Of a stretch of DNA of 64,000 bases, positions 1-64,000 are shown piece by piece; the first letter of the stretch is position 1, and each line of letters begins with the position of its first letter. Location: the NCBI RefSeq assembly GCF_003864295.1, contig NZ_BDQK01000013.1, forward strand, positions 868,001 through 932,000. Direction: 5' to 3'. The DNA is from Aphanothece sacrum FPU1. Lineage in GTDB: Bacteria > Cyanobacteriota > Cyanobacteriia > Cyanobacteriales > Microcystaceae. Made by a program: the position numbers and the translations under genes. The notes beneath the pieces were generated by a model. That model was given only the letters and a program-made list of their open reading frames with translations, did not search any database and was not told the origin of the DNA.

Positions 1-307
1 GTTGTTGCAAAATTTCTTTAAGTTTAGAAGTGCGTCTGGTGGGTTCAATTAGAATACCTAAAGCTTCACAAGCGACTGTTAATAAGCCGACGCATTGAGG
101 GCGAAAAACTTGGATGAAATCAGGAGAATATTTATTTATAATTGGTTTCAATTGGACAATTAACCAGTTAGCATTTGCATCAGATTGCTGACAAGTCGCG
201 TCATGAATTATCTCTCCTTGAGAATCACAAATAAGCAGTTGCCATTGAACAGTTTTTTCTGGGTTATTTAAGGAATATTTATAAAAATCTGCTTGCAGAA
301 TAGTCAT
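1..307 (-). CDS. Tab2/Atab2-like RNA-binding protein (DUF1092), N-terminal part
   Basis: Partial gene running off the left edge; only the first 102 codons are present. The start is the ATG at 305-307 on the minus strand, giving a product that begins MTILQADFYKYSL. The opening and the segment with PDFIQVFRPQCVGLLTVACE resemble the cyanobacterial/plastid Tab2 (Atab2, DUF1092) family. In plants and algae that family binds A/U-rich RNA and is needed for translation of photosystem I and II subunits; the cyanobacterial role is less defined. It is divergent from rimM, with a 145-bp AT-rich intergenic region between them. The family assignment is from pattern recognition; the C-terminal half is outside the window. 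Confidence 0.75.
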   Translation of the reverse strand, partial: MTILQADFYKYSLNNPEKTVQWQLLICDSQGEIIHDATCQQSDANANWLIVQLKPIINKYSPDFIQVFRPQCVGLLTVACEALGILIEPTRRTSKLKEILQQ

Positions 308-452
308 TAAAATCAACCGTAATTTAGTTAATTATTTTTTCAATTATTTAATTTTAACATAAATCATAAGTATTTGAGATAATTCTTAAGAATTGAATAT
401 ATAATCTAGGGTAAAATGGAGCTTATAATAAGAACAAAATAAAGTAATAAAA

Positions 453-1094
453 ATGAGTCATCTTCATCTTATGAAAGAAAATACAGATAATTGGTTAGAG
501 ATTGGCAAGATTGTGGCTGCACAGGGATTAAAAGGGGAATTAAAAGTAGTTCCTAGTACTGATTTTCCTGAAAGATTTGAACAACCTGGACAACGATGGT
601 TACAACCGCTTAATAGTTCATCTCCTCAACCTGTTGGACTAATTAGCGGTCGATATGTTCCTGGAAAAGATATCTGTATTATTCGTTTGGAAGGAATAGA
701 AACTAGAACGCAAGCAGAAGCATTAAAAGGGTATAAGTTATTAGTATTAAGTAGCGATCGCGTAAAATTAGAGAAAGATGAATATCATGTCTCAGAGTTA
801 ATTAATTTGGAAGTTTATCATCAAAAAACGGGCGAATTAATTGGGATTGTGACTGACATTTTTGAATCGGGACATGATTTATTAGAAATTGAGTTAAATC
901 GGTCTAAGGTTACTGTTGAAGTGATAGAAATTGAAGAGGTAGAAGAAGAAATTATTTCTAATAAAAAGAAAGAGAAAGTTAAGAAGAATAAAATATTAAT
1001 TCCCTTTGTTTATGATATTGTTCCGGTAGTTGACTTAGATAATAAGCGAATAGAAATTAATCCCCCTAAAGGGTTATTAGAATTAGTTGAATAA
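453..1094 (+). CDS. rimM: Ribosome maturation factor RimM
   Basis: RimM binds ribosomal protein S19 in the 30S head and assists late 16S rRNA processing. The N-terminal RimM domain opens with IGKIVAAQGLKGELKV (about residues 17-32). The PRC-barrel domain spans about 110-146 (VSELINLEVY...GIVTDIFESGHDLLEI), and the closing block LIPFVYDIVPVVDLDNKRI is present. An in-frame, highly charged stretch of about 25 residues (about 152-178, alternating E and K runs) separates the PRC core from that closing block; most bacterial RimM proteins lack it, and this copy is longer (213 aa) than the usual 165-180. The start could be Met1 or Met7, and neither has a strong Shine-Dalgarno sequence. Confidence 0.93.
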   Translation: MSHLHLMKENTDNWLEIGKIVAAQGLKGELKVVPSTDFPERFEQPGQRWLQPLNSSSPQPVGLISGRYVPGKDICIIRLEGIETRTQAEALKGYKLLVLSSDRVKLEKDEYHVSELINLEVYHQKTGELIGIVTDIFESGHDLLEIELNRSKVTVEVIEIEEVEEEIISNKKKEKVKKNKILIPFVYDIVPVVDLDNKRIEINPPKGLLELVE

Positions 1095-1155
1095 GTATAT
1101 CATAAAAATTGATATTAATTAAGAGATTATTAATTAGAACATCTGGAGTTGTTAG

Positions 1156-2451
1156 ATGGAAAAACTTATCGTGCATGATTTTTTGATTTTAAAACATATT
1201 GAGCTTGATTTAACCAAGATCAATATTATTATTGGCAGACAAGCTGAAGGTAAAAGTATCTTAGGGAAACTGATATTTTTTTTTAAAGATTTTTTTATTA
1301 AGTATAGAGCTTCTCTTCTTAAGAATCAGACTAAAGTTCAGTTCAATAAGATTATTTTACAAGAATTTAAAAGCATTTTTACTGATTATTCTTGGCGATC
1401 AGAAAATTTTGAAATTACTTATCATTTGCATAATTATTGGATTAAAGTGACAACAGATAAATTATCAAATGGTCGCTTAAAATTAGGATTATACTATTCG
1501 GATGAGTTAGCTAAAGCACGGCGAAAAATGACTATCTCTTACCAAAAGAAAAAAGAAGAAGATAGCAGAAAATATTCAGTAGATGATGAATTTGATACTT
1601 TTGGGTATTTAGATGAGCTTTTAGAAAAAAATCTTTTTAATAGTAATAATATATTGGGATTTGAACAACCGTTTTTTATTCCTGCGGGAAGATCTTTTTA
1701 TGCTAATTTAGAGGAAAATATTTTTGCTTTTTTATCATCTAATATATCTATTGACTATTTTTTAAAGGAGTTTGGTCAGGATTATCAGTTTACTAAACAA
1801 ATTTACAGACAGAAAGATAATTTTGATAAAAATTATCTTTCTAAAATTAATGATATTGTTAGTCAAATAATTGTAGGAAACTATGTTCAAGAAGATGGTC
1901 AAGACTGGATTTATTCTCATAAAAATAGAAAAAAAATTAAAGTTTCTAATGCTTCTTCTGGTCAACAAGAGGCTTTACCAATGACCACTTTATTAGAAAT
2001 ATTACCTTTTATAACTTTTGCTGGTACATCTAACAGTATTTTCTTAATTGAAGAACCAGAAGCACATTTATTTCCTCAATCACAAAAGCATATTATTGAA
2101 TTAATTGCACTCGTATTTAATATAACTGATAAAAGACATCGTTTTTTTATTACTACTCATAGTCCTTATATTTTAACTGCTTTTAATAATCTAATTCAAG
2201 CAGGGAATACTAAGAAAAAAATAAAAGAAAGAGGCAATAAAAAAGAAGAACTTAAACAGTTATTTGATATTGTTCCTGAAAATCAAATTTTAGATATTGA
2301 TGATTTTGGGGTTTATACTTTAGGGAATGGAGAATTGAAAAGTATTATCAATCAAGAAAATCAGCTAATTGATACCAATATTATTGATGAGGTTTCTCAT
2401 GAGTTTAGCGATATTTTTGAAAAATTAGTTGATTTAGAACTTGAGGACTAA
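1156..2451 (+). CDS. AAA/OLD-like ATPase of a putative two-gene defence-type module
   Basis: A 431-aa SMC/ABC-type ATPase. Walker A is GRQAEGKS (residues 27-34), immediately after the N-terminal beta-strand as in AAA_21/OLD-family proteins. An ABC-signature-like NASSGQQE lies at 265-272, Walker B is IFLIEEPEAHL (295-305), and the switch His is in TTHSPY (333-338). The middle (about 40-260) is the family-variable insert, rich in K/E. The start has a good Shine-Dalgarno (GGAG, about 9 nt upstream). Its stop is 6 bp before the next ORF, so the two are surely co-transcribed. Such ATPases usually partner a nuclease in anti-phage or plasmid-limiting systems (Septu, OLD and PARIS types). I do not recognise this exact pair; the role is inference from architecture. 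Confidence 0.8.
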   Translation: MEKLIVHDFLILKHIELDLTKINIIIGRQAEGKSILGKLIFFFKDFFIKYRASLLKNQTKVQFNKIILQEFKSIFTDYSWRSENFEITYHLHNYWIKVTTDKLSNGRLKLGLYYSDELAKARRKMTISYQKKKEEDSRKYSVDDEFDTFGYLDELLEKNLFNSNNILGFEQPFFIPAGRSFYANLEENIFAFLSSNISIDYFLKEFGQDYQFTKQIYRQKDNFDKNYLSKINDIVSQIIVGNYVQEDGQDWIYSHKNRKKIKVSNASSGQQEALPMTTLLEILPFITFAGTSNSIFLIEEPEAHLFPQSQKHIIELIALVFNITDKRHRFFITTHSPYILTAFNNLIQAGNTKKKIKERGNKKEELKQLFDIVPENQILDIDDFGVYTLGNGELKSIINQENQLIDTNIIDEVSHEFSDIFEKLVDLELED

Positions 2452-2457
2452 TCATAA

Positions 2458-2904
2458 ATGAATTTTGATGAATGTTCAGAAAACATAAATCATAAGAGTA
2501 TTTTAATTCAAGATAAAAAAGGTAAAAGTAAATTTTACTTAGAGAATAAGTCTCAACTTATGATAACCAAAATAATCGTGGATGGCTGTTTAAATATAAC
2601 AGGAAAAAAGTGTGATTATCTAATCACTATTGATCATCCTTTAATCGAAATATATATTGAATTAAAAGGTCGTCGGGTTGATGAAGCTATAAAGCAGATT
2701 GAAAATACTATTCAGCAAGTTTCTAAGAATAAATATACAGGGACTAAATTTTGTTATATTGTTCATACTAAATGTCTTTTAACAACCCAAGAGATACAAA
2801 ACTATACCAAGACATTTAAGAAAAATTATAATGCTACTCTGAGATTTAAACCATCAGGATTTAAAGAAAAAATAGTTGATATAATCGGGAAATCACGTAT
2901 CTGA
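2458..2904 (+). CDS. Small PD-(D/E)XK-like putative nuclease partner
   Basis: A 148-aa protein of unrecognised family. The centre reads CDYLITIDHPLIEIYIELKG: Asp53, then Glu68-Leu-Lys70 at the end of a predicted beta-strand. This is the spacing of a D...ExK restriction-nuclease core, and a helix follows (VDEAIKQIENTIQQV, about 74-88) as in PD-(D/E)XK folds. A second strand FCYIVHTK (about 98-105) fits the rest of the fold. The gene starts 6 bp after the ATPase stop, with a GAGGA motif inside the end of that ORF acting as Shine-Dalgarno. The most likely job is the effector nuclease controlled by the upstream ATPase. Fold and function are inferred from motif and context only; it could instead be a non-catalytic partner. 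Confidence 0.55.
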   Translation: MNFDECSENINHKSILIQDKKGKSKFYLENKSQLMITKIIVDGCLNITGKKCDYLITIDHPLIEIYIELKGRRVDEAIKQIENTIQQVSKNKYTGTKFCYIVHTKCLLTTQEIQNYTKTFKKNYNATLRFKPSGFKEKIVDIIGKSRI

Positions 2905-3002
2905 TAACTAAAAATCTGTTAAAATAATTAATTGTTTCCTTAAATCTGACATTTAGCCTTACAATTTAATTATTTATTGCGATACTTGATAAATAAATAG
3001 CC

Positions 3003-3917
3003 GTGATCAAATTTATCAAAACAAAAATTATCCCCTCAAAAATAGCACAATTATTAATTCGTACTCTCATTAAATGGCAAGAAGATGAATGTTTAGAAAT
3101 GGGGGCAGCATTAGCTTATTATGCTATTTTCTCTTTATTTCCTATTTTCCTTGTTATTCTCAGTATTTTCGGTTTAATCTTAGGTCCAAATACCAATGCT
3201 TATAGTCAAATTATATCCTTTGCAAATAGCTCATTACCAACAGATGCTTATAAAATTGTAGAAAGTACGTTAGTTAATTTGAATGAAAGTAGTGTCGGGG
3301 CTGGAATTATTGGATTTAGTATTTTATTTATGACAGCTAGTCGAATTTTTGGGGCTTTAGATAGGGCTGTTGATAAAATTTGGAAAGTTCATGAGGAAAA
3401 ATCTACTTCGACAGGATTAATTTGGAAAATTATCAAAGTTATTAATAATCAAATTATAGCTTTTTTATTAGTTCTTAGCACGGCAGCATTAATTCTAGTC
3501 TCTTTATTATCTAATATTGCGATTAAAGTAATTTTAAAAATACTGAAAAATGTGGGAAATTTTATTCACTGGTTTAAAATAGATGAAGCCCTTCTCTGGA
3601 ATACTTTGCAAGTGGGAATAACTTTTTTCCTCCTTACTTTAGTTGTTATGATATTATTTAAAATTTTACCTTCAACCCGCATAAAATGGGGTGATATCTG
3701 GTTAGGGGCTTTACTTACTGTTAGTTTATATTCTTTGTTACAAAGCTTAGTTAGTAATGGAGTTATTCGTATTGGTGAACAATTCCGCGCTTATGGGGTT
3801 ATTGGTAGTGTAATGGTTCTTTTATTATGGATTTATTTAATTTGTCAAATCTTCTTTTTAGGGTGCGAATTTACCTATGTTTACACTCATTTATTTGGTA
3901 GTCGCAGTCAAAAATAA
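3003..3917 (+). CDS. YihY/BrkB family inner-membrane protein
   Basis: A 304-aa polytopic membrane protein with about six hydrophobic segments. The family block ECLEMGAALAYYAIFSLFPIFLVILS (about residues 29-54) is characteristic of YihY/virulence factor BrkB proteins, once mis-called RNase BN. The later repeat-like segment containing GAGIIGFSILFMTASRIFGALDRAVDKIWK is also typical. Translation is assigned to a GTG. The molecular function of the family is not settled; a transport or envelope role is usually proposed. The stop is followed within 2 bp by a short ATGAATT heptamer array, so its 3' end abuts the repeat-flanked four-helix-bundle gene on the opposite strand. Confidence 0.85.
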   Translation: MIKFIKTKIIPSKIAQLLIRTLIKWQEDECLEMGAALAYYAIFSLFPIFLVILSIFGLILGPNTNAYSQIISFANSSLPTDAYKIVESTLVNLNESSVGAGIIGFSILFMTASRIFGALDRAVDKIWKVHEEKSTSTGLIWKIIKVINNQIIAFLLVLSTAALILVSLLSNIAIKVILKILKNVGNFIHWFKIDEALLWNTLQVGITFFLLTLVVMILFKILPSTRIKWGDIWLGALLTVSLYSLLQSLVSNGVIRIGEQFRAYGVIGSVMVLLLWIYLICQIFFLGCEFTYVYTHLFGSRSQK

Positions 3918-3918
3918 A

Positions 3919-3959
3919 ATGAATTATGAATTATGAATTATGAATTATGAATTATGAAT
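3919..3959 (+). repeat. Short ATGAATT heptamer array (5 copies plus 6 bp)
   Basis: Five perfect ATGAATT units and a partial sixth. The array is inverted relative to the 34-copy array at 4326-4563, so the two bracket the gene between them as an inverted pair. The stop codon of the minus-strand four-helix-bundle ORF (TAA) lies inside this array. Confidence 0.97.
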
Positions 3960-4335
3960 GGTTTTGTTTTGTTTTGCAGATAATGGTGGTAATGACGGCG
4001 ATAAGTTCTTCTGTTTCTTGGGTGAGAGAGTGAATGCGGTTTGTCGGAACAATCTCTGATTTTTCTAGCAAGCGCAACCAATATAGACTTTCCCTTGCTT
4101 CTTTTTGAGCGATACTCATTTTATGAATGAAATCAGCTTTACTTTGTCCTGACTGTGCCTCTTCTATATTAGCTCCAATGGAAGTGGCAGATCTTAAATA
4201 TTGTTTTCCTAGTATCCAACCTGCACCATCTTTTCCTTCCTGTAAAAATTGATATAATTTAATTGCTCGGAGGGCATAGTCAAAAGAACGTTCCCGAATA
4301 TTCCTTGGTTTGTCTTCTCTTCTTTCATAATTCAT
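3952..4335 (-). CDS. Four-helix-bundle protein (S23 / 23S-rRNA-intervening-sequence protein family)
   Basis: A 127-aa all-helical protein with the S23 family core: FDYALRAIKLYQFLQ, then YLRSATSIGANIEEAQSGQSKADFIHKMSIAQKEARESLYWLRLL. This is the pattern of four-helix-bundle proteins found in rRNA intervening sequences and related to the bAvd accessory protein of diversity-generating retroelements. Both gene ends come from heptamer repeats: the start codon and residues MNYE are the last unit of the 34-copy array, and the TAA stop is in the short inverted array. No Shine-Dalgarno is visible. No reverse transcriptase, template repeat or rRNA gene is nearby. The family is clear; the cellular function here is unknown. 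Confidence 0.85.
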   Translation of the reverse strand: MNYERREDKPRNIRERSFDYALRAIKLYQFLQEGKDGAGWILGKQYLRSATSIGANIEEAQSGQSKADFIHKMSIAQKEARESLYWLRLLEKSEIVPTNRIHSLTQETEELIAVITTIICKTKQNHS

Positions 4336-4563
4336 AATTCATAATTCATAATTCATAATTCATAATTCATAATTCATAATTCATAATTCATAATTCATAA
4401 TTCATAATTCATAATTCATAATTCATAATTCATAATTCATAATTCATAATTCATAATTCATAATTCATAATTCATAATTCATAATTCATAATTCATAATT
4501 CATAATTCATAATTCATAATTCATAATTCATAATTCATAATTCATAATTCATAATTCATAATT
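4326..4563 (-). repeat. Perfect 34-copy heptamer tandem array (CATAATT on +, ATGAATT on -)
   Basis: 238 bp made of 34 identical 7-bp units with no visible interruption. On the minus strand every reading frame of the unit reads MNYEL then stop, so the array cannot be translated through in any frame. Its left edge provides the start of the four-helix-bundle gene, and its right edge provides the last four residues (NYEL) and TGA stop of murG. It resembles the short tandemly repeated heptamers (STRR) known in cyanobacteria. Copy number is likely variable by slippage. Confidence 0.97.
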
Positions 4564-5601
4564 CTCCCTGACTAATTCTGCTAATTTTTGTGCGCTGTCA
4601 ATTACAGCTAATTCTTGAGTTTTTTGAGCCATTTTTTGCAGTTGATCTGGATTTTTTAATAAATTTACAACTACTTCTTCTAACACTTTAGCCGTTAACT
4701 CTTTTTGAGGATATAAATAAGCTGCCCCAGCTTCAGCAAATACCCGTCCATTATAAGTTTGATGATCTTCAGCCGCAAACGGATAAGGAATTAAAATAGC
4801 TGGCGTTTCAGTAATAGCTAATTCTGTCAAAGTTCCGGCCCCTGCGCGACTAACCGCTAAATTAGCCCGTTGTAATAACCCCGCCATATTGTCATAAAAT
4901 GGCAAAGCCAAATAATGAGGATGGGTTAAACTTCCAGCATCAGGATCATTATTCCCCGTCAAATGGACGATATAAGCCCCTAATTCCAGCCAAGAGGGAA
5001 CACATTGACGCACCAATTGATTAACAGATACAGCCCCTTGAGAACCCCCTACAACTACAATTAAAGGCACATTCTCAGGAATTGGTAAATCTAACGGTTG
5101 AGGAGTGTAAAATTGCGATCGCACAGGGGTACTGACCCATTGAGTATTAGCTTGGGGCAAATATTTCGCCGTTCCTGCAAAACCCAAGGCGACCGTATCA
5201 CAAAAACGACTCAATAACTTAGTGACTTTGCCAGGAATATAATTTGATTCGTGAATAATTGCCGGAATTCCTTGTAAACGGGCCGCTAAAATAGCCGGAC
5301 TGGCAATATATCCCCCCGTTGTAAATACTAAATCAATTTGTTGTTCTTTAATTAACCGTCGCACTTGAAATACAGCCCTCACTAACCTCAAAAAAATCTG
5401 GAGATTTTTCACAGGAGAACTGCCTTGAAACCCCTCAACCGCTACCGTATGTAGAGGATAACGATCTCCGACTAAGGTTTGTTCAAGACGGTTAGGAACC
5501 CCCAACCATTGAATATCATAATCAGGTAAATTTTCAGCCAAGGCCAAGGCCGGAAATAAATGTCCCCCAGTTCCACTCGCAGCAATCAATAAACGAACCA
5601 T
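4549..5601 (-). CDS. murG: MurG, undecaprenyl-PP-MurNAc-pentapeptide GlcNAc transferase
   Basis: Catalyses the last cytoplasmic step of peptidoglycan precursor synthesis, adding GlcNAc from UDP-GlcNAc to lipid I to make lipid II, at the inner membrane face. GT28 landmarks are present: ASGTGGHLFPALAL (about 8-21), HESNYIPGKVTKLLSRF (about 117-133), GGSQGA (about 185-190) and RAGAGTLTEL (about 252-261), followed by ILIPYPFAAEDHQTYN. Length (350 aa) is normal. The C-terminal residues NYEL and the TGA stop are encoded by the first unit of the heptamer array, so the native tail has been replaced or trimmed by the repeat. The core ends before this, so activity is probably intact. Confidence 0.95.
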   Translation of the reverse strand: MVRLLIAASGTGGHLFPALALAENLPDYDIQWLGVPNRLEQTLVGDRYPLHTVAVEGFQGSSPVKNLQIFLRLVRAVFQVRRLIKEQQIDLVFTTGGYIASPAILAARLQGIPAIIHESNYIPGKVTKLLSRFCDTVALGFAGTAKYLPQANTQWVSTPVRSQFYTPQPLDLPIPENVPLIVVVGGSQGAVSVNQLVRQCVPSWLELGAYIVHLTGNNDPDAGSLTHPHYLALPFYDNMAGLLQRANLAVSRAGAGTLTELAITETPAILIPYPFAAEDHQTYNGRVFAEAGAAYLYPQKELTAKVLEEVVVNLLKNPDQLQKMAQKTQELAVIDSAQKLAELVRENYEL

Positions 5602-5726
5602 ATTAATAACAACAAACTATCAATAAATTGAGCTAGAATGAGACAAAGATCCTGTGTTCTTAACCAGGATACCCTAAAGCAAAATAGACGATTGACACTC
5701 CCTCGCTTTTTTAACGGCGGGGATTC

Positions 5727-6971
5727 TTAAGAGACATAAGTCCTTAAAGGGTTAGCCAAAAACCCGCTAGACACTCGCTCAAAACTGAGTCTGTGCTTAC
5801 TTTTAACTAAAATATTGGCACTGCCGTTTATATCTGCACAAACAAGATGCTTATCCTTTGTCCGATACAATCCACGTTTAATCCTTTTGCCGGAAAATTT
5901 GTATTTACCAGGATTATCGGCATTGTAAACAGGGATTTCGTCACGGTCAAAAAAACTTGCTTTAGAGGAATAAGATTCTTCTTGCTCAAAATATTCGATT
6001 CCGTATCGAGAACACATTGCTTTAAGTTTTTGTCTCAATTGCCAAAAAGGAATTTGAACAAAATTTTGGTTATTGGAACGCCCGATATTAATCTCTTGTT
6101 TAATGCCTGGGTTATAGCCAACTACCAACTTGCCAATTTGATAAATCAAACAATGGTTAATTATTATTCGAGCCGATTTATTGAGGTAATCTCGAATGGA
6201 ATCATTGCGCCATTGATTGAGTTGAGCTTGTTTGTTTGTCAACCTTTTAATACCTTGCTTATCTCCTTCAGATTGAAGTTCAGCGTTGCGCTTGTTATAC
6301 CACTGATTAATGCTTTTAAGTCTTTTTCCATCAATCAAAAATTGATGCCCGTCAGTGTCAAAGCAAGCCGCCAAATTATCTACTCCCAAGTCGATAGCAA
6401 TAGCACTATCAGAATTAACAGATGTCTCTATTTTTTCATCTTCATAAATATACTCAATCTCAAACCATCGAGCCGAGTATTTTGGATGTATTCGTACCTC
6501 CTTGATATTTTTGTTTTTCAGTCTTTCTGGGAGTTGGATTTTAACCTCACCATGTTCTTTTTTAAACTCTCTAGACATGGGAATTTCAAATATTCCATCT
6601 TTGAGTTTAATTCTAGGAATAATCAAAGGGAAATATCCCTCTTTAGGCAAGTATTTGGGCAGTTGTGGTCTTTGATCACATCTCCCTATGCTAATTGCCT
6701 CTCTCAGCCCCAAGAAAGACCTCATACTTCTATCTACTATCTTCATGGTCTGTTGAGCAATATCGGTATTAAGCAACCGATAGTTTTCATTAGACTTGCA
6801 AATATGGTAGTTAGATTCGTAGGTCAAGCGTCTTCTTTCTGTAAAGAAATACTGCCTACATTCGTACAATGCCACGTTAAAAAGATTTTTACTCAAACGA
6901 CACAAGGCAGTGAGGGCTTTAAATTCCCTTTGGCTAAGTCTTTTGAGTTGGTTTTTTTGAGTGGCGTACAT
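5727..6971 (-). CDS. tnpB: TnpB-family RNA-guided nuclease homologue, zinc-finger-less type
   Basis: A 414-aa OrfB/TnpB protein. RuvC-I is AIAIDLGVDNLAACFD (about residues 190-205, catalytic Asp in IDLG), and RuvC-III is LVCADINGSANILVK near the C-terminus. The usual RuvC-II glutamate position reads VVGYNPGIKQE (Gly where VxE is typical), and an EQEESYSSKASFFD block follows, which may supply a displaced acidic residue. The four-cysteine zinc finger normally just before RuvC-III is absent and replaced by KYKFSGKRIKRGLYR. TnpB enzymes cut DNA guided by an RNA from the element's right end; whether this subtype is active is not known from sequence. A full-length opposite-strand ORF (5847-7019) is a shadow. 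Confidence 0.9.
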   Translation of the reverse strand: MYATQKNQLKRLSQREFKALTALCRLSKNLFNVALYECRQYFFTERRRLTYESNYHICKSNENYRLLNTDIAQQTMKIVDRSMRSFLGLREAISIGRCDQRPQLPKYLPKEGYFPLIIPRIKLKDGIFEIPMSREFKKEHGEVKIQLPERLKNKNIKEVRIHPKYSARWFEIEYIYEDEKIETSVNSDSAIAIDLGVDNLAACFDTDGHQFLIDGKRLKSINQWYNKRNAELQSEGDKQGIKRLTNKQAQLNQWRNDSIRDYLNKSARIIINHCLIYQIGKLVVGYNPGIKQEINIGRSNNQNFVQIPFWQLRQKLKAMCSRYGIEYFEQEESYSSKASFFDRDEIPVYNADNPGKYKFSGKRIKRGLYRTKDKHLVCADINGSANILVKSKHRLSFERVSSGFLANPLRTYVS

Positions 6972-6981
6972 AGTCTTACTC

Positions 6982-7012
6982 GTTTCGCTATACCGCTAGT
7001 ATATAGCGAAAC
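6982..7012. repeat. Perfect 11-bp inverted repeat upstream of tnpB
   Basis: GTTTCGCTATA (6982-6992) and TATAGCGAAAC (7002-7012) form a perfect stem with a 9-nt spacer, 11 bp before the tnpB start codon. It contains TATA-like boxes and could be a promoter/operator or a left-end structural element. Its role is not determinable here. Confidence 0.7.
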
Positions 7013-7065
7013 AACTTAAATGTAAAGCCGTCCCAAAAGGACGGGGTTTCAAACCCAAATTTTCG

Positions 7066-7836
7066 ATGATTTATTGGCGTTGGTTCCTCTCTTTTTTACT
7101 GGGTTTTGGCTTAAGTGTCGGTACCAATTCTGTCGTTCGCGCTGAACCCCCTGAAACGGCCCCTGCCGAATTAAAAGCCTTAATTACTCAGATCGATACG
7201 ACAGCAAACCGTCAGGATAATGAAAAAATTCAGTCATTTTATAGTTCCCAGTTTGTGACGGCCGATGGACTGACGGCCGATACCATGTTTAAAAGCTTAA
7301 AAAAACTGTGGAAAAGCTATCCTAAGTTAAAATATAGGACAGAACTCCAGTCTTGGCAAAAAGAAGGTAACAATTGGGTCGCCCAAACCTTAACGACTAT
7401 TGAAGGTAGTAGCTCTCAGGAGAGGCAACCCGTTCAACTCAAAGCGACGATTAAATCCCGTCAAACTATCCAAGACGGAAAATTAATTCGTCAAGAAATA
7501 TTAAGCGAACGTACTCAATTAAGTTCTGGTGCGAATGCTCCCCAGGTTAAGGTTAATTTACCTGAAACCGTTAAGGTTGGCCAAGAATTTGACTTTGACG
7601 TGATTATCCAAGAACCATTGGGGGATGATTTATTAGCAGGGACAGCGATCGCCCAAACAGTAGAGAGTTCACGCTTTTTAGAACCTACTGCGATCGAACT
7701 CGATTTATTACAGTCCGGTGGTCTCTTTAAACGGGTAAAAGCCGAAGATAAGCCCCAAGATCGTTGGTTTTCCGCCCTATTAGTGCGAGGAACTGGTATG
7801 ACCTTGATCACCCAAAGAGTGCGGATTCAACCGTGA
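7066..7836 (+). CDS. Secreted NTF2-like-domain protein, conserved cyanobacterial
   Basis: A 256-aa exported protein. The N-terminus has a membrane-spanning signal (WRWFLSFLLGFGLSVG) with an Ala-x-Ala-type cleavage site before AEPPE, around residue 26. Residues about 36-150 (ALITQIDTTANRQDNEKIQSFYSSQF, then KLKYRTELQSWQKEGNNWVAQTLTTIEG) have the length and pattern of an NTF2/SnoaL-like alpha+beta cone. The remainder is a beta-rich domain (VNLPETVKVGQEFDFDVII). No catalytic residues are identifiable. The upstream tnpB element ends about 10 bp before this ATG, so the native promoter may have been displaced. Function unknown. Confidence 0.65.
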   Translation: MIYWRWFLSFLLGFGLSVGTNSVVRAEPPETAPAELKALITQIDTTANRQDNEKIQSFYSSQFVTADGLTADTMFKSLKKLWKSYPKLKYRTELQSWQKEGNNWVAQTLTTIEGSSSQERQPVQLKATIKSRQTIQDGKLIRQEILSERTQLSSGANAPQVKVNLPETVKVGQEFDFDVIIQEPLGDDLLAGTAIAQTVESSRFLEPTAIELDLLQSGGLFKRVKAEDKPQDRWFSALLVRGTGMTLITQRVRIQP

Positions 7837-7906
7837 AATAAATTAGGGGCAAACTTCACCTGAGTTACCCCTAAATTGTACTTTTGTCTTTTTAGATCAG
7901 AAGAAG

Positions 7907-8230
7907 TTAAAGATACTTTTCCAGGGTGCTGGCTAAAGTTGTTTTAGGAACTGCCCCAACCACCATATCAACTCTTTGACCCCCTTTAAAGATCATAAGA
8001 GTGGGAATGCTACGAATTCCATACTGACTGGCTGTGTTAGGATTTTCGTCAGTATTGAGTTTAACCACCTTGACTTTACCAATGTATTGTTCAGCGATTT
8101 CCTCTACTACTGGAGCTACCATACGACAAGGGCCACACCAAGGGGCCCAAAAATCTACTAATACAGGAAGTTCACTATCTAAAACCTCTTCTTTAAACTT
8201 ATCATCTGTAACCTGAAGTGTGTCTGCCAT
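7907..8230 (-). CDS. trxA: Thioredoxin (TrxA, m-type)
   Basis: A complete 107-aa thioredoxin with the redox motif WCGPC (residues 31-35) preceded by VDFWAP, and the cis-proline loop in IRSIPTL (about 71-77). It reduces disulfides of target enzymes in the cytoplasm, in cyanobacteria via ferredoxin- or NADPH-thioredoxin reductase. About 180 bp upstream, on the same strand, lies a Yfr1 small RNA gene; this neighbourhood is the conserved location of yfr1 in many cyanobacteria. The start codon is followed by [11 protein letters not shown], the usual TrxA beginning. Confidence 0.97.
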
Positions 8231-8411
8231 ACCGAGAATTCCTTTGATTGCTTACATTGCTTGAGAATACTCTAGAATTCTACCATAACGAAAACTCTGT
8301 GGATTTAACCCAAAAGAATAGATAATTTTACAAAGAATTTATGCTTTTAAGGCTAAAGTTCCTAAACCTTAGTAATCCTAGCACTCAATCTAACTTTATA
8401 TTAAGTTAGAT

Positions 8412-8481
8412 AAAGAAACCGCTCGAACAAAGCCCGAGCGGAGTGTGGTGTGAGGAGTGAACGGAAACATTCGTCTCCGCT
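8412..8481 (-). ncRNA. yfr1: Yfr1 small regulatory RNA
   Basis: On the minus strand the region reads as a 5' stem-loop (GCGGAGACGAATGTTTCCG), then the family hallmark ACTCCTCACAC at 8458-8448 in an unpaired stretch, then a terminator stem CCGCTCG/CGAGCGG (8441-8419) and a U-rich tail ending near 8412. The -10 box TACAAT (8493-8488) puts the 5' end at about 8481, giving about 70 nt. The motif, the two flanking hairpins and the position upstream of trxA match Yfr1, a cyanobacterial trans-acting sRNA known to repress porin-like (som) mRNAs in marine strains. The rest of the 8231-8677 gap holds nothing else I recognise. Confidence 0.93.
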
Positions 8482-8677
8482 ATCTCTATTGTATAGGACA
8501 ATTCCCATTTTGATTAACCAATTGTGGCAATATTCAAGAATTTTTTATTAAGTTATTCTAACGAACTAAGTAATTGTACCTGAATCTGAGGGCGATTATT
8601 GTCGTTGATGGAACGATTAACGATAGTATACACATAAGATAACTTGTTAGACGGGGAAGACTAACCCCTTAAGCTTC

Positions 8678-11026
8678 ATGAGTGCTACTCTGGATTTTCT
8701 CTCTCAACTCAATTCTTCACAACGTCTTGCTGTAGAACATTTTTGTGGCCCTTTGTTGGTGGTAGCTGGAGCAGGTTCCGGTAAAACAAGGGCCCTAACC
8801 TACAGAATAGCTCATCTGATTAGTCATCATCAAGTTGACCCAGAATCCATTCTAGCTGTTACTTTTACCAATAAAGCAGCTAAAGAAATGAAAGAGAGAA
8901 TTGAGAAGTTATTTGCTCAAGAAATGGCTCAGAAAAAACATAATACTCGTTTTGAATTGTTGCCTGAATATGAACAAAAAAAGCTAGTTTCTCAAGTTTA
9001 TAAACAAACTACTAAAAAACTTTGGATCGGTACTTTTCATAGTCTATGTGTTCGTATTTTGCGCTACGATATTAATAAATATCAGGATGAACGGGGACGC
9101 ACTTGGACAAGAGATTTTTCTATTTTTGATGAATCTGATGTGCAAAGTTTGATTAAAACTATTGTTACTAAACAACTCAATTTAGATGATAAAAAATTTG
9201 AGCCTCGTAATGTGCGTTATGCTATTAGTAATGCTAAAAATTTAGGTCTTTCTCCTGATGATTATCTAAAAGAGAATACTCACTATAAAGGACGTATTAT
9301 TGCTGAGATTTACCAAGAATATCAAAATCAACTGGCGGCGAATAATGCTCTAGATTTTGATGATTTAATTTTGGTTCCAGTTCGTTTATTTAAACAAAAT
9401 GAATCAATTTTAGGTTATTGGCATACTCAATTTAAACATATTTTAGTAGATGAATATCAAGATACTAATCAAATTCAGTATGATTTAATTCGCTTATTAA
9501 CAACGAATGGAGAAACTGACAAAAGTCAATGGAATTGGCAAGATCGCTCTATTTTTGTGGTAGGAGATGCGGATCAATCTATTTATAGTTTTCGCATGGC
9601 AGATTTTACGATTTTATTAAATTTTCAATCTGATTTTGGGGATAGTTTACCGGATGAAGATACCCGCACAATGGTTAAACTCGAAGAAAATTATCGTTCT
9701 AGAGAAAACATTTTACAAGCAGCTAATAAGTTAATTGAAAATAATACACAACGCATTGACAAAATTCTCAAACCCACTAGAGGAGAAGGAGAACAAATCT
9801 ATTTTTATAAGGCAGATGATGAACGCATTGAATCACAATTTGTCATTGATACTATTCAACAATTAATTAATAGTAATCCTGAATTAAATTGGGGAGATTT
9901 TGCTATTCTTTATCGTATTAATGCTCAATCTCGTTCCTTTGAAGAAGGTTTAATTCAGAATAATATTCCCTATACAATTGTAGGAGGATTTAAGTTTTAT
10001 GATCGTCAAGAAATTAAAGATTCCCTGGCATATTTACGGTTAATTGTCAACCCTGTTGATACAGTTAGTTTACTAAGAATTATTAATAGTCCTCGTCGCG
10101 GAATAGGCAAAACTTCGATGGATGCTTTAATCAAAGCGTCTCAAGAATTAGAGATCCCCTTATGGGAAATTATCAGTGATGAAACCTCAGTTAATACTTT
10201 AGCAGGAAGGGCGGCAAAATCTATTAATAAATTTGCTACCATGATTAAAAAATTTCAAGAAAACTTAGAAAATTTACCTGGTGCAGAAATTTTAAATGAT
10301 GTCATGGAAGTATCAGGTTATCTAGATGAATTAAAGGCAAAAGGAACAGAAGAATCAGATAATCGTATCGCCAACATTTTTGAATTGTATAATGCAGTGA
10401 CCCAATATCAAGAAGAAAATGAAGACAAAAGCTTACAAGGATTTTTAACCAATGCTTCCTTAGCATCTGATCTTGATGGGTTAAAAGAAGGACAAGAAAA
10501 AGTATCATTAATGACCCTTCATTCGGCCAAAGGATTAGAATTTCCTGTTGTATTTCTGGTAGGATTAGAACAAGGATTATTACCTCATAATCGCAGTTTA
10601 AGTGATCCTTTATCCTTAGAAGAAGAACGACGTTTATGTTATGTGGGAATCACCAGGGCCCAAGAACAATTATTCTTAACTTGTGCCAGAGAACGCTTTG
10701 TTTGGGGGTTTAAAGAAGCGAAATTACCCTCCCAATTTTTAAGTGAATTACCTCAAGAGTTATTGAGTAGTAATATTAAATTAACTCGTTCTAAATCTCC
10801 AGGAAAAAAACCTGCTTTATCTTCTCAAAATAGTCCCGCATCTGAATTAACTTGGTCAGTAGGCGATCGCGTAATTCATCATAGTTTTGGTGAAGGAGAA
10901 ATTACTCATATTTTGGGTTCAGGAAAGAAAACTAATTTAGCTATTCAATTTCAGGGTTTGGGACGAAAAATAGTTGATCCAAAATTAGACTCTATCAGCA
11001 AAATTAAGACCAGCAAACATAGGTAA
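8678..11026 (+). CDS. pcrA: UvrD/PcrA/Rep-family superfamily I DNA helicase
   Basis: A 782-aa 3'-5' SF1A helicase for repair and replication-fork processing. Q-motif region is FLSQLNSSQRLAVEH (7-21). Walker A is VAGAGSGKTRALTYRI (29-44), with VTFTNKAAKEMKERI (about 67-81), Walker B DEYQDTN (about 262-268), GDADQSIYSFR (about 299-309), LEENYRS (about 335), MTLHSAKGLEFPVVF (about 612-626) and VGITRAQEQLFL (about 655). The C-terminal Tudor-like domain that contacts RNA polymerase in PcrA/UvrD is present (WSVGDRVIHHSFGEGEITHIL). Start ATG at 8678. PcrA is the usual cyanobacterial label; Rep/UvrD cannot be told apart strictly. Confidence 0.95.
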   Translation: MSATLDFLSQLNSSQRLAVEHFCGPLLVVAGAGSGKTRALTYRIAHLISHHQVDPESILAVTFTNKAAKEMKERIEKLFAQEMAQKKHNTRFELLPEYEQKKLVSQVYKQTTKKLWIGTFHSLCVRILRYDINKYQDERGRTWTRDFSIFDESDVQSLIKTIVTKQLNLDDKKFEPRNVRYAISNAKNLGLSPDDYLKENTHYKGRIIAEIYQEYQNQLAANNALDFDDLILVPVRLFKQNESILGYWHTQFKHILVDEYQDTNQIQYDLIRLLTTNGETDKSQWNWQDRSIFVVGDADQSIYSFRMADFTILLNFQSDFGDSLPDEDTRTMVKLEENYRSRENILQAANKLIENNTQRIDKILKPTRGEGEQIYFYKADDERIESQFVIDTIQQLINSNPELNWGDFAILYRINAQSRSFEEGLIQNNIPYTIVGGFKFYDRQEIKDSLAYLRLIVNPVDTVSLLRIINSPRRGIGKTSMDALIKASQELEIPLWEIISDETSVNTLAGRAAKSINKFATMIKKFQENLENLPGAEILNDVMEVSGYLDELKAKGTEESDNRIANIFELYNAVTQYQEENEDKSLQGFLTNASLASDLDGLKEGQEKVSLMTLHSAKGLEFPVVFLVGLEQGLLPHNRSLSDPLSLEEERRLCYVGITRAQEQLFLTCARERFVWGFKEAKLPSQFLSELPQELLSSNIKLTRSKSPGKKPALSSQNSPASELTWSVGDRVIHHSFGEGEITHILGSGKKTNLAIQFQGLGRKIVDPKLDSISKIKTSKHR

Positions 11027-11045
11027 ATGAAGAACTATTTAAGAT

Positions 11046-11486
11046 CTAACGAACTGGCCACCAAGAAACTTTGTCTCTAGTCGCGGAGTAAACTTCTTTT
11101 AATCCTTCTGGGGCCACAACATTAAGAAGATCGCTGGAAGATTCGCCCTTGATAGAAGTCAGTAAACCCGCTTTTTCCATGCCTTTTAACACTTGTTCAA
11201 CGGTACGCTGATTAAGTTGACAGCTACGGGCAATAATATCAATAGGTAAATCAAAATGATAACAACCGTTAGTATCAGGCTGATTACCTAATTCTCTCTC
11301 TTGATAGATTAACCCCCGTAACAAACTCGCAACTGCTTGAGGGGGATAGGTACTGCAATTAAGTAGATGATATTGGAATTTTTCCCCTAATTCAAACAGG
11401 AGACGATAGCGATCGCGGATAATCTCATTCGCGTCATATAACTGTTGTAGGGGACGAATTGAACAAATTGGAACCTCGTCCGAAAT
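11046..11486 (-). pseudogene. 5'-truncated winged-helix-like protein gene
   Basis: An open frame from a TAA at 11487-11489 down to the stop at 11046 encodes about 146 residues with no ATG. It begins [20 protein letters not shown]. The middle continues naturally ([22 protein letters not shown]), and the C-terminal part has a helix-turn-helix-like segment (FDLPIDIIARSCQLNQRTVE, then QVLKGMEKAGLLTSIKG). A TTG-started 92-residue version (from 11324) would discard sensible coding sequence. The 5' end runs into a cysA relic on the other strand, so it was most likely cut off there by a rearrangement. The family is not recognised. Start by TTG/GTG cannot be excluded. Confidence 0.55.
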
Positions 11487-11628
11487 TTACGATCACCCCG
11501 CAACTCCTTTTGTCATGAGTTTTGTGGGAGAAGTTAATGTCATACCCAGTAATGCTCGACTATTTCGTAATCATTTGTGTTATACAGAATTACAATATCA
11601 TTCTTCTAGCGAACTTGTGATTATGTAA
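11452..11628 (+). pseudogene. cysA: Relic of a CysA-type sulfate ABC transporter ATPase (C-terminal piece)
   Basis: An open frame of 58 codons ending at TAA 11626-11628 reads [20 protein letters not shown] then [18 protein letters not shown]. This is the segment after the D-loop/H-loop region of CysA/PotA/MalK-type importer ATPases, and the wording is close to cyanobacterial CysA. No Walker motifs precede it and the reading frame has no start, so it is a fragment. It overlaps the truncated minus-strand frame by about 35 bp, marking a rearrangement junction around 11450-11490. Confidence 0.75.
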
Positions 11629-11677
11629 TATAAGATTAAGAAGATGAATCAGTATTGTCGTTTGTAGCAGGGTTTTA

Positions 11678-11980
11678 ATGATGAAAATAATTCAATCAAC
11701 TGGCAAAATTGATACTGAAGGTAGATTATCTTTAGACCATCCAATTCCAGGGAGTTTTCCCAGTTCGGTGCGCGTGATTGTTTTATTTGAAGAGATGGAA
11801 GCAGAGGTTGAGCAAATAAGTGAGGGTCAACAACCTATAGCTATGACTCCTGAAAAATTACAGTATGAATTAAAACAAGCATTGACTGAAGCGGGTTATG
11901 ATTCAAGGGAAAAAATTATTCAATTGGTACAAGATGTTAAACAAGAAATTTTCCAAGAGCGTCAGCAAAACCGAAAATAA
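11678..11980 (+). CDS. Putative antitoxin partner of the PIN protein (AbrB/DUF2281-like start)
   Basis: A 100-aa protein starting MMKIIQSTGKIDTEGRLSLDHPIPGSF, the beta-strand-rich opening of AbrB-like or DUF2281-like antitoxins common in cyanobacteria. An acidic segment (FEEMEAEVEQISEGQQ) and a C-terminal helix (KIIQLVQDVKQEIFQERQQN) follow. It ends 5 bp before the PIN-domain ORF, the classical antitoxin-toxin order. It probably binds the toxin and the shared promoter. The family is weakly defined by sequence; context carries most of the call. Confidence 0.6.
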   Translation: MMKIIQSTGKIDTEGRLSLDHPIPGSFPSSVRVIVLFEEMEAEVEQISEGQQPIAMTPEKLQYELKQALTEAGYDSREKIIQLVQDVKQEIFQERQQNRK

Positions 11981-11985
11981 ATGAG

Positions 11986-12450
11986 ATGACTACGATTCCT
12001 TCATTAATTTTTTTGGATACTAATGTGTATTTAATTGGTGTAATCGAACCTGAGAGTTCTGAATGGATCATTCTACGCTGGTTAGGGTGGGAAGTGCCTA
12101 ATAGTTATGCTGTTAGGGTAATAATTTCTGAGGAGTTGATTGATCAAATTGCTAGAGTGGCTAAACGTTTAAAAAATAAGGATTTAAGTGGAGAAATTAT
12201 TAGTAGAATTTGGCAAAATTTAAAGGTTGATCATGTGCAGCTTGATGATTCTGAGTTGGCTAAAATAGAAGCGGTGGCGGTTATTCCTCGTGAAGATGTT
12301 GGAGTTTATTTAACAGCAAAGGTTGGTCAAGCTCAATCTTTTATTTCAGCAAATCATAAGTTAATTAAGGTTTTAGTTAAAGAAACAAGGGAATTTGACT
12401 GTTTTACTCCTTCTGAGTTTGTAAGTCGGTATTTAAAGGAAAAAGAATAA
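11986..12450 (+). CDS. PIN-domain putative toxin ribonuclease
   Basis: A 154-aa PIN-like protein. The first acidic residue is in IFLDTNVYLIG (about 8-18). Further acidic residues fall in EELIDQIARVAKRL (about 57-70) and PREDVGVYLTAKVGQAQSFISANHKLI (about 101-127), where PIN folds place their metal ligands. PIN toxins cleave RNA, often tRNA or mRNA, until neutralised by the cognate antitoxin, here the ORF 5 bp upstream. The DxN start and the late D/N ligands look intact, so it is probably active. It lies beside decayed genes, consistent with a mobile-module insertion site. Confidence 0.75.
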   Translation: MTTIPSLIFLDTNVYLIGVIEPESSEWIILRWLGWEVPNSYAVRVIISEELIDQIARVAKRLKNKDLSGEIISRIWQNLKVDHVQLDDSELAKIEAVAVIPREDVGVYLTAKVGQAQSFISANHKLIKVLVKETREFDCFTPSEFVSRYLKEKE

Positions 12451-12613
12451 AATCTGCTCTCCCGTACCTGTGGTGATAAGTAAAAGTTATAATTCGTAGG
12501 GTGGATTAGACGCGGCACTTACAAACATTCGTTTATTTGTAAGCAAGGCGCAGAAGACAGAAAGTGTTAAAATTATTTCACGAAATATTTTTAATTTGTT
12601 TTTTGCTCAGAGT

Positions 12614-13231
12614 ATGTTAATTTTTTTAACAGAAGAATCCTTTAAAAAAGATGGTTTAGGTTGGCGACTACAACAGTTACAACAACGAATCGGAGAATGG
12701 TGGGAACTACAACTGCAAAAATGGAATTTTAAGTTACCTAACCCCGATTTAAACCCGATAGCTAATTTGTCATTTCTCTGGGAAATTATTAAGGGTATTT
12801 TTCTTATTTTATTAGTTATTCTTATTCTGTGGTTAACCTGGATAATCATTAAAAGATGGTTTCCTTACTTCCAGTTAATGTTAACTCAAACTCATCAATC
12901 ATTTCAAGAAATTCAAGATAAATTATCTCAAGAATCATCCGTTGATAAGTTATTCGCCAGATCTCAAAAATTTCAACAACAAGGAAACTATTATCAAGCT
13001 TGTCGTTATTTATATTTAGCAATGTTACAAAGATTAAATGACAGTGGAATGATCCCCCATCAAGCTAGTATGACTAATGACGAATATCAATTATTAACTT
13101 CTCAATTACCTGATCCCGATCCTTATGAAACTATTTTAATTATACATCAACAAATATGTTTTGGCAATCAAAATCCGACTCTTTCTCTGTTTGAAACTTG
13201 TCAACAAGCTTATCAAAAAATAGATATATGA
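12614..13231 (+). CDS. DUF4129 domain-containing membrane protein
   Basis: Start chosen at ATG 12614 (MLIFLTEESFKKDG); a TTG start at 12596 would add six residues with no better support. The product (about 205 aa) has one transmembrane helix (FLWEIIKGIFLILLVILILWLTWI). A cytoplasmic-side DUF4129 segment follows: SVDKLFARSQKFQQQGNYYQACRYLYLAMLQRLNDSG, then MTNDEY and a C-terminal ETCQQAYQ. Such proteins occur with DUF4350 and MoxR/DUF58 genes in operons of unknown envelope function. The last 40 codons and the overlapping start of the next gene recur 524 bp downstream, so the original DUF4129-DUF4350 junction has been duplicated around an insert. Confidence 0.8.
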   Translation: MLIFLTEESFKKDGLGWRLQQLQQRIGEWWELQLQKWNFKLPNPDLNPIANLSFLWEIIKGIFLILLVILILWLTWIIIKRWFPYFQLMLTQTHQSFQEIQDKLSQESSVDKLFARSQKFQQQGNYYQACRYLYLAMLQRLNDSGMIPHQASMTNDEYQLLTSQLPDPDPYETILIIHQQICFGNQNPTLSLFETCQQAYQKIDI

Positions 13232-13236
13232 AAACA
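13109..13236 (+). repeat. 128-bp direct repeat, copy 1 (DUF4129 3' end plus DUF4350 5' end)
   Basis: Matches 13633-13760 over exactly 128 bp with six mismatches by eye. It covers the last 40 codons of the DUF4129 gene and the first nine bases of the DUF4350 gene (ATGAAAACA). The 396 bp between the two copies holds a toxin-antitoxin remnant. Confidence 0.95.
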
Positions 13237-13313
13237 GGCGATCACGTTATCAAGACACAAATTTCCTATTTTTGCGGTAAAATAGGATTGTTACTTCTCC
13301 ATAGAATTAAGTC

Positions 13314-13538
13314 ATGACAGTAGAATTTGCACCAATTTTTGAGCTAGGACTTTCAGAAAAGCTACAGCTTCTCGAAGATCTCTGGGATAATATTGCAACT
13401 CAACCAGCTAATGTTCCTGTACTAAGCTGGCAAAAAGAAGAACTCACTAAAAGAAAACTATCTCACTCACAAGATCCTAATTTAGCAAGTTCTTGGGACT
13501 CAGTAAAAGCAAGAATCCGTAGTCAAAGAAATGTCTAA
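13314..13538 (+). CDS. Addiction-module component of the TIGR02574 family (antitoxin)
   Basis: A 74-aa protein: FAPIFELGLSEKLQLLEDLWDNIAT, then LSWQKEELTKRKLSHSQDPN and SSWDSVKARI. This is the layout of the TIGR02574 putative addiction-module proteins that pair with RelE/ParE toxins (the usual LSxxEKLxLVEELWDSI start, and SWExVKxRI end). The partner ORF overlaps its stop but is only 14 codons long here, so the antitoxin is an orphan. It sits in the 396-bp insert between the duplicated DUF4129/DUF4350 junctions, so it arrived with or caused the duplication. Confidence 0.8.
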   Translation: MTVEFAPIFELGLSEKLQLLEDLWDNIATQPANVPVLSWQKEELTKRKLSHSQDPNLASSWDSVKARIRSQRNV

Positions 13539-13575
13539 GAGTCTCATCATTCTCCATCCATTTGACGAGAAATAA
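13531..13575 (+). pseudogene. Remnant of the RelE/ParE-type toxin partner
   Basis: An ATG overlapping the antitoxin end by 8 bp opens a 14-codon frame, MSKSLIILHPFDEK, then stop. The spacing and the SLII start strand are typical of toxins paired with TIGR02574 antitoxins, but the rest of the domain is missing. Interpreted as a truncated toxin; the identification rests on context and a few residues. Confidence 0.45.
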
Positions 13576-13632
13576 TGGCTTCAACCAAGGTGGTTAGCGA
13601 TGGGAGGATGTCAATCTTCAATCTTAGGGGAA

Positions 13633-13760
13633 CCTGATCCCGATCCTTATGAAACTATCTTAATTATACATCAAAAAATCTGTTTTGGCAATCAAAATCC
13701 GACTCTTTCTCTATTAGAAACTTGTCAACAAGATTATCAAAAAATAGATATATGAAAACA
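13633..13760 (+). pseudogene. Copy 2 of the 128-bp repeat: tail fragment of the DUF4129 gene
   Basis: In the DUF4129 frame this reads PDPDPYETILIIHQKICFG, then NQNPTLSLLETCQQDYQKI, ending at a TGA that overlaps the ATG of the DUF4350 gene (ATGA, 13752-13755). It is the 3' end of a DUF4129 gene without its body. It probably preserves the ancestral 4-bp overlap with the downstream gene. Confidence 0.9.
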
Positions 13761-14843
13761 AATAATAATCGGAAAATTTGGTTATTTGGACTTTTTTTTA
13801 TAATTATCTTAATCATTATTACTATTTTTGTTGCCCCCAATAATAATAAACTCAATCGAGGGTCAACTTATAATCGTAATCCTGATGGTTATGGGGCCTG
13901 GTATGCTTATATGGAAAAAAAAGGAACCCCCATTAAACGATGGCAAAAACCCTTAGAAATCTTAAGTAATAAGGAGTCTATCACTTTATTACAAATTTAT
14001 CCTAATAACCTTCCTTCTGCTTTAATAAATAAACAAAAAGATTGGCTCAAAAAAGGCAATAAATTAATCATTTTAGGGGTTAAAAAATCAGTTACTGAAG
14101 CTAATTTTACCACCTTACATGATTATAAATTAGGTCAAATCAAAATTGAGACAAAACGAAGAAATAAAGAAGAAAATGATACCATTCTTGGAGATAAATT
14201 TGGGGCTATTATTTGGCAAGAAAAAATTGGTAAAGGACAAATTATTGCCTCTGTTACCCCAGATTTAGCGGCTAATGCTTATCAAGATAATCCAGGAAAT
14301 TATGAATTTTTAGCTAAATTAGTCACTGAAACAGGTAATCCTATTTATGTAGATGAATATTTACATGGATATAAAGATAAAGAAGTTATTGAAAAAGAAG
14401 TAGGAGGAAATATATTTAGTTATTTTGCTAAAACTCCAATATTGCCTATTTTTATTCAGGTGTTAGTGATAATAATAGTGTTAATTTGGGACAAAAATAA
14501 TCGATTTGGTCAAATTATCAAGTTAGTAAAACCAAGTATTAATAATAGTTCAATTTATATTAAAGCTTTAGCTGGAGTGTTAGAAAAAGCGGAAAGTAGT
14601 GATTTTGTTATTTCAACTATTAATTTAGAAGAACAAAAACAGTTACAAAAATTACTAGGATTGAATGATAAAAGTCTTAACAGTGAGAGATTAATTGAAG
14701 CTTGGGGACAACAAACCGGACAACCTATTAAAGAATTAAAATCGATTGTAAAGGTTGCTGAAAAGAAAAGTAAGATCAATGATGCTAGTTTAAAGAAGTG
14801 GTTAGAAAAGTGGCAAGAAATTAGAGAAAAAATCAATAACTAA
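13752..14843 (+). CDS. DUF4350 domain-containing membrane protein
   Basis: Start set at ATG 13752 (MKTNNNRKIW). The longer TTG version at 13722 lies inside the DUF4129 tail fragment and is rejected. The 363-aa product has an N-terminal transmembrane helix (KIWLFGLFFIIILIIITIFVAP). A DUF4350 domain with a Rossmann-like segment follows (RNPDGYGAWYAYMEKKGTPI; WLKKGNKLIILGVK), then a second membrane helix (PILPIFIQVLVIIIVLIWD, about 233-252) and a C-terminal soluble part. Paired with DUF4129 in the ancestral operon, and probably of envelope or secretion function by association with MoxR-type loci. No enzyme activity is established for the family. Confidence 0.8.
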   Translation: MKTNNNRKIWLFGLFFIIILIIITIFVAPNNNKLNRGSTYNRNPDGYGAWYAYMEKKGTPIKRWQKPLEILSNKESITLLQIYPNNLPSALINKQKDWLKKGNKLIILGVKKSVTEANFTTLHDYKLGQIKIETKRRNKEENDTILGDKFGAIIWQEKIGKGQIIASVTPDLAANAYQDNPGNYEFLAKLVTETGNPIYVDEYLHGYKDKEVIEKEVGGNIFSYFAKTPILPIFIQVLVIIIVLIWDKNNRFGQIIKLVKPSINNSSIYIKALAGVLEKAESSDFVISTINLEEQKQLQKLLGLNDKSLNSERLIEAWGQQTGQPIKELKSIVKVAEKKSKINDASLKKWLEKWQEIREKINN

Positions 14844-14930
14844 TATGTTTAGTGACATATTTTGTTTGTCAAATATTTATATAAGTTGACAATAAGGCAT
14901 ATTTAAGGATGATTTGCTATAATTGAAAAT

Positions 14931-15119
14931 GGTTCTACCAGACAAGTTATGCTAAATTATTACAAATGATAGACCTTCACTCGCTCAGAGTTAAGCTATA
15001 CGAACAAAGGTTGCCTACGCAACCTAAAATTTAGTCCGCGCAGGCGGACTTAGTCTTTATAGAATAAGGCTTTAGCCTTTTATTAATTATTAGTTTAGCA
15101 TAGTTTGTCCTGTAGAACC
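14931..15119. mobile_element. MITE-like family 1, copy A (189 bp)
   Basis: Ends are inverted repeats: GGTTCTACCAGACAAGTTAT at 14931 and, at the other end, ATAGTTTGTCCTGTAGAACC to 15119 (about 26 bp, three mismatches). Internal hairpins: AGGTTG/CAACCT (15008-15025), AGTCCGC/GCGGACT (15033-15050) and AAGGCT/AGCCTT (15066-15079). Other copies are at 38286, 42416 (fragment), 45340, 55643 and about 58975 (one end lost). No coding sequence inside. Its right end reaches to within 6 bp of the PAP2 gene start. Confidence 0.88.
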
Positions 15120-15125
15120 ATTATT

Positions 15126-15812
15126 ATGAAGAATCTTGATTTAATTAAAATCCGAAAAAAAAGCTACAATTGGTTAATTATTAATTGGCGAACTTTAATT
15201 ATTGGTACTATTATACCTTTACTAATTTTTAGTATTCTTGCGTGGAAAGTTAGTGAAGCTAAAAAAGGATTCTCTTGGGATATTTTTATTTTATTACAAA
15301 TTCATACCACTGCTCAACCTTTTTTAGATCAGATAGCTCAAATTTTAACACAGTTAGGCGATTTTCCCAAAATTACTGGATTATTAATACCTATTATTAT
15401 TTTACTTATTTATCAAAAAAAATGGCGACAATTAGCTTATTTCATTATTACACTTTTAGGTAAATTGGTTATTAGTGTAAATACTAAAATTTTCTTCCAT
15501 CGAATACGTCCTCATCTTTGGGAATCAATGTATTCTCGACCTGAAGATTTTTCTTTCCCTAGTGGTCATGCTATGGGAAGTATGACCTTAGTAATGATTC
15601 TTTTAATGATTACCTGGGGAAGTCGCTGGAGTCTTTTGGTTGGCATATTTGGCAGTTTATTTGTGTTAGTAATAGCTTGGACTCGTTTATATTTAGGTGT
15701 TCATTTTCCTAGTGATATTTTGGGAGGATGGATGCTTGCTATTGTTTGGACAATAGGAATGAGTTTATTATTTAATATTCGTCAGTCGAATAGGACTAAT
15801 TTAGATGCATGA
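15126..15812 (+). CDS. PAP2-family membrane phosphatase
   Basis: Start set at ATG 15126 (MKNLDLIKI); a TTG at 15105 is inside the right terminal repeat of the MITE-like element and is unlikely. The 228-aa membrane protein has the three PAP2 signatures in order: K-x6-RP in KIFFHRIRP, PSGH in FPSGHAMGS, and R-x5-H-x3-D in RLYLGVHFPSDILGG. Hydrophobic helices lie between them. PAP2 enzymes dephosphorylate lipid phosphates such as phosphatidate or undecaprenyl pyrophosphate at the membrane; the substrate here cannot be assigned. Its promoter must lie in or before the mobile element. Confidence 0.88.
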   Translation: MKNLDLIKIRKKSYNWLIINWRTLIIGTIIPLLIFSILAWKVSEAKKGFSWDIFILLQIHTTAQPFLDQIAQILTQLGDFPKITGLLIPIIILLIYQKKWRQLAYFIITLLGKLVISVNTKIFFHRIRPHLWESMYSRPEDFSFPSGHAMGSMTLVMILLMITWGSRWSLLVGIFGSLFVLVIAWTRLYLGVHFPSDILGGWMLAIVWTIGMSLLFNIRQSNRTNLDA

Positions 15813-15816
15813 CAAT

Positions 15817-16800
15817 TTATCCTAATCCTAACTCTCTTTTAAGAAGATTAATGGATTTCTCACCAATATAATTTTCAGAACAAATAATATCAGGAGGACG
15901 AATTAAATCATCTCTTACTGTTATAATAGCTTGTTTAACAATCGGATAACTCGCCGGATCTGTCATAATAGTTTGAGCAGAACGAACTAATCCTAAAACT
16001 TTAGTGCGATCGCTTGCTTGGGCCAAAATTAATAATAAATCATCTCCTCGTAAACTATGAATTAAAATTTCTGCTATGGTTAGAATACCAGGACTTAAAC
16101 TAACAATGCCTAAACGAGTATCTGAGGGCAATTTTTTAATTAAGGCTAATTCTTGACTATAATCATAGATATCTACAGGAATAACACGAGTAGAATAAGG
16201 GGCAGCAATAGACTCAACTTCAGCGATAAAATAGCGACTGCTAACAACTGTTCCTGAGTTTGTTTGAGAAAGAACTTGAGCTAATTCTTCCATAGGAACT
16301 AATTGTACAGGAATGGCTAAAGCTTTTTCTAATTCTTGTAAAATTAATTCACCTGCCCCTAAATCTTGAATTGGTACTGTTACTAATACTTGTGCGCTAG
16401 ACCGTAATCGCCAATCAATTGCAGTTAGTAATAACTCTTTAATTTGAGATAGAGTTAAACCTTGTTTTAATAATTCATCAAAGCTTTTGTGAATAACAGA
16501 ACTCGCATCAGGATATTGAGTAAATAAAGGAGAATCTAATAGATTTCCTGTTTCATATTTTTGCGCTTTAACATAAATTCCTGAACCGGCCATTGATTCT
16601 ACCAGCCCCGATTCTTCTAATTGTTGATAGACTTTACTAATAGTATTGCGGTGTAATCCCGTAATAGTGGCTAATTGACGGGTACTAGGTAAGCGATGGC
16701 CAGGGGGATATTGACGAGAAGCGATCGCAAACCGAATTTGGTCAAATAATTGTTTAGAAGCAGGAATATCGCTGTCAGGCTGAATTTGAAATTGAATCAT
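15817..16800 (-). CDS. GntR-family transcriptional regulator
   Basis: A 327-aa regulator. The N-terminal winged helix is the GntR type: IPASKQLFDQIRFAIASRQYPPGHRLPSTRQLATITGLHR, then NTISKVYQQLEESGLVESMAGSGIYV (about 13-78). The remaining 240 residues are not an aminotransferase (MocR) nor an obvious FadR or UTRA domain. They contain Rossmann-like strands (VLVTVPIQDL, GTVVSSRYFIAEVES, TRLGIVSLSPGILTIAEIL), so a ligand-binding domain of a cyanobacterial subtype is likely. The ligand is unknown. The stop lies 5 bp from the convergent PAP2 gene. A minus-strand PRC-barrel gene ends about 95 bp upstream of this start. Confidence 0.85.
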   Translation of the reverse strand: MIQFQIQPDSDIPASKQLFDQIRFAIASRQYPPGHRLPSTRQLATITGLHRNTISKVYQQLEESGLVESMAGSGIYVKAQKYETGNLLDSPLFTQYPDASSVIHKSFDELLKQGLTLSQIKELLLTAIDWRLRSSAQVLVTVPIQDLGAGELILQELEKALAIPVQLVPMEELAQVLSQTNSGTVVSSRYFIAEVESIAAPYSTRVIPVDIYDYSQELALIKKLPSDTRLGIVSLSPGILTIAEILIHSLRGDDLLLILAQASDRTKVLGLVRSAQTIMTDPASYPIVKQAIITVRDDLIRPPDIICSENYIGEKSINLLKRELGLG

Positions 16801-16843
16801 GGCAAAAGTCAGGAAACAAGGAAGAAAAAGGGCTATAACTACT

Positions 16844-16879
16844 AATTGTAGGGGTCAACGACCGTTGATCCCTACAATT
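16844..16879. repeat. Palindromic repeat of the GTAGGGGTCAACGGCCGTTGAC family
   Basis: A 36-bp near-perfect palindrome beginning AATTGTAGGGGTCAACG and ending CCGTTGATCCCTACAATT, between the GntR and PRC-barrel genes. The same core recurs at 49390-49417 and, split by an insertion, at 42472-42707. It may serve as a bidirectional terminator-like hairpin. Confidence 0.8.
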
Positions 16880-16895
16880 ATTAATAAACCCGACA

Positions 16896-17846
16896 TTATG
16901 CTTCTTCTTCGTAATATTCCCGTTCTTTTTGTTTTTGAGGGATATTAACGCGAGGGGGATTATAAGGTTCAGGTTCAAGATCATCATCCCAAACATCTCC
17001 CTCTACCTCATCGTATTCGTACTCTTTTTCCCGACGGGGAGGTTGATAAGAAAGGGGTTTTTCCCGACGAACTTCTCCCCAGTTATCTTCTTCTGACTCT
17101 TGATCATACTCTTGATAAGCTTCTGCTTGTCGTCGAGGGGCCGGTGTAGAGATGGGTTGTTCCCAGGTATCTTCATCCCACCGTTCCTCAACCACTGGTT
17201 TACGAACTTGAACAGGAGTACGAACAGGAATACCTGTTCCCAGTTGATTTTCAGGTTTGGCCGTTGGGGGAGAATACAGGTCTTCTTCTTCTTTTTCCCA
17301 AGGAGGACGACCAATACCCAAGCGTTCTAGAACACCGACAGTTAACTGATTGAGTCTTTCTTCGGCCCCTTCAAAAACGATCAAACGGTTTGGCCCACTA
17401 CTGACAACTTCCTCCATAGAAATTTCGTAGGTACTTAGGACTTGATCTGGAATTTGAGGAAAACCCAAAGAAGCGATAATAATTGAGGAAACTTTACCTG
17501 TTTGTAAATCAAACTGAAAGTCCCGAACCCGTCCTAAAGGTTCTCCCACTTCAGTAATGACCTCACAGTTAATAATGGGGGTATAAGCATCAATATCAAC
17601 AGTTTCAATCGCGTCTTCATTATCAACTAGGATCACATCCCCAATTTGACGAATACTTGAAATATACATATATTGGGGCATTCCCGACAAGGAAAGCATA
17701 TTATCTCGTAGGCCTAACGCGACAACTTCTCGTTGATCGATATCGACTAAGATTTCTTTGACAACCCCTAACTTTTTACCTTGATCACGGGTGATCACTT
17801 GTGTATTAATAAATTCGTTGCGTAATCGGATGTTATCTGTGGTCAT
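16896..17846 (-). CDS. PRC-barrel domain protein with acidic low-complexity tail
   Basis: A 316-aa protein. Two PRC-barrel segments are visible: INTQVITRDQGKKLGVVKEILVDIDQREVVALGL (about 13-46) and CEVITEVGEPLGRVRDFQFDLQTGKVSSIIIASLG (about 94-128). After about residue 185 the sequence becomes a proline/acidic/aromatic low-complexity tail with repeated RREK, YEYDE and DDDLEPEPYNPP patterns, likely disordered. PRC barrels are found in the photosynthetic reaction-centre H subunit and in RimM. Cyanobacterial tandem-PRC proteins like this are of unknown function. The low-complexity tail generates several spurious ORFs on both strands. Confidence 0.8.
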   Translation of the reverse strand: MTTDNIRLRNEFINTQVITRDQGKKLGVVKEILVDIDQREVVALGLRDNMLSLSGMPQYMYISSIRQIGDVILVDNEDAIETVDIDAYTPIINCEVITEVGEPLGRVRDFQFDLQTGKVSSIIIASLGFPQIPDQVLSTYEISMEEVVSSGPNRLIVFEGAEERLNQLTVGVLERLGIGRPPWEKEEEDLYSPPTAKPENQLGTGIPVRTPVQVRKPVVEERWDEDTWEQPISTPAPRRQAEAYQEYDQESEEDNWGEVRREKPLSYQPPRREKEYEYDEVEGDVWDDDLEPEPYNPPRVNIPQKQKEREYYEEEA

Positions 17847-18153
17847 TGTGTCTTAAGTTGAAGTTTTAGCTTCAATAGTAATAATAAACTCAAATAAGGT
17901 TTTGACGTTTAGGTCTTGGTTGATTGATAATAGCTTAAGGTGTCACCAACGAATTGACAATGGAGAATTAAGATAACTGTTCATTGTCGATTGTTGAACG
18001 GCGTTTGTCTGTGTCCAGGGCTAGATTTTAAATTTCCTAGCTTTTCACTACACGAAGGACTTATCCTATATTTTAACAAAAATGTCGGGAGAAGTCCCCA
18101 CCTAAAAATACTATAAAAAGATCCACTAAACTGCGGACTCGAAGAGGAGAGTC
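17847..18153. other. Intergenic stretch with no recognised gene
   Basis: AT-rich sequence upstream of the PRC-barrel gene (its promoter should lie here), followed by sequence leading into the tnpB relic. An inverted pair, GACAATGGAGAATTAAG and ATTGTCGATTG-like segments, is visible near 17957-18000. No ORF with coding character was found. Confidence 0.5.
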
Positions 18154-18261
18154 CATCACTGCCATGAATGTGGTTTTAAATGTGATAGAGACGTAGCTGC
18201 TTCTATGGTAATAAGAGATAGAGGTTTAAATCTTATTGCGGCTGGTACGTCCGTGATTTAA
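18154..18261 (+). pseudogene. Relic of a TnpB (IS605 OrfB) C-terminus with zinc finger
   Basis: A 35-codon frame: HHCHECGFKCDRDVAASMVI, then RDRGLNLIAAGTSVI, then stop. It corresponds to the second CxxC of the TnpB zinc finger plus the RuvC-III Asp region (CDRDVAAS). The preceding bases (CTGCGGACTCGAAG) keep the first knuckle in another frame, so a frameshift plus 5' loss is evident. Unlike the full-length tnpB at 5727-6971, this lineage has the zinc finger, so the two come from different element types. Confidence 0.85.
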
Positions 18262-18352
18262 AATGCTTTTGGAGGCGTTCTGACGGGGGAGAAATCCTAG
18301 TTAAGAGCCTGTGAAGAAAGAATCCACTCGGCTTTAGCCAATGGAGGTTCAA
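18262..18352 (+). mobile_element. Right end of a relic IS200/IS605-type element (omegaRNA region)
   Basis: Sequence downstream of the relic tnpB frame has the typical right-end layout: GGCGTTCTGACGGGGGAG, then AAGAATCCACTCGGCTTTAGC with a short stem and a TTCAAC end. In intact elements this segment specifies the 3' part of the guide RNA. The element's end abuts the ATG of the cupin gene at 18354. Confidence 0.6.
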
Positions 18353-18353
18353 C

Positions 18354-18812
18354 ATGAGTGCTAATTCTAAACTATCGAGTGATCACTGTATGATTCCGGT
18401 GATTAAATCTCCTGAAGATTACCAAGTGTTTCGCATTACTCCCCAAGATACGAACCGTTTGGCTATTGTTTTTGATTCTAGCTTAGCGGAGGATTCTTTG
18501 ACCGTCTGTGTAGAAATTTTTGATCCTGGAGGAAGAACTCCTACTCATCGTCATAATTTTGCGGTGGAAATGTTTTTTATTCTTAAAGGAGAGGGTTTAG
18601 CTATTTGTGATGGAAAAGATATTCCTCTTCATGCAGGAGATAGTCTTTTAGTTCGTCCGACGGGAATTCATGAAATTAGAAATATCGGTAATTCTCGTTT
18701 ATATGCTTTATGTTTTATGGTTCCTAATGAGGATTTTTCGGAATTAATTCGTAGTGGGGTTGCTGAAAGATTAGATGAGGAAGATTTAAAGGTATTACGA
18801 AGTACATTTTGA
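18354..18812 (+). CDS. Cupin-domain protein
   Basis: A 152-aa single-domain cupin. Motif 1 is GGRTPTHRHNFAVEMFFILKGEG (about 60-82), with the His-x-His and Glu metal ligands. Motif 2 is HAGDSLLVRPTGIHEIRN (about 95-112), with the last His. Both motifs are intact, so a metal-binding active site is likely. The substrate is unknown; family members act as dioxygenases, isomerases or sensors. The start codon directly follows an IS605-type right end. Its Shine-Dalgarno (GGAGG, about 9 nt upstream) lies within that relic, so expression may depend on the element. Confidence 0.8.
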   Translation: MSANSKLSSDHCMIPVIKSPEDYQVFRITPQDTNRLAIVFDSSLAEDSLTVCVEIFDPGGRTPTHRHNFAVEMFFILKGEGLAICDGKDIPLHAGDSLLVRPTGIHEIRNIGNSRLYALCFMVPNEDFSELIRSGVAERLDEEDLKVLRSTF

Positions 18813-18901
18813 ATTAATACTAAGCTAATATAACCGTCCTAAGTCATTTGCCAGGAATAAGACCGCTATAGATTTAAGAATAACAATTACCATTATACAC
18901 A

Positions 18902-19216
18902 ATGACTGAATATCCATCTAGCCCAGAAAAATCTCTGATTCCCCCTCGTATTCCTATTGCCTTTCGTCGTTTAGGGTGGTTTGCCTTTTTGCTGCAAATC
19001 GTGTTAGCTTTTATCCCTATTTGTGTTTTATTTTTTGCCTTGTTTGTTCTCAAAACTTCTCCCGACGGGACAGGAACTTTAATTGAGGTAATTTTAGCTT
19101 ACGGATGTTTGTTATTTTTGCCCTTTTCTATTTTCTGGAGTTTTCGTTATCAAAAAATAGGAGAACAATTAGAGTCTTCTACTCGATTTCCTTTGAGGAA
19201 TAATACGGGTAAGTAA
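18902..19216 (+). CDS. Short DUF3611-like membrane protein (probably truncated)
   Basis: A 104-aa protein with two transmembrane segments (FAFLLQIVLAFIPICVLFFALFVL, about 25-48, and VILAYGCLLFLPFSIFWSF, about 63-81). The opening PPRIPIAFRRLGWFAFLLQIVLA resembles cyanobacterial/plastid DUF3611 proteins, which usually run to about 180-200 residues. Here the frame stops after the second helix and the sequence beyond 19216 shows no continuation, so the gene may be 3'-truncated or a short variant. Function unknown. Confidence 0.55.
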   Translation: MTEYPSSPEKSLIPPRIPIAFRRLGWFAFLLQIVLAFIPICVLFFALFVLKTSPDGTGTLIEVILAYGCLLFLPFSIFWSFRYQKIGEQLESSTRFPLRNNTGK

Positions 19217-19306
19217 TTGCTATATCCTGTAAATTTATTTTATTTTGTTCTTATTTCATAAGGTTCAATGCTGATATAATCATTACTCACTTTAATACTA
19301 TCCTAA

Positions 19307-19867
19307 TTATTTTTCAGTAAGCCATTTCCATAAAGATGTTAACTCATTTTCATTCAAAGAAATTGATCCATCTTCCATTTCATTATCCATATCGGAACCC
19401 CAAACTTTTATATAATCTATGGAATTTTTACAAACATAAATAGTGAGTTTTTTTTCTTTATGCCACCATTCTAAGACAATTTCATTATCTATACTAATAT
19501 TACCTAAAGGTTGATTCCACCACAAATTATTTTTAGTAGCAATTAAACTTAGACACTTAATTAATTCATAGGTCTTGCTAATAATTTTGGAGTTAATACA
19601 TTCTAATTCAAAACTACTTTTATTGAAAAGAGATTTGATTTTTGAATAAAATGATAACTCTTTTGCATATTCCGATAAAGCTTCTATTTCACTAATTTAC
19701 TGGTTATCTGTTCCTTTTTCAAACAAGTCTTTTAAAACCTCTGGTAGTCTATCAATTAAGGCAAAATTTAAAATAATGCTTCCTCCTTCATCATACAAAA
19801 CAACAGCATTTGTATAAGTTAAATTTTGATTTTCATGGCCAACAATTTTGATCGGTATATCGGTCAT
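19307..19867 (-). pseudogene. Hypothetical gene interrupted by an in-frame TAA
   Basis: One continuous frame of 187 codons runs from an ATG with a strong Shine-Dalgarno (GGAGGACTAATG) at 19867 to the stop at 19307. It is broken only by TAA at 19697-19699. Before the stop: MTDIPIKIVGHENQNLTYTN, then an acidic region to GTDNQ. After it: ISEIEALSEYAKELSFYSKI, continuing to a C-terminus ending ELTSLWKWLTEK. Both halves have coding character, so a single nonsense mutation is the simplest reading. Alternatives are two separate small genes or translation of the first 56 aa alone. The family is not recognised. Confidence 0.7.
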
Positions 19868-19987
19868 TAGTCCTCCTAAGTTATAAATAATGTCTTTTCA
19901 GTCGCATTATATCACAAATTTAGACAAAAGAAGTAAAATAAATAAAAGCAAATCTCGCTATTACTGTTAATAATGATCCTACAATAC

Positions 19988-20374
19988 TTACCATTCTACT
20001 TTGATAGGATAGTTACCAAATTTAGAATCTTTACTGAGTAAAGTGGCATTTTCTAACATTGCTTGAACAATTAATAAATGATCAAAGGGATCTTTATGAT
20101 AAACATTTAAAGTCTCTAATTGTAAAATATGCTCTAGATTTATAGGTAATAGTTGGATATTATTAGTTATTTTCTGATGTTTTATAATAGCTGATAAAGA
20201 ATTATTTAATGTTAATTTTCCAAGTTTAGATTTAATTTCTATTTCCCAAATACTGACAAGACTAAGTAAAATGATATTGTTACGATCACCACATAAATCT
20301 AATATTTTTTTAGAGAGTTTAGAAGAGTCGCTATTCCACCAAATAAAAGTATGAGTATCCAGGAGTAATTTCAT
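19988..20374 (-). CDS. VapC-type PIN-domain toxin
   Basis: Start set at ATG 20374 (MKLLLDTHTFIWW), which overlaps the antitoxin stop by 4 bp (ATGA); the upstream MVRRR extension is rejected. The product is 128 aa. PIN landmarks are LLLDTHTFIWW (first Asp at residue 6), SLVSIWEIEIKSKLGKL (Glu), YHKDPFDHLLIVQAM (the DPFDR-like acidic motif) and LSKDSKFGNYPIKVEW (last Asp). All ligands look present. PIN toxins of this subgroup are site-specific ribonucleases paired with Phd-like antitoxins, as here. Confidence 0.88.
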   Translation of the reverse strand: MKLLLDTHTFIWWNSDSSKLSKKILDLCGDRNNIILLSLVSIWEIEIKSKLGKLTLNNSLSAIIKHQKITNNIQLLPINLEHILQLETLNVYHKDPFDHLLIVQAMLENATLLSKDSKFGNYPIKVEW

Positions 20375-20604
20375 TCTTCTCCTAACCAAAACTCATCAGA
20401 TAATGATTCATCAAAATCTTCACTAATTATGATTGAATGGGGATATAAATCAGGAGTTCTTGAACCTGAATCATTAATACTTGTTAAACGTGCTACAGGT
20501 ATATGACCATCAGTTATGACAATTTCTTCATTTTCCTGTAGTAAAGATATTAATTCTGGTAATTTTATCTGGTTTTGTCTAATCTCAATAATTTTGGTTA
20601 ACAT
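20371..20604 (-). CDS. Phd/VapB-like antitoxin
   Basis: A 77-aa protein starting MLTKIIEIRQNQIKLPELIS, then LLQENEEIVITDGHIPVARLT. This is the beta-hairpin N-terminal domain of Phd/YefM-type antitoxins, normally DNA-binding. The C-terminal part (DESLSDEFWLGEE) is acidic and probably the toxin-neutralising arm. It overlaps the PIN-toxin start by 4 bp and precedes it, the standard order. It likely autoregulates the operon with the toxin. Confidence 0.85.
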   Translation of the reverse strand: MLTKIIEIRQNQIKLPELISLLQENEEIVITDGHIPVARLTSINDSGSRTPDLYPHSIIISEDFDESLSDEFWLGEE

Positions 20605-20642
20605 TAAATTTATTCCATCGTTACATTAATTTTATCATATCT

Positions 20643-20846
20643 TCAAGATATAGCACTAAAATTAGCAAAAGCAGATAAAGCTGCTATTGTTGTAATTCCC
20701 GTAATAAATACTAAAACCTGATCTAGTTCTGAAATCTGTTCATCTTGTCCCACAAAATATAGTAAAATAATCGTAATTCCCGTTAAAAATAATCCGACAA
20801 TTAAACTGCGATATTTTACGACATCAAAATCATTATTCTTCCTCAT
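20643..20846 (-). CDS. Small two-helix membrane protein, function unknown
   Basis: A 67-aa protein with two transmembrane helices (SLIVGLFLTGITIILLYFVG, about 14-33, and LDQVLVFITGITTIAALSAFANF, about 41-63) and a charged N-terminus (MRKNNDFDVVKYR). It overlaps the 3' end of the upstream 135-aa gene by 14 bp, so the two are translationally coupled. No family is recognised. Confidence 0.55.
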   Translation of the reverse strand: MRKNNDFDVVKYRSLIVGLFLTGITIILLYFVGQDEQISELDQVLVFITGITTIAALSAFANFSAIS

Positions 20847-21240
20847 TGTCTTCTTTCTTTCTTTGTTGGGGGATAATATTTTTTACATAGTCTAGTGCAA
20901 GTTCATAAAATCCTGTACCAAGAATAAAAAGTCCTGGTAAAGTTAATCCCTTAAAAATCAATCCTAGTCCAATTATAATAGCTATACCAGATAATGAAGT
21001 CTTACGAATAATCTGCATTATTTCAATTGAACGCTGATGTTTACCATTTTTGATATATTCATCCTGTTTAATAATGTCTCCTCGTACCTGTGTCCATAGT
21101 TTAATATCTTCCGGTGACTTTGCTTGTGTTAACCTGTCTTCAATTCTTTGTAATGGTTTAAACTGCGGTGAAGAAGTATCAGAAAAAGATGGTAATTCTG
21201 AAGATGATGGTTGATCAAGTTCTCCTTTTTTTTCTGACAT
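20833..21240 (-). CDS. Small membrane protein with long soluble N-terminus, function unknown
   Basis: A 135-aa protein. The first 85 residues are soluble and charged (FKPLQRIEDRLTQAKSPEDI, KLWTQVRGDIIKQDEYIKNG, KHQRSIEIMQIIRKT). Two close transmembrane helices follow (SGIAIIIGLGLIFKGLTL; PGLFILGTGFYELAL), and a charged tail ends in KKEDNEEE. The KHQRSIEIMQ stretch before a hydrophobic hairpin resembles DUF2335-like membrane proteins, but the match is weak. It overlaps the downstream 67-aa membrane gene by 14 bp, pointing to a two-component membrane unit. Confidence 0.55.
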   Translation of the reverse strand: MSEKKGELDQPSSSELPSFSDTSSPQFKPLQRIEDRLTQAKSPEDIKLWTQVRGDIIKQDEYIKNGKHQRSIEIMQIIRKTSLSGIAIIIGLGLIFKGLTLPGLFILGTGFYELALDYVKNIIPQQRKKEDNEEE

Positions 21241-21274
21241 ACTTAACTGTATAATAAGCTAAACTATTCAAAAT

Positions 21275-21496
21275 GGTGGGTTACGACACGGATAAAATTT
21301 TATTAGTTTTTCCTCAAAATAATTGCCGCTTCTAACCCAGTTTACTAGACTGACACATCTAATTTATTGTATTAGTATTTGGGTTTGTTGGGTTTCGTTC
21401 CTCAACCCAACCTACAATATTTAAAATGGTGGGTTACGACGCGGATAAAAAATTATTAGTTTTTCCTCAAAATTATGGCCGCGTCTAACCCACCCT
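21275..21496. repeat. Cluster of interspersed palindromic repeats (two families)
   Basis: Two copies of a roughly 68-bp palindrome, GGTGGGTTACGACGCGG...CCGCGTCTAACCCACC (21275-21340, diverged; 21428-21496), flank one TGTTGGGTTTCGTTCCTCAA-type palindrome (21386-21416). A related copy of the first family is at 32720-32783, and a half-copy near 12498. This fills the gap upstream of the two membrane genes and downstream of flv3. No ORF was found. Confidence 0.85.
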
Positions 21497-21531
21497 ATAT
21501 CTAGACAAACAATAAGTAATCAATACTTATT

Positions 21532-23259
21532 TTAATAGTAATTGCCTACTTTGCGGTGATGAACTGCTGTTAAACCATCTGTATTTGAGACTCTTCCATT
21601 GGTTACTTTACTATAAACAACCCAATGATCACTACACTCCATACGACTTACAACTTCACATTCTAAATATGCTAAAGCATCTACTAAAATCGGTGATCCA
21701 TTATTAGCAGTTTGGGTATTTACTCCCTCAAAACGATCTGCACCAGGGGGAAACCGTTTCAGAAAATGCTTCATTAATGGTTGATATTTTCCTTCTTCTA
21801 AAATGTTTAAAACAAAGCTATCTCCTACGTGCATTAATGATTCAATGGCCCGATCTTTTGCCACTGCAACCGTAAACCCCGGAGGATCAAAACTTGCTTG
21901 TGTTACCCAAGATGCTAACATCGCCCCCTTGATTTTTCCTTTGGTTGCTGTTAATATGTATAAACCGCCACTAATACGCCCAATAGCTTTGTCTAAGTCG
22001 CTATCTAAGGACTTCCGTTGTTTGACTTTGCGATCAAGGGTTAAACTCTGTCCTAAGTCGGTTCCTGCTTCTTCACACAGTTGATAGGTAGCTTCTGTGG
22101 GGGTATCTTTAACTCGTATCGCATTAAACCCTTGACTTAAACCTGCTTCCCGAAACTTCGTTAAAAGGGGATCAATAGGTTCGTCATTCCCCCCATAAGA
22201 CTCAAACATGCCAATATACTGCTTGTTTTTCGCAGCAGCGATAATGGTTCCCATATTACTTGTAGTTTCCTTGTCATGAGTCCCTTCTAAGGGAGGCATT
22301 CCGATGACAAGACCTGCAGAACGACTAATAACCTCATTGACATCTTGGGGATCAGCCGATTTTAGATCTACCATTTCCACGGCTACCCCCGCTTTGGTGA
22401 TACCTTTAGCAATGGCTTGGGAAAGACGATCACTGTATCCGTAGTCGGAGATATAAAACACGGCGACGCTTTTATCAGCTTTGCTTTGTTCTTCGCTCCA
22501 AGTGCGATAGCGTTCTACTAACTCATGAACATTATAGCGCAATAAAGGGCCATGGCCGTTAGCCACCATTGTAATTTCTCCTAATGTATCCATCCGTTTC
22601 ATTGCCGAGAGGACAGAACGAGCATTAGGACCCATTAAACATTCATAATAGAAATGGTAGTCTGGGGCGATCGCTTCTAAGTGTTCATCATAGAGACTAT
22701 CAGAACAATAGTGCATCCCAAAAACATCACAAGTAAAGAGAGTTTGAGTGCCTTGATCATAGGTTAAAATGGTGTCAGGCCAGTGTAAATTAGGCGCACT
22801 CACAAATTCTAAAACATGACCTTTTCCTAAGTCTAAAGACTCTCCACTTTTGACTAAAATTCGTCCAAAAGGTTGGTGTATAAAGTCTTCTAAAAATTGA
22901 ATGGCAACTTTTGATCCGACTACGGTAATATGGGGTGCGAGGGCTAATATATCTTTAGCTAAACCACTATGATCTGGTTCCGTATGACTAATAACAAGAT
23001 AGTCTATGGTTTTAGGATCAATTAATTCTGTTAAGGTATCTAAATAAAGTTGACGGAATTTTGCGTGAGAAGTGTCCACTAAAGCAATTTTATCTCCTCG
23101 GATGATATAAGAATTGTAAGTGGTTCCGTTTTGTAGTCCAAACTCGATATCAAAGCGATCTCTATCCCAGTCAAGGGAACGAATGGTAGTGGTATCTGCT
23201 GTAATATCTGCTGTTTGTATGGTTAAGCGTTTTTCTGTTTTAATGGGGGTTGCAACCAT
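21532..23259 (-). CDS. flv3: Flavodiiron protein Flv3 (A-type, with flavin reductase domain)
   Basis: A 575-aa protein with three modules: metallo-beta-lactamase-like diiron domain (about 1-250), flavodoxin domain (about 263-410; VAVFYISDYGYSDRLSQAIAKG) and C-terminal flavin reductase domain (about 425-575; GLYILTATKGKIKGAMLASWVTQASFDPPG). The diiron ligands look canonical: HTEPDHSG (about 90), the His in NLHWPD, Asp in TCDVFG and His in VANGHGP. In cyanobacteria Flv3 and Flv4 keep these ligands while Flv1 and Flv2 do not. The sequence resembles Flv3, which with Flv1 sends photosystem I electrons to O2 (Mehler-like reaction). The ATG has a good Shine-Dalgarno (GGAGAGGG). Flv1 is not in the window. 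Confidence 0.88.
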   Translation of the reverse strand: MVATPIKTEKRLTIQTADITADTTTIRSLDWDRDRFDIEFGLQNGTTYNSYIIRGDKIALVDTSHAKFRQLYLDTLTELIDPKTIDYLVISHTEPDHSGLAKDILALAPHITVVGSKVAIQFLEDFIHQPFGRILVKSGESLDLGKGHVLEFVSAPNLHWPDTILTYDQGTQTLFTCDVFGMHYCSDSLYDEHLEAIAPDYHFYYECLMGPNARSVLSAMKRMDTLGEITMVANGHGPLLRYNVHELVERYRTWSEEQSKADKSVAVFYISDYGYSDRLSQAIAKGITKAGVAVEMVDLKSADPQDVNEVISRSAGLVIGMPPLEGTHDKETTSNMGTIIAAAKNKQYIGMFESYGGNDEPIDPLLTKFREAGLSQGFNAIRVKDTPTEATYQLCEEAGTDLGQSLTLDRKVKQRKSLDSDLDKAIGRISGGLYILTATKGKIKGAMLASWVTQASFDPPGFTVAVAKDRAIESLMHVGDSFVLNILEEGKYQPLMKHFLKRFPPGADRFEGVNTQTANNGSPILVDALAYLECEVVSRMECSDHWVVYSKVTNGRVSNTDGLTAVHHRKVGNYY

Positions 23260-23392
23260 ATCCCTCTCCGTTGTTATATTTTCATTTTTTTATATTGTGA
23301 CACGCTTTATCCCTAATAGGGGTTTAAGATACTTATGGAAAGGGTAAGAATAGTTTAATTAATGATGAAAGTTGATCTAATAAGAATATGTT

Positions 23393-23737
23393 TTATAAGT
23401 CTTCATTAATAATTTGCTCTAAAATAATAACTAATGGTGGTAAATCTTCTGTAACTGTTTTCCACACAATATCTAAATCTACTTCATAATAATTGTGAAT
23501 TAAACGGTTTCTCATACTGATGACTTGTGGCCAAGGAATTTGGGTGATTTGTGCCTGTTTTTCTTTAGATACTCTGGAAGCAGCTTCACCAATGATTTCA
23601 ATTAAACGAACTAAAGACAAGACTAACATTCGTTCGATTTCTAAAGAATGTCTAGTTTTTTGATTGATAAAAAATAAGGCTTCTTCTGCGGCATCTTTCA
23701 TGTGAGATAACCGAGTATAATCATCAATTTTTGACAT
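23393..23737 (-). CDS. hepT: HepT-like HEPN ribonuclease (DUF86), toxin of a MNT/HEPN pair
   Basis: A 114-aa all-helical HEPN protein. The catalytic R-x4-H motif is MRNRLIHNYYEVD (about 84-96), followed by the Tyr that is AMPylated by MntA in studied pairs. The upstream LSLVRLIEIIGEAASRVS is typical of DUF86. HEPN toxins cut RNA, and MntA neutralises them by adding AMP to the tyrosine. It overlaps the mntA 3' end by 14 bp (coupled). All key residues are present, so the module is probably functional. Confidence 0.92.
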   Translation of the reverse strand: MSKIDDYTRLSHMKDAAEEALFFINQKTRHSLEIERMLVLSLVRLIEIIGEAASRVSKEKQAQITQIPWPQVISMRNRLIHNYYEVDLDIVWKTVTEDLPPLVIILEQIINEDL

Positions 23738-24044
23738 AAATAGTTAAAGCTTCTTGTTCAACTTTATCACGAAAATAACGACTTAATTCCGCAGGTGTTC
23801 GTAAATCTGCTTTCCTTTTAATGAGTTCAGATAATTCTAGTTCCATACCTGCTAAACGAATATAACCAGGGATTTTGTCTTTTGCAAAAATAACTAAAAA
23901 ATCGACATCGCTTTCTTGAGTAAAATCTTCTCTTAAGACTGAGCCAAATAATGATAATTTACAGATATGATGATGTTGACAAAATTCTTTTATTTTCTGT
24001 CTATCGATAAAAATTGGTAAGTTGACAATTGGTGAATTATTCAT
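23724..24044 (-). CDS. mntA: MntA-like minimal nucleotidyltransferase antitoxin
   Basis: A 106-aa MNT-family nucleotidyltransferase. The catalytic motif is LFGSVLREDFTQESDVDFLVIF: GSxxR then D-x-D in SDVDFLV (about 33-54). The third Asp lies in LIKRKADLRTPAEL (about 78-91). It modifies and silences the adjacent HEPN toxin. Gene order here is antitoxin first, with a 14-bp overlap into hepT. The flv3 gene lies 133 bp downstream of the pair and is unrelated. Confidence 0.92.
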   Translation of the reverse strand: MNNSPIVNLPIFIDRQKIKEFCQHHHICKLSLFGSVLREDFTQESDVDFLVIFAKDKIPGYIRLAGMELELSELIKRKADLRTPAELSRYFRDKVEQEALTIYVKN

Positions 24045-24246
24045 GACACAAATTTGGATTTTTACCTATTAATATTATATAGTATTTTAAAATGAGGTGT
24101 AAATGTGGAATGGGCATACTTCGTGCGATCGCGCTTCCCGGAACATCGCGGTTAGTGAGCGTACTCGAACTACGATAACCGCAGCATCTAAGTATATCTA
24201 TACCATTAGTCACAAATGATTTAAGACTGCTATAGAATAGATCTCA

Positions 24247-24549
24247 ATGCACATTATTAGTAAAAAGAAACTTAGAGAATTTTATAGAAAACATCCCAAT
24301 GCTGAAGCAAACCTCCAGACTTGGTATAAAATTACAAGTAAAGCTAATTGGAGGAACTTTGCTGAATTACGTCAAAGTTTTCCTTCTGCTGATTTAGTCG
24401 AAAATTTTATCGTCTTTAATATTAGCGGAAATTCTTATAGATTGATTGCTTTAGTTGATTATCAATATCAAGAAACTTACATTCGTTATATACTGACTCA
24501 TGCAGAATACGACAAACAAAACTGGAAACAAGATCCCTGGTACACCTAA
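24247..24549 (+). CDS. higB: HigB-like mRNA interferase toxin
   Basis: A 100-aa protein of the HigB subfamily of the RelE superfamily: MHIISKKKLREFYRKHPNAE, then LQTWYKITSKANWRNFAELR, SFPSADLVENFIVFNISGNS, YRLIALVDYQYQETYIRYIL and THAEYDKQNWK. This order is canonical for reverse-order HigBA systems in which toxin precedes antitoxin. HigB cleaves translating mRNA at the ribosome. The higA start lies inside the last 50 bp. The hairpin GCGGTTA...TAACCGC about 60-90 bp upstream could be a leader structure. Confidence 0.92.
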   Translation: MHIISKKKLREFYRKHPNAEANLQTWYKITSKANWRNFAELRQSFPSADLVENFIVFNISGNSYRLIALVDYQYQETYIRYILTHAEYDKQNWKQDPWYT

Positions 24550-24925
24550 ATCTTATTTACAACTAATACAAGATTTTTCTCCTAGAAAAATTAATTCTGA
24601 AGAAGAATTAGATCAAACTCAAGTCATTATTGATACTTTACTAGATCGAGGTAAATTAACTCAAGATGAAAGAGATTATCTTCATTTGTTAGGGTTATTA
24701 GTTACTGAATATGAGGAAGTACATCATTCTATTCCTGATATTTCTGGGATAGAGGTATTAAAAACTTTACTTGAAGAAAGAAATATAGAATTAGAACAAT
24801 TCATCTTAATTTCCGGTAATGAAGTTAGGTTTAAAGATATCTTACAACATTATCAAAATATGACCGTTTCCGAAATTGAGCAACTTGCTAATTTTTTTCA
24901 AATTCCTGTTACTTGTTTTTTCTAA
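24500..24925 (+). CDS. higA: HigA-like antitoxin
   Basis: A 141-aa protein. It starts at ATG 24500 (MQNTTNKTGNKIPGTPKSYLQ) inside the toxin gene, a 50-bp overlap. The C-terminal part (HSIPDISGIEVLKTLLEERN, then IELEQFILISGN...SEIEQLANFFQIPVTCFF) is the Cro/C1-type helix-turn-helix of HigA antitoxins, here somewhat diverged. The N-terminal part wraps the toxin in known structures. It is co-transcribed with higB and likely autoregulatory. Confidence 0.87.
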   Translation: MQNTTNKTGNKIPGTPKSYLQLIQDFSPRKINSEEELDQTQVIIDTLLDRGKLTQDERDYLHLLGLLVTEYEEVHHSIPDISGIEVLKTLLEERNIELEQFILISGNEVRFKDILQHYQNMTVSEIEQLANFFQIPVTCFF

Positions 24926-24931
24926 ACATTA

Positions 24932-26230
24932 TCAAATCATTAAATCATCTAATTCCCTATAATCAGGTAATGAACTATCAATTAGTTTACCTTGTCTTAA
25001 AATTAGGCGATCGCTTTGAGGACGAGAGAATAATTCACTAAAATAACGGGCTTTAAAAATAATCAAATTAGCGTCTAATCCTATCTTAATTCTACCTAAT
25101 TTATCAAGCCCCATTAAATCAGCAGGAATTTGATTAACATTAGCACACCAACTATCATAAGGGGTATCTAAATGAGCAATTCTTACCGCTTCTTTTAACA
25201 CTTCTAAACCATCATGATCGCCAAATCCATAAAACGGATCACGACAATTATCACTGGCAAAAGCAACGGTCACTCCTGCCTTTTTGAACTCATGAATTTT
25301 AGTAATTCCTCGCCAATAAGGAGTTATGTTAGGGTTTCTATCCTGAAGATAAAGATTACACATAGGTAAACTAACAATACTAATATTAGCCTCTTTTACT
25401 AAAGTAATAGTCTGGTTTACTTGTTCAGGAGATTGAACAGCTAAACTACAACAATGTCCACAAATAATTTTTCTAGTAAATTTATTTCCTAAGGATGCTT
25501 CCGCAATTTTTTGTAAGCAAATAGAATTCGGATCGTTGGTTTCATCTGCATGAAAATCTAGATCTAGATCCCTTTCTTTAGCTAAAGTAAATATTTTATC
25601 TAACTGTCTATCTAAGTCAGGATTTTGATAAGCAACTCCCCCTAAAATTCCTCCATACTCAGCCACTCTATTAGCTAAATCTTCACCGTCAGGGGTTAAA
25701 AAATAATCTAGAGAAACTAAACAAACAGCCTGTAAAATTAATTTATCATGCCATTCTTGTTGTAACTGTTTAAAGACCTCAAAACTAACTTGAGATTGTT
25801 GACCAAATGAATCTAAATGAGTTCTAATAGCCATTGTTCCGTGAGCATAACTACATTTAAGACCAAATTCCATACGACGATAAAGATCCGACGCTTTCCA
25901 ATATAATTGAGCATCTTTTTTAACGGTGTTTAAAGCATCATCAAACGTACCCGTTAAATTAGGCGATCGCTGCCAAATATGTCCCTTATCTAAATGAGTA
26001 TGAATATCCACAAAACAGGGAAAAATGATACCTCTATTTACGTCTACACCAGAACGATCTAAACTAGAAGAAGTAGGACAAATTTGAGTGATTTTACCTG
26101 CAACAATTTCTAGATCAACCAGACATAAACCTTCCCTAGTGTAAGGGAGTAAATTAATATTTTCTAAGAGACAATGAGGAATATGAGCATTTTTAAGCCA
26201 AAAGCGATCGCTAACAGGAATGATCAACAT
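24932..26230 (-). CDS. Cytosine deaminase-like metal-dependent amidohydrolase
   Basis: A 432-aa protein of the CodA/amidohydrolase superfamily. Metal-binding residues: HTHLDKGH (about 76-83), RTHLDS (about 136-141), HADE (about 217-220), KIICGHCCSL (about 244-253) and FASDNCRDPFYGFGDHDGLE (about 310-329). These match the CodA arrangement. CodA turns cytosine to uracil (or isoguanine to xanthine); related members act on creatinine or triazines, so the substrate is not fixed. Length is normal. It starts about 87 bp from the divergent DICT-domain gene. Confidence 0.82.
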   Translation of the reverse strand: MLIIPVSDRFWLKNAHIPHCLLENINLLPYTREGLCLVDLEIVAGKITQICPTSSSLDRSGVDVNRGIIFPCFVDIHTHLDKGHIWQRSPNLTGTFDDALNTVKKDAQLYWKASDLYRRMEFGLKCSYAHGTMAIRTHLDSFGQQSQVSFEVFKQLQQEWHDKLILQAVCLVSLDYFLTPDGEDLANRVAEYGGILGGVAYQNPDLDRQLDKIFTLAKERDLDLDFHADETNDPNSICLQKIAEASLGNKFTRKIICGHCCSLAVQSPEQVNQTITLVKEANISIVSLPMCNLYLQDRNPNITPYWRGITKIHEFKKAGVTVAFASDNCRDPFYGFGDHDGLEVLKEAVRIAHLDTPYDSWCANVNQIPADLMGLDKLGRIKIGLDANLIIFKARYFSELFSRPQSDRLILRQGKLIDSSLPDYRELDDLMI

Positions 26231-26316
26231 AGACAGTTAACAAGGTTTCTTCTAATCAAGACAATAAGTTATAGTTATCTTTAAGTCTAAAACTTCCCAG
26301 GAAAAAAAACTCTCCC

Positions 26317-27699
26317 ATGACATCCCAGTCTACCCTAAATCAACTTAAAGCAAGCCTTCCTGATGGTCAATTACCCTCAAGTTACGGTGTTTACTTCAAA
26401 AATACCCTAGTTGCCCTTTGTCATGCCTTAGAAGACCATATTTTGCAAGCTAATGCTAAAGTACCCGAAGAAAAGCCCCTAGTCTTAGTTACATTTCAAC
26501 GAGGAAAATGGTATTTACAAGAAGCAGATCGCTACTTTGAAATTGCCCAATGTTCCAATCATATCGTTATTGCGGCGGTTCCTGATAGTGGATTTTCTAG
26601 TCATAAAACCAGCAAATTAGAGAATGTATCTTTAGTAAATTTAGATGATAATGATGAGCTAATTCATGAGTGGAATTTAGTGATATTATCACCTGGTTAT
26701 GCTGCAATGGTACTGTGTCGAGAACTTTCTGTAGAAGAATATCGCGCTGATAGTCAACCAAAAACGGATACAGAACGAAAATTTTATGGACTATGGACTT
26801 TTGAGCGTAATTTAGTGGCTCAAACCGCTACAATTTTAATTGAAACGATGCGTTTTTATAATCCAACTTTAGCAGATAATTTACGACAACAACAACGGCA
26901 TATTGCTGCTAACATGAGCAACGTTTCCACAGATTTAAGTGGGGTTGTTTCTCGTATTGTTAATTACTTACAAACCAGTCAACAACAATTAGTTACTATT
27001 AACCGTCAAAACCGAGAAATGGTGGAATTAGAAGGTCAGGCCTTACGATTGAATCGTAACCTAGCGGCGAATAAACTGCAAGCCTTCTTAAGAATGGCCC
27101 AAAAAGTTGATGAAAGGGATACAGATAACTCGGTTGCGTCTCTGCAAGTGTCTGCATTAGCGGAAACTTTAGGACAATTACTGGACTTACCTACGTTAAA
27201 ATTAAGACGACTTCGTTTGGCCGGTTTACTCTATCGTATTGGATTAGCAGAAGCTCCCACAGAAGTGTTTAATCAACCCCCAGAACAGTTAAATGATGCG
27301 ACGTATACTTTTTGGCGTAATCGCTCTGTATTGGGGGCCCAGTTGCTTTCTACCATGCCTGAACTTGTAGCCATTAAAGAGATTGTAGCTCATCAATTAG
27401 AACATTGGGATGGCAGTGGGAAACCCAATGGGTTAAAAGGGGAAGAAATTGGCATTGAGGCGCGAATTTTAGGGTTAGTGAGTTATTTTCAGGAATTAAC
27501 CCAACCGAGAGGCGATCGCCCGGCCTTAAGTTTAGGAGAAGGGTTAGAAAAGTGTCAAAATTATCGAGAAACGTGGTTTGATCCGGCCTTAGTTGATTCT
27601 CTGGCAACTGTGATACGCTTAGCTGAAATGGGATTAATGGCCTTACCGGATCGTCCTAGTCAACTTCCGGCCGTTTGGTTAGAAGAAGCGACAAAATAA
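26317..27699 (+). CDS. DICT sensory domain protein with degenerate HD-GYP-like C-terminus
   Basis: A 460-aa protein. The N-terminal half (about 15-190, PSSYGVYFKNTLVALCHALE...LVILSPGYAAMVLCREL...GLWTFERNLVAQTATIL) is a DICT domain, a sensory module often linked to diguanylate-signalling or light regulators in cyanobacteria. A linker helix follows (about 210-265). The C-terminal part resembles HD-GYP: RLRLAGLLYRIGLAEAP at the position of HDIGKI, HQLEHWDGSGKPNGLKGEEI where HHERWDGSGYP is expected, and IEARILGLVSYFQELT. The metal-binding HD pair is gone and GYP reads GKP, so phosphodiesterase activity is unlikely. A binding or regulatory role is inferred. Confidence 0.82.
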   Translation: MTSQSTLNQLKASLPDGQLPSSYGVYFKNTLVALCHALEDHILQANAKVPEEKPLVLVTFQRGKWYLQEADRYFEIAQCSNHIVIAAVPDSGFSSHKTSKLENVSLVNLDDNDELIHEWNLVILSPGYAAMVLCRELSVEEYRADSQPKTDTERKFYGLWTFERNLVAQTATILIETMRFYNPTLADNLRQQQRHIAANMSNVSTDLSGVVSRIVNYLQTSQQQLVTINRQNREMVELEGQALRLNRNLAANKLQAFLRMAQKVDERDTDNSVASLQVSALAETLGQLLDLPTLKLRRLRLAGLLYRIGLAEAPTEVFNQPPEQLNDATYTFWRNRSVLGAQLLSTMPELVAIKEIVAHQLEHWDGSGKPNGLKGEEIGIEARILGLVSYFQELTQPRGDRPALSLGEGLEKCQNYRETWFDPALVDSLATVIRLAEMGLMALPDRPSQLPAVWLEEATK

Positions 27700-27755
27700 A
27701 ACATAATTAGTCGAACAAATCTTTAGAAATTTAATTTAATTGTTTTGAGATTTAT

Positions 27756-28349
27756 ATGAATCAAATCATCAATTTAAGTGACATTTGTGCTGGTAAAATT
27801 AAAAATCTAGCAGGAAATGATTTATCAGGAATAGATTTATCGGGAGCAAATTTATGTCAAGTTAATTTAGCAGGAGCAAATTTAACGGGAGCGAATTTAA
27901 AGGGGGCAAAATTACAAGGAAACTTAAGAGGGGCAGATTTAACGGGAGCAAATTTAACGGATACAGATTGTCGTCATAGTGATTTTAGAGGAGCAACTTT
28001 ATTAGATATTATTGTTAATCGTACCAGTTTTTCTGGGTGTTTTTTAGCAGGGGCTATTTTGAGTCATTTAGATTTAAGTGGGGCAGATTTTCGAGGTTGT
28101 GATTTACGTGGAGTAACCTTAATTAAAGCAATTTTACAACAAGCTGATTTAAGTTATGCTAATCTGTCAGGAGCAGATTTATCTCAAGCAGATTTAGAAG
28201 AAGCAATTTTTCAAGGTGCGGTATTAAGAGGGACTAATTTAAGTGGGGCTAACTTATTATGCGCTCATTTTGAACAAGCAGTTTTAGAGGGAATTTTATT
28301 AGAAGGAACTTGTATTGAAGGAACCATTATTGATGTAAAATATCAGTAA
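27756..28349 (+). CDS. Pentapeptide-repeat protein
   Basis: A 197-aa right-handed quadrilateral beta-helix protein. From about residue 22 to 190 it is A(D/N)LxG-type pentapeptides: LSGIDLSGANLCQVNLAGAN, LTGANLKGAKLQG, and so on. The repeat is partly broken around LLDIIVNRTSFSGCFLAGA. No signal peptide or membrane segment, so it is probably cytoplasmic. Such proteins are abundant in cyanobacteria and most have no assigned role; some mimic DNA and inhibit gyrase. It starts 57 bp after the DICT gene. Confidence 0.9.
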   Translation: MNQIINLSDICAGKIKNLAGNDLSGIDLSGANLCQVNLAGANLTGANLKGAKLQGNLRGADLTGANLTDTDCRHSDFRGATLLDIIVNRTSFSGCFLAGAILSHLDLSGADFRGCDLRGVTLIKAILQQADLSYANLSGADLSQADLEEAIFQGAVLRGTNLSGANLLCAHFEQAVLEGILLEGTCIEGTIIDVKYQ

Positions 28350-28350
28350 C

Positions 28351-28633
28351 GTAGGGGCGGGTTTTCATCAAAATATATGGTAAAAAGTTAACATTAGAAT
28401 AAACCCGCCCCTACAACCTCATAAAACTGCCCACACACCACTAGTGATTACCTAAAATAAAGGGCGGGTTTTGTACATAATTCTTGAACTACGGATAATA
28501 TCCTAGCTAAACCCGCCCCTACAACCTCATAAAACTGCCCACACACCACTAGTGATTACCTAAAATAAAGGGCGGGTTTTGTACATAATTCTTGAACTAC
28601 GGACAATATCCTAGCTAAACCCGCCCCTACAAA
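28351..28633. repeat. 108-bp tandem repeat with GGGGCGGGTTT palindromes
   Basis: Two full 108-bp units (28401-28508 and 28509-28616, one mismatch: GGATAAT versus GGACAAT) and a partial third (28617-28633). Each unit has AAACCCGCCCCTAC at one end and GGGCGGGTTTT inside. A first GTAGGGGCGGGTTTT lies at 28351, pairing with the AAACCCGCCCCTAC blocks. No spacers differ enough for CRISPR. It fills the gap between the pentapeptide gene and the IS4-type element. Confidence 0.92.
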
Positions 28634-28670
28634 ATACGATATATCAAACCAAAATTGGATTAATATTAGT

Positions 28671-29943
28671 CTGGCGTGGGGACATAAAAATCTATAAGCT
28701 AGACTTAATCAGGGATATAGCCCGTCGTCCTCGTCGATAATAGGCGCGTTTTTCGGGGCTTAATTGCATTAATGCCTGGGCTTCAACGGTAAATAAATCA
28801 CAAGAGTCAACCCAATCTTTTCCATGAAGACCGATATAAAAGTTACTGTGTCTCCGTCGCATTTTCTTGTTTTTTCTGACTCTCCCCACATATTTTGCCA
28901 ATCCTTTCTCTTTAATAATTTTTCCAGAAAATGTTGCCATTGAATAAGCTAGAGTAATCAATATAATTAAGGAAGTAAGGCGATGTCCTGTTAATTTCGT
29001 TCTTTCTAAATCATAACCACCTTTCTTAAAATCCCGAAACATTTCCTCAATACAAAATCTCTTTTTATAAGCGTCAATCGTCTCATCAATACTGGTTAAA
29101 TTTGTGATAATAAACCAAGCTTCTTTTGTCTCTATTCCTCTATACTTCTTTTTCCATTTCGCCACTATATTACTGCCTATAAATCCTTTTGTTTTCGTAA
29201 CTTTAACTCCTTGATAAAATAAAGACATTCCTGAAGATAATCCTAAATCTTTTAGTCGCGTCCACATTTCCTTTTCTACTTCAATATAGTTGCTTTTCTT
29301 CAATCTGAGTGCATAATAAACTCTTTTTTGTCCATGTAACCATTTTGCTAGTTCAACTGAGCAGAATTCTCTATCCCCTAAGACAACTATTTTATATTCT
29401 TTTAGAAAGAGTAATATTCGGGCTAATATACTTTTCTGTGTGTCAAAGTTACTATTACCGATGTGATCTAGCAACTCAAAATATAAGGGAATTCCTCTAT
29501 TATCAATTACCAGACTTACCATCAAAATATTAATCAACCCCCATTGGGTTCTATCTATGGCAATATGTAAGACATCTCCTGTACTAAATGATTGCTTTAA
29601 CCACTGTTTTATGATAGGTATCCATACTCCTTCAATTGTCAAACAAGGAATCTCGAAAAACCGTTTTAACTTTTTTCTCTTACTTTCAAATAAAATGGGA
29701 CTGGGAAAATAACTAGCTAACTCATAAAACCTAATTTTCCTATATACTTGCACTAATTCTATCATGATTAACAGTATTAAATATTCCGATTTTTTCAGAT
29801 ACTTTGTTAAATGGTTGTTATAAATTTCTGGTAACATTTTGGGTTTAGACGGCGATCGCTAAAAAAAGAACATTTTCTTTTTACCATGTTTTGCTCTTTT
29901 CGTCATCTGGTAAGGCTTTCAGGGTTTCATGTCCCCACGCCAG
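28671..29943 (-). mobile_element. IS4-type insertion sequence
   Basis: Bounded by perfect 15-bp terminal inverted repeats, CTGGCGTGGGGACAT (28671-28685) and its complement (29929-29943), about 1.27 kb, with one transposase. I see no convincing target duplication (ATTAGT on the left, TTCTTT on the right), which suggests deletion or recombination at one side. The right end is fused to a PEP-CTERM gene tail that lacks its 5' part, so insertion was accompanied by loss of flanking DNA. Confidence 0.9.
28692..29837 (-). CDS. DDE transposase, IS4 family
   Basis: A 381-aa full-length DDE transposase. First Asp is in LHIAIDRTQWGLI (about 90-102), second in VVLGDREFCSVELAKW (about 151-166), and the Glu in KKRFCIEEMFRDFKKGGYDLE (about 260-280), the Y-(2)-R-(3)-E-(6)-K-type signature of IS4. 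All three are present and there is no frameshift, so the element may still be active. The start used gives MLPEIYNNHLTKYLKKSEYL. A later in-frame Met (MIELVQVYRKIRFY) is an alternative start. Confidence 0.92.
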   Translation of the reverse strand: MLPEIYNNHLTKYLKKSEYLILLIMIELVQVYRKIRFYELASYFPSPILFESKRKKLKRFFEIPCLTIEGVWIPIIKQWLKQSFSTGDVLHIAIDRTQWGLINILMVSLVIDNRGIPLYFELLDHIGNSNFDTQKSILARILLFLKEYKIVVLGDREFCSVELAKWLHGQKRVYYALRLKKSNYIEVEKEMWTRLKDLGLSSGMSLFYQGVKVTKTKGFIGSNIVAKWKKKYRGIETKEAWFIITNLTSIDETIDAYKKRFCIEEMFRDFKKGGYDLERTKLTGHRLTSLIILITLAYSMATFSGKIIKEKGLAKYVGRVRKNKKMRRRHSNFYIGLHGKDWVDSCDLFTVEAQALMQLSPEKRAYYRRGRRAISLIKSSL

Positions 29944-30085
29944 TTCTTTCACAGTCGAAAAGCCTGATGACGGTGGTGTTGTACCCGAACCCCTGACCAT
30001 GTTAGGTGCTGGTGCTGCTGTTGCTTTTGGTGGTGCGTTCAAACGCAAATTAGGTCAAGCTAAAAAGAACGACAAAAACGCTTAA
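29944..30085 (+). pseudogene. 3' fragment of a PEP-CTERM sorted exoprotein gene
   Basis: The open frame entering from the IS right end reads SFTVEKPDDGGVVPEPLTML, then GAGAAVAFGGAFKRKLGQAK and stop. It is a textbook PEP-CTERM signal: PEP motif, hydrophobic Gly/Ala-rich helix, then a basic cluster, used for exosortase-dependent export in cyanobacteria. The upstream protein body is absent and no matching 5' part lies left of the IS. A TTG-initiated frame starting inside the IS (29891) would only add IS-derived residues. A strong terminator follows at 30122. Confidence 0.85.
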
Positions 30086-30121
30086 ATTTCTGTAATTTCA
30101 GAGCAAACCTCTTAGTGTTTG

Positions 30122-30148
30122 GCAGACCGTTGGGTCTGCATTTTTTTT
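30122..30148 (+). terminator. Rho-independent terminator of the PEP-CTERM gene
   Basis: Stem GCAGACC/GGTCTGC (30122-30128 and 30133-30139) with loop GTTG and a run of eight T immediately after. It remains intact although the gene is truncated. Confidence 0.9.
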
Positions 30149-30491
30149 GTTTTTATAGTTCTAGAAAAATATCAATATCAACGATGGGTTTCTTTTTCTA
30201 ATTCAAGCAACACTTTAGCAACATCTTAATTGTTATTGGAGAAGCAGCTAATCAAATTTCTTTTCTCCGGCTAATCTCAAAAATTGTTTGACTTTTTCAG
30301 TTTTTATAGCTAAAATTAATGCCATTAGAATTAATAAAGTTAACCGTCTATGTTAGCCAGTTATTTAGACGAATCTATGAAACTAGCAAATTTTGACAAA
30401 AATCCATGATTCTTACCAATAACTTCGATAAACCCGCCCTGCCTTCTATAATTTAATTGGCGTTAATCTCCGAAAACAGGTAAAAATAAGC
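30149..30491. other. Intergenic stretch before purD, no gene recognised
   Basis: AT-rich sequence with no coding frame. It should contain the purD promoter. AAACCCGCCCTGCC near 30432 is a half-site of the GGGCGGGTTT palindrome family seen at 28351-28633. Confidence 0.5.
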
Positions 30492-31751
30492 GTGAAAGTG
30501 TTAGTAGTTGGCAATGGGGGGCGAGAACATACCCTCGCTTGGAAACTTCTAGAGTCTCCTCAAGTAGAACTGTGTATCTGCGTTCCTGGTAATGGGGGAA
30601 CTGCATTATTATCAAAGTGTCAAAATATTCCAGTTAACGTCGAAGATATCGAAAAAATTGCCCAAATTTGCCAAGAAAAATCCATAGATTTAGTGGTAGT
30701 GGGGCCAGAAATTCCCTTAGCCCTTGGTATTACCGATCGCTTACAACAACAGGGTATTAAAGTATTTGGCCCTACCCAAGAAGGAGCTAAAATTGAATCT
30801 AGTAAATCTTGGGCCAAAACCCTGATGGCTGAAGCTGGAATTGCGATCGCCAAAGGAGAAACATTTACGGATGCATCCGCCGCTAAAGCTTATATTACTC
30901 GACAAGGGGCCCCTATTGTCGTCAAAGCAGATACCTTAGCCGCCGGAAAAGGGGTCATTGTGGCCCAAACCATTGAAGAAGCCCAAAATGCTGTTGATAC
31001 CTTGATGGCAGAGGGATTTTCTCATTTAGTCGTAGAAGAATGTTTAATAGGGGAAGAAGTCTCAGTCTTAGCCTTAACTGATGGTATTTCTGTACGTTCT
31101 TTATTACCCGCCCAAGATCACAAACGCATTGGGGAAGGAGATACGGGGCCAAATACCGGAGGAATGGGGGTTTATGCCCCTGCACCCATCGCTACGCCCG
31201 CTTTATTACAACGCATACAAACAGAGATTTTAGAACCTACCGTTAAAGCATTACGCGATCGCGGTATTGACTATCGGGGGGTACTCTATGCAGGTTTGAT
31301 GATCACACCCCAAGGAGAAGCTATCGTATTAGAGTACAATTGTCGTTTTGGTGATCCCGAAACTCAAGCCATTTTACCCCTATTAAAAACGCCTTTGGAT
31401 GAGGTGCTATTAGCCTGTGTAGAACAGCGTTTAGGGGAGTTTCAACCCCTAGAATGGCATCCCGGTAGTGCGGTATGTGTAGTAATGGCTTCTGGGGGAT
31501 ATCCGGGCAGTTATGAGAAAGGAAAAGCCATTACAGGTATTGAACAAGCTGAGGGGTTAGGAGTGACAGTTTTTCAGGCTGGAACTCGTTTAAATGGCGA
31601 TCGCCTTGTGACTGATGGGGGACGAGTATTAGGAGTAACAGCTTTAGGTCAAAATTTTAATGAAGCTATCACCCTTGTTTATCAAGGGGTTGAGCAAATT
31701 GATTTTGAGGGTCAATACTATCGTCGAGATATTGGCCATCAAGTTCGATAA
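30492..31751 (+). CDS. purD: Phosphoribosylamine-glycine ligase (GARS, PurD)
   Basis: Second step of de novo purine synthesis: 5-phosphoribosylamine + glycine + ATP to GAR. A 419-aa ATP-grasp enzyme. The N-domain is MKVLVVGNGGREHTLAWKL with GNGGREH; the ATP-grasp core has IVVKADTLAAGKGV (about 142-155) and VVEECLIGEEVSVLALTDG (about 180-198). DHKRIGEGDTGPNTGGMGVYAP (about 208-229) and FGDPETQAILPLL (about 287-299) follow. It starts at GTG 30492. Another purine gene, purM, lies about 22 kb away, not in an operon with it. A terminator follows at 31753. Confidence 0.97.
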   Translation: MKVLVVGNGGREHTLAWKLLESPQVELCICVPGNGGTALLSKCQNIPVNVEDIEKIAQICQEKSIDLVVVGPEIPLALGITDRLQQQGIKVFGPTQEGAKIESSKSWAKTLMAEAGIAIAKGETFTDASAAKAYITRQGAPIVVKADTLAAGKGVIVAQTIEEAQNAVDTLMAEGFSHLVVEECLIGEEVSVLALTDGISVRSLLPAQDHKRIGEGDTGPNTGGMGVYAPAPIATPALLQRIQTEILEPTVKALRDRGIDYRGVLYAGLMITPQGEAIVLEYNCRFGDPETQAILPLLKTPLDEVLLACVEQRLGEFQPLEWHPGSAVCVVMASGGYPGSYEKGKAITGIEQAEGLGVTVFQAGTRLNGDRLVTDGGRVLGVTALGQNFNEAITLVYQGVEQIDFEGQYYRRDIGHQVR

Positions 31752-31752
31752 T

Positions 31753-31777
31753 AGCCTGTGCAGACAGGCTTTGTTTA
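31753..31777 (+). terminator. Rho-independent terminator of purD
   Basis: Stem AGCCTGT/ACAGGCT (31753-31759, 31764-31770), loop GCAG, followed by TTTGTTTAATT. The stem also resembles the internal hairpin modules of the MITE-like families. Confidence 0.7.
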
Positions 31778-31829
31778 ATTAGCCCCACCCTTGAGGGTGC
31801 GGGCTTAAAAAAGGAACTATATTAACTCT

Positions 31830-32624
31830 ATGGATAAACCTTTAATTCGTCTGTCTCAATCTCAATTAAATCTATTAGAAACTTGTCCTCCTCAGTTTCA
31901 ACGTTTATATTTAGAAGATTTAGGAACACCTCCAAGTCCAGATACTCAAGATAGTTTATCTTGGGGCAGTCAATTTCATCAATTGATGCAGCAGGAACAA
32001 TTAGGATTACCTATACAATCTTTTTTAGGAGAAGATCAAGAATTACAAAAAGCGTTAAATGCTTTAGTTAATGTGGTAAAAATTGAGCATCATCTTACTG
32101 AGGAAAGTTGGAAAGAAGCAGAACATTCTCGTAGTTTAGAATTTGATAATTATTTATTAACTGCTATTTATGATTTACTTATTCTTGAAGATAATAGAGC
32201 GCAGATTTTAGACTGGAAAACTTATCTTAAACCACAAAATAAAGAGAAGTTAGCTAAAAATTGGCAAACCAGACTTTATTTATATTTATTAGCCGAAACT
32301 TCTGATTATTTACCGGAACAAATTTCTATGACTTATTGGTTTGTTAAATTGCCTAATGAACCTCAATCTTTAACCTTTACTTATGATAGTAAAACTCATC
32401 AAAAAACTGCTCAAGATTTAAGTTATTTATTAGGTCAATTAGAGAGTTGGTTATCTGATTATTTAGACAATAAACAATCATTTAATCATATTAGTAATTG
32501 TCAAAGTATTTGCCCTTATTATGAAACTTTTTTTGACAATAATCTTGATTTAGATGATGAGAATAAAGAGAATGATTGGTTATTTGATTTGGATGAAATT
32601 GAAGAAATTGCAGTTAATCTTTAA
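31830..32624 (+). CDS. RecB/Cas4-type PD-(D/E)XK nuclease-like protein
   Basis: A 264-aa single-domain protein of the PDDEXK_1 (RecB C-terminal/Cas4-like) group. Motifs: RLSQSQLNLLETCPPQFQRLYLEDL (about 8-32, N-terminal Cys), WGSQFHQLMQQEQLG (about 46-60), LTAIYDLLILEDNRAQILDWKTY (about 110-132, with the D...DxK active site) and QTRLYLYLLAE (about 148-158, the QxxxY motif). A C-terminal cysteine group, NCQSICPYY, could help bind a 4Fe-4S cluster as in Cas4/AddB. No cas genes are near. Likely a DNA repair exonuclease; metal-cluster binding is inference. Confidence 0.78.
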   Translation: MDKPLIRLSQSQLNLLETCPPQFQRLYLEDLGTPPSPDTQDSLSWGSQFHQLMQQEQLGLPIQSFLGEDQELQKALNALVNVVKIEHHLTEESWKEAEHSRSLEFDNYLLTAIYDLLILEDNRAQILDWKTYLKPQNKEKLAKNWQTRLYLYLLAETSDYLPEQISMTYWFVKLPNEPQSLTFTYDSKTHQKTAQDLSYLLGQLESWLSDYLDNKQSFNHISNCQSICPYYETFFDNNLDLDDENKENDWLFDLDEIEEIAVNL

Positions 32625-32916
32625 GTAGGTTGGGTTGAGGCACGAAACCCAACAAGCCGAAATTATAATACAATAAATTAGCTCAAACAGTCCACTACTA
32701 TACTAACCTATCTAAAATTGGTGCGTTACGACGGATTGTTAAATCCTAGTCATAGCAAAGATTGTCGCCGTCTAACACACCCTACACTAATAAATAGCAT
32801 CTTCATTTATAATAATAAACATGATAAAGAGAAGCAATCACTGGGTTTGGGATTGCTTCTGTGCGCTATTGCTTCGTTCGCAATGACAAGTAATTAAACG
32901 GATTTCCTATAACTAA
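32625..32916. repeat. Interspersed palindromes between the nuclease and ABC1 kinase genes
   Basis: GTAGGTTGGGTTGAGGCACG...CCCAACA (32625-32654) and a GGTGCGTTACGACGG...CCGTCTAACACACC palindrome (32720-32783) occupy this gap. Both belong to families repeated elsewhere in the window. The convergent genes probably use them as transcription ends. Confidence 0.8.
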
Positions 32917-34914
32917 TTACGAAGCAGAAGGTAAAGATTTTTGAGGTTGATGATAAGGAATAGAATTCTCTTTCGGTTTATCTAATTCTAGGAGAATATT
33001 ACGAATGAGACGGGCGACAAATTTGTGTGTTAAGCCTTCTACAATTTTTTGTCCCATTTGTTGAGTTTCTGATTTAGTTAATAGTTTAGTCATCACAGGA
33101 ACCAAACGCATAGGATCAAATCCGGGGGTATCTTGTAAGATTTTCAAGATATTTTGTAAATGTTCAGTCGTCTGAGAATTATCTCTAAATTCTAAAGGAG
33201 TTTCTTGTACCGCTAACCCCACTTGTTCCCGAACCATTGTTGATAAATTAAACCAAGTACGACGACCAAAAATATCAACAGCATTGATAATTTCATCAAT
33301 TAACCTTGCTCGAATAAATTCACCTCTTTGAGAGAAAAGAAAATCAGTCGCTTGATCCAAAACCCGATCAATATCATAATCAGAAGAATTCTTCGCATTT
33401 CGTAATAAATTTTCTAACCGATTCCAACGAAAACTCCCGTCTTTAAATAATAAATCTCGCAAAGATTCCCGCAGTTCAGGAGAAGTATCAGTTAATAATC
33501 TTTTGGCTACATACGGATAGGCTTTACTAAGAACTTTAAAATTAGGGTCAATGCCGATCGCAATGCCTTCTAATGTCACCATTGAGCGAATAATTAGGGC
33601 ATAATAAGCAGGAACCCGAAAGGGAAACTCATACATCATTTCTGACATTTGATCCGTAATACTTTTAAAATTTAACTCAGCAACACTCGCCCCTAACGCA
33701 TTACCAAATACTTTAGTTAAAGCTGGAATAATGGGAGATAAATCTGTTTCTGGTGTAAGAAATTCTAACTTAATATAATCATAAGCTAAGGACTCAAAAT
33801 CTCGATTAACTAAGTGAACAACAGCTTCAATTAAGCCATAGCGTTGATAAGGTTGAATATTACTCATCATGCCAAAATCTAGATAAGCAAGTCTGCCATC
33901 CCTCATGGCTAATAAGTTACCTGGATGGGGATCAGCATGAAAAAAGCCATGTTCTAATAATTGGCGTAAAGAACAATTAACTCCCACTTCAACTAAATGC
34001 GTTGCATCAATTCCTTGGGCTTGAATTTCTTGAATATTAGTTAGTTTAGTTCCTTCTATCCACTCCATTGTTAGGACACGTCGTCCTGTATATTCCCAGT
34101 AAATTCTAGGTACATAAATTTCCGGTAAATGACCATATAATTCAGCGAATTTTTCGGCGTTTTTCCCTTCTTGAACATAGTTAATTTCTTCAAAAATACG
34201 CCCCGCTAATTCATCAGTAATAGCTACTAAATCTGAACGAATTTGTTTAAAAGTTTTTTGCGCCCAACTTGCCAAATTACGCATAATATAAATGTCTAGC
34301 GTAATGCGTCTAATTAAATCAGGTCGTTGCACCTTAACCGCAACTTTTTCTCCCGTTTTTAACTTAGCTTTGTAAACTTGTCCTAAAGAAGCAGCAGCAA
34401 TGGGTTTAGAAGAAAATTCACTATAAATAAATTCCGGTCTTGCGCCTAATTCTTCTTCAATAAAACGATAAGCAATTTCATTAGGAAAGGAAGGAAGTTG
34501 ATCTTGTAAAGTAGTTAATTCTTGAAGATAAAGCGGGGGAACTAAATCAGGTCTAGTAGATAATGCTTGTCCGACTTTAATATAAGTAGGTCCCAATTTA
34601 GTTAACATTTCTCTGAGTTGAATAGCCCGTTTTTTTTCTTGTGTAGGATTTTTTCCTCGTGTTTTATCCCACCATAAACCAACAAAAAATTGAATAAATA
34701 GAATAATAACGTTAATTAATCTTCTTAAAACTTCTAAGGTGCGTTGACGATAATATTGATTAATTGTATCTGGGCGATATTCCCAACTTTCAGGAGAAAT
34801 ATCACTAATAGGACCTAAATCTTCCGTATGGGTTGCAGGAATATGAATAGGTTGTGCATCAATGGTAATTACTTCTAGGGTGTCTACATCTGGAGGCAGA
34901 ATGACTGGAGGCAT
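32917..34914 (-). CDS. ABC1/UbiB (AarF) family atypical kinase
   Basis: A 665-aa protein with the ABC1 kinase core. KxGQ motif: LTKLGPTYIKVGQALSTRPDLVPPLYLQEL (about 88-117). Ala-rich loop: KPIAAASLGQVYKAKLKTGEKVAVKVQRP (about 167-195). ExD-type: NYVQEGKNAEKFAELY (about 245-260). Catalytic HADPHPGNLLAMRDGRLAYLDFGMM (about 326-350). UbiB/COQ8 and plastid ABC1K proteins support prenylquinone metabolism and lipid homeostasis, often by ATP turnover rather than protein phosphorylation. The C-terminal 200 residues are the usual cyanobacterial extension. A proline-rich N-terminal leader (VILPPDVDTLEV) precedes the core. Confidence 0.93.
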   Translation of the reverse strand: MPPVILPPDVDTLEVITIDAQPIHIPATHTEDLGPISDISPESWEYRPDTINQYYRQRTLEVLRRLINVIILFIQFFVGLWWDKTRGKNPTQEKKRAIQLREMLTKLGPTYIKVGQALSTRPDLVPPLYLQELTTLQDQLPSFPNEIAYRFIEEELGARPEFIYSEFSSKPIAAASLGQVYKAKLKTGEKVAVKVQRPDLIRRITLDIYIMRNLASWAQKTFKQIRSDLVAITDELAGRIFEEINYVQEGKNAEKFAELYGHLPEIYVPRIYWEYTGRRVLTMEWIEGTKLTNIQEIQAQGIDATHLVEVGVNCSLRQLLEHGFFHADPHPGNLLAMRDGRLAYLDFGMMSNIQPYQRYGLIEAVVHLVNRDFESLAYDYIKLEFLTPETDLSPIIPALTKVFGNALGASVAELNFKSITDQMSEMMYEFPFRVPAYYALIIRSMVTLEGIAIGIDPNFKVLSKAYPYVAKRLLTDTSPELRESLRDLLFKDGSFRWNRLENLLRNAKNSSDYDIDRVLDQATDFLFSQRGEFIRARLIDEIINAVDIFGRRTWFNLSTMVREQVGLAVQETPLEFRDNSQTTEHLQNILKILQDTPGFDPMRLVPVMTKLLTKSETQQMGQKIVEGLTHKFVARLIRNILLELDKPKENSIPYHQPQKSLPSAS

Positions 34915-34948
34915 AATGTTGATTAGGTGAGAGTCGGGCTTATGTAAA

Positions 34949-35092
34949 CTATTGTAACAACTTGTGGACTAAGAAAGTTGACTCCTCATCTCTTAAACCA
35001 AGATCGCGCAAAGCCAATGCTGTTATCCCAAAAGTACTTGTGATCCAGTTTGCAATAGCAGGTGATAGATGTGCGTCTATCCATATTGTCAT
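34949..35092 (-). pseudogene. Truncated DUF5615 PIN-like toxin
   Basis: An ATG at 35092, overlapping the DUF433 stop by 4 bp, opens MTIWIDAHLSPAIANWITST, then FGITALALRDLGLRDEESTF and an early stop (47 aa). The first 38 residues match the start of DUF5615 PIN-like proteins, including the catalytic Asp in IDAHLSP. The rest of the domain (about 70 residues) is missing, replaced by sequence leading to the ABC1 kinase promoter. The toxin is inactivated by 3' truncation. Confidence 0.75.
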
Positions 35093-35313
35093 GGTATCAA
35101 GACTGGATGATTAAGCTTATGTGACGCATAGGAAAGTGCGGCTTTTAAATCATCAGCCTCAAGATCAGGCATTTCTGCCAAAATATCGTCAGCACTTAGT
35201 CCAGCCGCAAATAAATCTAAAATGTCTGACACACGAATTCTCATACCTCTAATGCAGGGACGACCGCCACATTGTCTAGGATTGAGTGTGATTCTTTTTA
35301 GTAACTCTGACAT
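35089..35313 (-). CDS. DUF433 antitoxin-like protein
   Basis: A 74-aa DUF433 protein: ITLNPRQCGGRPCIRGMRIR, then VSDILDLFAAGLSADDILAE and MPDLEADDLKAALSYASHK. This is the VapB-like winged-helix antitoxin that pairs with DUF5615 toxins. Here the toxin is truncated just downstream (4-bp overlap), so the antitoxin is an orphan, possibly still binding its promoter. Full length and intact. Confidence 0.9.
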   Translation of the reverse strand: MSELLKRITLNPRQCGGRPCIRGMRIRVSDILDLFAAGLSADDILAEMPDLEADDLKAALSYASHKLNHPVLIP

Positions 35314-35368
35314 TCAAGATAGATCCATAATCCCATTCTTTACTATTTTAACTTAATTACCGAAAAAC

Positions 35369-35719
35369 TTATTGAGGGTCGTTGCAAACATAATCAGCCC
35401 TGACCCATCCGCCTCGGCCATTATAATTGGCTTGCCACCAATAAATGCCATCGGGCCCATATTGTCCCTCGTATATGGCAATAGTTCTGCCATTGGGTAT
35501 TTCTGTTAATTTTTGATAATTTTGACCTGGCCCGCTTCGCATGGACAAACGGCCATCACGCTGATTAGTACATACACGACCATAAGGGTTTTCTCCTCCT
35601 GTTCCTCGTCTGCAATAGCCATCAGTGCGGCCACATCCTGGCCCGACTTGTACTTGTGCCTTCAGGGGAAGAATAGCAACTCCAAGAAAAATAGCACTAG
35701 CAATGATAGTTTTCCACAT
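35369..35719 (-). CDS. Secreted bacterial SH3-domain protein
   Basis: A 116-aa exported protein. Signal peptide about 1-21 (MWKTIIASAIFLGVAILPLKAQ, cleavage near KAQ). A cysteine-bearing linker (GPGCGRTDGYCRRGTGG) leads to an SH3_3-type domain: VCTNQRDGRLSMRSGPGQNY, then QKLTEIPNGRTIAIYEGQYG, YWWQANYNGRGGWVRADYVC. The cysteines may form disulfides. SH3b domains bind cell-wall peptides. It is upstream of two L,D-transpeptidase genes on the same strand, 26 bp from the next, suggesting a shared peptidoglycan role. Confidence 0.82.
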   Translation of the reverse strand: MWKTIIASAIFLGVAILPLKAQVQVGPGCGRTDGYCRRGTGGENPYGRVCTNQRDGRLSMRSGPGQNYQKLTEIPNGRTIAIYEGQYGPDGIYWWQANYNGRGGWVRADYVCNDPQ

Positions 35720-35744
35720 GGTTTTATCTCCTGGTAATTTAGAT

Positions 35745-36494
35745 TTAAGGTTGAATTTTTACCTCTAAATATTGAGGTTGATAACTGTTGACATAGCTTA
35801 AAACTTGTGCGAAATCTTGCTTATTAGTTAAGCCAATACACCCGTGTGTTCCGTCTTCCCCGTTGGATTTTTCAAAAGAAGGGTCATAATGAATACCTAA
35901 TGCTGAACGTCCTGTGGAAAACAACGGTGTAATCGGGAGAAATTGTTCTCCTACTTCGGGTTCATTTCCAGGGACAACCCCACTAGCAATCCTGTATTTT
36001 CCATCGGGTAGGGGAGCCTGTGACCCCTCTTGATGACGATTTTTGCTTTGAGTAGTCGCTTGTCCCGTAACAATGGGATAAGCTGCCAATAACTGACCGT
36101 TAGCATACAGACTTAACTTATAGATAGGGTTCCCTAATTTATTAGTAGTACTGGTAGGAGCTAAAGTCATATAATTGTCTAAAGAAACAGGTTCAATATT
36201 GCTAATTTGAGGGGTGTCGATAGGGGGATTAAAATTAGGGCTTGGGAGTGGTACTTTTTGAGAAGGAACCGACTTTAAAGGTTTGGGAGATTGAAGGTTG
36301 GGATTCGTTTCTTTTGATTGCTGAAACTCTTGCCATTGTTGTTGTTTTTGACTAGCTAAATCTTTCGTTGTTACCTCAATATCAGGACTAACTGTTGCCT
36401 GATCTAAAACAGGAGATTGTTTTTGTTTAGCCTGAGAAATATAGGCTAACAATACCAGACAACTGAACAATGATAATGACAATCTCATAAACAT
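35745..36494 (-). CDS. L,D-transpeptidase (YkuD), exported
   Basis: A 249-aa YkuD-domain protein. N-terminal hydrophobic signal/anchor (MRLSLSLFSCLVLLAYISQA), a Gln/Pro-rich linker (about 30-105), then the catalytic domain: KLGNPIYKLSLYANGQLLAAYPIVTG, PLPDGKYRIASG, and GIHYDPSFEKSNGEDGTHGCIGLT (about 200-223) with the first His and the HGC cysteine. It would make 3-3 crosslinks or attach proteins to peptidoglycan. Start: the first Met or Met3 (MRLS). It is 13 bp from a paralogous gene upstream. Confidence 0.85.
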   Translation of the reverse strand: MFMRLSLSLFSCLVLLAYISQAKQKQSPVLDQATVSPDIEVTTKDLASQKQQQWQEFQQSKETNPNLQSPKPLKSVPSQKVPLPSPNFNPPIDTPQISNIEPVSLDNYMTLAPTSTTNKLGNPIYKLSLYANGQLLAAYPIVTGQATTQSKNRHQEGSQAPLPDGKYRIASGVVPGNEPEVGEQFLPITPLFSTGRSALGIHYDPSFEKSNGEDGTHGCIGLTNKQDFAQVLSYVNSYQPQYLEVKIQP

Positions 36495-36507
36495 TTAAGT
36501 CTACCTT

Positions 36508-37065
36508 CTATTGAATATCAACCATTAAAAGCTGAGGTTTATAAGTCTCAATAAATTGTCTGAGGATTTCAAAATTTTGTCGATTAGTTAAACCAATACA
36601 GCCCGATGTTCCATCTTCTCCATTAGCTCTATTATAACTCGGATCATAATGAATTCCCAAGGAACTTCTACCCGTCCGAAATTGAGGCTTGATGGGAATA
36701 AAACGCCCGCCTACTTCTGCTAACGTCCCCCACACACTAGATGAACTAATACGATATTTTCCATCGGGTAAAGGAGAGTCTGTACCTGCTCGATGACGAT
36801 TTCTGGTCTGAGTAAAAGCTCTACCTGTTACCGTTTCAAAAGTGTAAATAGGTTGCCCTTGATGATATACTTCAAGAATATAAATTGGATTAGCTTGTTG
36901 ATTTTTCTTGTTTGATGGGACTAATCGCAAACAAGTATAACAATTATCAGTGGAATTATAAGCCGTTTGGCTATATTCTCCAGCTATTACTGTCGTTCCT
37001 TCTCCCATTAATGGTATTAAAAATATTGTTCCTAATAATACCCTCAGTAAGCGATTAATTCTCAT
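36508..37065 (-). CDS. L,D-transpeptidase paralogue with SGC in place of HGC
   Basis: A 185-aa paralogue of the preceding YkuD protein with a shorter linker. Signal peptide MRINRLLRVLLGTIFLIPLMGEGTTVIAG. Catalytic domain: PIYILEVYHQGQPIYTFETVTG, SPLPDGKYRISSSSVWG, and LGIHYDPSYNRANGEDGTSGCIGLT (about 140-165). The cysteine and first histidine are kept, but the histidine just before Gly-Cys is Ser. It probably arose by tandem duplication with 35745-36494. Activity may be altered; the substitution could also be common in cyanobacterial members. Confidence 0.82.
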   Translation of the reverse strand: MRINRLLRVLLGTIFLIPLMGEGTTVIAGEYSQTAYNSTDNCYTCLRLVPSNKKNQQANPIYILEVYHQGQPIYTFETVTGRAFTQTRNRHRAGTDSPLPDGKYRISSSSVWGTLAEVGGRFIPIKPQFRTGRSSLGIHYDPSYNRANGEDGTSGCIGLTNRQNFEILRQFIETYKPQLLMVDIQ

Positions 37066-37551
37066 CTTTTTAACCTTTAATTAACGGCACAATCTTAGGT
37101 TTTCTCGAAAAATACTGAAAACAAATCTTTACACTAATTAACGTTTATTAATTCACACCACAGTTCGGTATTTTGGTACTTACTCATGATTTTACTGTAG
37201 CGTGTATAACTGAAAACCTGTGTAGCATTTTCACAATTTTTTACAATTCCTCCCAGATGACTCTGTAATGATTCTTCAGTGAGGTTGATGGATTTTCCGT
37301 AAATTTATCAAATTGTTGTGAACTGACTCTAGACTAAGATGTAACGTAATTTACGAGGGATTAAAATCACAGTGTTATTAAAAATCAAGAATTATCATAC
37401 TTATTTAACAACTCTGCTTGTTTTAATTAATATCCTCCTTCCTCTGCTTCATGAACAATAATCTGTAGTTTCATTTTTTGAAGTTGCTATTAATATAAAC
37501 AGTAACAATTACATTAGGTTGAACTAAATCATTAAAGGGCATAATGGTATT
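37066..37551. other. Intergenic stretch upstream of the transpeptidases
   Basis: AT-rich promoter-type sequence. A 29-codon GTG frame with one hydrophobic helix (MLLKIKNYHTYLTTLLVLIN, 37372-37461) has a GAGGG motif 12 nt upstream, but no family is recognised. The end (37537-37545) is the left arm of a GGGCATAAT palindrome into which a MITE-like element inserted. Confidence 0.5.
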
Positions 37552-37761
37552 CATTAGTGTCAACTTAAAATGAAACCCCAAGACATAAAAGCTTTCCCAC
37601 CATTCCACCCACACCCTGCCAAGGGTGGGGTTAACTGTACAAAACCGTAGCATAGCAGGCTAATGTTAGTGCAAGTCCGCGCTCGTCGGACTTTGTTGGA
37701 TAGCCACAGGCTTTAGCCTGTCGGCTGTCTATCGGCGTTTTCGACTAAGTTGACACCAATC
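37552..37761. mobile_element. MITE-like family 2, copy 1 (210 bp)
   Basis: Terminal inverted repeats CATTAGTGTCAACTTA (37552-37567) and TAAGTTGACACCAATC (37746-37761). Flanked by a 9-bp direct repeat, AATGGTATT, at 37543-37551 and 37762-37770. Removing the element restores GGGCATAATGGTATTATGCC (+C), a perfect palindrome around a 3-bp centre. Inside are hairpins such as CACCCTGCCAAGGGTG and CACAGGCTTTAGCCTGT. No ORF of interest. Confidence 0.88.
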
Positions 37762-37818
37762 AATGGTATTATGCCCTTACATCATTTACATTGGTTTTAA
37801 CCTGGTTAAACTCTATTT

Positions 37819-38220
37819 TTAACCCATCAAAATTACATTATCAATCACATGAATTACCCCGTTATCGGCTTCGATATTTTCCATGATAACGGTTGCATTT
37901 TTTACTTCAAAAGCATCAGAACAATCAATAGAAATAGGTGAACCTTCAACAGAAGCCACACTATCAACTTTAGCTAAATCAGACTTCATTAATTTACCCG
38001 AAACCACATGGTAACAAAGAATACGAGTCAGTTGAGGAATATTTTGTAATAAAGTAGTAATAGTTCCTGGAGGTAGTTTAGCAAAAGCTGCATCCGTTGG
38101 AGCAAAAACCGTAAAAGGGCCAGGACTTTTTAAGGTATCCACTAAGTTAGCTGCACTAACAGCAGCGACTAAGGTTTTAAAGTTATCGTTATTAACAGCA
38201 ATATCAACAATATCAGGCAT
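37819..38220 (-). CDS. Fasciclin (FAS1) domain protein
   Basis: Start set at ATG 38220 ([17 protein letters not shown]); the longer form from 38241 is less likely. The 133-aa product is one complete FAS1 domain: H1 motif [15 protein letters not shown] (about 38-52), the [13 protein letters not shown] stretch (about 73-85) and H2-type [14 protein letters not shown] at the end. No signal peptide is visible, as in several cyanobacterial FAS1 proteins that are exported or cell-associated by other means. FAS1 domains mediate adhesion. It is monocistronic, next to a MITE-like element. Confidence 0.88.
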
Positions 38221-38285
38221 TTTCTTCAAGATAAACATCAACAGCGTTTTTAATTATAGCCTAATTGTCTTCCGTTAAATTAACC

Positions 38286-38475
38286 GGTTCTACCGAACCT
38301 AGTATGTAAAACTATTAAAAATTATGAGCTTAAACCCTTAAGGGTTAAACTATCAAAACAAAACCCGTCTACGCGGGTTTAATTGAGCCTCCCGAAGGGA
38401 GACTTTGTTTCTATAGTATCACAGATAAGGTCTGTGGTATAGACGTTGATTTAACATAACTTGTCCGGTAGAACC
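38286..38475. mobile_element. MITE-like family 1, copy B (190 bp, perfect target duplication)
   Basis: Ends GGTTCTACCGAACCTAGTAT and ATAACTTGTCCGGTAGAACC; flanked by AATTAACC at 38278-38285 and 38476-38483 (perfect 8-bp duplication). Hairpins: AACCCG/CGGGTT around TCTACG, CCTCCC/GGGAG, and AAGGTCTGTGG-type. Compared with copy A, the stem bases change on both sides together. Confidence 0.92.
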
Positions 38476-38693
38476 AATTAACCTTAATACCTATTAATCT
38501 ATGATCACTAGAAAGGAGTTTGTCGGAACAATATAACCTGTCTCAACGTCCTCAAAGAGGGTTACGAGATAAATAATCTCAAATTTATCGTTAATTAGAG
38601 CGATTTTTGGGGTTGTCTTGTTAACAACTTGGTGACATATCGAGTCAATATAAATACAAGAGTCAGCTTGTTATTAATCACTGACTCTTTTTT
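38476..38693 (+). ncRNA. Candidate sRNA upstream of a plus-strand terminator
   Basis: A strong terminator lies at 38658-38693: AAGAGTCAG/CTGACTCTT stem, 14-nt loop, then six T in all. Both neighbouring protein genes are on the minus strand, so no known plus-strand transcript needs it. A small RNA of at most about 200 nt starting after the MITE copy is a reasonable explanation. A TATAAC box lies near 38532. The 5' end and any function are unknown; bidirectional termination is possible but the minus-strand T-run is weak. Confidence 0.35.
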
Positions 38694-38743
38694 GTTAGGG
38701 AATTTTCTTGAGTATTATTATTTGGAATAGCTGTTCCGATATC

Positions 38744-41700
38744 TTATTCCTGGGATTTATTAATTAATTGACATAAGGTTTGTATAGGATGTTGAGGAAC
38801 CCATCCTGAGAACCTTTTCACTTGAGAACGACAAGAATATCCAGTTACTAAGTAATAAGGGTTTGGAGTTGAGGGTAATTTTTTTTGCCAACTACTTTGA
38901 TAAATGCCTAAAGAATCTTGATAATGTTGGGTTTCATGTCCATAAATTCCCGCCATTCCACAACAACCTACTGCCACTATTTTAAGCTCTATTCCCATTT
39001 TTGTAAAGACTTCTTGCCATTGTTTTTGAGAATTAAAAGCGAGGCTTTTTTCGTTACAATGTCCTAATAAATAATAGGTGTCTGATGTACAAATTTGAGG
39101 TAAGGGTTTTTCTTGCTTAATAATAAATTCTTGAAGTAACTGTACTTTATTAATAATATCTCCTGCTTGGCTTATTTTACTATATTCATCTCGATAAGTA
39201 AGTACAATACTCGGTTCTATTCCGATTAGGGGAATATTTAAGTCTACCAGTTGTTTTAAATAAGTAATATTTTTTTGAGCAATTGTATTAAATTGATCTA
39301 AAAATCCTTTGACATGAAAAATTTTTCCATTCACAAAAAAAGGAGCTACATAAACATGATAACCTAAGTGACTCCAAAAATTATATGTATCAATAACAAT
39401 ATTAGATTCATAAAAACTCGTAAAAGCATCTTGCAATAATATAATACTATTCTTTTTTTCGGATGGGGATAAGTTAGATAAGGTTTCTAGGTCAAATAAT
39501 GGGGCATTTTTTTGTTTTAATGTTTGTCTGATAGTATTAACACTAATTGGGGGAATATCAACTAATCCTAATCCTAATTTTATTATTGTATGATTTAGGG
39601 GATTTTGTAAGATACTATTGATTAAATCAGGGGCAAAAGATTGATAATAAGCTAAAGTTTCAATATGACTAATAAAATAATCGCTTAATGAACGTAAATA
39701 GCGAATATGATATTGTTGTAAAAATTGAGATTTTAGGGTAGGAATATCAACATGAATAGGACATTGACTCACACAAGCTTTACAAGATAAACATCCTTGC
39801 ATTGCTTCATATACATCATGAGAATAGTCTTCTATTCCCCACCATTTTCCAACAGTATTACTAATTTTTGTCAGAAAATTGTTAGATTCAGTAATAGGTA
39901 ATTCTGTTTTTTCTAACAGACGTAACCATTCCCTTAAAAGCATTGATCTACCTTTAGGAGAATGAATGCGATCGCGGGTTTGTTTTGCGGAAGGACAGAT
40001 CACTTCATGGGGATTAAAATTAAAACAGGCCCCATTACCATTACAATTAAATGCCCCTTCATATTCTTGTCTAAAATTAAGAGAAACTTGACGATCAAAT
40101 TGTCCTCTTAAGGGAGATTCTAATGGCACAATCTCATCTAAACTACCATAAGGAGTAACAATTTTACCAGGATTTAATTTATTATAAGGATCAAACGCAG
40201 CCTTAATTTTGCGTAAGTCTTGATATAATTCTTCTCCAAAGAAAATAGGTGTATATTCACTGCGAAAACCTTTACCATGTTCTCCCCACATTACCCCCCC
40301 ATATTTCCTGACTAAAGCAACGACTTGATCAGATAATTTCCTGATTAGTTTTTCATCTTTAGGAGACTTCATATCTAAAGCAGGACGAACATGAAGACAA
40401 CCTACATCTACATGACCAAACATAGCATAATCAAGTTCATATTGATTCAATAATGTTTGTAATTCACTGGCATAATTAGCTAATTGATCAGGAGGAACTG
40501 CTGTATCTTCTATAAAAGGAATAGGTTTGCGATCGCCTGGTAAACTACCTAATAAAGCTGCTCCTTTTTTTCTTAATATCCATAATTGACTAATTTCTGT
40601 TTTATCTTCTGTTAAATAATAACCAAGAATTCCTTTATCATTAGATAAGCGGCTTTGTAAATTACTAATTAAAGATTGAGTAATATTTTGTAAATAGTTT
40701 TCATTTTCTCCAATAAATTCTACTAAATTAATAGCTTTAGCTTCTCTAATAAAATCTTTTACGTCCATAAAAACAACATCTTGTTTCGCTAAACTTAATA
40801 TTTTTTCGTCAAGGGTTTCTATCGCAGTAGGTTTAAACTGTAATAGTTTTTCAGCATCATTTAAAGCAGAATTAAAGTCAGAATAATGTATGACTAATAA
40901 TTGAGTAAATCGAGGAATCTTTGTCAATCTTAACTTAGCTTCAGCAATAACTGCTAAAGTTCCTTCAGAACCTGATAAAATACGATTAATATCAAAAATA
41001 GTTCGCTCTTGATTATAAACCTTAGCTAAATTATACCCCGTCATAAAGCGAGTCATTTTCGGGAAAATTGTGGCAATTAAATCTGCTTTAGACGTAACAA
41101 TCTCATCTACTTGTCTATAAATTTCACCTAACTGCCCTGACGGTTGTTTAAGATGACTTAAAGTATCTTGATTAACCTCAGAAGAACAAGCTAATGTGCC
41201 ATTAGATAACACCCAAGTTAAGGATAAAATATGATCACTCGTACGACCATAAATACGGGAACCTTTGCCAGCAGCATCCGTATTAATCATACCGCCAATT
41301 GTAGCGCGATTACTCGGAGCAAGAGAAGGAGCAAAAAAAACATTTTTAGACAACAAAATTTGATTTAACTGATCTAAAATAACCCCAGGTTGAACTCGAA
41401 CCCATCCTTCAGATATATTTACTTCTAAGACTTGATTCATATATTTAGAACAGTCTATAATAATACTAGGAGAAAGAGATTGGCCATTAGTGCCTGTTCC
41501 TCCCCCTCTCGGCGAAAAAGTAATAGATTCAAAAACCGAGGTTTGAGCGAGAGTAAAAAGTTCAATGATGTCTTGAGTTTGACGAGGAAAAATAACCGCT
41601 TGAGGTAAAATTTGATAAATACTATTATCAGTTGAAGCCATTAAACGAGTGGCAAAATCACCCCGAATTTCTCCTGAAAAATTAGTTGTTTTAAGCGCAG

Positions 41701-41758
41701 CTAAAAAGTCTGAGATGAGGGGAAGAATATTATTTTCAGAAATTAAACGAGGAATCAT
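38744..41758 (-). CDS. Large FAD-linked oxidase / Fe-S dehydrogenase (GlcD-GlcF-like fusion)
   Basis: A 1004-aa protein of the YdiJ/D-2-hydroxyacid dehydrogenase type. The N-terminal half is a PCMH FAD-binding domain (FSPRGGGTGTNGQSLSPSII, about 81-100; then NRATIGGMINTDAAGKGS) and a FAD-oxidase C-domain (HVDVGCLHVRPALDM...GGVMWGEHGKG). Next comes a 4Fe-4S segment, GCLSCKACVSQCPIHVDIPT (about 661-680). The C-terminus is a CCG-type domain ending in CCGMAGIYGHE. Such enzymes oxidise D-lactate or D-2-hydroxyglutarate to a quinone or other acceptor. No GlcE/F partners are present because the parts are fused. The single Cys quartet suggests at least one cluster. Confidence 0.87.
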   Translation of the reverse strand: MIPRLISENNILPLISDFLAALKTTNFSGEIRGDFATRLMASTDNSIYQILPQAVIFPRQTQDIIELFTLAQTSVFESITFSPRGGGTGTNGQSLSPSIIIDCSKYMNQVLEVNISEGWVRVQPGVILDQLNQILLSKNVFFAPSLAPSNRATIGGMINTDAAGKGSRIYGRTSDHILSLTWVLSNGTLACSSEVNQDTLSHLKQPSGQLGEIYRQVDEIVTSKADLIATIFPKMTRFMTGYNLAKVYNQERTIFDINRILSGSEGTLAVIAEAKLRLTKIPRFTQLLVIHYSDFNSALNDAEKLLQFKPTAIETLDEKILSLAKQDVVFMDVKDFIREAKAINLVEFIGENENYLQNITQSLISNLQSRLSNDKGILGYYLTEDKTEISQLWILRKKGAALLGSLPGDRKPIPFIEDTAVPPDQLANYASELQTLLNQYELDYAMFGHVDVGCLHVRPALDMKSPKDEKLIRKLSDQVVALVRKYGGVMWGEHGKGFRSEYTPIFFGEELYQDLRKIKAAFDPYNKLNPGKIVTPYGSLDEIVPLESPLRGQFDRQVSLNFRQEYEGAFNCNGNGACFNFNPHEVICPSAKQTRDRIHSPKGRSMLLREWLRLLEKTELPITESNNFLTKISNTVGKWWGIEDYSHDVYEAMQGCLSCKACVSQCPIHVDIPTLKSQFLQQYHIRYLRSLSDYFISHIETLAYYQSFAPDLINSILQNPLNHTIIKLGLGLVDIPPISVNTIRQTLKQKNAPLFDLETLSNLSPSEKKNSIILLQDAFTSFYESNIVIDTYNFWSHLGYHVYVAPFFVNGKIFHVKGFLDQFNTIAQKNITYLKQLVDLNIPLIGIEPSIVLTYRDEYSKISQAGDIINKVQLLQEFIIKQEKPLPQICTSDTYYLLGHCNEKSLAFNSQKQWQEVFTKMGIELKIVAVGCCGMAGIYGHETQHYQDSLGIYQSSWQKKLPSTPNPYYLVTGYSCRSQVKRFSGWVPQHPIQTLCQLINKSQE

Positions 41759-42043
41759 AGGAAAAAGAAGATAGAACTTTATCTATATTAATGATAGAAA
41801 AGATGATAATTAAGTAAATTAACTTAAAATAATCAAATTAGATTACAATATATTCTAACCAGACTGAAAGAATCAAAATTCATTTGGGAAAAAAGTATAA
41901 GTCAATTTTCCTTGATAAATAATTAAAATAAAAATAATAATTGAAAAAAAAGCAGTTATGATAAACAATAGTGATATTAGTGTAATTTAAGCCACTTAAA
42001 CCACTGTTTACTCAAGCTATCATTTCAGAAAATTTACATCCTT

Positions 42044-42325
42044 ATGACCATGATGGACACTGCTGTCAATAGCATAGAAGATCTAGAACTCACCCGTGAG
42101 GAGAGAGTTATTGAAATTCAAAACCTCATAGAAACCCTACGCATTGCCGAAGAAATAGCACTTAAAGGCTATTTAATTACTAGTTCGGAACTAGCAGATT
42201 TGATGGACATTAATGCTAGTGCTGTCACCAGTCGTGGCGATCATTGGTCTTGGCGTAACTGGGTTGTATCAAGGGTTAGACGAGAAGGCAATCAAATTTT
42301 ATGGCAACTCGAACGAGTTGATTAG
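42044..42325 (+). CDS. Small conserved cyanobacterial protein of unknown function
   Basis: A 93-aa protein starting at ATG 42044. MTMMDTAVNSIEDLELTREE is followed by a helical region (RVIEIQNLIETLRIAEEIAL) and a wHTH-like segment (YLITSSELADLMDINASAVT, then SRGDHWSWRNWVVSRVRREG). The block resembles small cyanobacterial helix-turn-helix proteins; no close family name can be given. Monocistronic, with an AT-rich 285-bp upstream region. Confidence 0.65.
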   Translation: MTMMDTAVNSIEDLELTREERVIEIQNLIETLRIAEEIALKGYLITSSELADLMDINASAVTSRGDHWSWRNWVVSRVRREGNQILWQLERVD

Positions 42326-42415
42326 AGTGTGTCTTTTTAGGGTCAATTTATAAATTGACCCTACAGGTAGTATAAGTCATTAAGTAGACAGACAAAATTA
42401 ATTAGATAAAATTCT

Positions 42416-42471
42416 GATTCTACCAGACAAGTTATGCTTTATTATCACATAATAGACTTTAAATCTTCATA
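42416..42471. mobile_element. Truncated MITE-like family 1 fragment (left end only)
   Basis: GATTCTACCAGACAAGTTAT begins the fragment, followed by CTTTATTATCACATAATAGA matching the left part of copies A and D. It stops at the GTAGGGGTCAACGGCCGT palindrome at 42472, so it was cut by that repeat's arrival. Confidence 0.75.
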
Positions 42472-42489
42472 GTAGGGGTCAACGGCCGT

Positions 42490-42689
42490 CATTGGTGTCA
42501 ACTTAAGGCGAAACTTGACGCAGTGCAAGCTTTCTCACTATCCCATCCACACCCTGCCAAGGGTGGGGTTAACTGTACAAAGCCTGTCTACACAGGCTAA
42601 TGTTACAGTAAAGTCTGCGCTCGTCGGACTTTGTTGGTATAGCCACAGGCTTTAGCCTGTCGGCGTTTGGGACTAAGTTGACACTAATG
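42490..42689. mobile_element. MITE-like family 2, copy 2 (200 bp) nested in a palindrome
   Basis: Ends CATTGGTGTCAACTTA (42490) and TAAGTTGACACTAATG (to 42689); flanked by an 8-bp direct repeat, ACGGCCGT (42482-42489, 42690-42697). Excision restores GTAGGGGTCAACGGCCGTTA (continuing ACCCCTAC), the same palindrome found at 16844 and 49390. Hairpins inside: AGCCTGT/ACAGGCT, AGTCTGCGC-type and CAGGCT/AGCCTG. With copy 1 it shows insertion into the centre of palindromes. Confidence 0.9.
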
Positions 42690-42859
42690 ACGGCCGTTAA
42701 CCCCTACCAAACAAAGGTTGCCTACCCAACCTATAATAATGATACTTTAGATGTGAAATCACAACGACTAATTGTACTAAAGTGAATTACCCTGCCAATA
42801 AGGCCCAACATTTGCTATAAATAACTAAGCAGAACTGCCTAACGGATTTGGTAACGGTT

Positions 42860-44359
42860 ATGACCCCCTCCTCTTTCATTCCACCTATGCCCATTCGGGT
42901 GTTTAACTCCAATAGCTTATCAACTATCACCTCTGTGGGCATTCATGCCTTAGTATTATTGCTCATCCTTCCTCGTGTTGCTAGTTTATCGGCAAGTAAT
43001 CCCGAAAATGAGTCGAGAAATGTCGAATTAATCGAGTTAAGTCCGGCTGAACAAAGCCGTTTACCTAATCCCTCATCTTCATCAGATATTCCCCCATTAG
43101 CAAATACTCCTTTGGGAGACATTCCTGTTGTAGACTCTCCCTCTCAACAACCCCCTGTTCCCAACTATCTCAATAATTTACCTGCCCCCCCTACATTACC
43201 GGCCTTACCTGCTCTGCCGCCTCTTTACGGCAATTCTAACATCGGTGGACTTCCTATTGCCTCCCCCCCACCATCCTTACGCATTCCTCAAAATTTTACA
43301 CCGCGATCGCTGCCTCTGCCCCCGCAAGGTCAAACCCTTCCTCCTCTTCCTGGATCAGAAATTAGCCAAGAACCTCAACGGCCTACATTTGAGCCTTTAA
43401 AACCCCCTGTTCCCATTGATGATTTAATTAATGGAAGAAACGGCGATCGCCCACAACCAGAACAGGTTGCGGTTAATACTCCGAGTAACCCCAATTGGGC
43501 TAATAATAGAGATACCACAGCCCCATCAGATGATCGCATTGGTCGTTTAGTAGCTGCTACCTTACAAGGGGCGGATAATCTACGGTATAATGGAAATAAT
43601 ACCAGTGATCAAGAAGCTAACCAGAATGATATAGAGTGGATGCGCAAAACAGGTCAACTTTTGAAACGTAACCAAATTGTTACCATTCAGGGGACATATC
43701 CGAGAGCCGCCTGTGGACTACAATTAAAGGGATCACCTGTTTATAATGTGGTGGTAGATGGACAAGGAAACCTAGCACAACCGCCTTTTCTCACCCGTAG
43801 TTCTGGTTATGGTATTTTAAACAATCAAGGCTTACAAGAAGTCCGTTCTAGAGGCTTTTCTCAGTCTACGAGGGTAACAGTAGTATTTACCCCTGATCCG
43901 AGTGTTTGTCCACAAATCGCTAGAGGCACTCAAACTCCTGAACTTCCAGATACACAAACTCCTCCAGTACAGGAAACTCCTCCGGTTACACCTCCATCAG
44001 AAGCCCGTAGAAACCCTCCTGAAACTGCTCCCATACCTCAAGAGAAACCTCCTGTTACACCTCCATCAGAAGCCCGTAGAAACCCTCCTGAAACTGCTCC
44101 CATACCTCAAGAGAAACCTCCTGTTACACCTCCATCAGAAGCCCGTAGAAACCCGCCTGAACCTGCTCCCATACCTCAAGAGAAACCCCAGGTTACACCT
44201 CCATCAGAAGCCCGTAGAAACGTTCCTGAACCCCTTCCCCCTGTAGAACCACCTGCTAATGTGCCTCCAGCACCGGCAACAGGTAGAAAAGAACCAGAAG
44301 CATCTGTTATTCCCGATAATGGGGCTTTGGGAAATCCCTTACCCCGTAAAGAGGAGTAA
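42860..44359 (+). CDS. TonB-like proline-rich envelope protein with 23-residue repeats
   Basis: Start set at ATG 42860 (MTPSSFIPPMPIRV); the TTG at 42848 adds four residues. One N-terminal membrane helix (SVGIHALVLLLILPRVASL, about 25-43) precedes about 200 residues of Pro-rich periplasmic sequence. A folded central part follows (GQLLKRNQIVTIQGTYPRAA, then KGSPVYNVVVDGQGNLAQPP, about 262-350), resembling the TonB C-terminal layout. The tail holds three full 23-aa repeats (PPVTPPSEARRNPPETAPIP type) and a partial fourth. Likely an inner-membrane protein spanning the periplasm in TonB fashion; partner receptors are not visible here. Confidence 0.68.
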   Translation: MTPSSFIPPMPIRVFNSNSLSTITSVGIHALVLLLILPRVASLSASNPENESRNVELIELSPAEQSRLPNPSSSSDIPPLANTPLGDIPVVDSPSQQPPVPNYLNNLPAPPTLPALPALPPLYGNSNIGGLPIASPPPSLRIPQNFTPRSLPLPPQGQTLPPLPGSEISQEPQRPTFEPLKPPVPIDDLINGRNGDRPQPEQVAVNTPSNPNWANNRDTTAPSDDRIGRLVAATLQGADNLRYNGNNTSDQEANQNDIEWMRKTGQLLKRNQIVTIQGTYPRAACGLQLKGSPVYNVVVDGQGNLAQPPFLTRSSGYGILNNQGLQEVRSRGFSQSTRVTVVFTPDPSVCPQIARGTQTPELPDTQTPPVQETPPVTPPSEARRNPPETAPIPQEKPPVTPPSEARRNPPETAPIPQEKPPVTPPSEARRNPPEPAPIPQEKPQVTPPSEARRNVPEPLPPVEPPANVPPAPATGRKEPEASVIPDNGALGNPLPRKEE

Positions 44360-44742
44360 GGGTAGATACATAATATATTATGCCCCTTACCTATATGGTT
44401 TGTACCACAATTAATCGGGTTTAACCGTGTTAAACCCCTACCGGATAAGTAACTGAACAAAAATAAACGTTACGGTGAAGTGAGCAGGGGAGCGCCGGAG
44501 CGCCGGAGAGGGGTTACAACCTAGTTACATTTCTTAACATAGTATTGTTTATTTATGTCCGACTACTTAATGTAGGTTGGGTTGAGGCACGAAACCCAAC
44601 AAACCGCCAATCCTAATACACTAAAGTCCAGTAGGGTGCGTTAATGAAATGTAATGCACCAAGTTTATATTTATATTAATTTGAATGACAGTTTTTGAGT
44701 AACACTTAAAGAACTATTTTAAACTTTTTAGGTAAATTTACC
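44360..44742. repeat. Repeat-bearing gap between the TonB-like and Uma2 genes
   Basis: Holds a TGTAGGTTGGGTTGAGGCAC palindrome (44571-44601), a short GC-rich direct repeat (GAGCGCCG twice, near 44490-44505) and an AGTAGGGTGCGTTAATG...CACC palindrome-like stretch near 44630-44662. No ORF. Confidence 0.75.
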
Positions 44743-45288
44743 ATGCAATCTTCTAGCATTAATAACTGCTTAGACACTTTAGATGCTTTTCTCAAGCAAC
44801 CCAACATTGAAACGTCTCCAGCTTGGGAGTTCATCCAAGGGCAAGCCAAACAGAAACCAATGCCAACCCTCTTTCATTCCCGTCTTCAGCGCAACCTAGT
44901 TAACAAGATTAACAGTCAAAGCAAGGCTTATGAAGCTATCCAAGAACTTCGATGTATCGTTCCCCCCCTATCTCCTGTCCCTGATATTGTCGTTGTTAAA
45001 AATGATCGCCTCTGGGATGAAGATGGCCCACTACAAGGTTCACCCGACTGGTTAATTGAAATTCGTTCTCCGGATCAAAGCACATTAGATCTACAGAAGA
45101 AAATTCTACACTGCTTAAGCAACGGGACTCAACTTGCTTGGCTGATCGATATTCAGCGACAACAAATCTGGGTTTGGCAAAACCAAGAACTCCCACTGAT
45201 TTATGCAGGAACTGACATACTTCCAACCCTTGACAATCTCTCAGACTTGACAGTGAAAGCCATCATGGCCATGACTCAGCAGCGATAA
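44743..45288 (+). CDS. Uma2 family putative restriction endonuclease (DUF820)
   Basis: A 181-aa protein of the Uma2/DUF820 group, abundant in cyanobacteria and with a PD-(D/E)XK fold. Core: VPPLSPVPDIVVVKNDRLW (about 68-86), GSPDWLIEIRSPDQSTLDLQKKI (about 98-120) with the catalytic D...ExR-type residues, and LAWLIDIQRQQIWVWQ (about 130-145). The usual E-x-K reads E-I-R here. Substrate and role are unknown; related genes multiply in cyanobacterial genomes and often lie near mobile DNA. Independent gene with repeats on both sides. Confidence 0.85.
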   Translation: MQSSSINNCLDTLDAFLKQPNIETSPAWEFIQGQAKQKPMPTLFHSRLQRNLVNKINSQSKAYEAIQELRCIVPPLSPVPDIVVVKNDRLWDEDGPLQGSPDWLIEIRSPDQSTLDLQKKILHCLSNGTQLAWLIDIQRQQIWVWQNQELPLIYAGTDILPTLDNLSDLTVKAIMAMTQQR

Positions 45289-45339
45289 CCGAAATATTTA
45301 AAGGAAGGATGAATATTCTCACCCTCCCCAAAAATTACC

Positions 45340-45527
45340 GGTTCTACCGAACTTAGGATGTAAAACGATTACAAATTACAGGCTTAAACGTGATCGGGTT
45401 AAGCTATAAGAACTAAGCCTGGCTACCCAGGCTTAAAATTAGGCTGTGTAGACAGCCTTTGTGCTTATAGAATAAGGCTTTAGCCTGTATTGATTTATTA
45501 ATTTTACATGGCAAGTTCGGTAGAACT
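45340..45527. mobile_element. MITE-like family 1, copy C (188 bp, perfect target duplication)
   Basis: Begins GGTTCTACCGAACTTAG and ends AAGTTCGGTAGAACT. Flanked by AAATTACC at 45332-45339 and 45528-45535 (perfect 8-bp duplication); the right copy touches the last base of the psb34 stop codon. Hairpins AGCCTG/CAGGCT, AGGCTGT/ACAGCCT and AAGGCTTTAGCCT differ in stem sequence from copies A, B and D while staying paired. Confidence 0.92.
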
Positions 45528-45534
45528 AAATTAC

Positions 45535-45720
45535 CTAACCCGCAACATTACCAGAAGCATAAACAGCAACAGTAAGCAAACCGCCGATTAACAAGAAAGC
45601 GGCAATTCCCATAATGATATAATTACGTTGTTCCGACTTGTTCGGAGGAGTCGCCTCATAAACTTTCGGTTCTGCCGCAAAATTATTGAGCCGTCCGCCT
45701 TCTTCTTTGGTATATGGCAT
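45535..45720 (-). CDS. psb34: Photosystem II assembly factor Psb34 (ssl1498 family)
   Basis: Start set at ATG 45720 (MPYTKEEGGRLNNFAAEPKV), with AGGGGA upstream; an extension from 45738 is rejected. The 61-aa protein has the conserved EEGGRLNNFAxEPKVY N-terminus and one C-terminal transmembrane helix (YIIMGIAAFLLIGGLLTVAVYA). Psb34/Ssl1498-type proteins bind CP47 during late PSII assembly and carry a light-harvesting-like helix. In the thylakoid membrane. A MITE-like element inserted right at its stop codon. Confidence 0.92.
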   Translation of the reverse strand: MPYTKEEGGRLNNFAAEPKVYEATPPNKSEQRNYIIMGIAAFLLIGGLLTVAVYASGNVAG

Positions 45721-45844
45721 AGAAAAATCCCCTAACAATTTTTTCCTATTTTAGTTAATTATATTCATATATTACAATAAATCTCCATAAATAAAACTTT
45801 ATCACAAGTAAAAACCCCTGGTGGGAGTCTGGGTATCTTAACAA

Positions 45845-45869
45845 ATAACAAAGCCCGCTTTCGCGGGCT
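45845..45869 (-). terminator. Rho-independent terminator of aqpZ
   Basis: On the minus strand AGCCCGC/GCGGGCT stem (45852-45858, 45863-45869) with loop GAAA, followed by TTTGTTATTTG. It lies about 30 bp past the aqpZ stop. Confidence 0.85.
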
Positions 45870-45898
45870 GAGTCGTGTTAGCTGAACCCTTAAAGGTA

Positions 45899-46663
45899 TC
45901 AGCGATTGGTTAATTCTTCTGATAAGGTAGAATCAATTGAATTCAAGACAGTTTTATCATCCGCTTCTAGGAAAGTCTTATAAAACCATCCTCCTAAGAC
46001 AGCACCAATGATCGGGGCAACCCAAAATAACCACAATTGGGCAATAATTTCCGTATTACCAGAAAATAAAGCGACTCCTGTACTTCTTGCCGGGTTTACT
46101 GACGTATTGGTAATAGGAATACTAATTAAGTGAATTAAAGTTAACCCTAAACCAATAGCAACGGGTGCGAAACCACTGGGAGCAAAACGATCCGTTGCTC
46201 CCATAATAATTATTAAGAACATAAATGTCATAACAATTTCGGTAATGAGGGCAGATAATAGATTGTATCCCCCTGGAGAATGCGCTCCATAACCATTAGT
46301 TGCTAAGGGATTTGAGCCACTTAAATCTAATGTTCCCTTACCACTAGCAATTAACAAAAGTACGCATCCTGCGAGAATTGCCCCTAATACTTGTGCCATG
46401 ATATAGGGAAGTAAATCAGAGCCATTAAACCGTTTTCCGGCAAATAATCCAAAAGAAACTGCAGGATTAAAATGTCCTCCAGAAATATGCCCAACGGCAT
46501 AAGCCATCGTTAATACCGTTAACCCAAATGCCAGAGAAACCCCTAAAAACCCCAATCCGAGAGGATTAGTTTCTCCGCCAAAATTTGCAGCAAGCACAGC
46601 ACTACCACAACCACCTATAACTAACCAGAAAGTCCCAAAAAATTCGGCTACATATTTTTTCAT
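45899..46663 (-). CDS. aqpZ: Aquaporin Z
   Basis: A 254-aa water channel of the MIP family with six membrane helices and two NPA boxes: [22 protein letters not shown] (about 58-79) and [18 protein letters not shown] (about 183-200). The aromatic/arginine filter Arg follows the second NPA (NPAR). The glycine- and serine-rich N-terminus ([17 protein letters not shown]) is typical of AqpZ. In cyanobacteria it aids osmotic adaptation and cell volume. It has an extended C-terminal tail ([20 protein letters not shown]). Own terminator downstream. Confidence 0.96.
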
Positions 46664-46867
46664 TTTTTACTTTGAAAAAAAAAAGACATTTTACTAAGTA
46701 TACACACTATGGTGCAGATATTATTAACTATACACACTGTAGTAGAGATTCTTTAATTTAACTAATCTTATATAAAAGTTTTTTATATAAAAAACCTCTT
46801 GTCATATTCATTATTTATAGATACAGTAGAAATAGATAAGTTAAATCAAATTTGACAAGACAACATT

Positions 46868-47161
46868 ATGTATAATACAGTATCTAATAATAATGCTATA
46901 TATTCTCCTTTGTCCCGCTTACAAACATGGCTAGATAATATGGAAATTCAAGAAGAAAAATTAGCTAGACAACTTGTTAAATTCATTCCTTCACAATGTC
47001 CTTTTGCCAAAGAGATCCGTCTATTTAATCAAGTTATTTTGCGTATTCCACCCCTATGCAAACTCAATCCATGTTATGATCAATTAATAGGCTTAAGATT
47101 TCGCGCTCTTTGTTTTTTAGCGGATAAATGTAATGAAGATATTACACAATATTGTCTCTAA
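46868..47161 (+). CDS. Mo-dependent nitrogenase C-terminal-domain protein (stand-alone)
   Basis: A 97-aa protein that is essentially one Mo-nitro_C domain: LQTWLDNMEIQEEKLARQLV, KFIPSQCPFAKEIRLFNQVI, LRIPPLCKLNPCYDQLIGLR and FRALCFLADKCNEDITQYC. The cysteines in SQCPFA, LCKLNP, ALCFLA and DKCNED are conserved in the family. Despite the name, it is widespread in cyanobacteria and not a nitrogenase subunit. Its C-terminal codons and stop are included in a 108-bp repeat that recurs upstream of the next gene. Confidence 0.9.
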   Translation: MYNTVSNNNAIYSPLSRLQTWLDNMEIQEEKLARQLVKFIPSQCPFAKEIRLFNQVILRIPPLCKLNPCYDQLIGLRFRALCFLADKCNEDITQYCL

Positions 47162-47258
47162 TTATTAGATAATGGGTTACTGTAGTAATTTTAGTGACTC
47201 ATGAATCAATTGTTAAATTTGTCTACTTTGCCGATAGTTTCTCGTCGTACTGCGTTAA
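47151..47258 (+). repeat. 108-bp direct repeat, copy 1 (truncated gene start)
   Basis: Matches 47380-47487 with one mismatch. It carries the last bases of the Mo-nitro_C gene, an intergenic stretch and a false start of the oxidoreductase gene (MNQLLNLSTLPIVSRRTALT, then stop after NSPINS). The copies are 121 bp apart. Confidence 0.95.
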
Positions 47259-47379
47259 CTAATTCCCCAATAAACTCATAATATTACTTACCTAACTATA
47301 GCAATTATATCAAACATTTCTACAAAAATATCAATAAGACTGTTCTTATGGATTCCTAAATTAAATAAGGAACTCGTTA

Positions 47380-47487
47380 ATTGTCTCTAATTATTAGATA
47401 ATGGGTTACTGTAGTAATTTTAGTGACTCATGAATCAATTGTTAAATTTGTCTACTTTGTCGATAGTTTCTCGTCGTACTGCGTTAA
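47380..47487 (+). repeat. 108-bp direct repeat, copy 2 (true start of the oxidoreductase gene)
   Basis: Second copy of the 47151-47258 repeat, offset 229 bp. It contains the ATG at 47430 and the first 19 codons of the Rieske/FAD oxidoreductase. Because the copies share the same promoter-proximal bases, both could be transcribed. Confidence 0.95.
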
Positions 47488-49373
47488 AAATCTTAGGATT
47501 AAGTACATTAGGAGGTATGGTAGGATATTCTCGTTGTAGTAAACCTCAACCTTCAATTTATCAACAAGATAGCTTAAGTTTACCTTATAAATTAAGTAAA
47601 TCTAAATCAGTCGTTGTCATCGGTGCAGGGTTAGCAGGTTTAGCTTGTGCTTATGAATTAAGTCAGCGAGGTTTTCAGGTAACATTATTAGAAAAATCAC
47701 CCAATTTAGGGGGAAAAATTGCAAGTTGGACAATTAATATGGGAAACGAAACTTTTAAAATGGAACATGGATTTCATGGCTTTTTTCCTCAATATTATAA
47801 CCTAAAAAGTATTGTTCAAGAATTAGACATTACTAATAATTTTAAATCGTTAAATTTTTATTCTGTGGTCTTTCGTGAAGGAAATTATCAACCGGAGAAA
47901 TTTTATCCCAGTCACTCTGCTTTTCCTTGGAATATAATAGATTTAACTTTTTGGTCGCCTAATCGTTTAAAGTGGGGCATTAATTTAATTAACCTGTCTC
48001 ATTGGCAAGTTTTTCAAGCAATTAGTGGATTTAAAATTCCTAAAAGTTTTGCTCAATTAGATAGCATTTCAGTTATTGAATGGCATAAGAAAGGGTTTCC
48101 TCAAGGACTTTATGATTTATATTTTCTTCCCTTTGCTAGATCAACCTTAAATGCACCAGATACATTAAGTGCGGGAGAATTATTACAATTTTTTCATTTT
48201 TATTTTTTTGGAAATCCTGAAGGATTAGCTTTTAATGGAACTAAAGATGACATGGGAACCAGTTTAGTTAATCCCATTTCTGAAGCGATTAAACGTAACC
48301 AAGGACAAATTATTTCTGAAGCAATTGTTAGTCAAATTAATTGTCAGCAAGGTAAAATCACCTCTTTAAGTTATCAGGTAGGTACTGCTCAAAATAATGT
48401 TCCTTTTTGGATAGAAAAAAATACTTTTTTAAGTGATAATAAAATAGAATATTATGGAGGAAGTGATGGGGTTTTTATTTCAGATTCAGAAAGTCAAGAG
48501 GCAATCTCTTTAACCTGTACTCATCAAGGTTGTACCGTCGGAAGACAAACAGATGGAACTTTTTTATGTCCTTGTCATGGGGCCTTATATGATGCTCAAG
48601 GAAAGGTGATCAAAGGGCCAGCAAAACAAGATTTACCTCATTATAAAATTCAACAGCGAAATAATGAATCAGTGCAGTTAGTAGGAGTTTCTCCTAATTC
48701 TCCAGATAACACACAAACCATAGAAGCAGATTATTATATAATTGCTACTGATGTGCCAGGAATTAAACAATTAGGACGGTTAATTAAGGGAGAAATTAAT
48801 GTTAAAATGACAGAACAAATAGAGGAATTAGCTATTGCTGATCCTTTTGCAGTTGCTCGTTTTTGGTTTGATCGAGATTTTGAGTGGAAATATAGTGATT
48901 TTACCTCTCTTTCGGGATATAAACTAACGGATAGTATTACCCTTTACCATCATATCCAAACTCAATTTATAGAATGGGCAAAGCGCACAGGAGGAAGTGT
49001 GGTAGAGTTACATGCTTATTGTTATAAAGAGATAAAATTTCCTACTCAAGAAATGCTATTAAATACCTTTGAACAGGAATTATATGAAATTGTGCCTGAA
49101 TTAACTCAAACTAACTTATTACATCGGGAATTAGTGAATCAGAAAAATTTCTCAGGATATCCCCCCAATAGTTATAATAATCGCCCTGAAACGAATACAG
49201 AGATTGATAATTTATTATTAGCAGGAGATTGGGTAAAAATGCCTTTTCCTTGTGGTTTAATGGAACGAGCAGTCAGTAGTGGCTTATTAGCAGCTAACCA
49301 AATTTTACAACAAGAAGGGCTACAAAGACGTGAATTATTAACAGTTAATCCTGAAGGATTACTGAATATTTAA
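47430..49373 (+). CDS. Tat-exported FAD oxidoreductase with inserted Rieske [2Fe-2S] domain
   Basis: A 647-aa protein. Twin-arginine start SRRTALKILGLSTLGGMVGY (about 14-33). An FAD Rossmann motif follows, VVVIGAGLAGLACAYELSQRG (about 61-81), in a CrtI/amine-oxidase-like fold: GGKIASWTINMG, EHGFHGFFPQYYNL. A Rieske segment, CTHQGCTVG and CPCHGALYDAQG, with the C-x-H/C-x2-H ligands, sits in the middle (about 362-384). The C-terminal FAD part reads NLLLAGDWVKMPFPCGLMERA. The CrtI-plus-Rieske layout resembles CruE of aromatic carotenoid synthesis, so a carotene desaturase/methyltransferase role is possible; the signal peptide is odd for that. Gene start lies in a duplicated 108-bp segment. Confidence 0.75.
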   Translation: MNQLLNLSTLSIVSRRTALKILGLSTLGGMVGYSRCSKPQPSIYQQDSLSLPYKLSKSKSVVVIGAGLAGLACAYELSQRGFQVTLLEKSPNLGGKIASWTINMGNETFKMEHGFHGFFPQYYNLKSIVQELDITNNFKSLNFYSVVFREGNYQPEKFYPSHSAFPWNIIDLTFWSPNRLKWGINLINLSHWQVFQAISGFKIPKSFAQLDSISVIEWHKKGFPQGLYDLYFLPFARSTLNAPDTLSAGELLQFFHFYFFGNPEGLAFNGTKDDMGTSLVNPISEAIKRNQGQIISEAIVSQINCQQGKITSLSYQVGTAQNNVPFWIEKNTFLSDNKIEYYGGSDGVFISDSESQEAISLTCTHQGCTVGRQTDGTFLCPCHGALYDAQGKVIKGPAKQDLPHYKIQQRNNESVQLVGVSPNSPDNTQTIEADYYIIATDVPGIKQLGRLIKGEINVKMTEQIEELAIADPFAVARFWFDRDFEWKYSDFTSLSGYKLTDSITLYHHIQTQFIEWAKRTGGSVVELHAYCYKEIKFPTQEMLLNTFEQELYEIVPELTQTNLLHRELVNQKNFSGYPPNSYNNRPETNTEIDNLLLAGDWVKMPFPCGLMERAVSSGLLAANQILQQEGLQRRELLTVNPEGLLNI

Positions 49374-49389
49374 CAAGAAATCACAAAAA

Positions 49390-49417
49390 GTAGGGGTCAA
49401 CGGCCGTTGACCCCTAC
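49390..49417. repeat. GTAGGGGTCAACGGCCGTTGAC palindrome
   Basis: A perfect 28-bp palindrome after the oxidoreductase stop, same family as 16844-16879 and the one split at 42472-42707. A GTTGGGTTTAGTTCCTCAAC palindrome follows at about 49499-49528. Confidence 0.88.
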
Positions 49418-49536
49418 ACCATCCCTATCTGTAGTCAAATTTTGAAGAATTGGTATAAGTTGTCTTCAAGAAAAATTACACTCAAAAAAGTCTGATAGGT
49501 GTTGGGTTTAGTTCCTCAACCCAACCTAAATTATTG

Positions 49537-49998
49537 TTACTTTTTATAAAAAGTTAGGACTTTTTCAACAGAAGTTCCTGTTGTGCCATTTTTACAGCTA
49601 TCAATTTTACCCGTCATCCACCAACAAGCTGTATTTTTAACTGCTTGCATCTCATTTTTAGTAGCTTTAAATTGGGTTTCAAATTCTCGTTGTACAATAC
49701 AAGTAACTGTCTTTTGTGCTGCTTTTTTATCCGCTTCAAATTGGTCAACAGTCATAGATTTACCTAGACATCTTTTCGTCCAATCTGGTATAATACCTGG
49801 TAAAACTTGCCAATCACTATACATTCCATCTTTAGGTTTATTAAGAGGGGCAGCTTTGCGGATAGCTTCGACTAACTTATTAACTTGAGTGTCTTTAACT
49901 TGTGCCATACTAGGAGATATTCCTAATGTACAAAACGTGATTAAAGTGCTTAAAATTAAATAAGGCGTTGTCTTAAAAAAAGTTAGATTCATTTTCAT
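49537..49998 (-). CDS. Secreted cysteine-containing protein of unknown function
   Basis: A 153-aa protein with a signal peptide (LTFFKTTPYLILSTLITFCT, cleavage near SMAQ at about 33). The mature part has four cysteines (KRCLGKSMT, VTCIVQREF, NTACWWMTGK, DSCKNGTTG) that could form two disulfides, and charged helices (DQFEADKKAAQK). The pattern is of small exported cyanobacterial proteins; no family is recognised. Convergent with the oxidoreductase gene and divergent from ureA. Confidence 0.7.
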   Translation of the reverse strand: MKMNLTFFKTTPYLILSTLITFCTLGISPSMAQVKDTQVNKLVEAIRKAAPLNKPKDGMYSDWQVLPGIIPDWTKRCLGKSMTVDQFEADKKAAQKTVTCIVQREFETQFKATKNEMQAVKNTACWWMTGKIDSCKNGTTGTSVEKVLTFYKK

Positions 49999-50204
49999 GA
50001 TTATCGTACTAATACCATTTGCTTGTTCCTCTATGTTACTATTATTTTCTCTTGATGGATGAATTTAACCTGTAAAGTCACGAAATCTTTAAAAAAGATC
50101 AAGGAAATAAAATATAGTTTAAAGACTTCTAATAATTTTATAAAAACTGTGTTAAAAGTGGCCAAAATTGGATATGCTAACAAATATGTAACCGGAGAAA
50201 CTAA

Positions 50205-50531
50205 ATGCAATTATCCCCCCAAGAAAAAGACAAATTGCTGATTTTTACAGCAGCTTTAGTTGCAGAAAGACGCAAAGCAAAAGGATTAAAACTTAATTAT
50301 CCTGAATCAGTTGCTTATATTTCGGCTGCTATATTAGAAGGAGCTAGAGAGGGTAAAACAGTTGAACAATTGATGAGTGAAGGTAAAACATTATTAACTC
50401 AAGAAGATGTTATGGAAGGAATACCAGAAATGATTCATGAGGTACAAATAGAGGCAACTTTTCCTGATGGCACAAAATTAGTTACTGTTCATGAACCTAT
50501 TACTTTAATCAATCGTTTAAATTTGGAGTAA
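50205..50531 (+). CDS. ureA: Urease gamma subunit UreA
   Basis: The small urease subunit. Typical opening [40 protein letters not shown] and [20 protein letters not shown] are conserved in UreA. 108 aa versus the usual 100, with a slightly longer tail ([12 protein letters not shown]). First gene of a ureA-ureB-ureG run. Urease hydrolyses urea to ammonia and CO2, a nitrogen source in cyanobacteria. A 60-codon frame overlapping its 5' end (50059-50241) is non-coding. Confidence 0.97.
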
Positions 50532-50536
50532 AATAC

Positions 50537-50905
50537 ATGATTCCTGGAGAAATTATCACAAAATCTGGAGAAATTCAATTAAATATTGGACGGGAAACTT
50601 TAACAATTATGGTCGCTAATAAAGGAGATCGCCCAGTTCAAGTAGGTTCTCATTTTCATTTTTATGAAGTTAATGATGCTTTAATATTTTTTAAGATAAC
50701 TTATGAAAATGAAGCAAGAAAACTCATTCTAATCGCACGATATTCTCCTGATGATCCCACTAGAGGAATGCGTTTAAATATTCCATCGGGGACAGCGATT
50801 AGATTTGAACCTTCTGATGAAGATGCCAAAGAAATTGAGCTAATTCCCTTTGGAGGAAGACGGGAAATTTATGGATTTAATGGACTTGTTAACGGCCCAT
50901 TATAA
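50537..50905 (+). CDS. ureB: Urease beta subunit UreB with an extra insertion
   Basis: UreB, 122 aa, normally about 101-106. [48 protein letters not shown] and [20 protein letters not shown] are family hallmarks. Between EVN and RGMRL there are about 19 extra residues ([20 protein letters not shown], then ARYSPDDPT) where most UreB have about 11. This is an in-frame insertion in a surface loop of the known structure. It starts 5 bp after ureA. Whether the insertion is tolerated is not known. Confidence 0.93.
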
Positions 50906-50926
50906 ATATATATGTAGGGATTAAAC

Positions 50927-51544
50927 ATGAAAAAATCAGTAGCAAGATTAGGAATAGGTGGGCCAGTTGGTAGTGGCAAAACAGCTTTATTAGAATGTAT
51001 TATTCCCCGATTAATTGCTCAGGGAATTGAAGTCGCTGTTATTACCAATGACTTATTAACGACTGAAGATGCAGACCGTCTAAAAAGTCGCGGTTTTTTG
51101 CCTTCTGAACGTATTATTGGAGTAGAAACGGGGAGTTGTCCCCATACGGCAATTAGAGAAGATCCGACTATGAATTTATTAGCTTTAGAAGATTTAGAAG
51201 GACTTTTTCCTCAACTAGATATCATATTTATTGAAAGTGGAGGAGATAATCTTGCTTCTACTTTTAGCTATGATTTAGTAGATTCTTATATATTTGTCAT
51301 CGATGTTGGTGCAGGTGATGATATTCCACGTAAAAAAGGACCAGGATTTTCTCAAGCTGATTTAGTTGTTATTAATAAAATTGATATTGCTCCTTATGTG
51401 GGGGCAAATTTAGATTTAATTCGTCAAGAAGCTCCTCTATACCGTCAAAGTAAACCTATTATTTATACTAATTGTAAAACAGGAGAAGGGTTAGAAGAAG
51501 TAATCAAATTTATTAAACAAAAAATTCTATTTTTTAGATTGTAG
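50927..51544 (+). CDS. ureG: Urease accessory GTPase UreG
   Basis: A 205-aa SIMIBI GTPase that drives nickel delivery to urease. P-loop GIGGPVGSGKTALLECI (about 8-24). NDLLTTEDADRLKSRG and GVETGSCPHTAIREDPTMN carry the Ni/Zn-binding Cys-Pro-His (CPH). FIESGGDNLASTFS and VINKIDIAPYVG (about 154-165) follow. Complete. Follows ureB by 21 bp on the same strand. The metal-donor partners ureE/ureF are not in the window. Confidence 0.97.
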   Translation: MKKSVARLGIGGPVGSGKTALLECIIPRLIAQGIEVAVITNDLLTTEDADRLKSRGFLPSERIIGVETGSCPHTAIREDPTMNLLALEDLEGLFPQLDIIFIESGGDNLASTFSYDLVDSYIFVIDVGAGDDIPRKKGPGFSQADLVVINKIDIAPYVGANLDLIRQEAPLYRQSKPIIYTNCKTGEGLEEVIKFIKQKILFFRL

Positions 51545-51834
51545 GTTGGGTTGAGGCACGAAACCCAACAAAACCCAATCTTAATACACCCAATTAGCTA
51601 TATTAGTCCAGTAGGTATAACTAAATGTAAGTATACAACATTAAATAAAATACCGCTAAATCCCAACAGATTGCTTCGTGTCTCCCAATGACTTTATACA
51701 TTTAATTATTGATAGATTGTAGGTTGGGTTGAGGTACGAAACCCAACAAAACCAAATCTTAATACACCAAATTGGCTGTAAGTTAAAATGCAATGACATT
51801 ATAATCTATTTAGTGAGTAAAAATAGAGGACAAA
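51545..51834. repeat. Two interspersed palindromes between ureG and ureD
   Basis: GTAGGTTGGGTTGAGGCACG type at 51541-51570 and 51718-51748 (one with GTACG). They are direct repeats separated by 150 bp of AT-rich sequence, at the end of ureG. Each could form a hairpin. No ORF. Confidence 0.85.
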
Positions 51835-52656
51835 TTGAAAAATCTTAACTATCAAAAAAATTTAGAATTAATCTTAATAAAAGAGCAAAATAAGACAATT
51901 ATTACTCATCAATATACGGCTCAACCTTTAGGCATTTCTCGCGCTTTTCGTCCTGATATTACTAACCCATCTCGTACCCATCTTTATCTGACCAGTACCT
52001 CTCCAGGATTATTAGCTAATGATAGTCTTAATATTGAGTTAAAATTAAAGAGTAACACACAACTTTTTTTAACAGATCAATCTGCAACTAAAGTTCATCC
52101 TATGCCATATTTAGACACAAAAGCAACGATTAATTATGAGGTTCAAATCGAAGAAAATGCCACCTTAGAATTTTGTCCTGAACCAATTATCTTATTCCAA
52201 GAGTCAACATTAGAACAAAGCATTAAAATTAATTGTCATCCGACTGCTAATTTATTTTGGAGTGAAATAATTGTACCTGGAAGACTAGCAAGAGGTGAAT
52301 TTTATGACTTTAATTATTATATGAATCGTCTACAAATTAATTCTTTATCAGGAGAATTATTGCTAATTGATGCCACAATATTAGAAGGTAAAAATAACCT
52401 TTTTAAACATAGTAATATTTTTACATCTGCTCCAATTTTAGGTAATATAATTATGATTTTACCTCAAGCTAATCTTTCTTTATTAAGAGAACACTTAGAA
52501 AAAATAGACAAATTTAATTGTCCAGGCGTTAGGATAGCCACCTCCATTTTACCCCAAAATAAAGGGTTAGTCATTCGAGCGATCGCTCAGGGAACTTATG
52601 GATTCAAAAAGTATCTAAGTTATGCGCTGACTTGCTTTCGTCAGTTTTTGCTTTAA
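51835..52656 (+). CDS. ureD: Urease accessory protein UreD (UreH)
   Basis: A 273-aa protein needed for nickel-site assembly with UreF and UreG. TTG start with Shine-Dalgarno GAGGA 5 nt before; no ATG nearby gives the conserved start. Landmarks: TAQPLGISRAFRPD, HLYLTSTSPGLLANDSLNIE (about 50-69), QLFLTDQSATKVHPM (about 78-92), WSEIIVPGRLARGEFYDFN (about 142-160) and FKHSNIFTSAPILGNIIMIL. Complete in sequence. Separated from ureABG by 290 bp of repeats, so probably its own transcript. Confidence 0.93.
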   Translation: MKNLNYQKNLELILIKEQNKTIITHQYTAQPLGISRAFRPDITNPSRTHLYLTSTSPGLLANDSLNIELKLKSNTQLFLTDQSATKVHPMPYLDTKATINYEVQIEENATLEFCPEPIILFQESTLEQSIKINCHPTANLFWSEIIVPGRLARGEFYDFNYYMNRLQINSLSGELLLIDATILEGKNNLFKHSNIFTSAPILGNIIMILPQANLSLLREHLEKIDKFNCPGVRIATSILPQNKGLVIRAIAQGTYGFKKYLSYALTCFRQFLL

Positions 52657-52685
52657 CAAATAGGCAGTTTAAATGCACAACAACT

Positions 52686-52815
52686 CATAATTCATAATTC
52701 ATAATTCATAATTCATAATTCATAATTCATAATTCATAATTCATAATTCATAATTCATAATTCATAATTCATAATTCATAATTCATAATTCATAATTCAT
52801 AATTCATAATTCATA
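52686..52815 (+). repeat. Second large heptamer array (18 copies plus 4 bp)
   Basis: 18 perfect CATAATT units and the first four bases of another, 30 bp after the ureD stop, with the same orientation as the 34-copy array near murG. No four-helix-bundle gene is adjacent. It indicates the heptamer is a family that appears at several loci, at 3' ends of genes. Confidence 0.97.
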
Positions 52816-52894
52816 CTCTTGGGGGAATTGCCATGTCCCGTTTATCGTATAGGCTTTTAAGTCTAGGGATTTAATCCAAAGGGAAGGAAAAGTC

Positions 52895-53092
52895 ATGACG
52901 TTAACAAGGTCGAAATGGTTTGGTCATAATTGGCTTAAAATTGGTCAGTATAAGTCAATAACAGAAGTAAACTCAACTTCTGACAATAATGTTAACCCCA
53001 AAATTGACCTATCACATCAAGAAATATTACAAAAACAAGCCAATGGACAATCCCTTAGCTATATTGATGAATATATTCACCTACATTTTTAG
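52895..53092 (+). CDS. Small conserved protein of unknown function
   Basis: A 65-aa protein starting at ATG 52895 with GGGAAGGA upstream. MTLTRSKWFGHNWLKIGQYK and LSHQEILQKQANGQSLSYID show a soluble helical C-terminal half. No signal peptide or cysteines. It is convergent with the next gene, sharing 4 bp. A cyanobacterial small protein of unknown role; not recognised further. Confidence 0.55.
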   Translation: MTLTRSKWFGHNWLKIGQYKSITEVNSTSDNNVNPKIDLSHQEILQKQANGQSLSYIDEYIHLHF

Positions 53093-53289
53093 CTGACTAA
53101 AATTTCTAAGATTCCAGCTAATGTAACCCCTACTAGGGTGATTTTGATAAACTGACTCCCGTTTAGCGTCGTTAGAGAGTTGTTTTGTTGATCATTACCC
53201 TGGATATATCCATAAAGGTGTATAGCACCCATCATAAAAAATAGGAAGGCAATAAGGCTCATTTTTTGCCTTGATTGTTGTTTTTGCAT
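53089..53289 (-). CDS. Small two-helix membrane protein of unknown function
   Basis: Start set at ATG 53289 (MQKQQSRQKMSLIAFLFFMM), because GGAG lies 9 nt upstream; an earlier ATG at 53304 has no ribosome site. The 66-aa product has two hydrophobic stretches (SLIAFLFFMMGAIHLYGYI; FIKITLVGVTLAGILEILV), a basic N-terminus and a hydrophilic loop (QGNDQQNNSLTTLNGSQ). Probably an inner or thylakoid membrane protein. No family recognised. Confidence 0.6.
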   Translation of the reverse strand: MQKQQSRQKMSLIAFLFFMMGAIHLYGYIQGNDQQNNSLTTLNGSQFIKITLVGVTLAGILEILVS

Positions 53290-53425
53290 GACTAATAACT
53301 CCATTGCATTTGGTTGATCGGGTAATTCGAGCCACCCTTGAGTCTATGGTAACTAATGTAAATTAATATTGCAACAAGTTGACAAACAAGCTTGATTGTG
53401 TTACAAAATACTAACGTCATTGATA

Positions 53426-53566
53426 GTAGGTTGGGTTGAACGATAGTAAAACCCAACACAGCACAGGGGTCTTGTTGACCTGAGTTGGGTGTTAGGAGTT
53501 CGTCGTGGAGAAATTACCTTATGTCGAACTCAGGTTGTTGGGTTTCGTACCTCAACCCAACCTACA
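53426..53566. repeat. Pair of TGTAGGTTGGGTTG palindromes before purM
   Basis: GTAGGTTGGGTTGAACGATAG...CCCAACA (about 53426-53458) and TGTTGGGTTTCGTACCTCAA...CCTACA (53536-53566), inverted relative to each other. They fill the 3' gap of purM. No ORF. Confidence 0.85.
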
Positions 53567-53586
53567 TTTAGGCAAAACCTACTAAG

Positions 53587-54609
53587 TTATTCCCAAACTA
53601 AGGTTCCGGTTCCAGGAATGACTTCACCGATGGGATAAGCCGCAATGCCTTGATTTTCAAACCAATCAAGGGTTTTTTGCGCGTCTTGGGCTGAAACAAT
53701 CACCACATAACCAATACCCATATTAAAAGTCTCAAACATAGCCGATGAGCTAATCTCACCTATTTGAGCCAGCCATTGAAAAATCGGTAAAATCGGCCAG
53801 CTTTTGCCATTAATTCCGATAGATTGACCCTTATTCAAACAACGAGGCAGATTTTCCGGCAAACCTCCCCCCGTAATATGAGCCATTCCTTGAATCTCTA
53901 ATCCCGATTTTAACCCATCTAAAACCGCTTTAACATAGAGACGAGTAGGGGTTAAGAGTGCCTCTCCCAAAGATTGACCCCCCAATAATTCAGGCTTATC
54001 GCTCAAATTTAACCCATTTACCGCCATAATTTTGCGGACTAAACTAAAACCGTTACTGTGAACCCCACTACTAGCCAAACCAATAGCCACAGACCCAATT
54101 TTAACTTGTGAGCCATCGAGAAGCTTACTTTTCTCCACAATACCCACACAAAAACCGGCCACGTCATATTCTCCGGCCCCGTAAAATCCAGGCATTTCGG
54201 CGGTTTCTCCCCCTAATAAGGCACAACCACTCAATTGACACCCTTCTACAATACCCTCCACCACTTCACTGAGTTGTTGGGGATTGAGGTGGCCCGTAGC
54301 CAAATAATCAAGAAAGAACAAAGGTTCTGCACCACAGGTTAAAACATCATTAACACACATGGCCACTAAATCAATACCAATGGTCTGATGACGGTTTAAA
54401 CTGTGAGCAATTTTTAACTTAGTCCCGACTCCATCAGTTCCAGAAACTAAGACAGGATGTTGATAACCTTGAGGAATTTCAAAATAACCGCCAAATCCCC
54501 CTAATCCACCCAAAACTCCAGGACGATAGGTACTTTCAACCCTTTTACGGATTTTTTCGACAAAAGAACGCCCCGCTTCCACATCTACCCCAGCATCTCG
54601 ATAATCCAT
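53587..54609 (-). CDS. purM: Phosphoribosylformylglycinamidine cyclo-ligase (AIR synthetase)
   Basis: Start set at ATG 54609 ([20 protein letters not shown]); the 21-residue extension from 54672 overlaps the upstream gene. The 340-aa enzyme closes FGAM to AIR with ATP. Landmarks: [28 protein letters not shown] (about 55-68), [29 protein letters not shown] (about 77-105), [17 protein letters not shown], and [15 protein letters not shown] (about 240-254). Complete. It begins 1 bp after the gun4 stop, so both are in one transcript. Confidence 0.97.
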
Positions 54610-54610
54610 G

Positions 54611-55363
54611 TTATGATTTTTCCTCAGACCAAACGGGATGGGAGAATAGGGAAGCAGCCACTCTAACCCCACGCAATTGATTTAATAGGGGCAAATGACC
54701 TACAGGTGCGCTTAAATCCCAGATAAATTCGTTGGGGTACTGAGTCCAATTATTTGCTTGTTTCCAGCCAATTTTGGGCCATAATTTGACAAAATCTTGT
54801 CCGAGTGACAGCCAAATTTTTCGTTGAACTGAGAAGCCAAATTTTCCTTCTGAATAAACCCGCCACAGGGAGTTAATAGTCTGTAAATCGGTAGGGGGAA
54901 ATTGCTCAACTTCTGTAAAATAAACCCATTTACGCTGAATAGCGTCTTTTCCGGCTAATTCACAGAGTTTGCGTCGGGTGAGGGTATCGGCTGCTTGAAA
55001 CTTCTGTTCAATGAGTAAGTGACTCAGGGGACGATAATCAATATTAAGCTCTGATTTAAGGGGAATTATCCCATCAGGAAAGTTATTTTGGAGAAATTCT
55101 TGCGCTTTTGTTTGTTTAATCTGATAGAGAGATTGGTAAACTTTTCCGGTAACAGCATTAGGAGTCAAACCAGACGACGGCAAAAAAGTCATCAAAATTT
55201 CCCAACCTGGTTCACCGAGGTCGATTAATTGGGCAATTAGTTGAAGTTGCTCTTTTTCTGACCCATTTATCAATTTACTCTCTAGAGAGGCAAGATTATC
55301 GTTACTAGGCTCAACTGTAGCAGTTTGCTGGTCGGTCATGAAATCATCCGTTAACTGATACAT
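54611..55363 (-). CDS. gun4: GUN4, Mg-chelatase porphyrin-binding cofactor
   Basis: A 250-aa protein. The C-terminal GUN4 domain has the conserved [40 protein letters not shown] and [20 protein letters not shown] blocks, which hold the tetrapyrrole-binding groove. The N-terminal helical bundle contains [20 protein letters not shown] and [20 protein letters not shown]4 stimulates Mg-chelatase at low Mg2+, so it controls chlorophyll synthesis. Start could be Met1 (55363) or Met9 (55339). Its stop is one base from the purM start. Confidence 0.95.
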
Positions 55364-55642
55364 TTATGCAGTAGAATGCGACACAAAGAAGCACTATACA
55401 GCAATAGTATTTAGGTTTAATCACCTAAAATGAGGTATCCCTCAAAGCTTCCAAAAAACTTGAAAGCACTTTAAATTACCTGTTTTTCACCTCTTGGTTC
55501 TTGAGGTTAACTAGCCATTTAATTGAATTTCGGGTTTAAAACACTCCCATTCAAAGGCATTGTGTTTTGCACCGCTTGCGCATCAACACCATTATATTGC
55601 AATCTGACCCATTATGCTACAAATCAGCGATTAAGCGATTTC

Positions 55643-55832
55643 GGTTCTACCGGATAAGTTATGCTAAATTATCACAAATAATAGACTTTAACTCTCAAGA
55701 GTTAAGCTATACAAACCAAGGTTGCCTACGCAACCTATAATTGAGTCCACCTTCGCGGACTTTGTTTCTATTAAGATAAGGCTTTAGCCTTATCCTAATT
55801 AGTTAGTTTAGCATAGTTTGTCCCCTAGAACC
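55643..55832. mobile_element. MITE-like family 1, copy D (190 bp)
   Basis: Begins GGTTCTACCGGATAAGTTAT and ends GTTTGTCCCCTAGAACC. Hairpins TTAACTCTcaAGAGTTAA, AGGTTG/CAACCT and AGTCC...GGACT. No clear target duplication remains. It lies between gun4 and the glycosyltransferase gene. Confidence 0.85.
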
Positions 55833-55883
55833 TTAAATAGTATGAAATAAAATCATTAAGATTTATTAAAGAAGATCTCAATA

Positions 55884-57137
55884 TTACAAAAGTTGATGTT
55901 TTTTTTTACTGGGTTGCATCACAGATTCTAATAATTCCTCATACCGATCTAAAGTTGCCTCAAAAGCATAATATTGTTTAGCATATTGTCTACCTTGTTG
56001 TCCTAAACGACTAACTAAATCAGGGTTTAAATACAATTGTTCAATAGCTGCTGCCAACGCTTTAGAATTTTCAGGACAAACTACTATTCCACCGCCACTT
56101 TGTTTAATAGCTCTTGCTGCTGTACCTTCTGGGGGAACTGACCCAATAATAGCACGACCACTGGCTAATAAGACTTGAATTTTTGAGGGCATATTAAAAG
56201 CAATAACATTACTTTTTTGCATCACCATTCCCACATCAGCTGCCCCTAACATTTCGGAGAGTTTTTCTCTTGGTTCAAAGGGTCGTAAAATGACATTATC
56301 AGTTTTTTTTCTTTGACGATATCTTTCTAATCTTTCTAAGGCTTCTTCTTTGCCGATAATAACTATTACAATATCAAGAATATGCTTTAATTTGGCTGCT
56401 GCATCAATTAAGACTTCTAAGGGTTGAGTTAGGGCAATATTCCCCGAATATATGACAACAAATTTACCCACTAATTTATTTTTTAGACGAAACTCATTAT
56501 TAGATTTTGAGCAAGGTTTAATAAAATTAATATCAACCCAATTGGGAATTTCAATGATTTTTTCTAAGGGAACTTTTTTTTCTAGTAAGTTCTTAGTAAA
56601 TCCATCAGCAATTACACTAATCTTCGTCGCAGTTTTATAAGCAAATTTTTCTAAATATTGAAACAATTTAATGATTGTTTTATTACGAATTAACCCCACA
56701 TGAACTGCCGCATCAGGCAAAATATCTTGTAGGTTTAAAATAATAGGGCTTTGATAGATCCAACTGAGAATAGCCGCAGGAACAGCTACAGGTAAGCCAG
56801 GAATGGTCAAAAAAATGACATCAGGACGTTTACCCCATAAAGCTTGAAAAAAGCTCAGGAACACAAAACTAAGTTCAAAGAGAACACGGTTAAGTAAATT
56901 TCTTTTTCCGTTAATATGAACATAACACCGTTGAATTTTAACTCCATTACATTCTTCTGTTAAATACAGTTTACCCTGATACTCAGGAGAAATTTCACTG
57001 GCCGGATACCAGGGCATAGCGGTTACTACTCGAACTTCATGGCCCCGCTTTGCCAAACCTTCTGCTAGTTCTGTCATCAAAGGAGCAATCCCAATAGGTT
57101 CAGGATGGTAATTATAAGAATAAATTAGGATTCGCAT
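55884..57137 (-). CDS. WcaI-type family 4 glycosyltransferase
   Basis: A 417-aa GT-B enzyme. N-domain start MRILIYSYNYHPEPIGIAPL and MTELAEGLAKRGHEVRVVTAMPWYP (about 20-45) match the WcaI subgroup (colanic-acid fucosyl-type). The C-domain has VIYSGNIALTQPLEVLIDAA (about 230-249), VIIGKEEALERLERY and the nucleotide-sugar E-x7-E-like region IAFNMPSKIQVLLASGRAII (about 318-337). Likely adds a sugar to an extracellular polysaccharide precursor. Substrate unknown. Monocistronic. Confidence 0.88.
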   Translation of the reverse strand: MRILIYSYNYHPEPIGIAPLMTELAEGLAKRGHEVRVVTAMPWYPASEISPEYQGKLYLTEECNGVKIQRCYVHINGKRNLLNRVLFELSFVFLSFFQALWGKRPDVIFLTIPGLPVAVPAAILSWIYQSPIILNLQDILPDAAVHVGLIRNKTIIKLFQYLEKFAYKTATKISVIADGFTKNLLEKKVPLEKIIEIPNWVDINFIKPCSKSNNEFRLKNKLVGKFVVIYSGNIALTQPLEVLIDAAAKLKHILDIVIVIIGKEEALERLERYRQRKKTDNVILRPFEPREKLSEMLGAADVGMVMQKSNVIAFNMPSKIQVLLASGRAIIGSVPPEGTAARAIKQSGGGIVVCPENSKALAAAIEQLYLNPDLVSRLGQQGRQYAKQYYAFEATLDRYEELLESVMQPSKKKHQLL

Positions 57138-57467
57138 CTGCTCAACGGTTCTGGTAAATTAGATAGTTAATCGGTTATAGAACGGCTTTTCACGCCTAAA
57201 AAGGCTTCGGCTGTTCATAAAATAAGTCGATTTTAAAATTATGGTCTTTCTCATTCAATCTCAACAATTCGGAAAGGTCAAGAAGTTTTTACCATAAGAC
57301 AGTAAAAATTTGATCAGGGTACAACAATCGACAACGGAAATTTCATTATTCCTAAATTGTTAATTGTCAATTATCAATTGTCAACTACTTGGTAACATCG
57401 ACAATAATAACTCCATAAGCCAAAATTAAGATCAATCAACCTTTAAGCTAAGGAAAGGATACAAGAT
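57138..57467. other. Intergenic region upstream of a lipoprotein gene, no gene seen
   Basis: AT-rich promoter sequence. Contains a short hairpin CACGCCTAAAAAGGCTTCGG-type and an inverted pair TTGTTAATTGTCAATTATCAATTGTCAACT. No coding frame. The lipoprotein ribosome site is AAGGAAAGGA at about 57452. Confidence 0.5.
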
Positions 57468-57974
57468 ATGCTGTTTCAATTACGCCAATTTTTGACGGTT
57501 TTACTCTTATCCACTCTCTTATTCGTTAGTTCTTGTGCAACTAAAGCCCCTTCAAGATTTGATCAAGCTCAACAAGAAAGTACCCAACGAGGTGCAAGTG
57601 CAGTTGTTAGTGAATCTGCCACAGGGGGTCAGTTTAATCGCTTTTTCCCCCCTTCTAGTGATGGTTATGAGCGAGTTTATTCTCAGGAGAAAAAGGGCTT
57701 TGCTGAAGCTAAATTAAAACAAGATGGCAAGGAAGTAGCTGTAATGGCTATTTCTGATGTCCTTAATAATCCCAGTGCTATGACTAAGTTTAAGTCAAGT
57801 TCACAAAAAATTGATGGTTATCCTTCTGTTGAACAGGGGAAAACTGGGACTGCAGTATTAGTCGGAAAACGGTTTCAGGTCAAAGTGCTTTCCCGTGATC
57901 CTTCTTTTACTCAGAGCGATCGCCAAGCTTGGTTAGAAAAATTTAATCTCGATGGCCTAGCAAAACTCAACTAA
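57468..57974 (+). CDS. Lipoprotein of unknown function
   Basis: A 168-aa lipoprotein. Signal QFLTVLLLSTLLFVSSCATKA with lipobox V-S-S-C at residues 20-23 (acylation at Cys23). The mature protein is soluble: RFDQAQQESTQRGASAVVSE, GGQFNRFFPPSSDGYERVYS, EVAVMAISDVLNNPSAMTKF and GKRFQVKVLSRDPSFTQSDR. It resembles cyanobacterial conserved lipoproteins. Strong ribosome site (AAGGA). The next gene begins 31 bp downstream on the same strand, so they may be co-transcribed. Confidence 0.75.
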   Translation: MLFQLRQFLTVLLLSTLLFVSSCATKAPSRFDQAQQESTQRGASAVVSESATGGQFNRFFPPSSDGYERVYSQEKKGFAEAKLKQDGKEVAVMAISDVLNNPSAMTKFKSSSQKIDGYPSVEQGKTGTAVLVGKRFQVKVLSRDPSFTQSDRQAWLEKFNLDGLAKLN

Positions 57975-58005
57975 TTAATCATAGCAATAAACCCAGGTAA
58001 TAATC

Positions 58006-58893
58006 ATGAGTAAATCTATCTACGAACTTGTTAACGAACTGCCTACGGATAATATGACCATTAAGGTACTTAAATCCCTTGATTTTGTCGTTCCTGGTGA
58101 GTGGCAAAATTTGGTCGGGTTTGAGAATACTATCCGTGAGGTGACGGGAGAAACTGATGAAGAAATGATCCAACAAATCGGCGATCGCGCTGTTTTCCTT
58201 TTTAATGATAAGTCTCAAGGCTATCAAAATGCTTTATGGTTATATCAAACTGTTGATAGTGCTGATAGTGCATTAGGAGCAGCCGCATTAGCCAATAAAA
58301 TCGGGGAGAAAATTCCTCTTTTGGGATTTTTAAACCATATTACCCCAAACCCTGATAAAGCTCAAGCGATTGATTTATCCCTGAAATTAGTGGTGGAATT
58401 AGTAGCTTTTTGTCAAATAAATGGCATTCCTGGGGATAGTATTGGGGATTTTGTTGGTTCTTTAGGAGATTATAGCGGAGAATCATTAATGCGGATGGCT
58501 GCCTTAGTTTGTTTGGATGGTTTAATTCCTTTCGGGCCAGATTTTATCTTAAAAGTTCAATCAAGTTTATCTAATATTTCTCCCAAAGATTTAGAGGAGA
58601 ATTCAGCTTTTAATCAAGTCAAAAAGTTAATTCCTGGGAATAATACCAGTGGTCAACTTGATTTTATTGGCAATAGTTTTGATTCGGTTAAAGGTTGGAT
58701 GTCTAGTTTTGTGGGAGATCGAAATTTAAACCCGCAACAACTGTTTAGTCGGTTGGGTAGTTTCATTGAATATTCAGAAGATAAATTAGACTATTTAGCG
58801 GCTTTTCTGGATGTGACTACTAATTATTATGAACATACAGGAACTCAAACTTTAGCCAGACGATTAATTGAACGTGCAGTAGCTGAAATATAA
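58006..58893 (+). CDS. Conserved cyanobacterial protein of unknown function
   Basis: A 295-aa soluble, helix-rich protein with no signal or catalytic signature. MSKSIYELVNELPTDNMTIK and EDKLDYLAAFLDVTTNYYEH are distinctive. The middle repeats helical segments (SLKLVVELVAFCQINGIPGD; SLMRMAALVCLDGLIPFGPD). No family recognised. It follows a lipoprotein gene at 31-bp spacing with the same orientation. A MITE-like fragment lies downstream. Confidence 0.65.
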   Translation: MSKSIYELVNELPTDNMTIKVLKSLDFVVPGEWQNLVGFENTIREVTGETDEEMIQQIGDRAVFLFNDKSQGYQNALWLYQTVDSADSALGAAALANKIGEKIPLLGFLNHITPNPDKAQAIDLSLKLVVELVAFCQINGIPGDSIGDFVGSLGDYSGESLMRMAALVCLDGLIPFGPDFILKVQSSLSNISPKDLEENSAFNQVKKLIPGNNTSGQLDFIGNSFDSVKGWMSSFVGDRNLNPQQLFSRLGSFIEYSEDKLDYLAAFLDVTTNYYEHTGTQTLARRLIERAVAEI

Positions 58894-58974
58894 TTAAACA
58901 ATTAAGGGGGTTTGCGACGCACTACGTTCTATAATACCCCCTACTTACAAATTAACAATTAACTACTATTAGAA

Positions 58975-59127
58975 ATTATAGGCTTAAACCCGATCGGGTT
59001 AAGCTATAAAGACAAAACCTGCCTACGCAGGTTTAATTTAGTCTCCCTTCGGAGACTTGGTTTTTATAGTATCAGACATAAGGTCTGTGGTGTAGACATT
59101 ATTTAAAATAACTTGTTCCATAGAATC
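58975..59127. mobile_element. MITE-like family 1, copy E (left terminus lost)
   Basis: Carries the internal hairpins CTTAAACCCGATCGGGTTAAG, AACCTG/CAGGTT around CCTACG, AGTCTCC/GGAGACT, and the right end AAATAACTTGTTCCATAGAA. The left GGTTCTACC terminus is missing. The stems differ from the other copies but remain complementary. Confidence 0.85.
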
Positions 59128-59159
59128 GATATTTTTAACTCTGAATACTTACCAAAAAG

Positions 59160-60194
59160 TTAGTAATTTATAGTTATAATTTCTCCTTGACGTTGTAAAG
59201 AAATACTAATACAACTAAGAATTTGAACTAATTGAGTGCCAAGCCAACCTGACGAAATTGAACAAGATTTTTGGGTGCGAATAGTTTCTAAAAAGCGATC
59301 ACAAACTTGTTGTAATGGTTCGGCTTTTTCTAATTCAATAACCTCCCTTATTTGTCCTTGAGGAATAAATCGTGTTTCTTGTGGTTCTAAATAACCTTTT
59401 TGTAGGGTTAAAGGTGCATCAGACGACATTTCATCAAAAATTAAACTACCTTGACTTCCCACTACACACAGTCGTCTTTGTTTATCAGGATTAGACCAAC
59501 ATAAATGAATTATCGCTTCAAATGCGCTATTATAAATTAATCTGACCCAAACCATGTCAGCGAGTCCTTTAGGAGAGTGAACCGTCTTATAATTAGGTTG
59601 TAACCAAACTTGTCCTTGGGCTTGTACCGCAGTCGGTTGTTCTCCCAACCAATGATTAAAAATCCCGATATCATGAATAGCTAAATCCCATAAAGCATCC
59701 ACATCTTGACGTACTGGCCCTAAATGGGTACGAGTAGCATAACCATAACGTAATTCCCCTAATTGTCCGTCAGTGACTATCTCTTGTCCCCGTTTAACCG
59801 CAGGATGAAATAAATAAGTATGATCTACCATTAACTGTCGTTGCTGTTGTTGGGCCAAACGAGTTAACTCTAGACATTCTGAGGGGTCAAGGGTTAGGGG
59901 TTTCTCCGCTAAGACATGATATCCTAATTCTAAAGCCTCTTTAATTAGACGATAATGGGTACAAGCTGGAGTTGCTATTACTAACCCATCTAACCCTATT
60001 TGCGGTAGAATTTGCCAATCTGAGGTAATTATAATACCCTTTTCCTCCAGTCCAAATTTAGCTTGACATTGTGTGAGATTATCTAAATTAGGATCAGCGA
60101 TCGCTACTACTTCGGCCTGAGGATGGGCCAAAAAATTCCTTAGCAGATGAGTTCCCCACCGTCCAACCCCTAAAATAGCTAGTCGAGTTTTCAT
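59160..60194 (-). CDS. Gfo/Idh/MocA family NAD(P)-dependent oxidoreductase
   Basis: A 344-aa protein. Rossmann start LAILGVGRWGTHLLRNFLAH with GxGxxG-like GVGRWG (about 8-13), AVVAIADPNLDNL-type strand, then AEKPLTLDPSECLELT (EKP motif, about 95) and the central HDIGIFNHWLG (about 177). Usually acts on sugars or their derivatives such as glucose, inositol or UDP-sugars; the substrate is unknown. Its neighbours do not define it; divergent from apcD. Confidence 0.85.
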   Translation of the reverse strand: MKTRLAILGVGRWGTHLLRNFLAHPQAEVVAIADPNLDNLTQCQAKFGLEEKGIIITSDWQILPQIGLDGLVIATPACTHYRLIKEALELGYHVLAEKPLTLDPSECLELTRLAQQQQRQLMVDHTYLFHPAVKRGQEIVTDGQLGELRYGYATRTHLGPVRQDVDALWDLAIHDIGIFNHWLGEQPTAVQAQGQVWLQPNYKTVHSPKGLADMVWVRLIYNSAFEAIIHLCWSNPDKQRRLCVVGSQGSLIFDEMSSDAPLTLQKGYLEPQETRFIPQGQIREVIELEKAEPLQQVCDRFLETIRTQKSCSISSGWLGTQLVQILSCISISLQRQGEIITINY

Positions 60195-60376
60195 ACAACC
60201 ATACTCAATATTTAGTCTTTTATTATGCCTTAATTTTAAGAAATATTACTAATTATTATATTGTGACAAAAATATGCTGAGATTTTTTTTGCTGATTATT
60301 AATAACTAATGGCTGATTTGCACACAACTCAAGCTAAACTACATTATGATATTAGATTTTTGTTTATAGCAGCACC

Positions 60377-60862
60377 ATGAGCGTAGTTAGCCAAGTTATA
60401 CTCAAAGCAGACGATCAACTCCGATATCCCAGTAGTGGCGAACTTATGGGTATCCAAAGTTTTTTAAAAACGGGAGAACAGCGTATTCGTATTGCTGAGA
60501 CTTTCGCCGAAAACGAAAAGAAAATTGTTGACCAAGCTCAGAAGCAGTTGTTTCAAAAACGACCTGACTTCCGCGCTCCTGGGGGTAATGCCTATGGTCA
60601 ACGCCAGTATAATCAATGTTTGCGTGATTATGGCTGGTATTTGCGTCTAGTGACTTATGGAGTTCTCGCAGGGGACAAAGAACCCATTGAAAAAATCGGG
60701 TTAATTGGGGTTAAAGAAATGTATAACTCCCTCAATGTTCCTGTTCCTGGTATGGTAGAAGCAATTCGCTGTCTCAAAGAGGCTGCTTTAGGATTGCTTA
60801 ATAATGAAGATGCCAGAGAAGCTGCTCCCTATTTCGATTACATGATTCAGGAAATGTCCTAA
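60377..60862 (+). CDS. apcD: Allophycocyanin alpha-B subunit ApcD
   Basis: A 161-aa phycobiliprotein. [20 protein letters not shown] and [20 protein letters not shown] are the ApcD pattern. The bilin-binding Cys is at residue 81 (QCLRDYG). ApcD acts as a terminal emitter of the phycobilisome core and sends energy mainly to photosystem I. Complete. A terminator follows at 60879. This gene is one of the clearest cyanobacterial signs in the window. Confidence 0.97.
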
Positions 60863-60878
60863 TTTTCAAACAAGTCTT

Positions 60879-60909
60879 AGAGACGCAAAATATTGCGTCT
60901 CTAATTTTT
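60879..60909 (+). terminator. Rho-independent terminator of apcD
   Basis: Stem AGAGACGCAA/TTGCGTCTCT (60879-60888, 60893-60902), loop AATA, then AATTTTTG. A second hairpin (CTCCCGCC/GGCGGGAG, 60984-61007) lies further down. Confidence 0.85.
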
Positions 60910-61124
60910 GGGAATGGTGGCGTTGCTGATTGATGCTATGATTTTTATCTCGCGCTCCCGACAAGGCAGCGCGCCCGCATCCTCTCCCGCCGTCGTACGG
61001 CGGGAGATTGTCGGGTTGGTCTTGGGGCGGCAGACTGCTATTTTTGTATCCTTAACTCTAATATCGTGTAAATTATAACTGCAATTAAATGCTGATTTAT
61101 CAAAGCAATAAGGGAGATACCCCT

Positions 61125-61922
61125 TTGACTACCCCGATCCACCCCACTGCTGTTATTCACCCGAAGGCCGAACTTCATCCTACCGTTGAAGTTGGACCCT
61201 ATGCTGTGATTGGAGATAAGGTTAAAATTGATGCTCAAACCACCATTGGCCCACACGCAGTTATTGAAGGCCCCACGGAAATAGGGGTCGGAAATCGCAT
61301 TTTTCCTAGCGCGGTGATTGGGTTAGAACCCCAAGACTTAAAATACAAAGGCGCAGCTAGTCAGGTTAAAATTGGTGATTACAATACTTTTCGAGAGTTT
61401 GTTACCATTAATCGCGCTACCCACGACGATGAAGTTACACAGATTGGTAATCATAACCTGCTCATGGCTTATGTCCATGTGGCTCATAATGGTGTTATTG
61501 AAGATAATGTCATTATCGCTAATGCCGTCGCTTTAGCGGGTCATGTTCACATTGAATCCAGGGCCGTCATCGGTGGCGTATTAGGTATTCATCAGTTTGT
61601 GCGTATTGGTCGCAATGCTATGTTAGGGGGAATGAGTCGTATTGATCGAGATGCACCTCCTTTTATGATGGTTGAAGGCAACCCCTCACGAGTGCGATCT
61701 CTTAATTTAGTCGGGTTAAAACGCTCTGGATTAACTTCAGAGGATATTAATCTGCTAAAACAAGCGTTTCGCTTACTCTATGTCTCCAAAATTACCTTTA
61801 AAGAGGCGTTAGCTCAACTCGAAACCCTATCAGATAATGAATATGTTCAATATCTCTATCAGTTTCTCCAATCATCCACTACAGGGGAAAAACGACGAGG
61901 CCTCATTCCTGGTAAAGTTTAA
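61125..61922 (+). CDS. lpxA: Acyl-ACP-UDP-GlcNAc O-acyltransferase LpxA
   Basis: First step of lipid A biosynthesis. The start is set at TTG 61125, giving MTTPIHPTAVIHPKAELHPT, the usual LpxA opening, with AAGGGAGA 8 nt upstream. The ATG at 61089 has no ribosome site and adds 12 atypical residues. The 265-aa product is a left-handed beta-helix of hexapeptide repeats (VEVGPYAVIGDKVKIDAQTT, HNLLMAYVHVAHNGVIEDNV) with the catalytic His in LLMAYVHVAHN and a C-terminal helical domain (GLTSEDINLLKQAFRLLY). lpxB follows 27 bp downstream. Confidence 0.94.
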   Translation: MTTPIHPTAVIHPKAELHPTVEVGPYAVIGDKVKIDAQTTIGPHAVIEGPTEIGVGNRIFPSAVIGLEPQDLKYKGAASQVKIGDYNTFREFVTINRATHDDEVTQIGNHNLLMAYVHVAHNGVIEDNVIIANAVALAGHVHIESRAVIGGVLGIHQFVRIGRNAMLGGMSRIDRDAPPFMMVEGNPSRVRSLNLVGLKRSGLTSEDINLLKQAFRLLYVSKITFKEALAQLETLSDNEYVQYLYQFLQSSTTGEKRRGLIPGKV

Positions 61923-61949
61923 GCCTATTCCTCATTTTTGAACAAATCT

Positions 61950-63116
61950 ATGCGAATTTTTATCAGTACTGGAGAAGTGTCGGGCGACTTACAAGGAGGA
62001 ATGTTAGTGGAAGCTCTCTACCGAAAAGCGGCCGCCCAAGATATCCCTTTAGACATTTTAGCTTTGGGTGGCCCTCGCATGGAAGAAGCTGGAGCGAAAC
62101 TTATGGGCAATACGGCCGCTATCGGTTCTATTGGCATTATGGAGTCTTTACCGTTTATTGTTCCCACTTGGTTGCTGCAACGTCGGGCTAAACAGTATTT
62201 ACGGGATAATCCCCCTGATCTTCTCATTTTGTTGGATTATATGGGGCCTAATGTGGCTTTTGGTAATTATGCTCGCAAGTATTTCCCCCAAGTACCTATT
62301 ATTTACTATATTGCTCCTCAATCTTGGGTCTGGTCTCCTAATCAAAAAACTATTGACCAGTTTGCCAGTATCACTGATCTTTTATTGGCAATCTTCCCAG
62401 AAGAAGCCCGATTTTTTCAAGAAAATGGAGTATCGGTCAAATGGGTTGGTCATCCCTTATTAGACCGCATGGCTAAAGCTCCTAGTCGAGAATCCGCACG
62501 TCTTGCTTTGGGTCTTGACCAAAATCAGACGGTAGTGGCTTTATTTCCGGCTTCTCGTTATCAAGAGTTAAAATTTCATCTACCTTTGATCTGTAAAGCG
62601 GCTCAACAATTACAAGAAAAAATCCCTGATGTCCATTTTTTGCTCCCCGTATCTTTAGAGGATTATCGTAATATCATTGAAGCAACTGTTAGTGAATATA
62701 AAATATCCCTCACTTTACTTGATGGAGGAGAAGCTCTAAAAGTGATGGCGGCGGCTGATTTTGCCATCGCTAAGTCGGGTACGGTTAATTTAGAATTAGC
62801 TTTACTTAATGTGCCTCAATTAGTATTATGTTTGGTTAGTCCTTTAACTATGTGGATTGCTCGTCATATACTTAAATTTTCTATTCCCTTTCTCTCACCC
62901 CCCAATTTAATAGTGATGAAAGATATCATACCTGAATTATTGCAAGAGGAAGCCACTCCTGAACGCATTGTTCAAGAATCTTTAGACCTTATTTTAAATA
63001 CTCAACGCCGTCAAAAAACTTTCGATAATTATCACCAAATGAGACAACTTTTAGGACATGTGGGAGTCTGCGATCGCGCAGCAACCGAAATTCTCCACTT
63101 TATAAGTCAGTCCTAA
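61950..63116 (+). CDS. lpxB: Lipid-A-disaccharide synthase LpxB
   Basis: A 388-aa GT19 enzyme that condenses UDP-2,3-diacylglucosamine with lipid X. Start set at ATG 61950 ([20 protein letters not shown]); the TTG at 61938 is less likely. Landmarks: [28 protein letters not shown] (about 119-136), [10 protein letters not shown] (about 163-172), [16 protein letters not shown] (about 198-213) and [20 protein letters not shown] (about 271-290). Complete. Co-transcribed with lpxA. The stop overlaps the convergent aroQ end by 17 bp. Confidence 0.96.
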
Positions 63117-63564
63117 GATGATTAACTAACGCTAATAACCCTAAATGATAACTGTGGGCTCCAAAACCGCTAATTTGACCCACAGCGACAGCAGCAATAT
63201 AAGAATGATGACGAAATGTCTCCCTTTGATAAATATTGCTTAAATGCACTTCAACTGTAGGAATTTTGACAGCAGATAGGGCATCCCTAATAGCAATGCT
63301 AGTATGGGTATAAGCCCCAGCATTGATTAAAATACCCTGGTGTTTTCCTAGTGCCTCATGAATAGAATCCACTAAGACTCCTTCATGGTTAGATTGGACA
63401 ATAGATATACTAATGCCTAATTCATCTGACTCCTCCCTCAGAAGACAGTTAATGCCCTCTAAGGTCACAGAGCCATAGATCCCAGGCTCACGAATCCCTA
63501 ATAAATTTAGGTTAGGGCCATGAAGCACTAAGACACTTAGTTCTCTCAAAGCTTGGGTAGACAC
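63100..63564 (-). CDS. aroQ: Type II 3-dehydroquinate dehydratase
   Basis: Third step of the shikimate pathway. A 154-aa enzyme. [20 protein letters not shown] (about 10-29), with catalytic Tyr in GIYGS. Then [33 protein letters not shown] (about 77-93), [20 protein letters not shown] (about 104-123), with catalytic His, and [11 protein letters not shown]. All key residues present. It overlaps lpxB by 17 bp, tail to tail. A 45-codon gene lies 15 bp upstream. Confidence 0.96.
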
Positions 63565-63579
63565 TGGGGCTGATTTCCC

Positions 63580-63717
63580 TTATCGACGACGGTGGGGGTC
63601 ATTGACGGGAATAGGGATTAGCTCAGGTTCTGGTTCCGCTTGAGGTCCGAGTAAGGTTTCAATTAACTTTTGCGCCCATTCTCTGAGCTTTTCTAGCACT
63701 TGATCCAAATAGTCCAT
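63580..63717 (-). CDS. Small conserved cyanobacterial protein (45 aa)
   Basis: Start set at ATG 63717 (MDYLDQVLEKLREWAQKLIE), with a GATGGAC context; longer forms are less likely. The 45-aa product is an amphipathic helix followed by an acidic/proline tail (LLGPQAEPEPELIPIPVNDP). Proteins of this shape recur next to aroQ in cyanobacteria; no function is known. 15 bp from the aroQ start, same strand, so it is probably the first gene of a two-gene unit. Confidence 0.65.
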   Translation of the reverse strand: MDYLDQVLEKLREWAQKLIETLLGPQAEPEPELIPIPVNDPHRRR

Positions 63718-63830
63718 CAGACAGACTGCTCCTCTGATACGCTTGCTTGTTGGGTAATGCTTGTCAAATCCAGAATAGAATAACTCCAAAAGCTGTCTGT
63801 TATATCAGTTCTGACCATGACAATTTTAAG

Positions 63831-63876
63831 TTTTGACATTCCCACGGGCGAACCTCGCAGGATTCTTGCTTCATCA
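63831..63876 (-). mobile_element. Possible IS200/IS605-type right-end relic near the window edge
   Basis: Plus strand TTTTGACATTCCCACGGGCG followed by CAGGATTCTTGCTTCATCAG has the order seen at the tnpB right end near 5697-5730. A short frame beyond it on the minus strand (63907-63997, VFRSAVGQLVDFKQMLVEGN) may be a remnant of coding sequence. Identification is from pattern only. Confidence 0.4.
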
Positions 63877-64000
63877 GGTTTGCTTTGCGACAAACTGAAG
63901 TTTATCACTCGTCCAGATTCCCTTCCACAAGCATTTGTTTAAAGTCCACTAACTGTCCGACAGCAGACCTGAAAACTAAGGATTCCTTATAGATATGTTA

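Follow-up and report, generated by a model that had tools for sequence, protein, structure and literature searches.

A Yfr1 small RNA gene upstream of trxA in Aphanothece sacrum FPU1 and the predicted pairing of its spacer with murC leaders across Cyanobacteriia

A short minus-strand element at positions 8412-8481 of a 64-kb stretch of the Aphanothece sacrum FPU1 genome (the window; 64,000 nucleotides) raises the question whether it encodes the small regulatory RNA Yfr1 and, if so, which messages its single-stranded region might address. The first part was answered by the Rfam covariance models: the Yfr1 model RF01116 matched end-to-end at 8480-8417 on the minus strand (cmscan of the 64-kb window, 59.4 bits, E 3.1e-9; gathering cut-off 38 bits), no other Rfam family reached its own gathering score within the window, and a covariance-model search of this genome revealed no second Yfr1 over the cut-off; the runner-up match (15.7 bits) was located antisense on a Yfr2-type RNA. 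The identity proposed in the first-pass annotation is thereby confirmed: 8412-8481 is Yfr1, a known cyanobacterial small regulatory RNA, and as such an ordinary, expected orthologue with a predicted transcript of about 65-70 nt; abundant Yfr1 transcripts of 54-69 nt have been described elsewhere (PMC2190773).

Folding of the 70 nt from the predicted transcript start at 8481 to 8412 gave an 8-bp hairpin, a 19-nt single strand and a 10-bp hairpin (minimum free energy -26.6 kcal/mol; z = -3.94; 0 of 200 shuffles equally stable). The 5' hairpin GCGGAGAC-GAAT-GTTTCCGT occupies 8461-8480 and the 3' hairpin 8419-8441; between them lies the unpaired spacer (8442-8460), the predicted target-binding region, with unpaired probabilities of at least 0.90 at 18 of its 19 positions (8460-8442; the 18 for which values were listed). 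It contains the ultraconserved undecamer ACUCCUCACAC at 8448-8458 (ACTCCTCACAC at 8458-8448 on the minus strand) and an extension, CACAC (8443-8447), for which pairing with the murC leader is predicted. The placement of the motif between two minus-strand stem-loops, as proposed beforehand, is thus borne out by the fold and the unpaired probabilities. By the published definition (PMC2190773), a Yfr1 has a 5' stem-loop of 6-10 bp, then 16-20 unpaired nucleotides containing the undecamer, and finally a GC-rich 3' hairpin with a U tail behind it; the 19-nt spacer and the 8-bp 5' stem of the present RNA lie within these limits and its 3' hairpin is followed by a U tail, whereas the 3' stem, at 10 bp, exceeds the 6-9 bp given in print and the tail TTTCTTTATC is interrupted by a C. 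Of the terminator that had been claimed, the hairpin was called by the terminator scan (8441-8419), and the element is best described as an intrinsic terminator with a weak U tail. Its sequence was largely conserved among the homologues and not, as had been supposed, specific to the lineage. It is directly followed by a 12-nt inverted repeat (8388-8411) that was not observed in the relatives aligned from the family and that may act as an additional, weak terminator ahead of trxA.

Upstream, the -10 box TACAAT (8493-8488, minus strand) ends 7 nt ahead of the predicted start, as the first-pass annotation had noticed. It was kept in the window and in 12 of 12 aligned relatives of its family and recurred in 25 of 38 distinct Yfr1 sequences outside the picocyanobacteria (TANNNT in 35 of 38); a sigma-70 consensus scan that also requires a -35 box called no promoter on the minus strand.

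The 5' hairpin had likewise been regarded as lineage-specific, a view that the comparison contradicts: the stem GCGGAGAC...GTTTCCGT was common to 36 of 38 distinct non-picocyanobacterial Yfr1 (window excluded; 35 of 38 in an alternative count with the window included, one register having slid in scoring), and mainly the loop varied. The 26 distinct picocyanobacterial sequences had a different stem: at pairs 2, 5 and 7 both sides had changed, and pair 4 was unpaired in 24 of 26. The first hairpin is therefore nearly universal outside this one clade. Covariation of the 5' stem within the non-picocyanobacteria was discarded as a line of evidence, since the stem hardly varies there. The same division was evident in the spacer: 41 of 42 non-picocyanobacterial loci retained the extended motif ACTCCTCACACCACAC, as against 0 of 30 loci of family f25, taken as the picocyanobacterial family by inference from genome size, from the letters of the motif and from members without Yfr1 (72 loci, two of them repeating already counted genomes; a recount over all motif copies was unchanged). 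In two picocyanobacterial loci (L019 and L020), the strand opposite Yfr1 bore a second undecamer copy, about 30 nt away from the one in Yfr1 itself.

With respect to possible targets, this genome has 8 exact copies of the motif complement GTGTGAGGAG, as against 0 of the reversed control, namely one self site (the antisense strand of Yfr1), four Cyano-1/Yfr2-type RNAs, the murC leader, the SpoIID/LytB leader and the antisense of tuf. Cyano-1 (Yfr2-type) RNAs gave five matches over the cut-off of 41 bits and a sixth at 40.8 bits, one of the four with GTGTGAGGAG thus scoring 0.2 bits under the cut-off; Cyano-2 gave no match in this genome. The shorter 9-mer GTGTGAGGA was present at 27 genomic sites compared with 8 for the reversed pattern: one self site, five in Yfr2-type RNAs, 11 at 6-22 nt before the starts of open reading frames of at least 220 aa, and 10 elsewhere; not counted among the 11 was L161, a frame of 195 aa that also has a start and runs antisense to tuf. 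Assuming about 4,000 genes (not a count), expectations worked by hand amounted to about 4 such sites before starts if all genes had AGGA in place (Poisson P(>=11) 0.002) and to about 0.4 if AGGA were as frequent as in the open reading frames of the window (4 of 42; P(>=11) 7e-13). Judged by these expectations, the sites complementary to Yfr1 are non-randomly placed. Five of the 11 genes clearly belong to the cell envelope (two SomB iron-uptake porins, murC, SpoIID/LytB and an MlaD/MCE protein), in agreement with the earlier suggestion that complementary sites be sought near porin starts. The remainder comprised a weak beta-barrel match (inverse autotransporter) just over cut-off, a glycosyltransferase over the Pfam cut-offs and below that of HpnI, one gene each with a sub-cut-off match to DUF748 and to T2SSC, and two genes without family, so that 4 of the 11 had no family match or none over a curated cut-off. 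In 4 of the 11 (SpoIID, one SomB, L169 and L172) the frame was open upstream of the chosen start and the site could be located inside the coding sequence. A further sugar-transferase gene carried GTGTGGTGTG 24 nt ahead of its start. Among the loci inspected in 30 of the 83 genomes with a match, the SpoIID/LytB site recurred in just 8 of 30, that of the present genome being one of them, and SpoIID was accordingly rejected as a widely conserved Yfr1 target.

Directly supported here are the assignment to the Yfr1 family, the structure, the presence of just one copy over the cut-off, the conservation of the -10 box and the non-random placement of sites. To these the proposed mechanism adds a function: very probably, the orthologue acts as a short trans-acting RNA whose unpaired spacer would bind the Shine-Dalgarno regions of murC, SomB, SpoIID/LytB, MlaD and other envelope mRNAs and would thereby block their translation, while the Yfr2-type RNAs (six Cyano-1 matches of at least 40 bits, five over the cut-off) would titrate it. 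Binding, block and titration are inferred from the pairing and from published work in Nostoc and Prochlorococcus. In the study of Nostoc sp. PCC 7120 (Brenes-Alvarez et al. 2020, PMC6974561), which included E. coli reporters, Yfr1 was reported to repress murC, mraY and porin reporters via its conserved region, to bind Yfr2 and, upon depletion, to leave murC and mraY mRNA increased; in a reporter assay with Prochlorococcus MED4 components, Yfr2 relieved the Yfr1 repression of the PMM1121 leader (Lambrecht et al. 2019, PMC6778093). The murC, porin and other envelope targets and the Yfr2 partner are alike in A. sacrum and Nostoc, with the difference that the regulon of the former is a predicted one; SpoIID/LytB, MlaD and the sugar transferase are candidates of the present genome that were not encountered among the Nostoc targets in the available part of that publication. 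Regarding the presumed titrating partners, one Yfr2-type RNA (L044/L234, G000:C7:112306-112378) has GTGTGGTGTG and, unlike the other five, pairs with the extended Yfr1 spacer (computed energy -24.7 kcal/mol, with a long bulge). Furthermore, the EF-Tu coding sequence (L036, G000:C7:40737-40746) bears the Yfr1 motif in sense, so that Yfr2 could be bound by tuf mRNA in competition with Yfr1.

Both murC and porins are already published Yfr1 targets in Nostoc (PMC6974561). In the present genome, the stretch 5'-AGUGUGGUGUGUGAGGAG-3' precedes the GUG start of murC; its predicted duplex with CUCCUCACACCACACU of the spacer consists of 16 pairs, two nucleotides of the leader being bulged out, and has an energy of -26.5 kcal/mol, compared with -17.9 kcal/mol for the undecamer part alone on the same leader. 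According to the computed energies, nearly the whole Yfr1 spacer and not just the undecamer would pair with the murC leader.

The comparison was extended to the class, in which murC was found by TIGR01082 in 115 of 116 genomes; 90 leaders were taken from these 115, two were unplaceable, and the remaining 88 (80 non-picocyanobacterial, 8 picocyanobacterial) were scored against the Yfr1 spacer of the window, with 219 other leaders as controls. These controls are of mixed lineage, with picocyanobacterial loci among them, and their starts were set at the first ATG; three candidate targets are found among their lowest energies, which renders the controls conservative in that respect. The median pairing energy was -24.3 kcal/mol in the 80 non-picocyanobacterial murC leaders versus -8.1 kcal/mol in the controls; 65 of the 80 were beyond the 5% tail of the controls and 62 beyond the 1% tail, the latter resting on about two leaders. 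None of 200 scrambled spacers reached the observed median. For the undecamer part alone, the median over the same 80 leaders was -13.0 kcal/mol. In contrast to the non-picocyanobacterial leaders, those of picocyanobacteria exhibited a median of -5.5 kcal/mol, and none of the 8 was beyond the 5% quantile (hence none at 1%). Where Yfr1 and murC of the same genome were paired, 13 of 16 non-picocyanobacterial combinations were at -19.2 kcal/mol or below, versus 0 of 3 picocyanobacterial ones.

At least one strong murC leader was found in 30 of the 31 families, 17 of which were represented by a single leader; the exception was the picocyanobacterial f25. Mostly weak leaders were present in f24 (1 of 8 strong), f27 (1 of 3) and f28 (2 of 6), and these three families accounted for 13 of the 18 leaders that missed the 1% tail. 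A separate set of loci with organism names and of non-cyanobacterial loci (80 in total, 13 unscored, some of them possibly duplicating species already counted) gave the following distribution: 8 of 9 named leaders classed as non-picocyanobacterial passed the 1% tail, the leaders of a Prochlorococcus and of an uncultured Synechococcus failed it, and of the non-cyanobacterial murC leaders 0 of 56 passed the 1% tail and 9 of 56 the 5% tail. Thus, the predicted murC pairing is spread over the sampled Cyanobacteriia families and absent from the sampled picocyanobacteria. For this breadth across families, and for the picocyanobacterial absence, no report was encountered in the parts of the largely open-access Yfr1 literature that were consulted.

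Such complementarity might also reflect a Shine-Dalgarno sequence and a GT-rich leader kept for a reason other than Yfr1 binding. Indeed, the leaders are GT-rich, and 20 of the 80 non-picocyanobacterial ones were not unusual when compared with their own dinucleotide shuffles; on the other hand, in 60 of the 80 only 5 or fewer of 100 shuffles were as low (picocyanobacteria: 0 of 8), and the hexamer GTGTGG was present in 51 of 80 non-picocyanobacterial murC leaders, but in 0 of 8 picocyanobacterial leaders, 0 of 219 controls and 0 of 56 non-cyanobacterial murC leaders. A portion of the duplex is formed with the Shine-Dalgarno core, as would be the case for any RNA containing CUCCU, and the C-rich picocyanobacterial spacers still gave -17.2 to -22.4 kcal/mol on the 80 leaders; in consequence, only a share of the energy comes from the particular bases of the CACAC extension. 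Single genomes varied in the fit between spacer and leader: G177, the sole locus outside f25 with an altered extension, has a murC leader without the site (-4.2 kcal/mol), G296 keeps the extension yet has a weak leader (-12.9), and G280 reaches -18.8. The Nostoc results bear on both readings, since a UG spacer variant with a compensatory murC leader made no significant difference, so that a murC rescue was not seen, whereas the murC reporter was repressed and murC mRNA rose upon Yfr1 depletion (PMC6974561). Taken together, a cause other than Yfr1 binding is considered unlikely. In many of the murC leaders (e.g. L122, L128 and L136), the Yfr1 site is preceded by a common TGATATCGCGTG-like stretch; this is possibly a conserved promoter, in which case the site would make up much of the leader.

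The distribution of the murC site permits an evolutionary reading that is slightly favored by the authors: Yfr1 may have been an ancestral envelope regulator of the Cyanobacteriia, its 16-nt antisense spacer being kept by the pairing with murC, and the picocyanobacteria may have lost the murC site and relaxed the extension; the cell-wall role in heterocyst-formers would then be old and the targetome of Prochlorococcus derived. The Yfr1/Yfr10 system of MED4 has the undecamer and, as predicted here, the Yfr2 antagonism in common with the present one (PMC6778093); the sampled picocyanobacterial genomes differ in the spacer extension and in the letters of the 5' hairpin, and no murC leader site was found in them. 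The authors of the Nostoc study considered that Yfr1 has different functions in distant strains and that its targetome outside the heterocyst-formers would be of interest (PMC6974561), a question on which the comparative murC result bears: that 30 of the 31 sampled families include one or more members with a strong murC site points to a shared cell-wall role, testable in non-heterocystous laboratory strains. The gene itself was to be expected; the comparative target result, of moderate interest, is what is added.

The genomic position of Yfr1 suggests a further possibility, a mainly cis-acting element serving as leader or attenuator of trxA instead of a trans-acting RNA. The thioredoxin gene trxA (7907-8230, minus strand; PF00085, E 4.7e-36) is the downstream neighbor on the same strand, with Yfr1 located 186 nt upstream, and a pcrA/uvrD-type helicase gene (8678-11026, plus strand; PF00580, PF13361, PF21196) diverges on the opposite side. 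A location beside trxA and/or guaB is usual for Yfr1, although not universal (PMC2190773), and the order <-pcrA yfr1-> trxA-> has already been published for Crocosphaera watsonii (Voss et al. 2007, PMC2190773). Indeed, Yfr1 of C. watsonii WH 8501 and of the other cyanobacteria in that study resembles the present RNA in its two hairpins, undecamer and spacer length, and the Crocosphaera gene also in its pcrA/trxA neighborhood; as far as described there, nothing essential differs, and loop letters and some terminator letters vary. In addition to the proximity of trxA, which was found within the fetched flanks of 63 of 72 loci with Yfr1 (a set in which two genomes appear twice), the interrupted U tail speaks for this possibility, and the Nostoc Yfr1 terminator terminated only partly under a strong promoter (PMC6974561). 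Against a role in cis, Yfr1 was kept at the 9 of 72 loci without trxA in the flanks, a short Yfr1 RNA was detected on Northern blots in all seven freshwater species tested (Voss et al. 2007, PMC2190773), and the complementary sites are located in trans. A predominantly cis-acting element is therefore regarded as improbable, and the trans-acting RNA is retained as the preferred reading. The flank counts also show that the trxA neighborhood does not define Yfr1, contrary to the first-pass annotation: among 12 fetched relatives of the window's family, pcrA was the divergent neighbor in 11 and trxA was present in 7, and genus g3 of this family contributed four loci without trxA, the one read for genes having metK downstream.

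Within the phylum, a search of 386 genomes with stricter filters gave Yfr1 matches in 182 at E 0.01 or better, 176 of them over the cut-off. With the exception of G013, every matching genome was labelled as the own one or as belonging to the same family, order or class. No match was obtained in five listed class members (G095, G114, G165, G223 and G350), so that 181 of 186 class members match, provided that all 184 unlisted non-matching genomes fall outside the class, as the sorting implies. Loss of Yfr1 in the relative G095 was rejected as uninformative (best E 1.03; the stretch beside the remaining pcrA part reads N). The weak match outside the class (G013, E 0.0016) was treated as chance, being below the cut-off (28.5 bits) and having no motif copy inside (the nearest was 354 nt off), and of the many weak matches in G229 and G376, three inspected loci turned out as GTGTGGGG-rich inverted sequence without the motif. 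Weak matches with a 10-nt Yfr1 motif beside a hairpin (L094, L097, L098 and L105) were seen in G165, G350 and G114, three of the genomes without a Yfr1 match; they are as expected of the published Yfr10-type RNAs (PMC6778093). That the A. sacrum gene itself is such an RNA, sharing only the undecamer with Yfr1, is very improbable: Yfr10-type RNAs carry the same motif without the structure and synteny of Yfr1 (PMC6778093), whereas the present gene matches the Yfr1 model over its full length, shares the 5' stem and lies in the pcrA/trxA neighborhood of Yfr1, and a higher-scoring Yfr1 elsewhere in the genome was sought and none was found.

Elsewhere in the window, a TnpB-like IS605 OrfB gene (5727-6971, minus strand, within 5602-7065) is located between murG and an open reading frame of 256 aa. 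In four relatives (L053-L056) the matches of these two neighbors lay about 100-110 nt apart, which suggests that the OrfB gene is a lineage-specific insertion. Near murG, a protein of the 23S rRNA-intervening-sequence type (PF05635) is encoded at 3952-4335.
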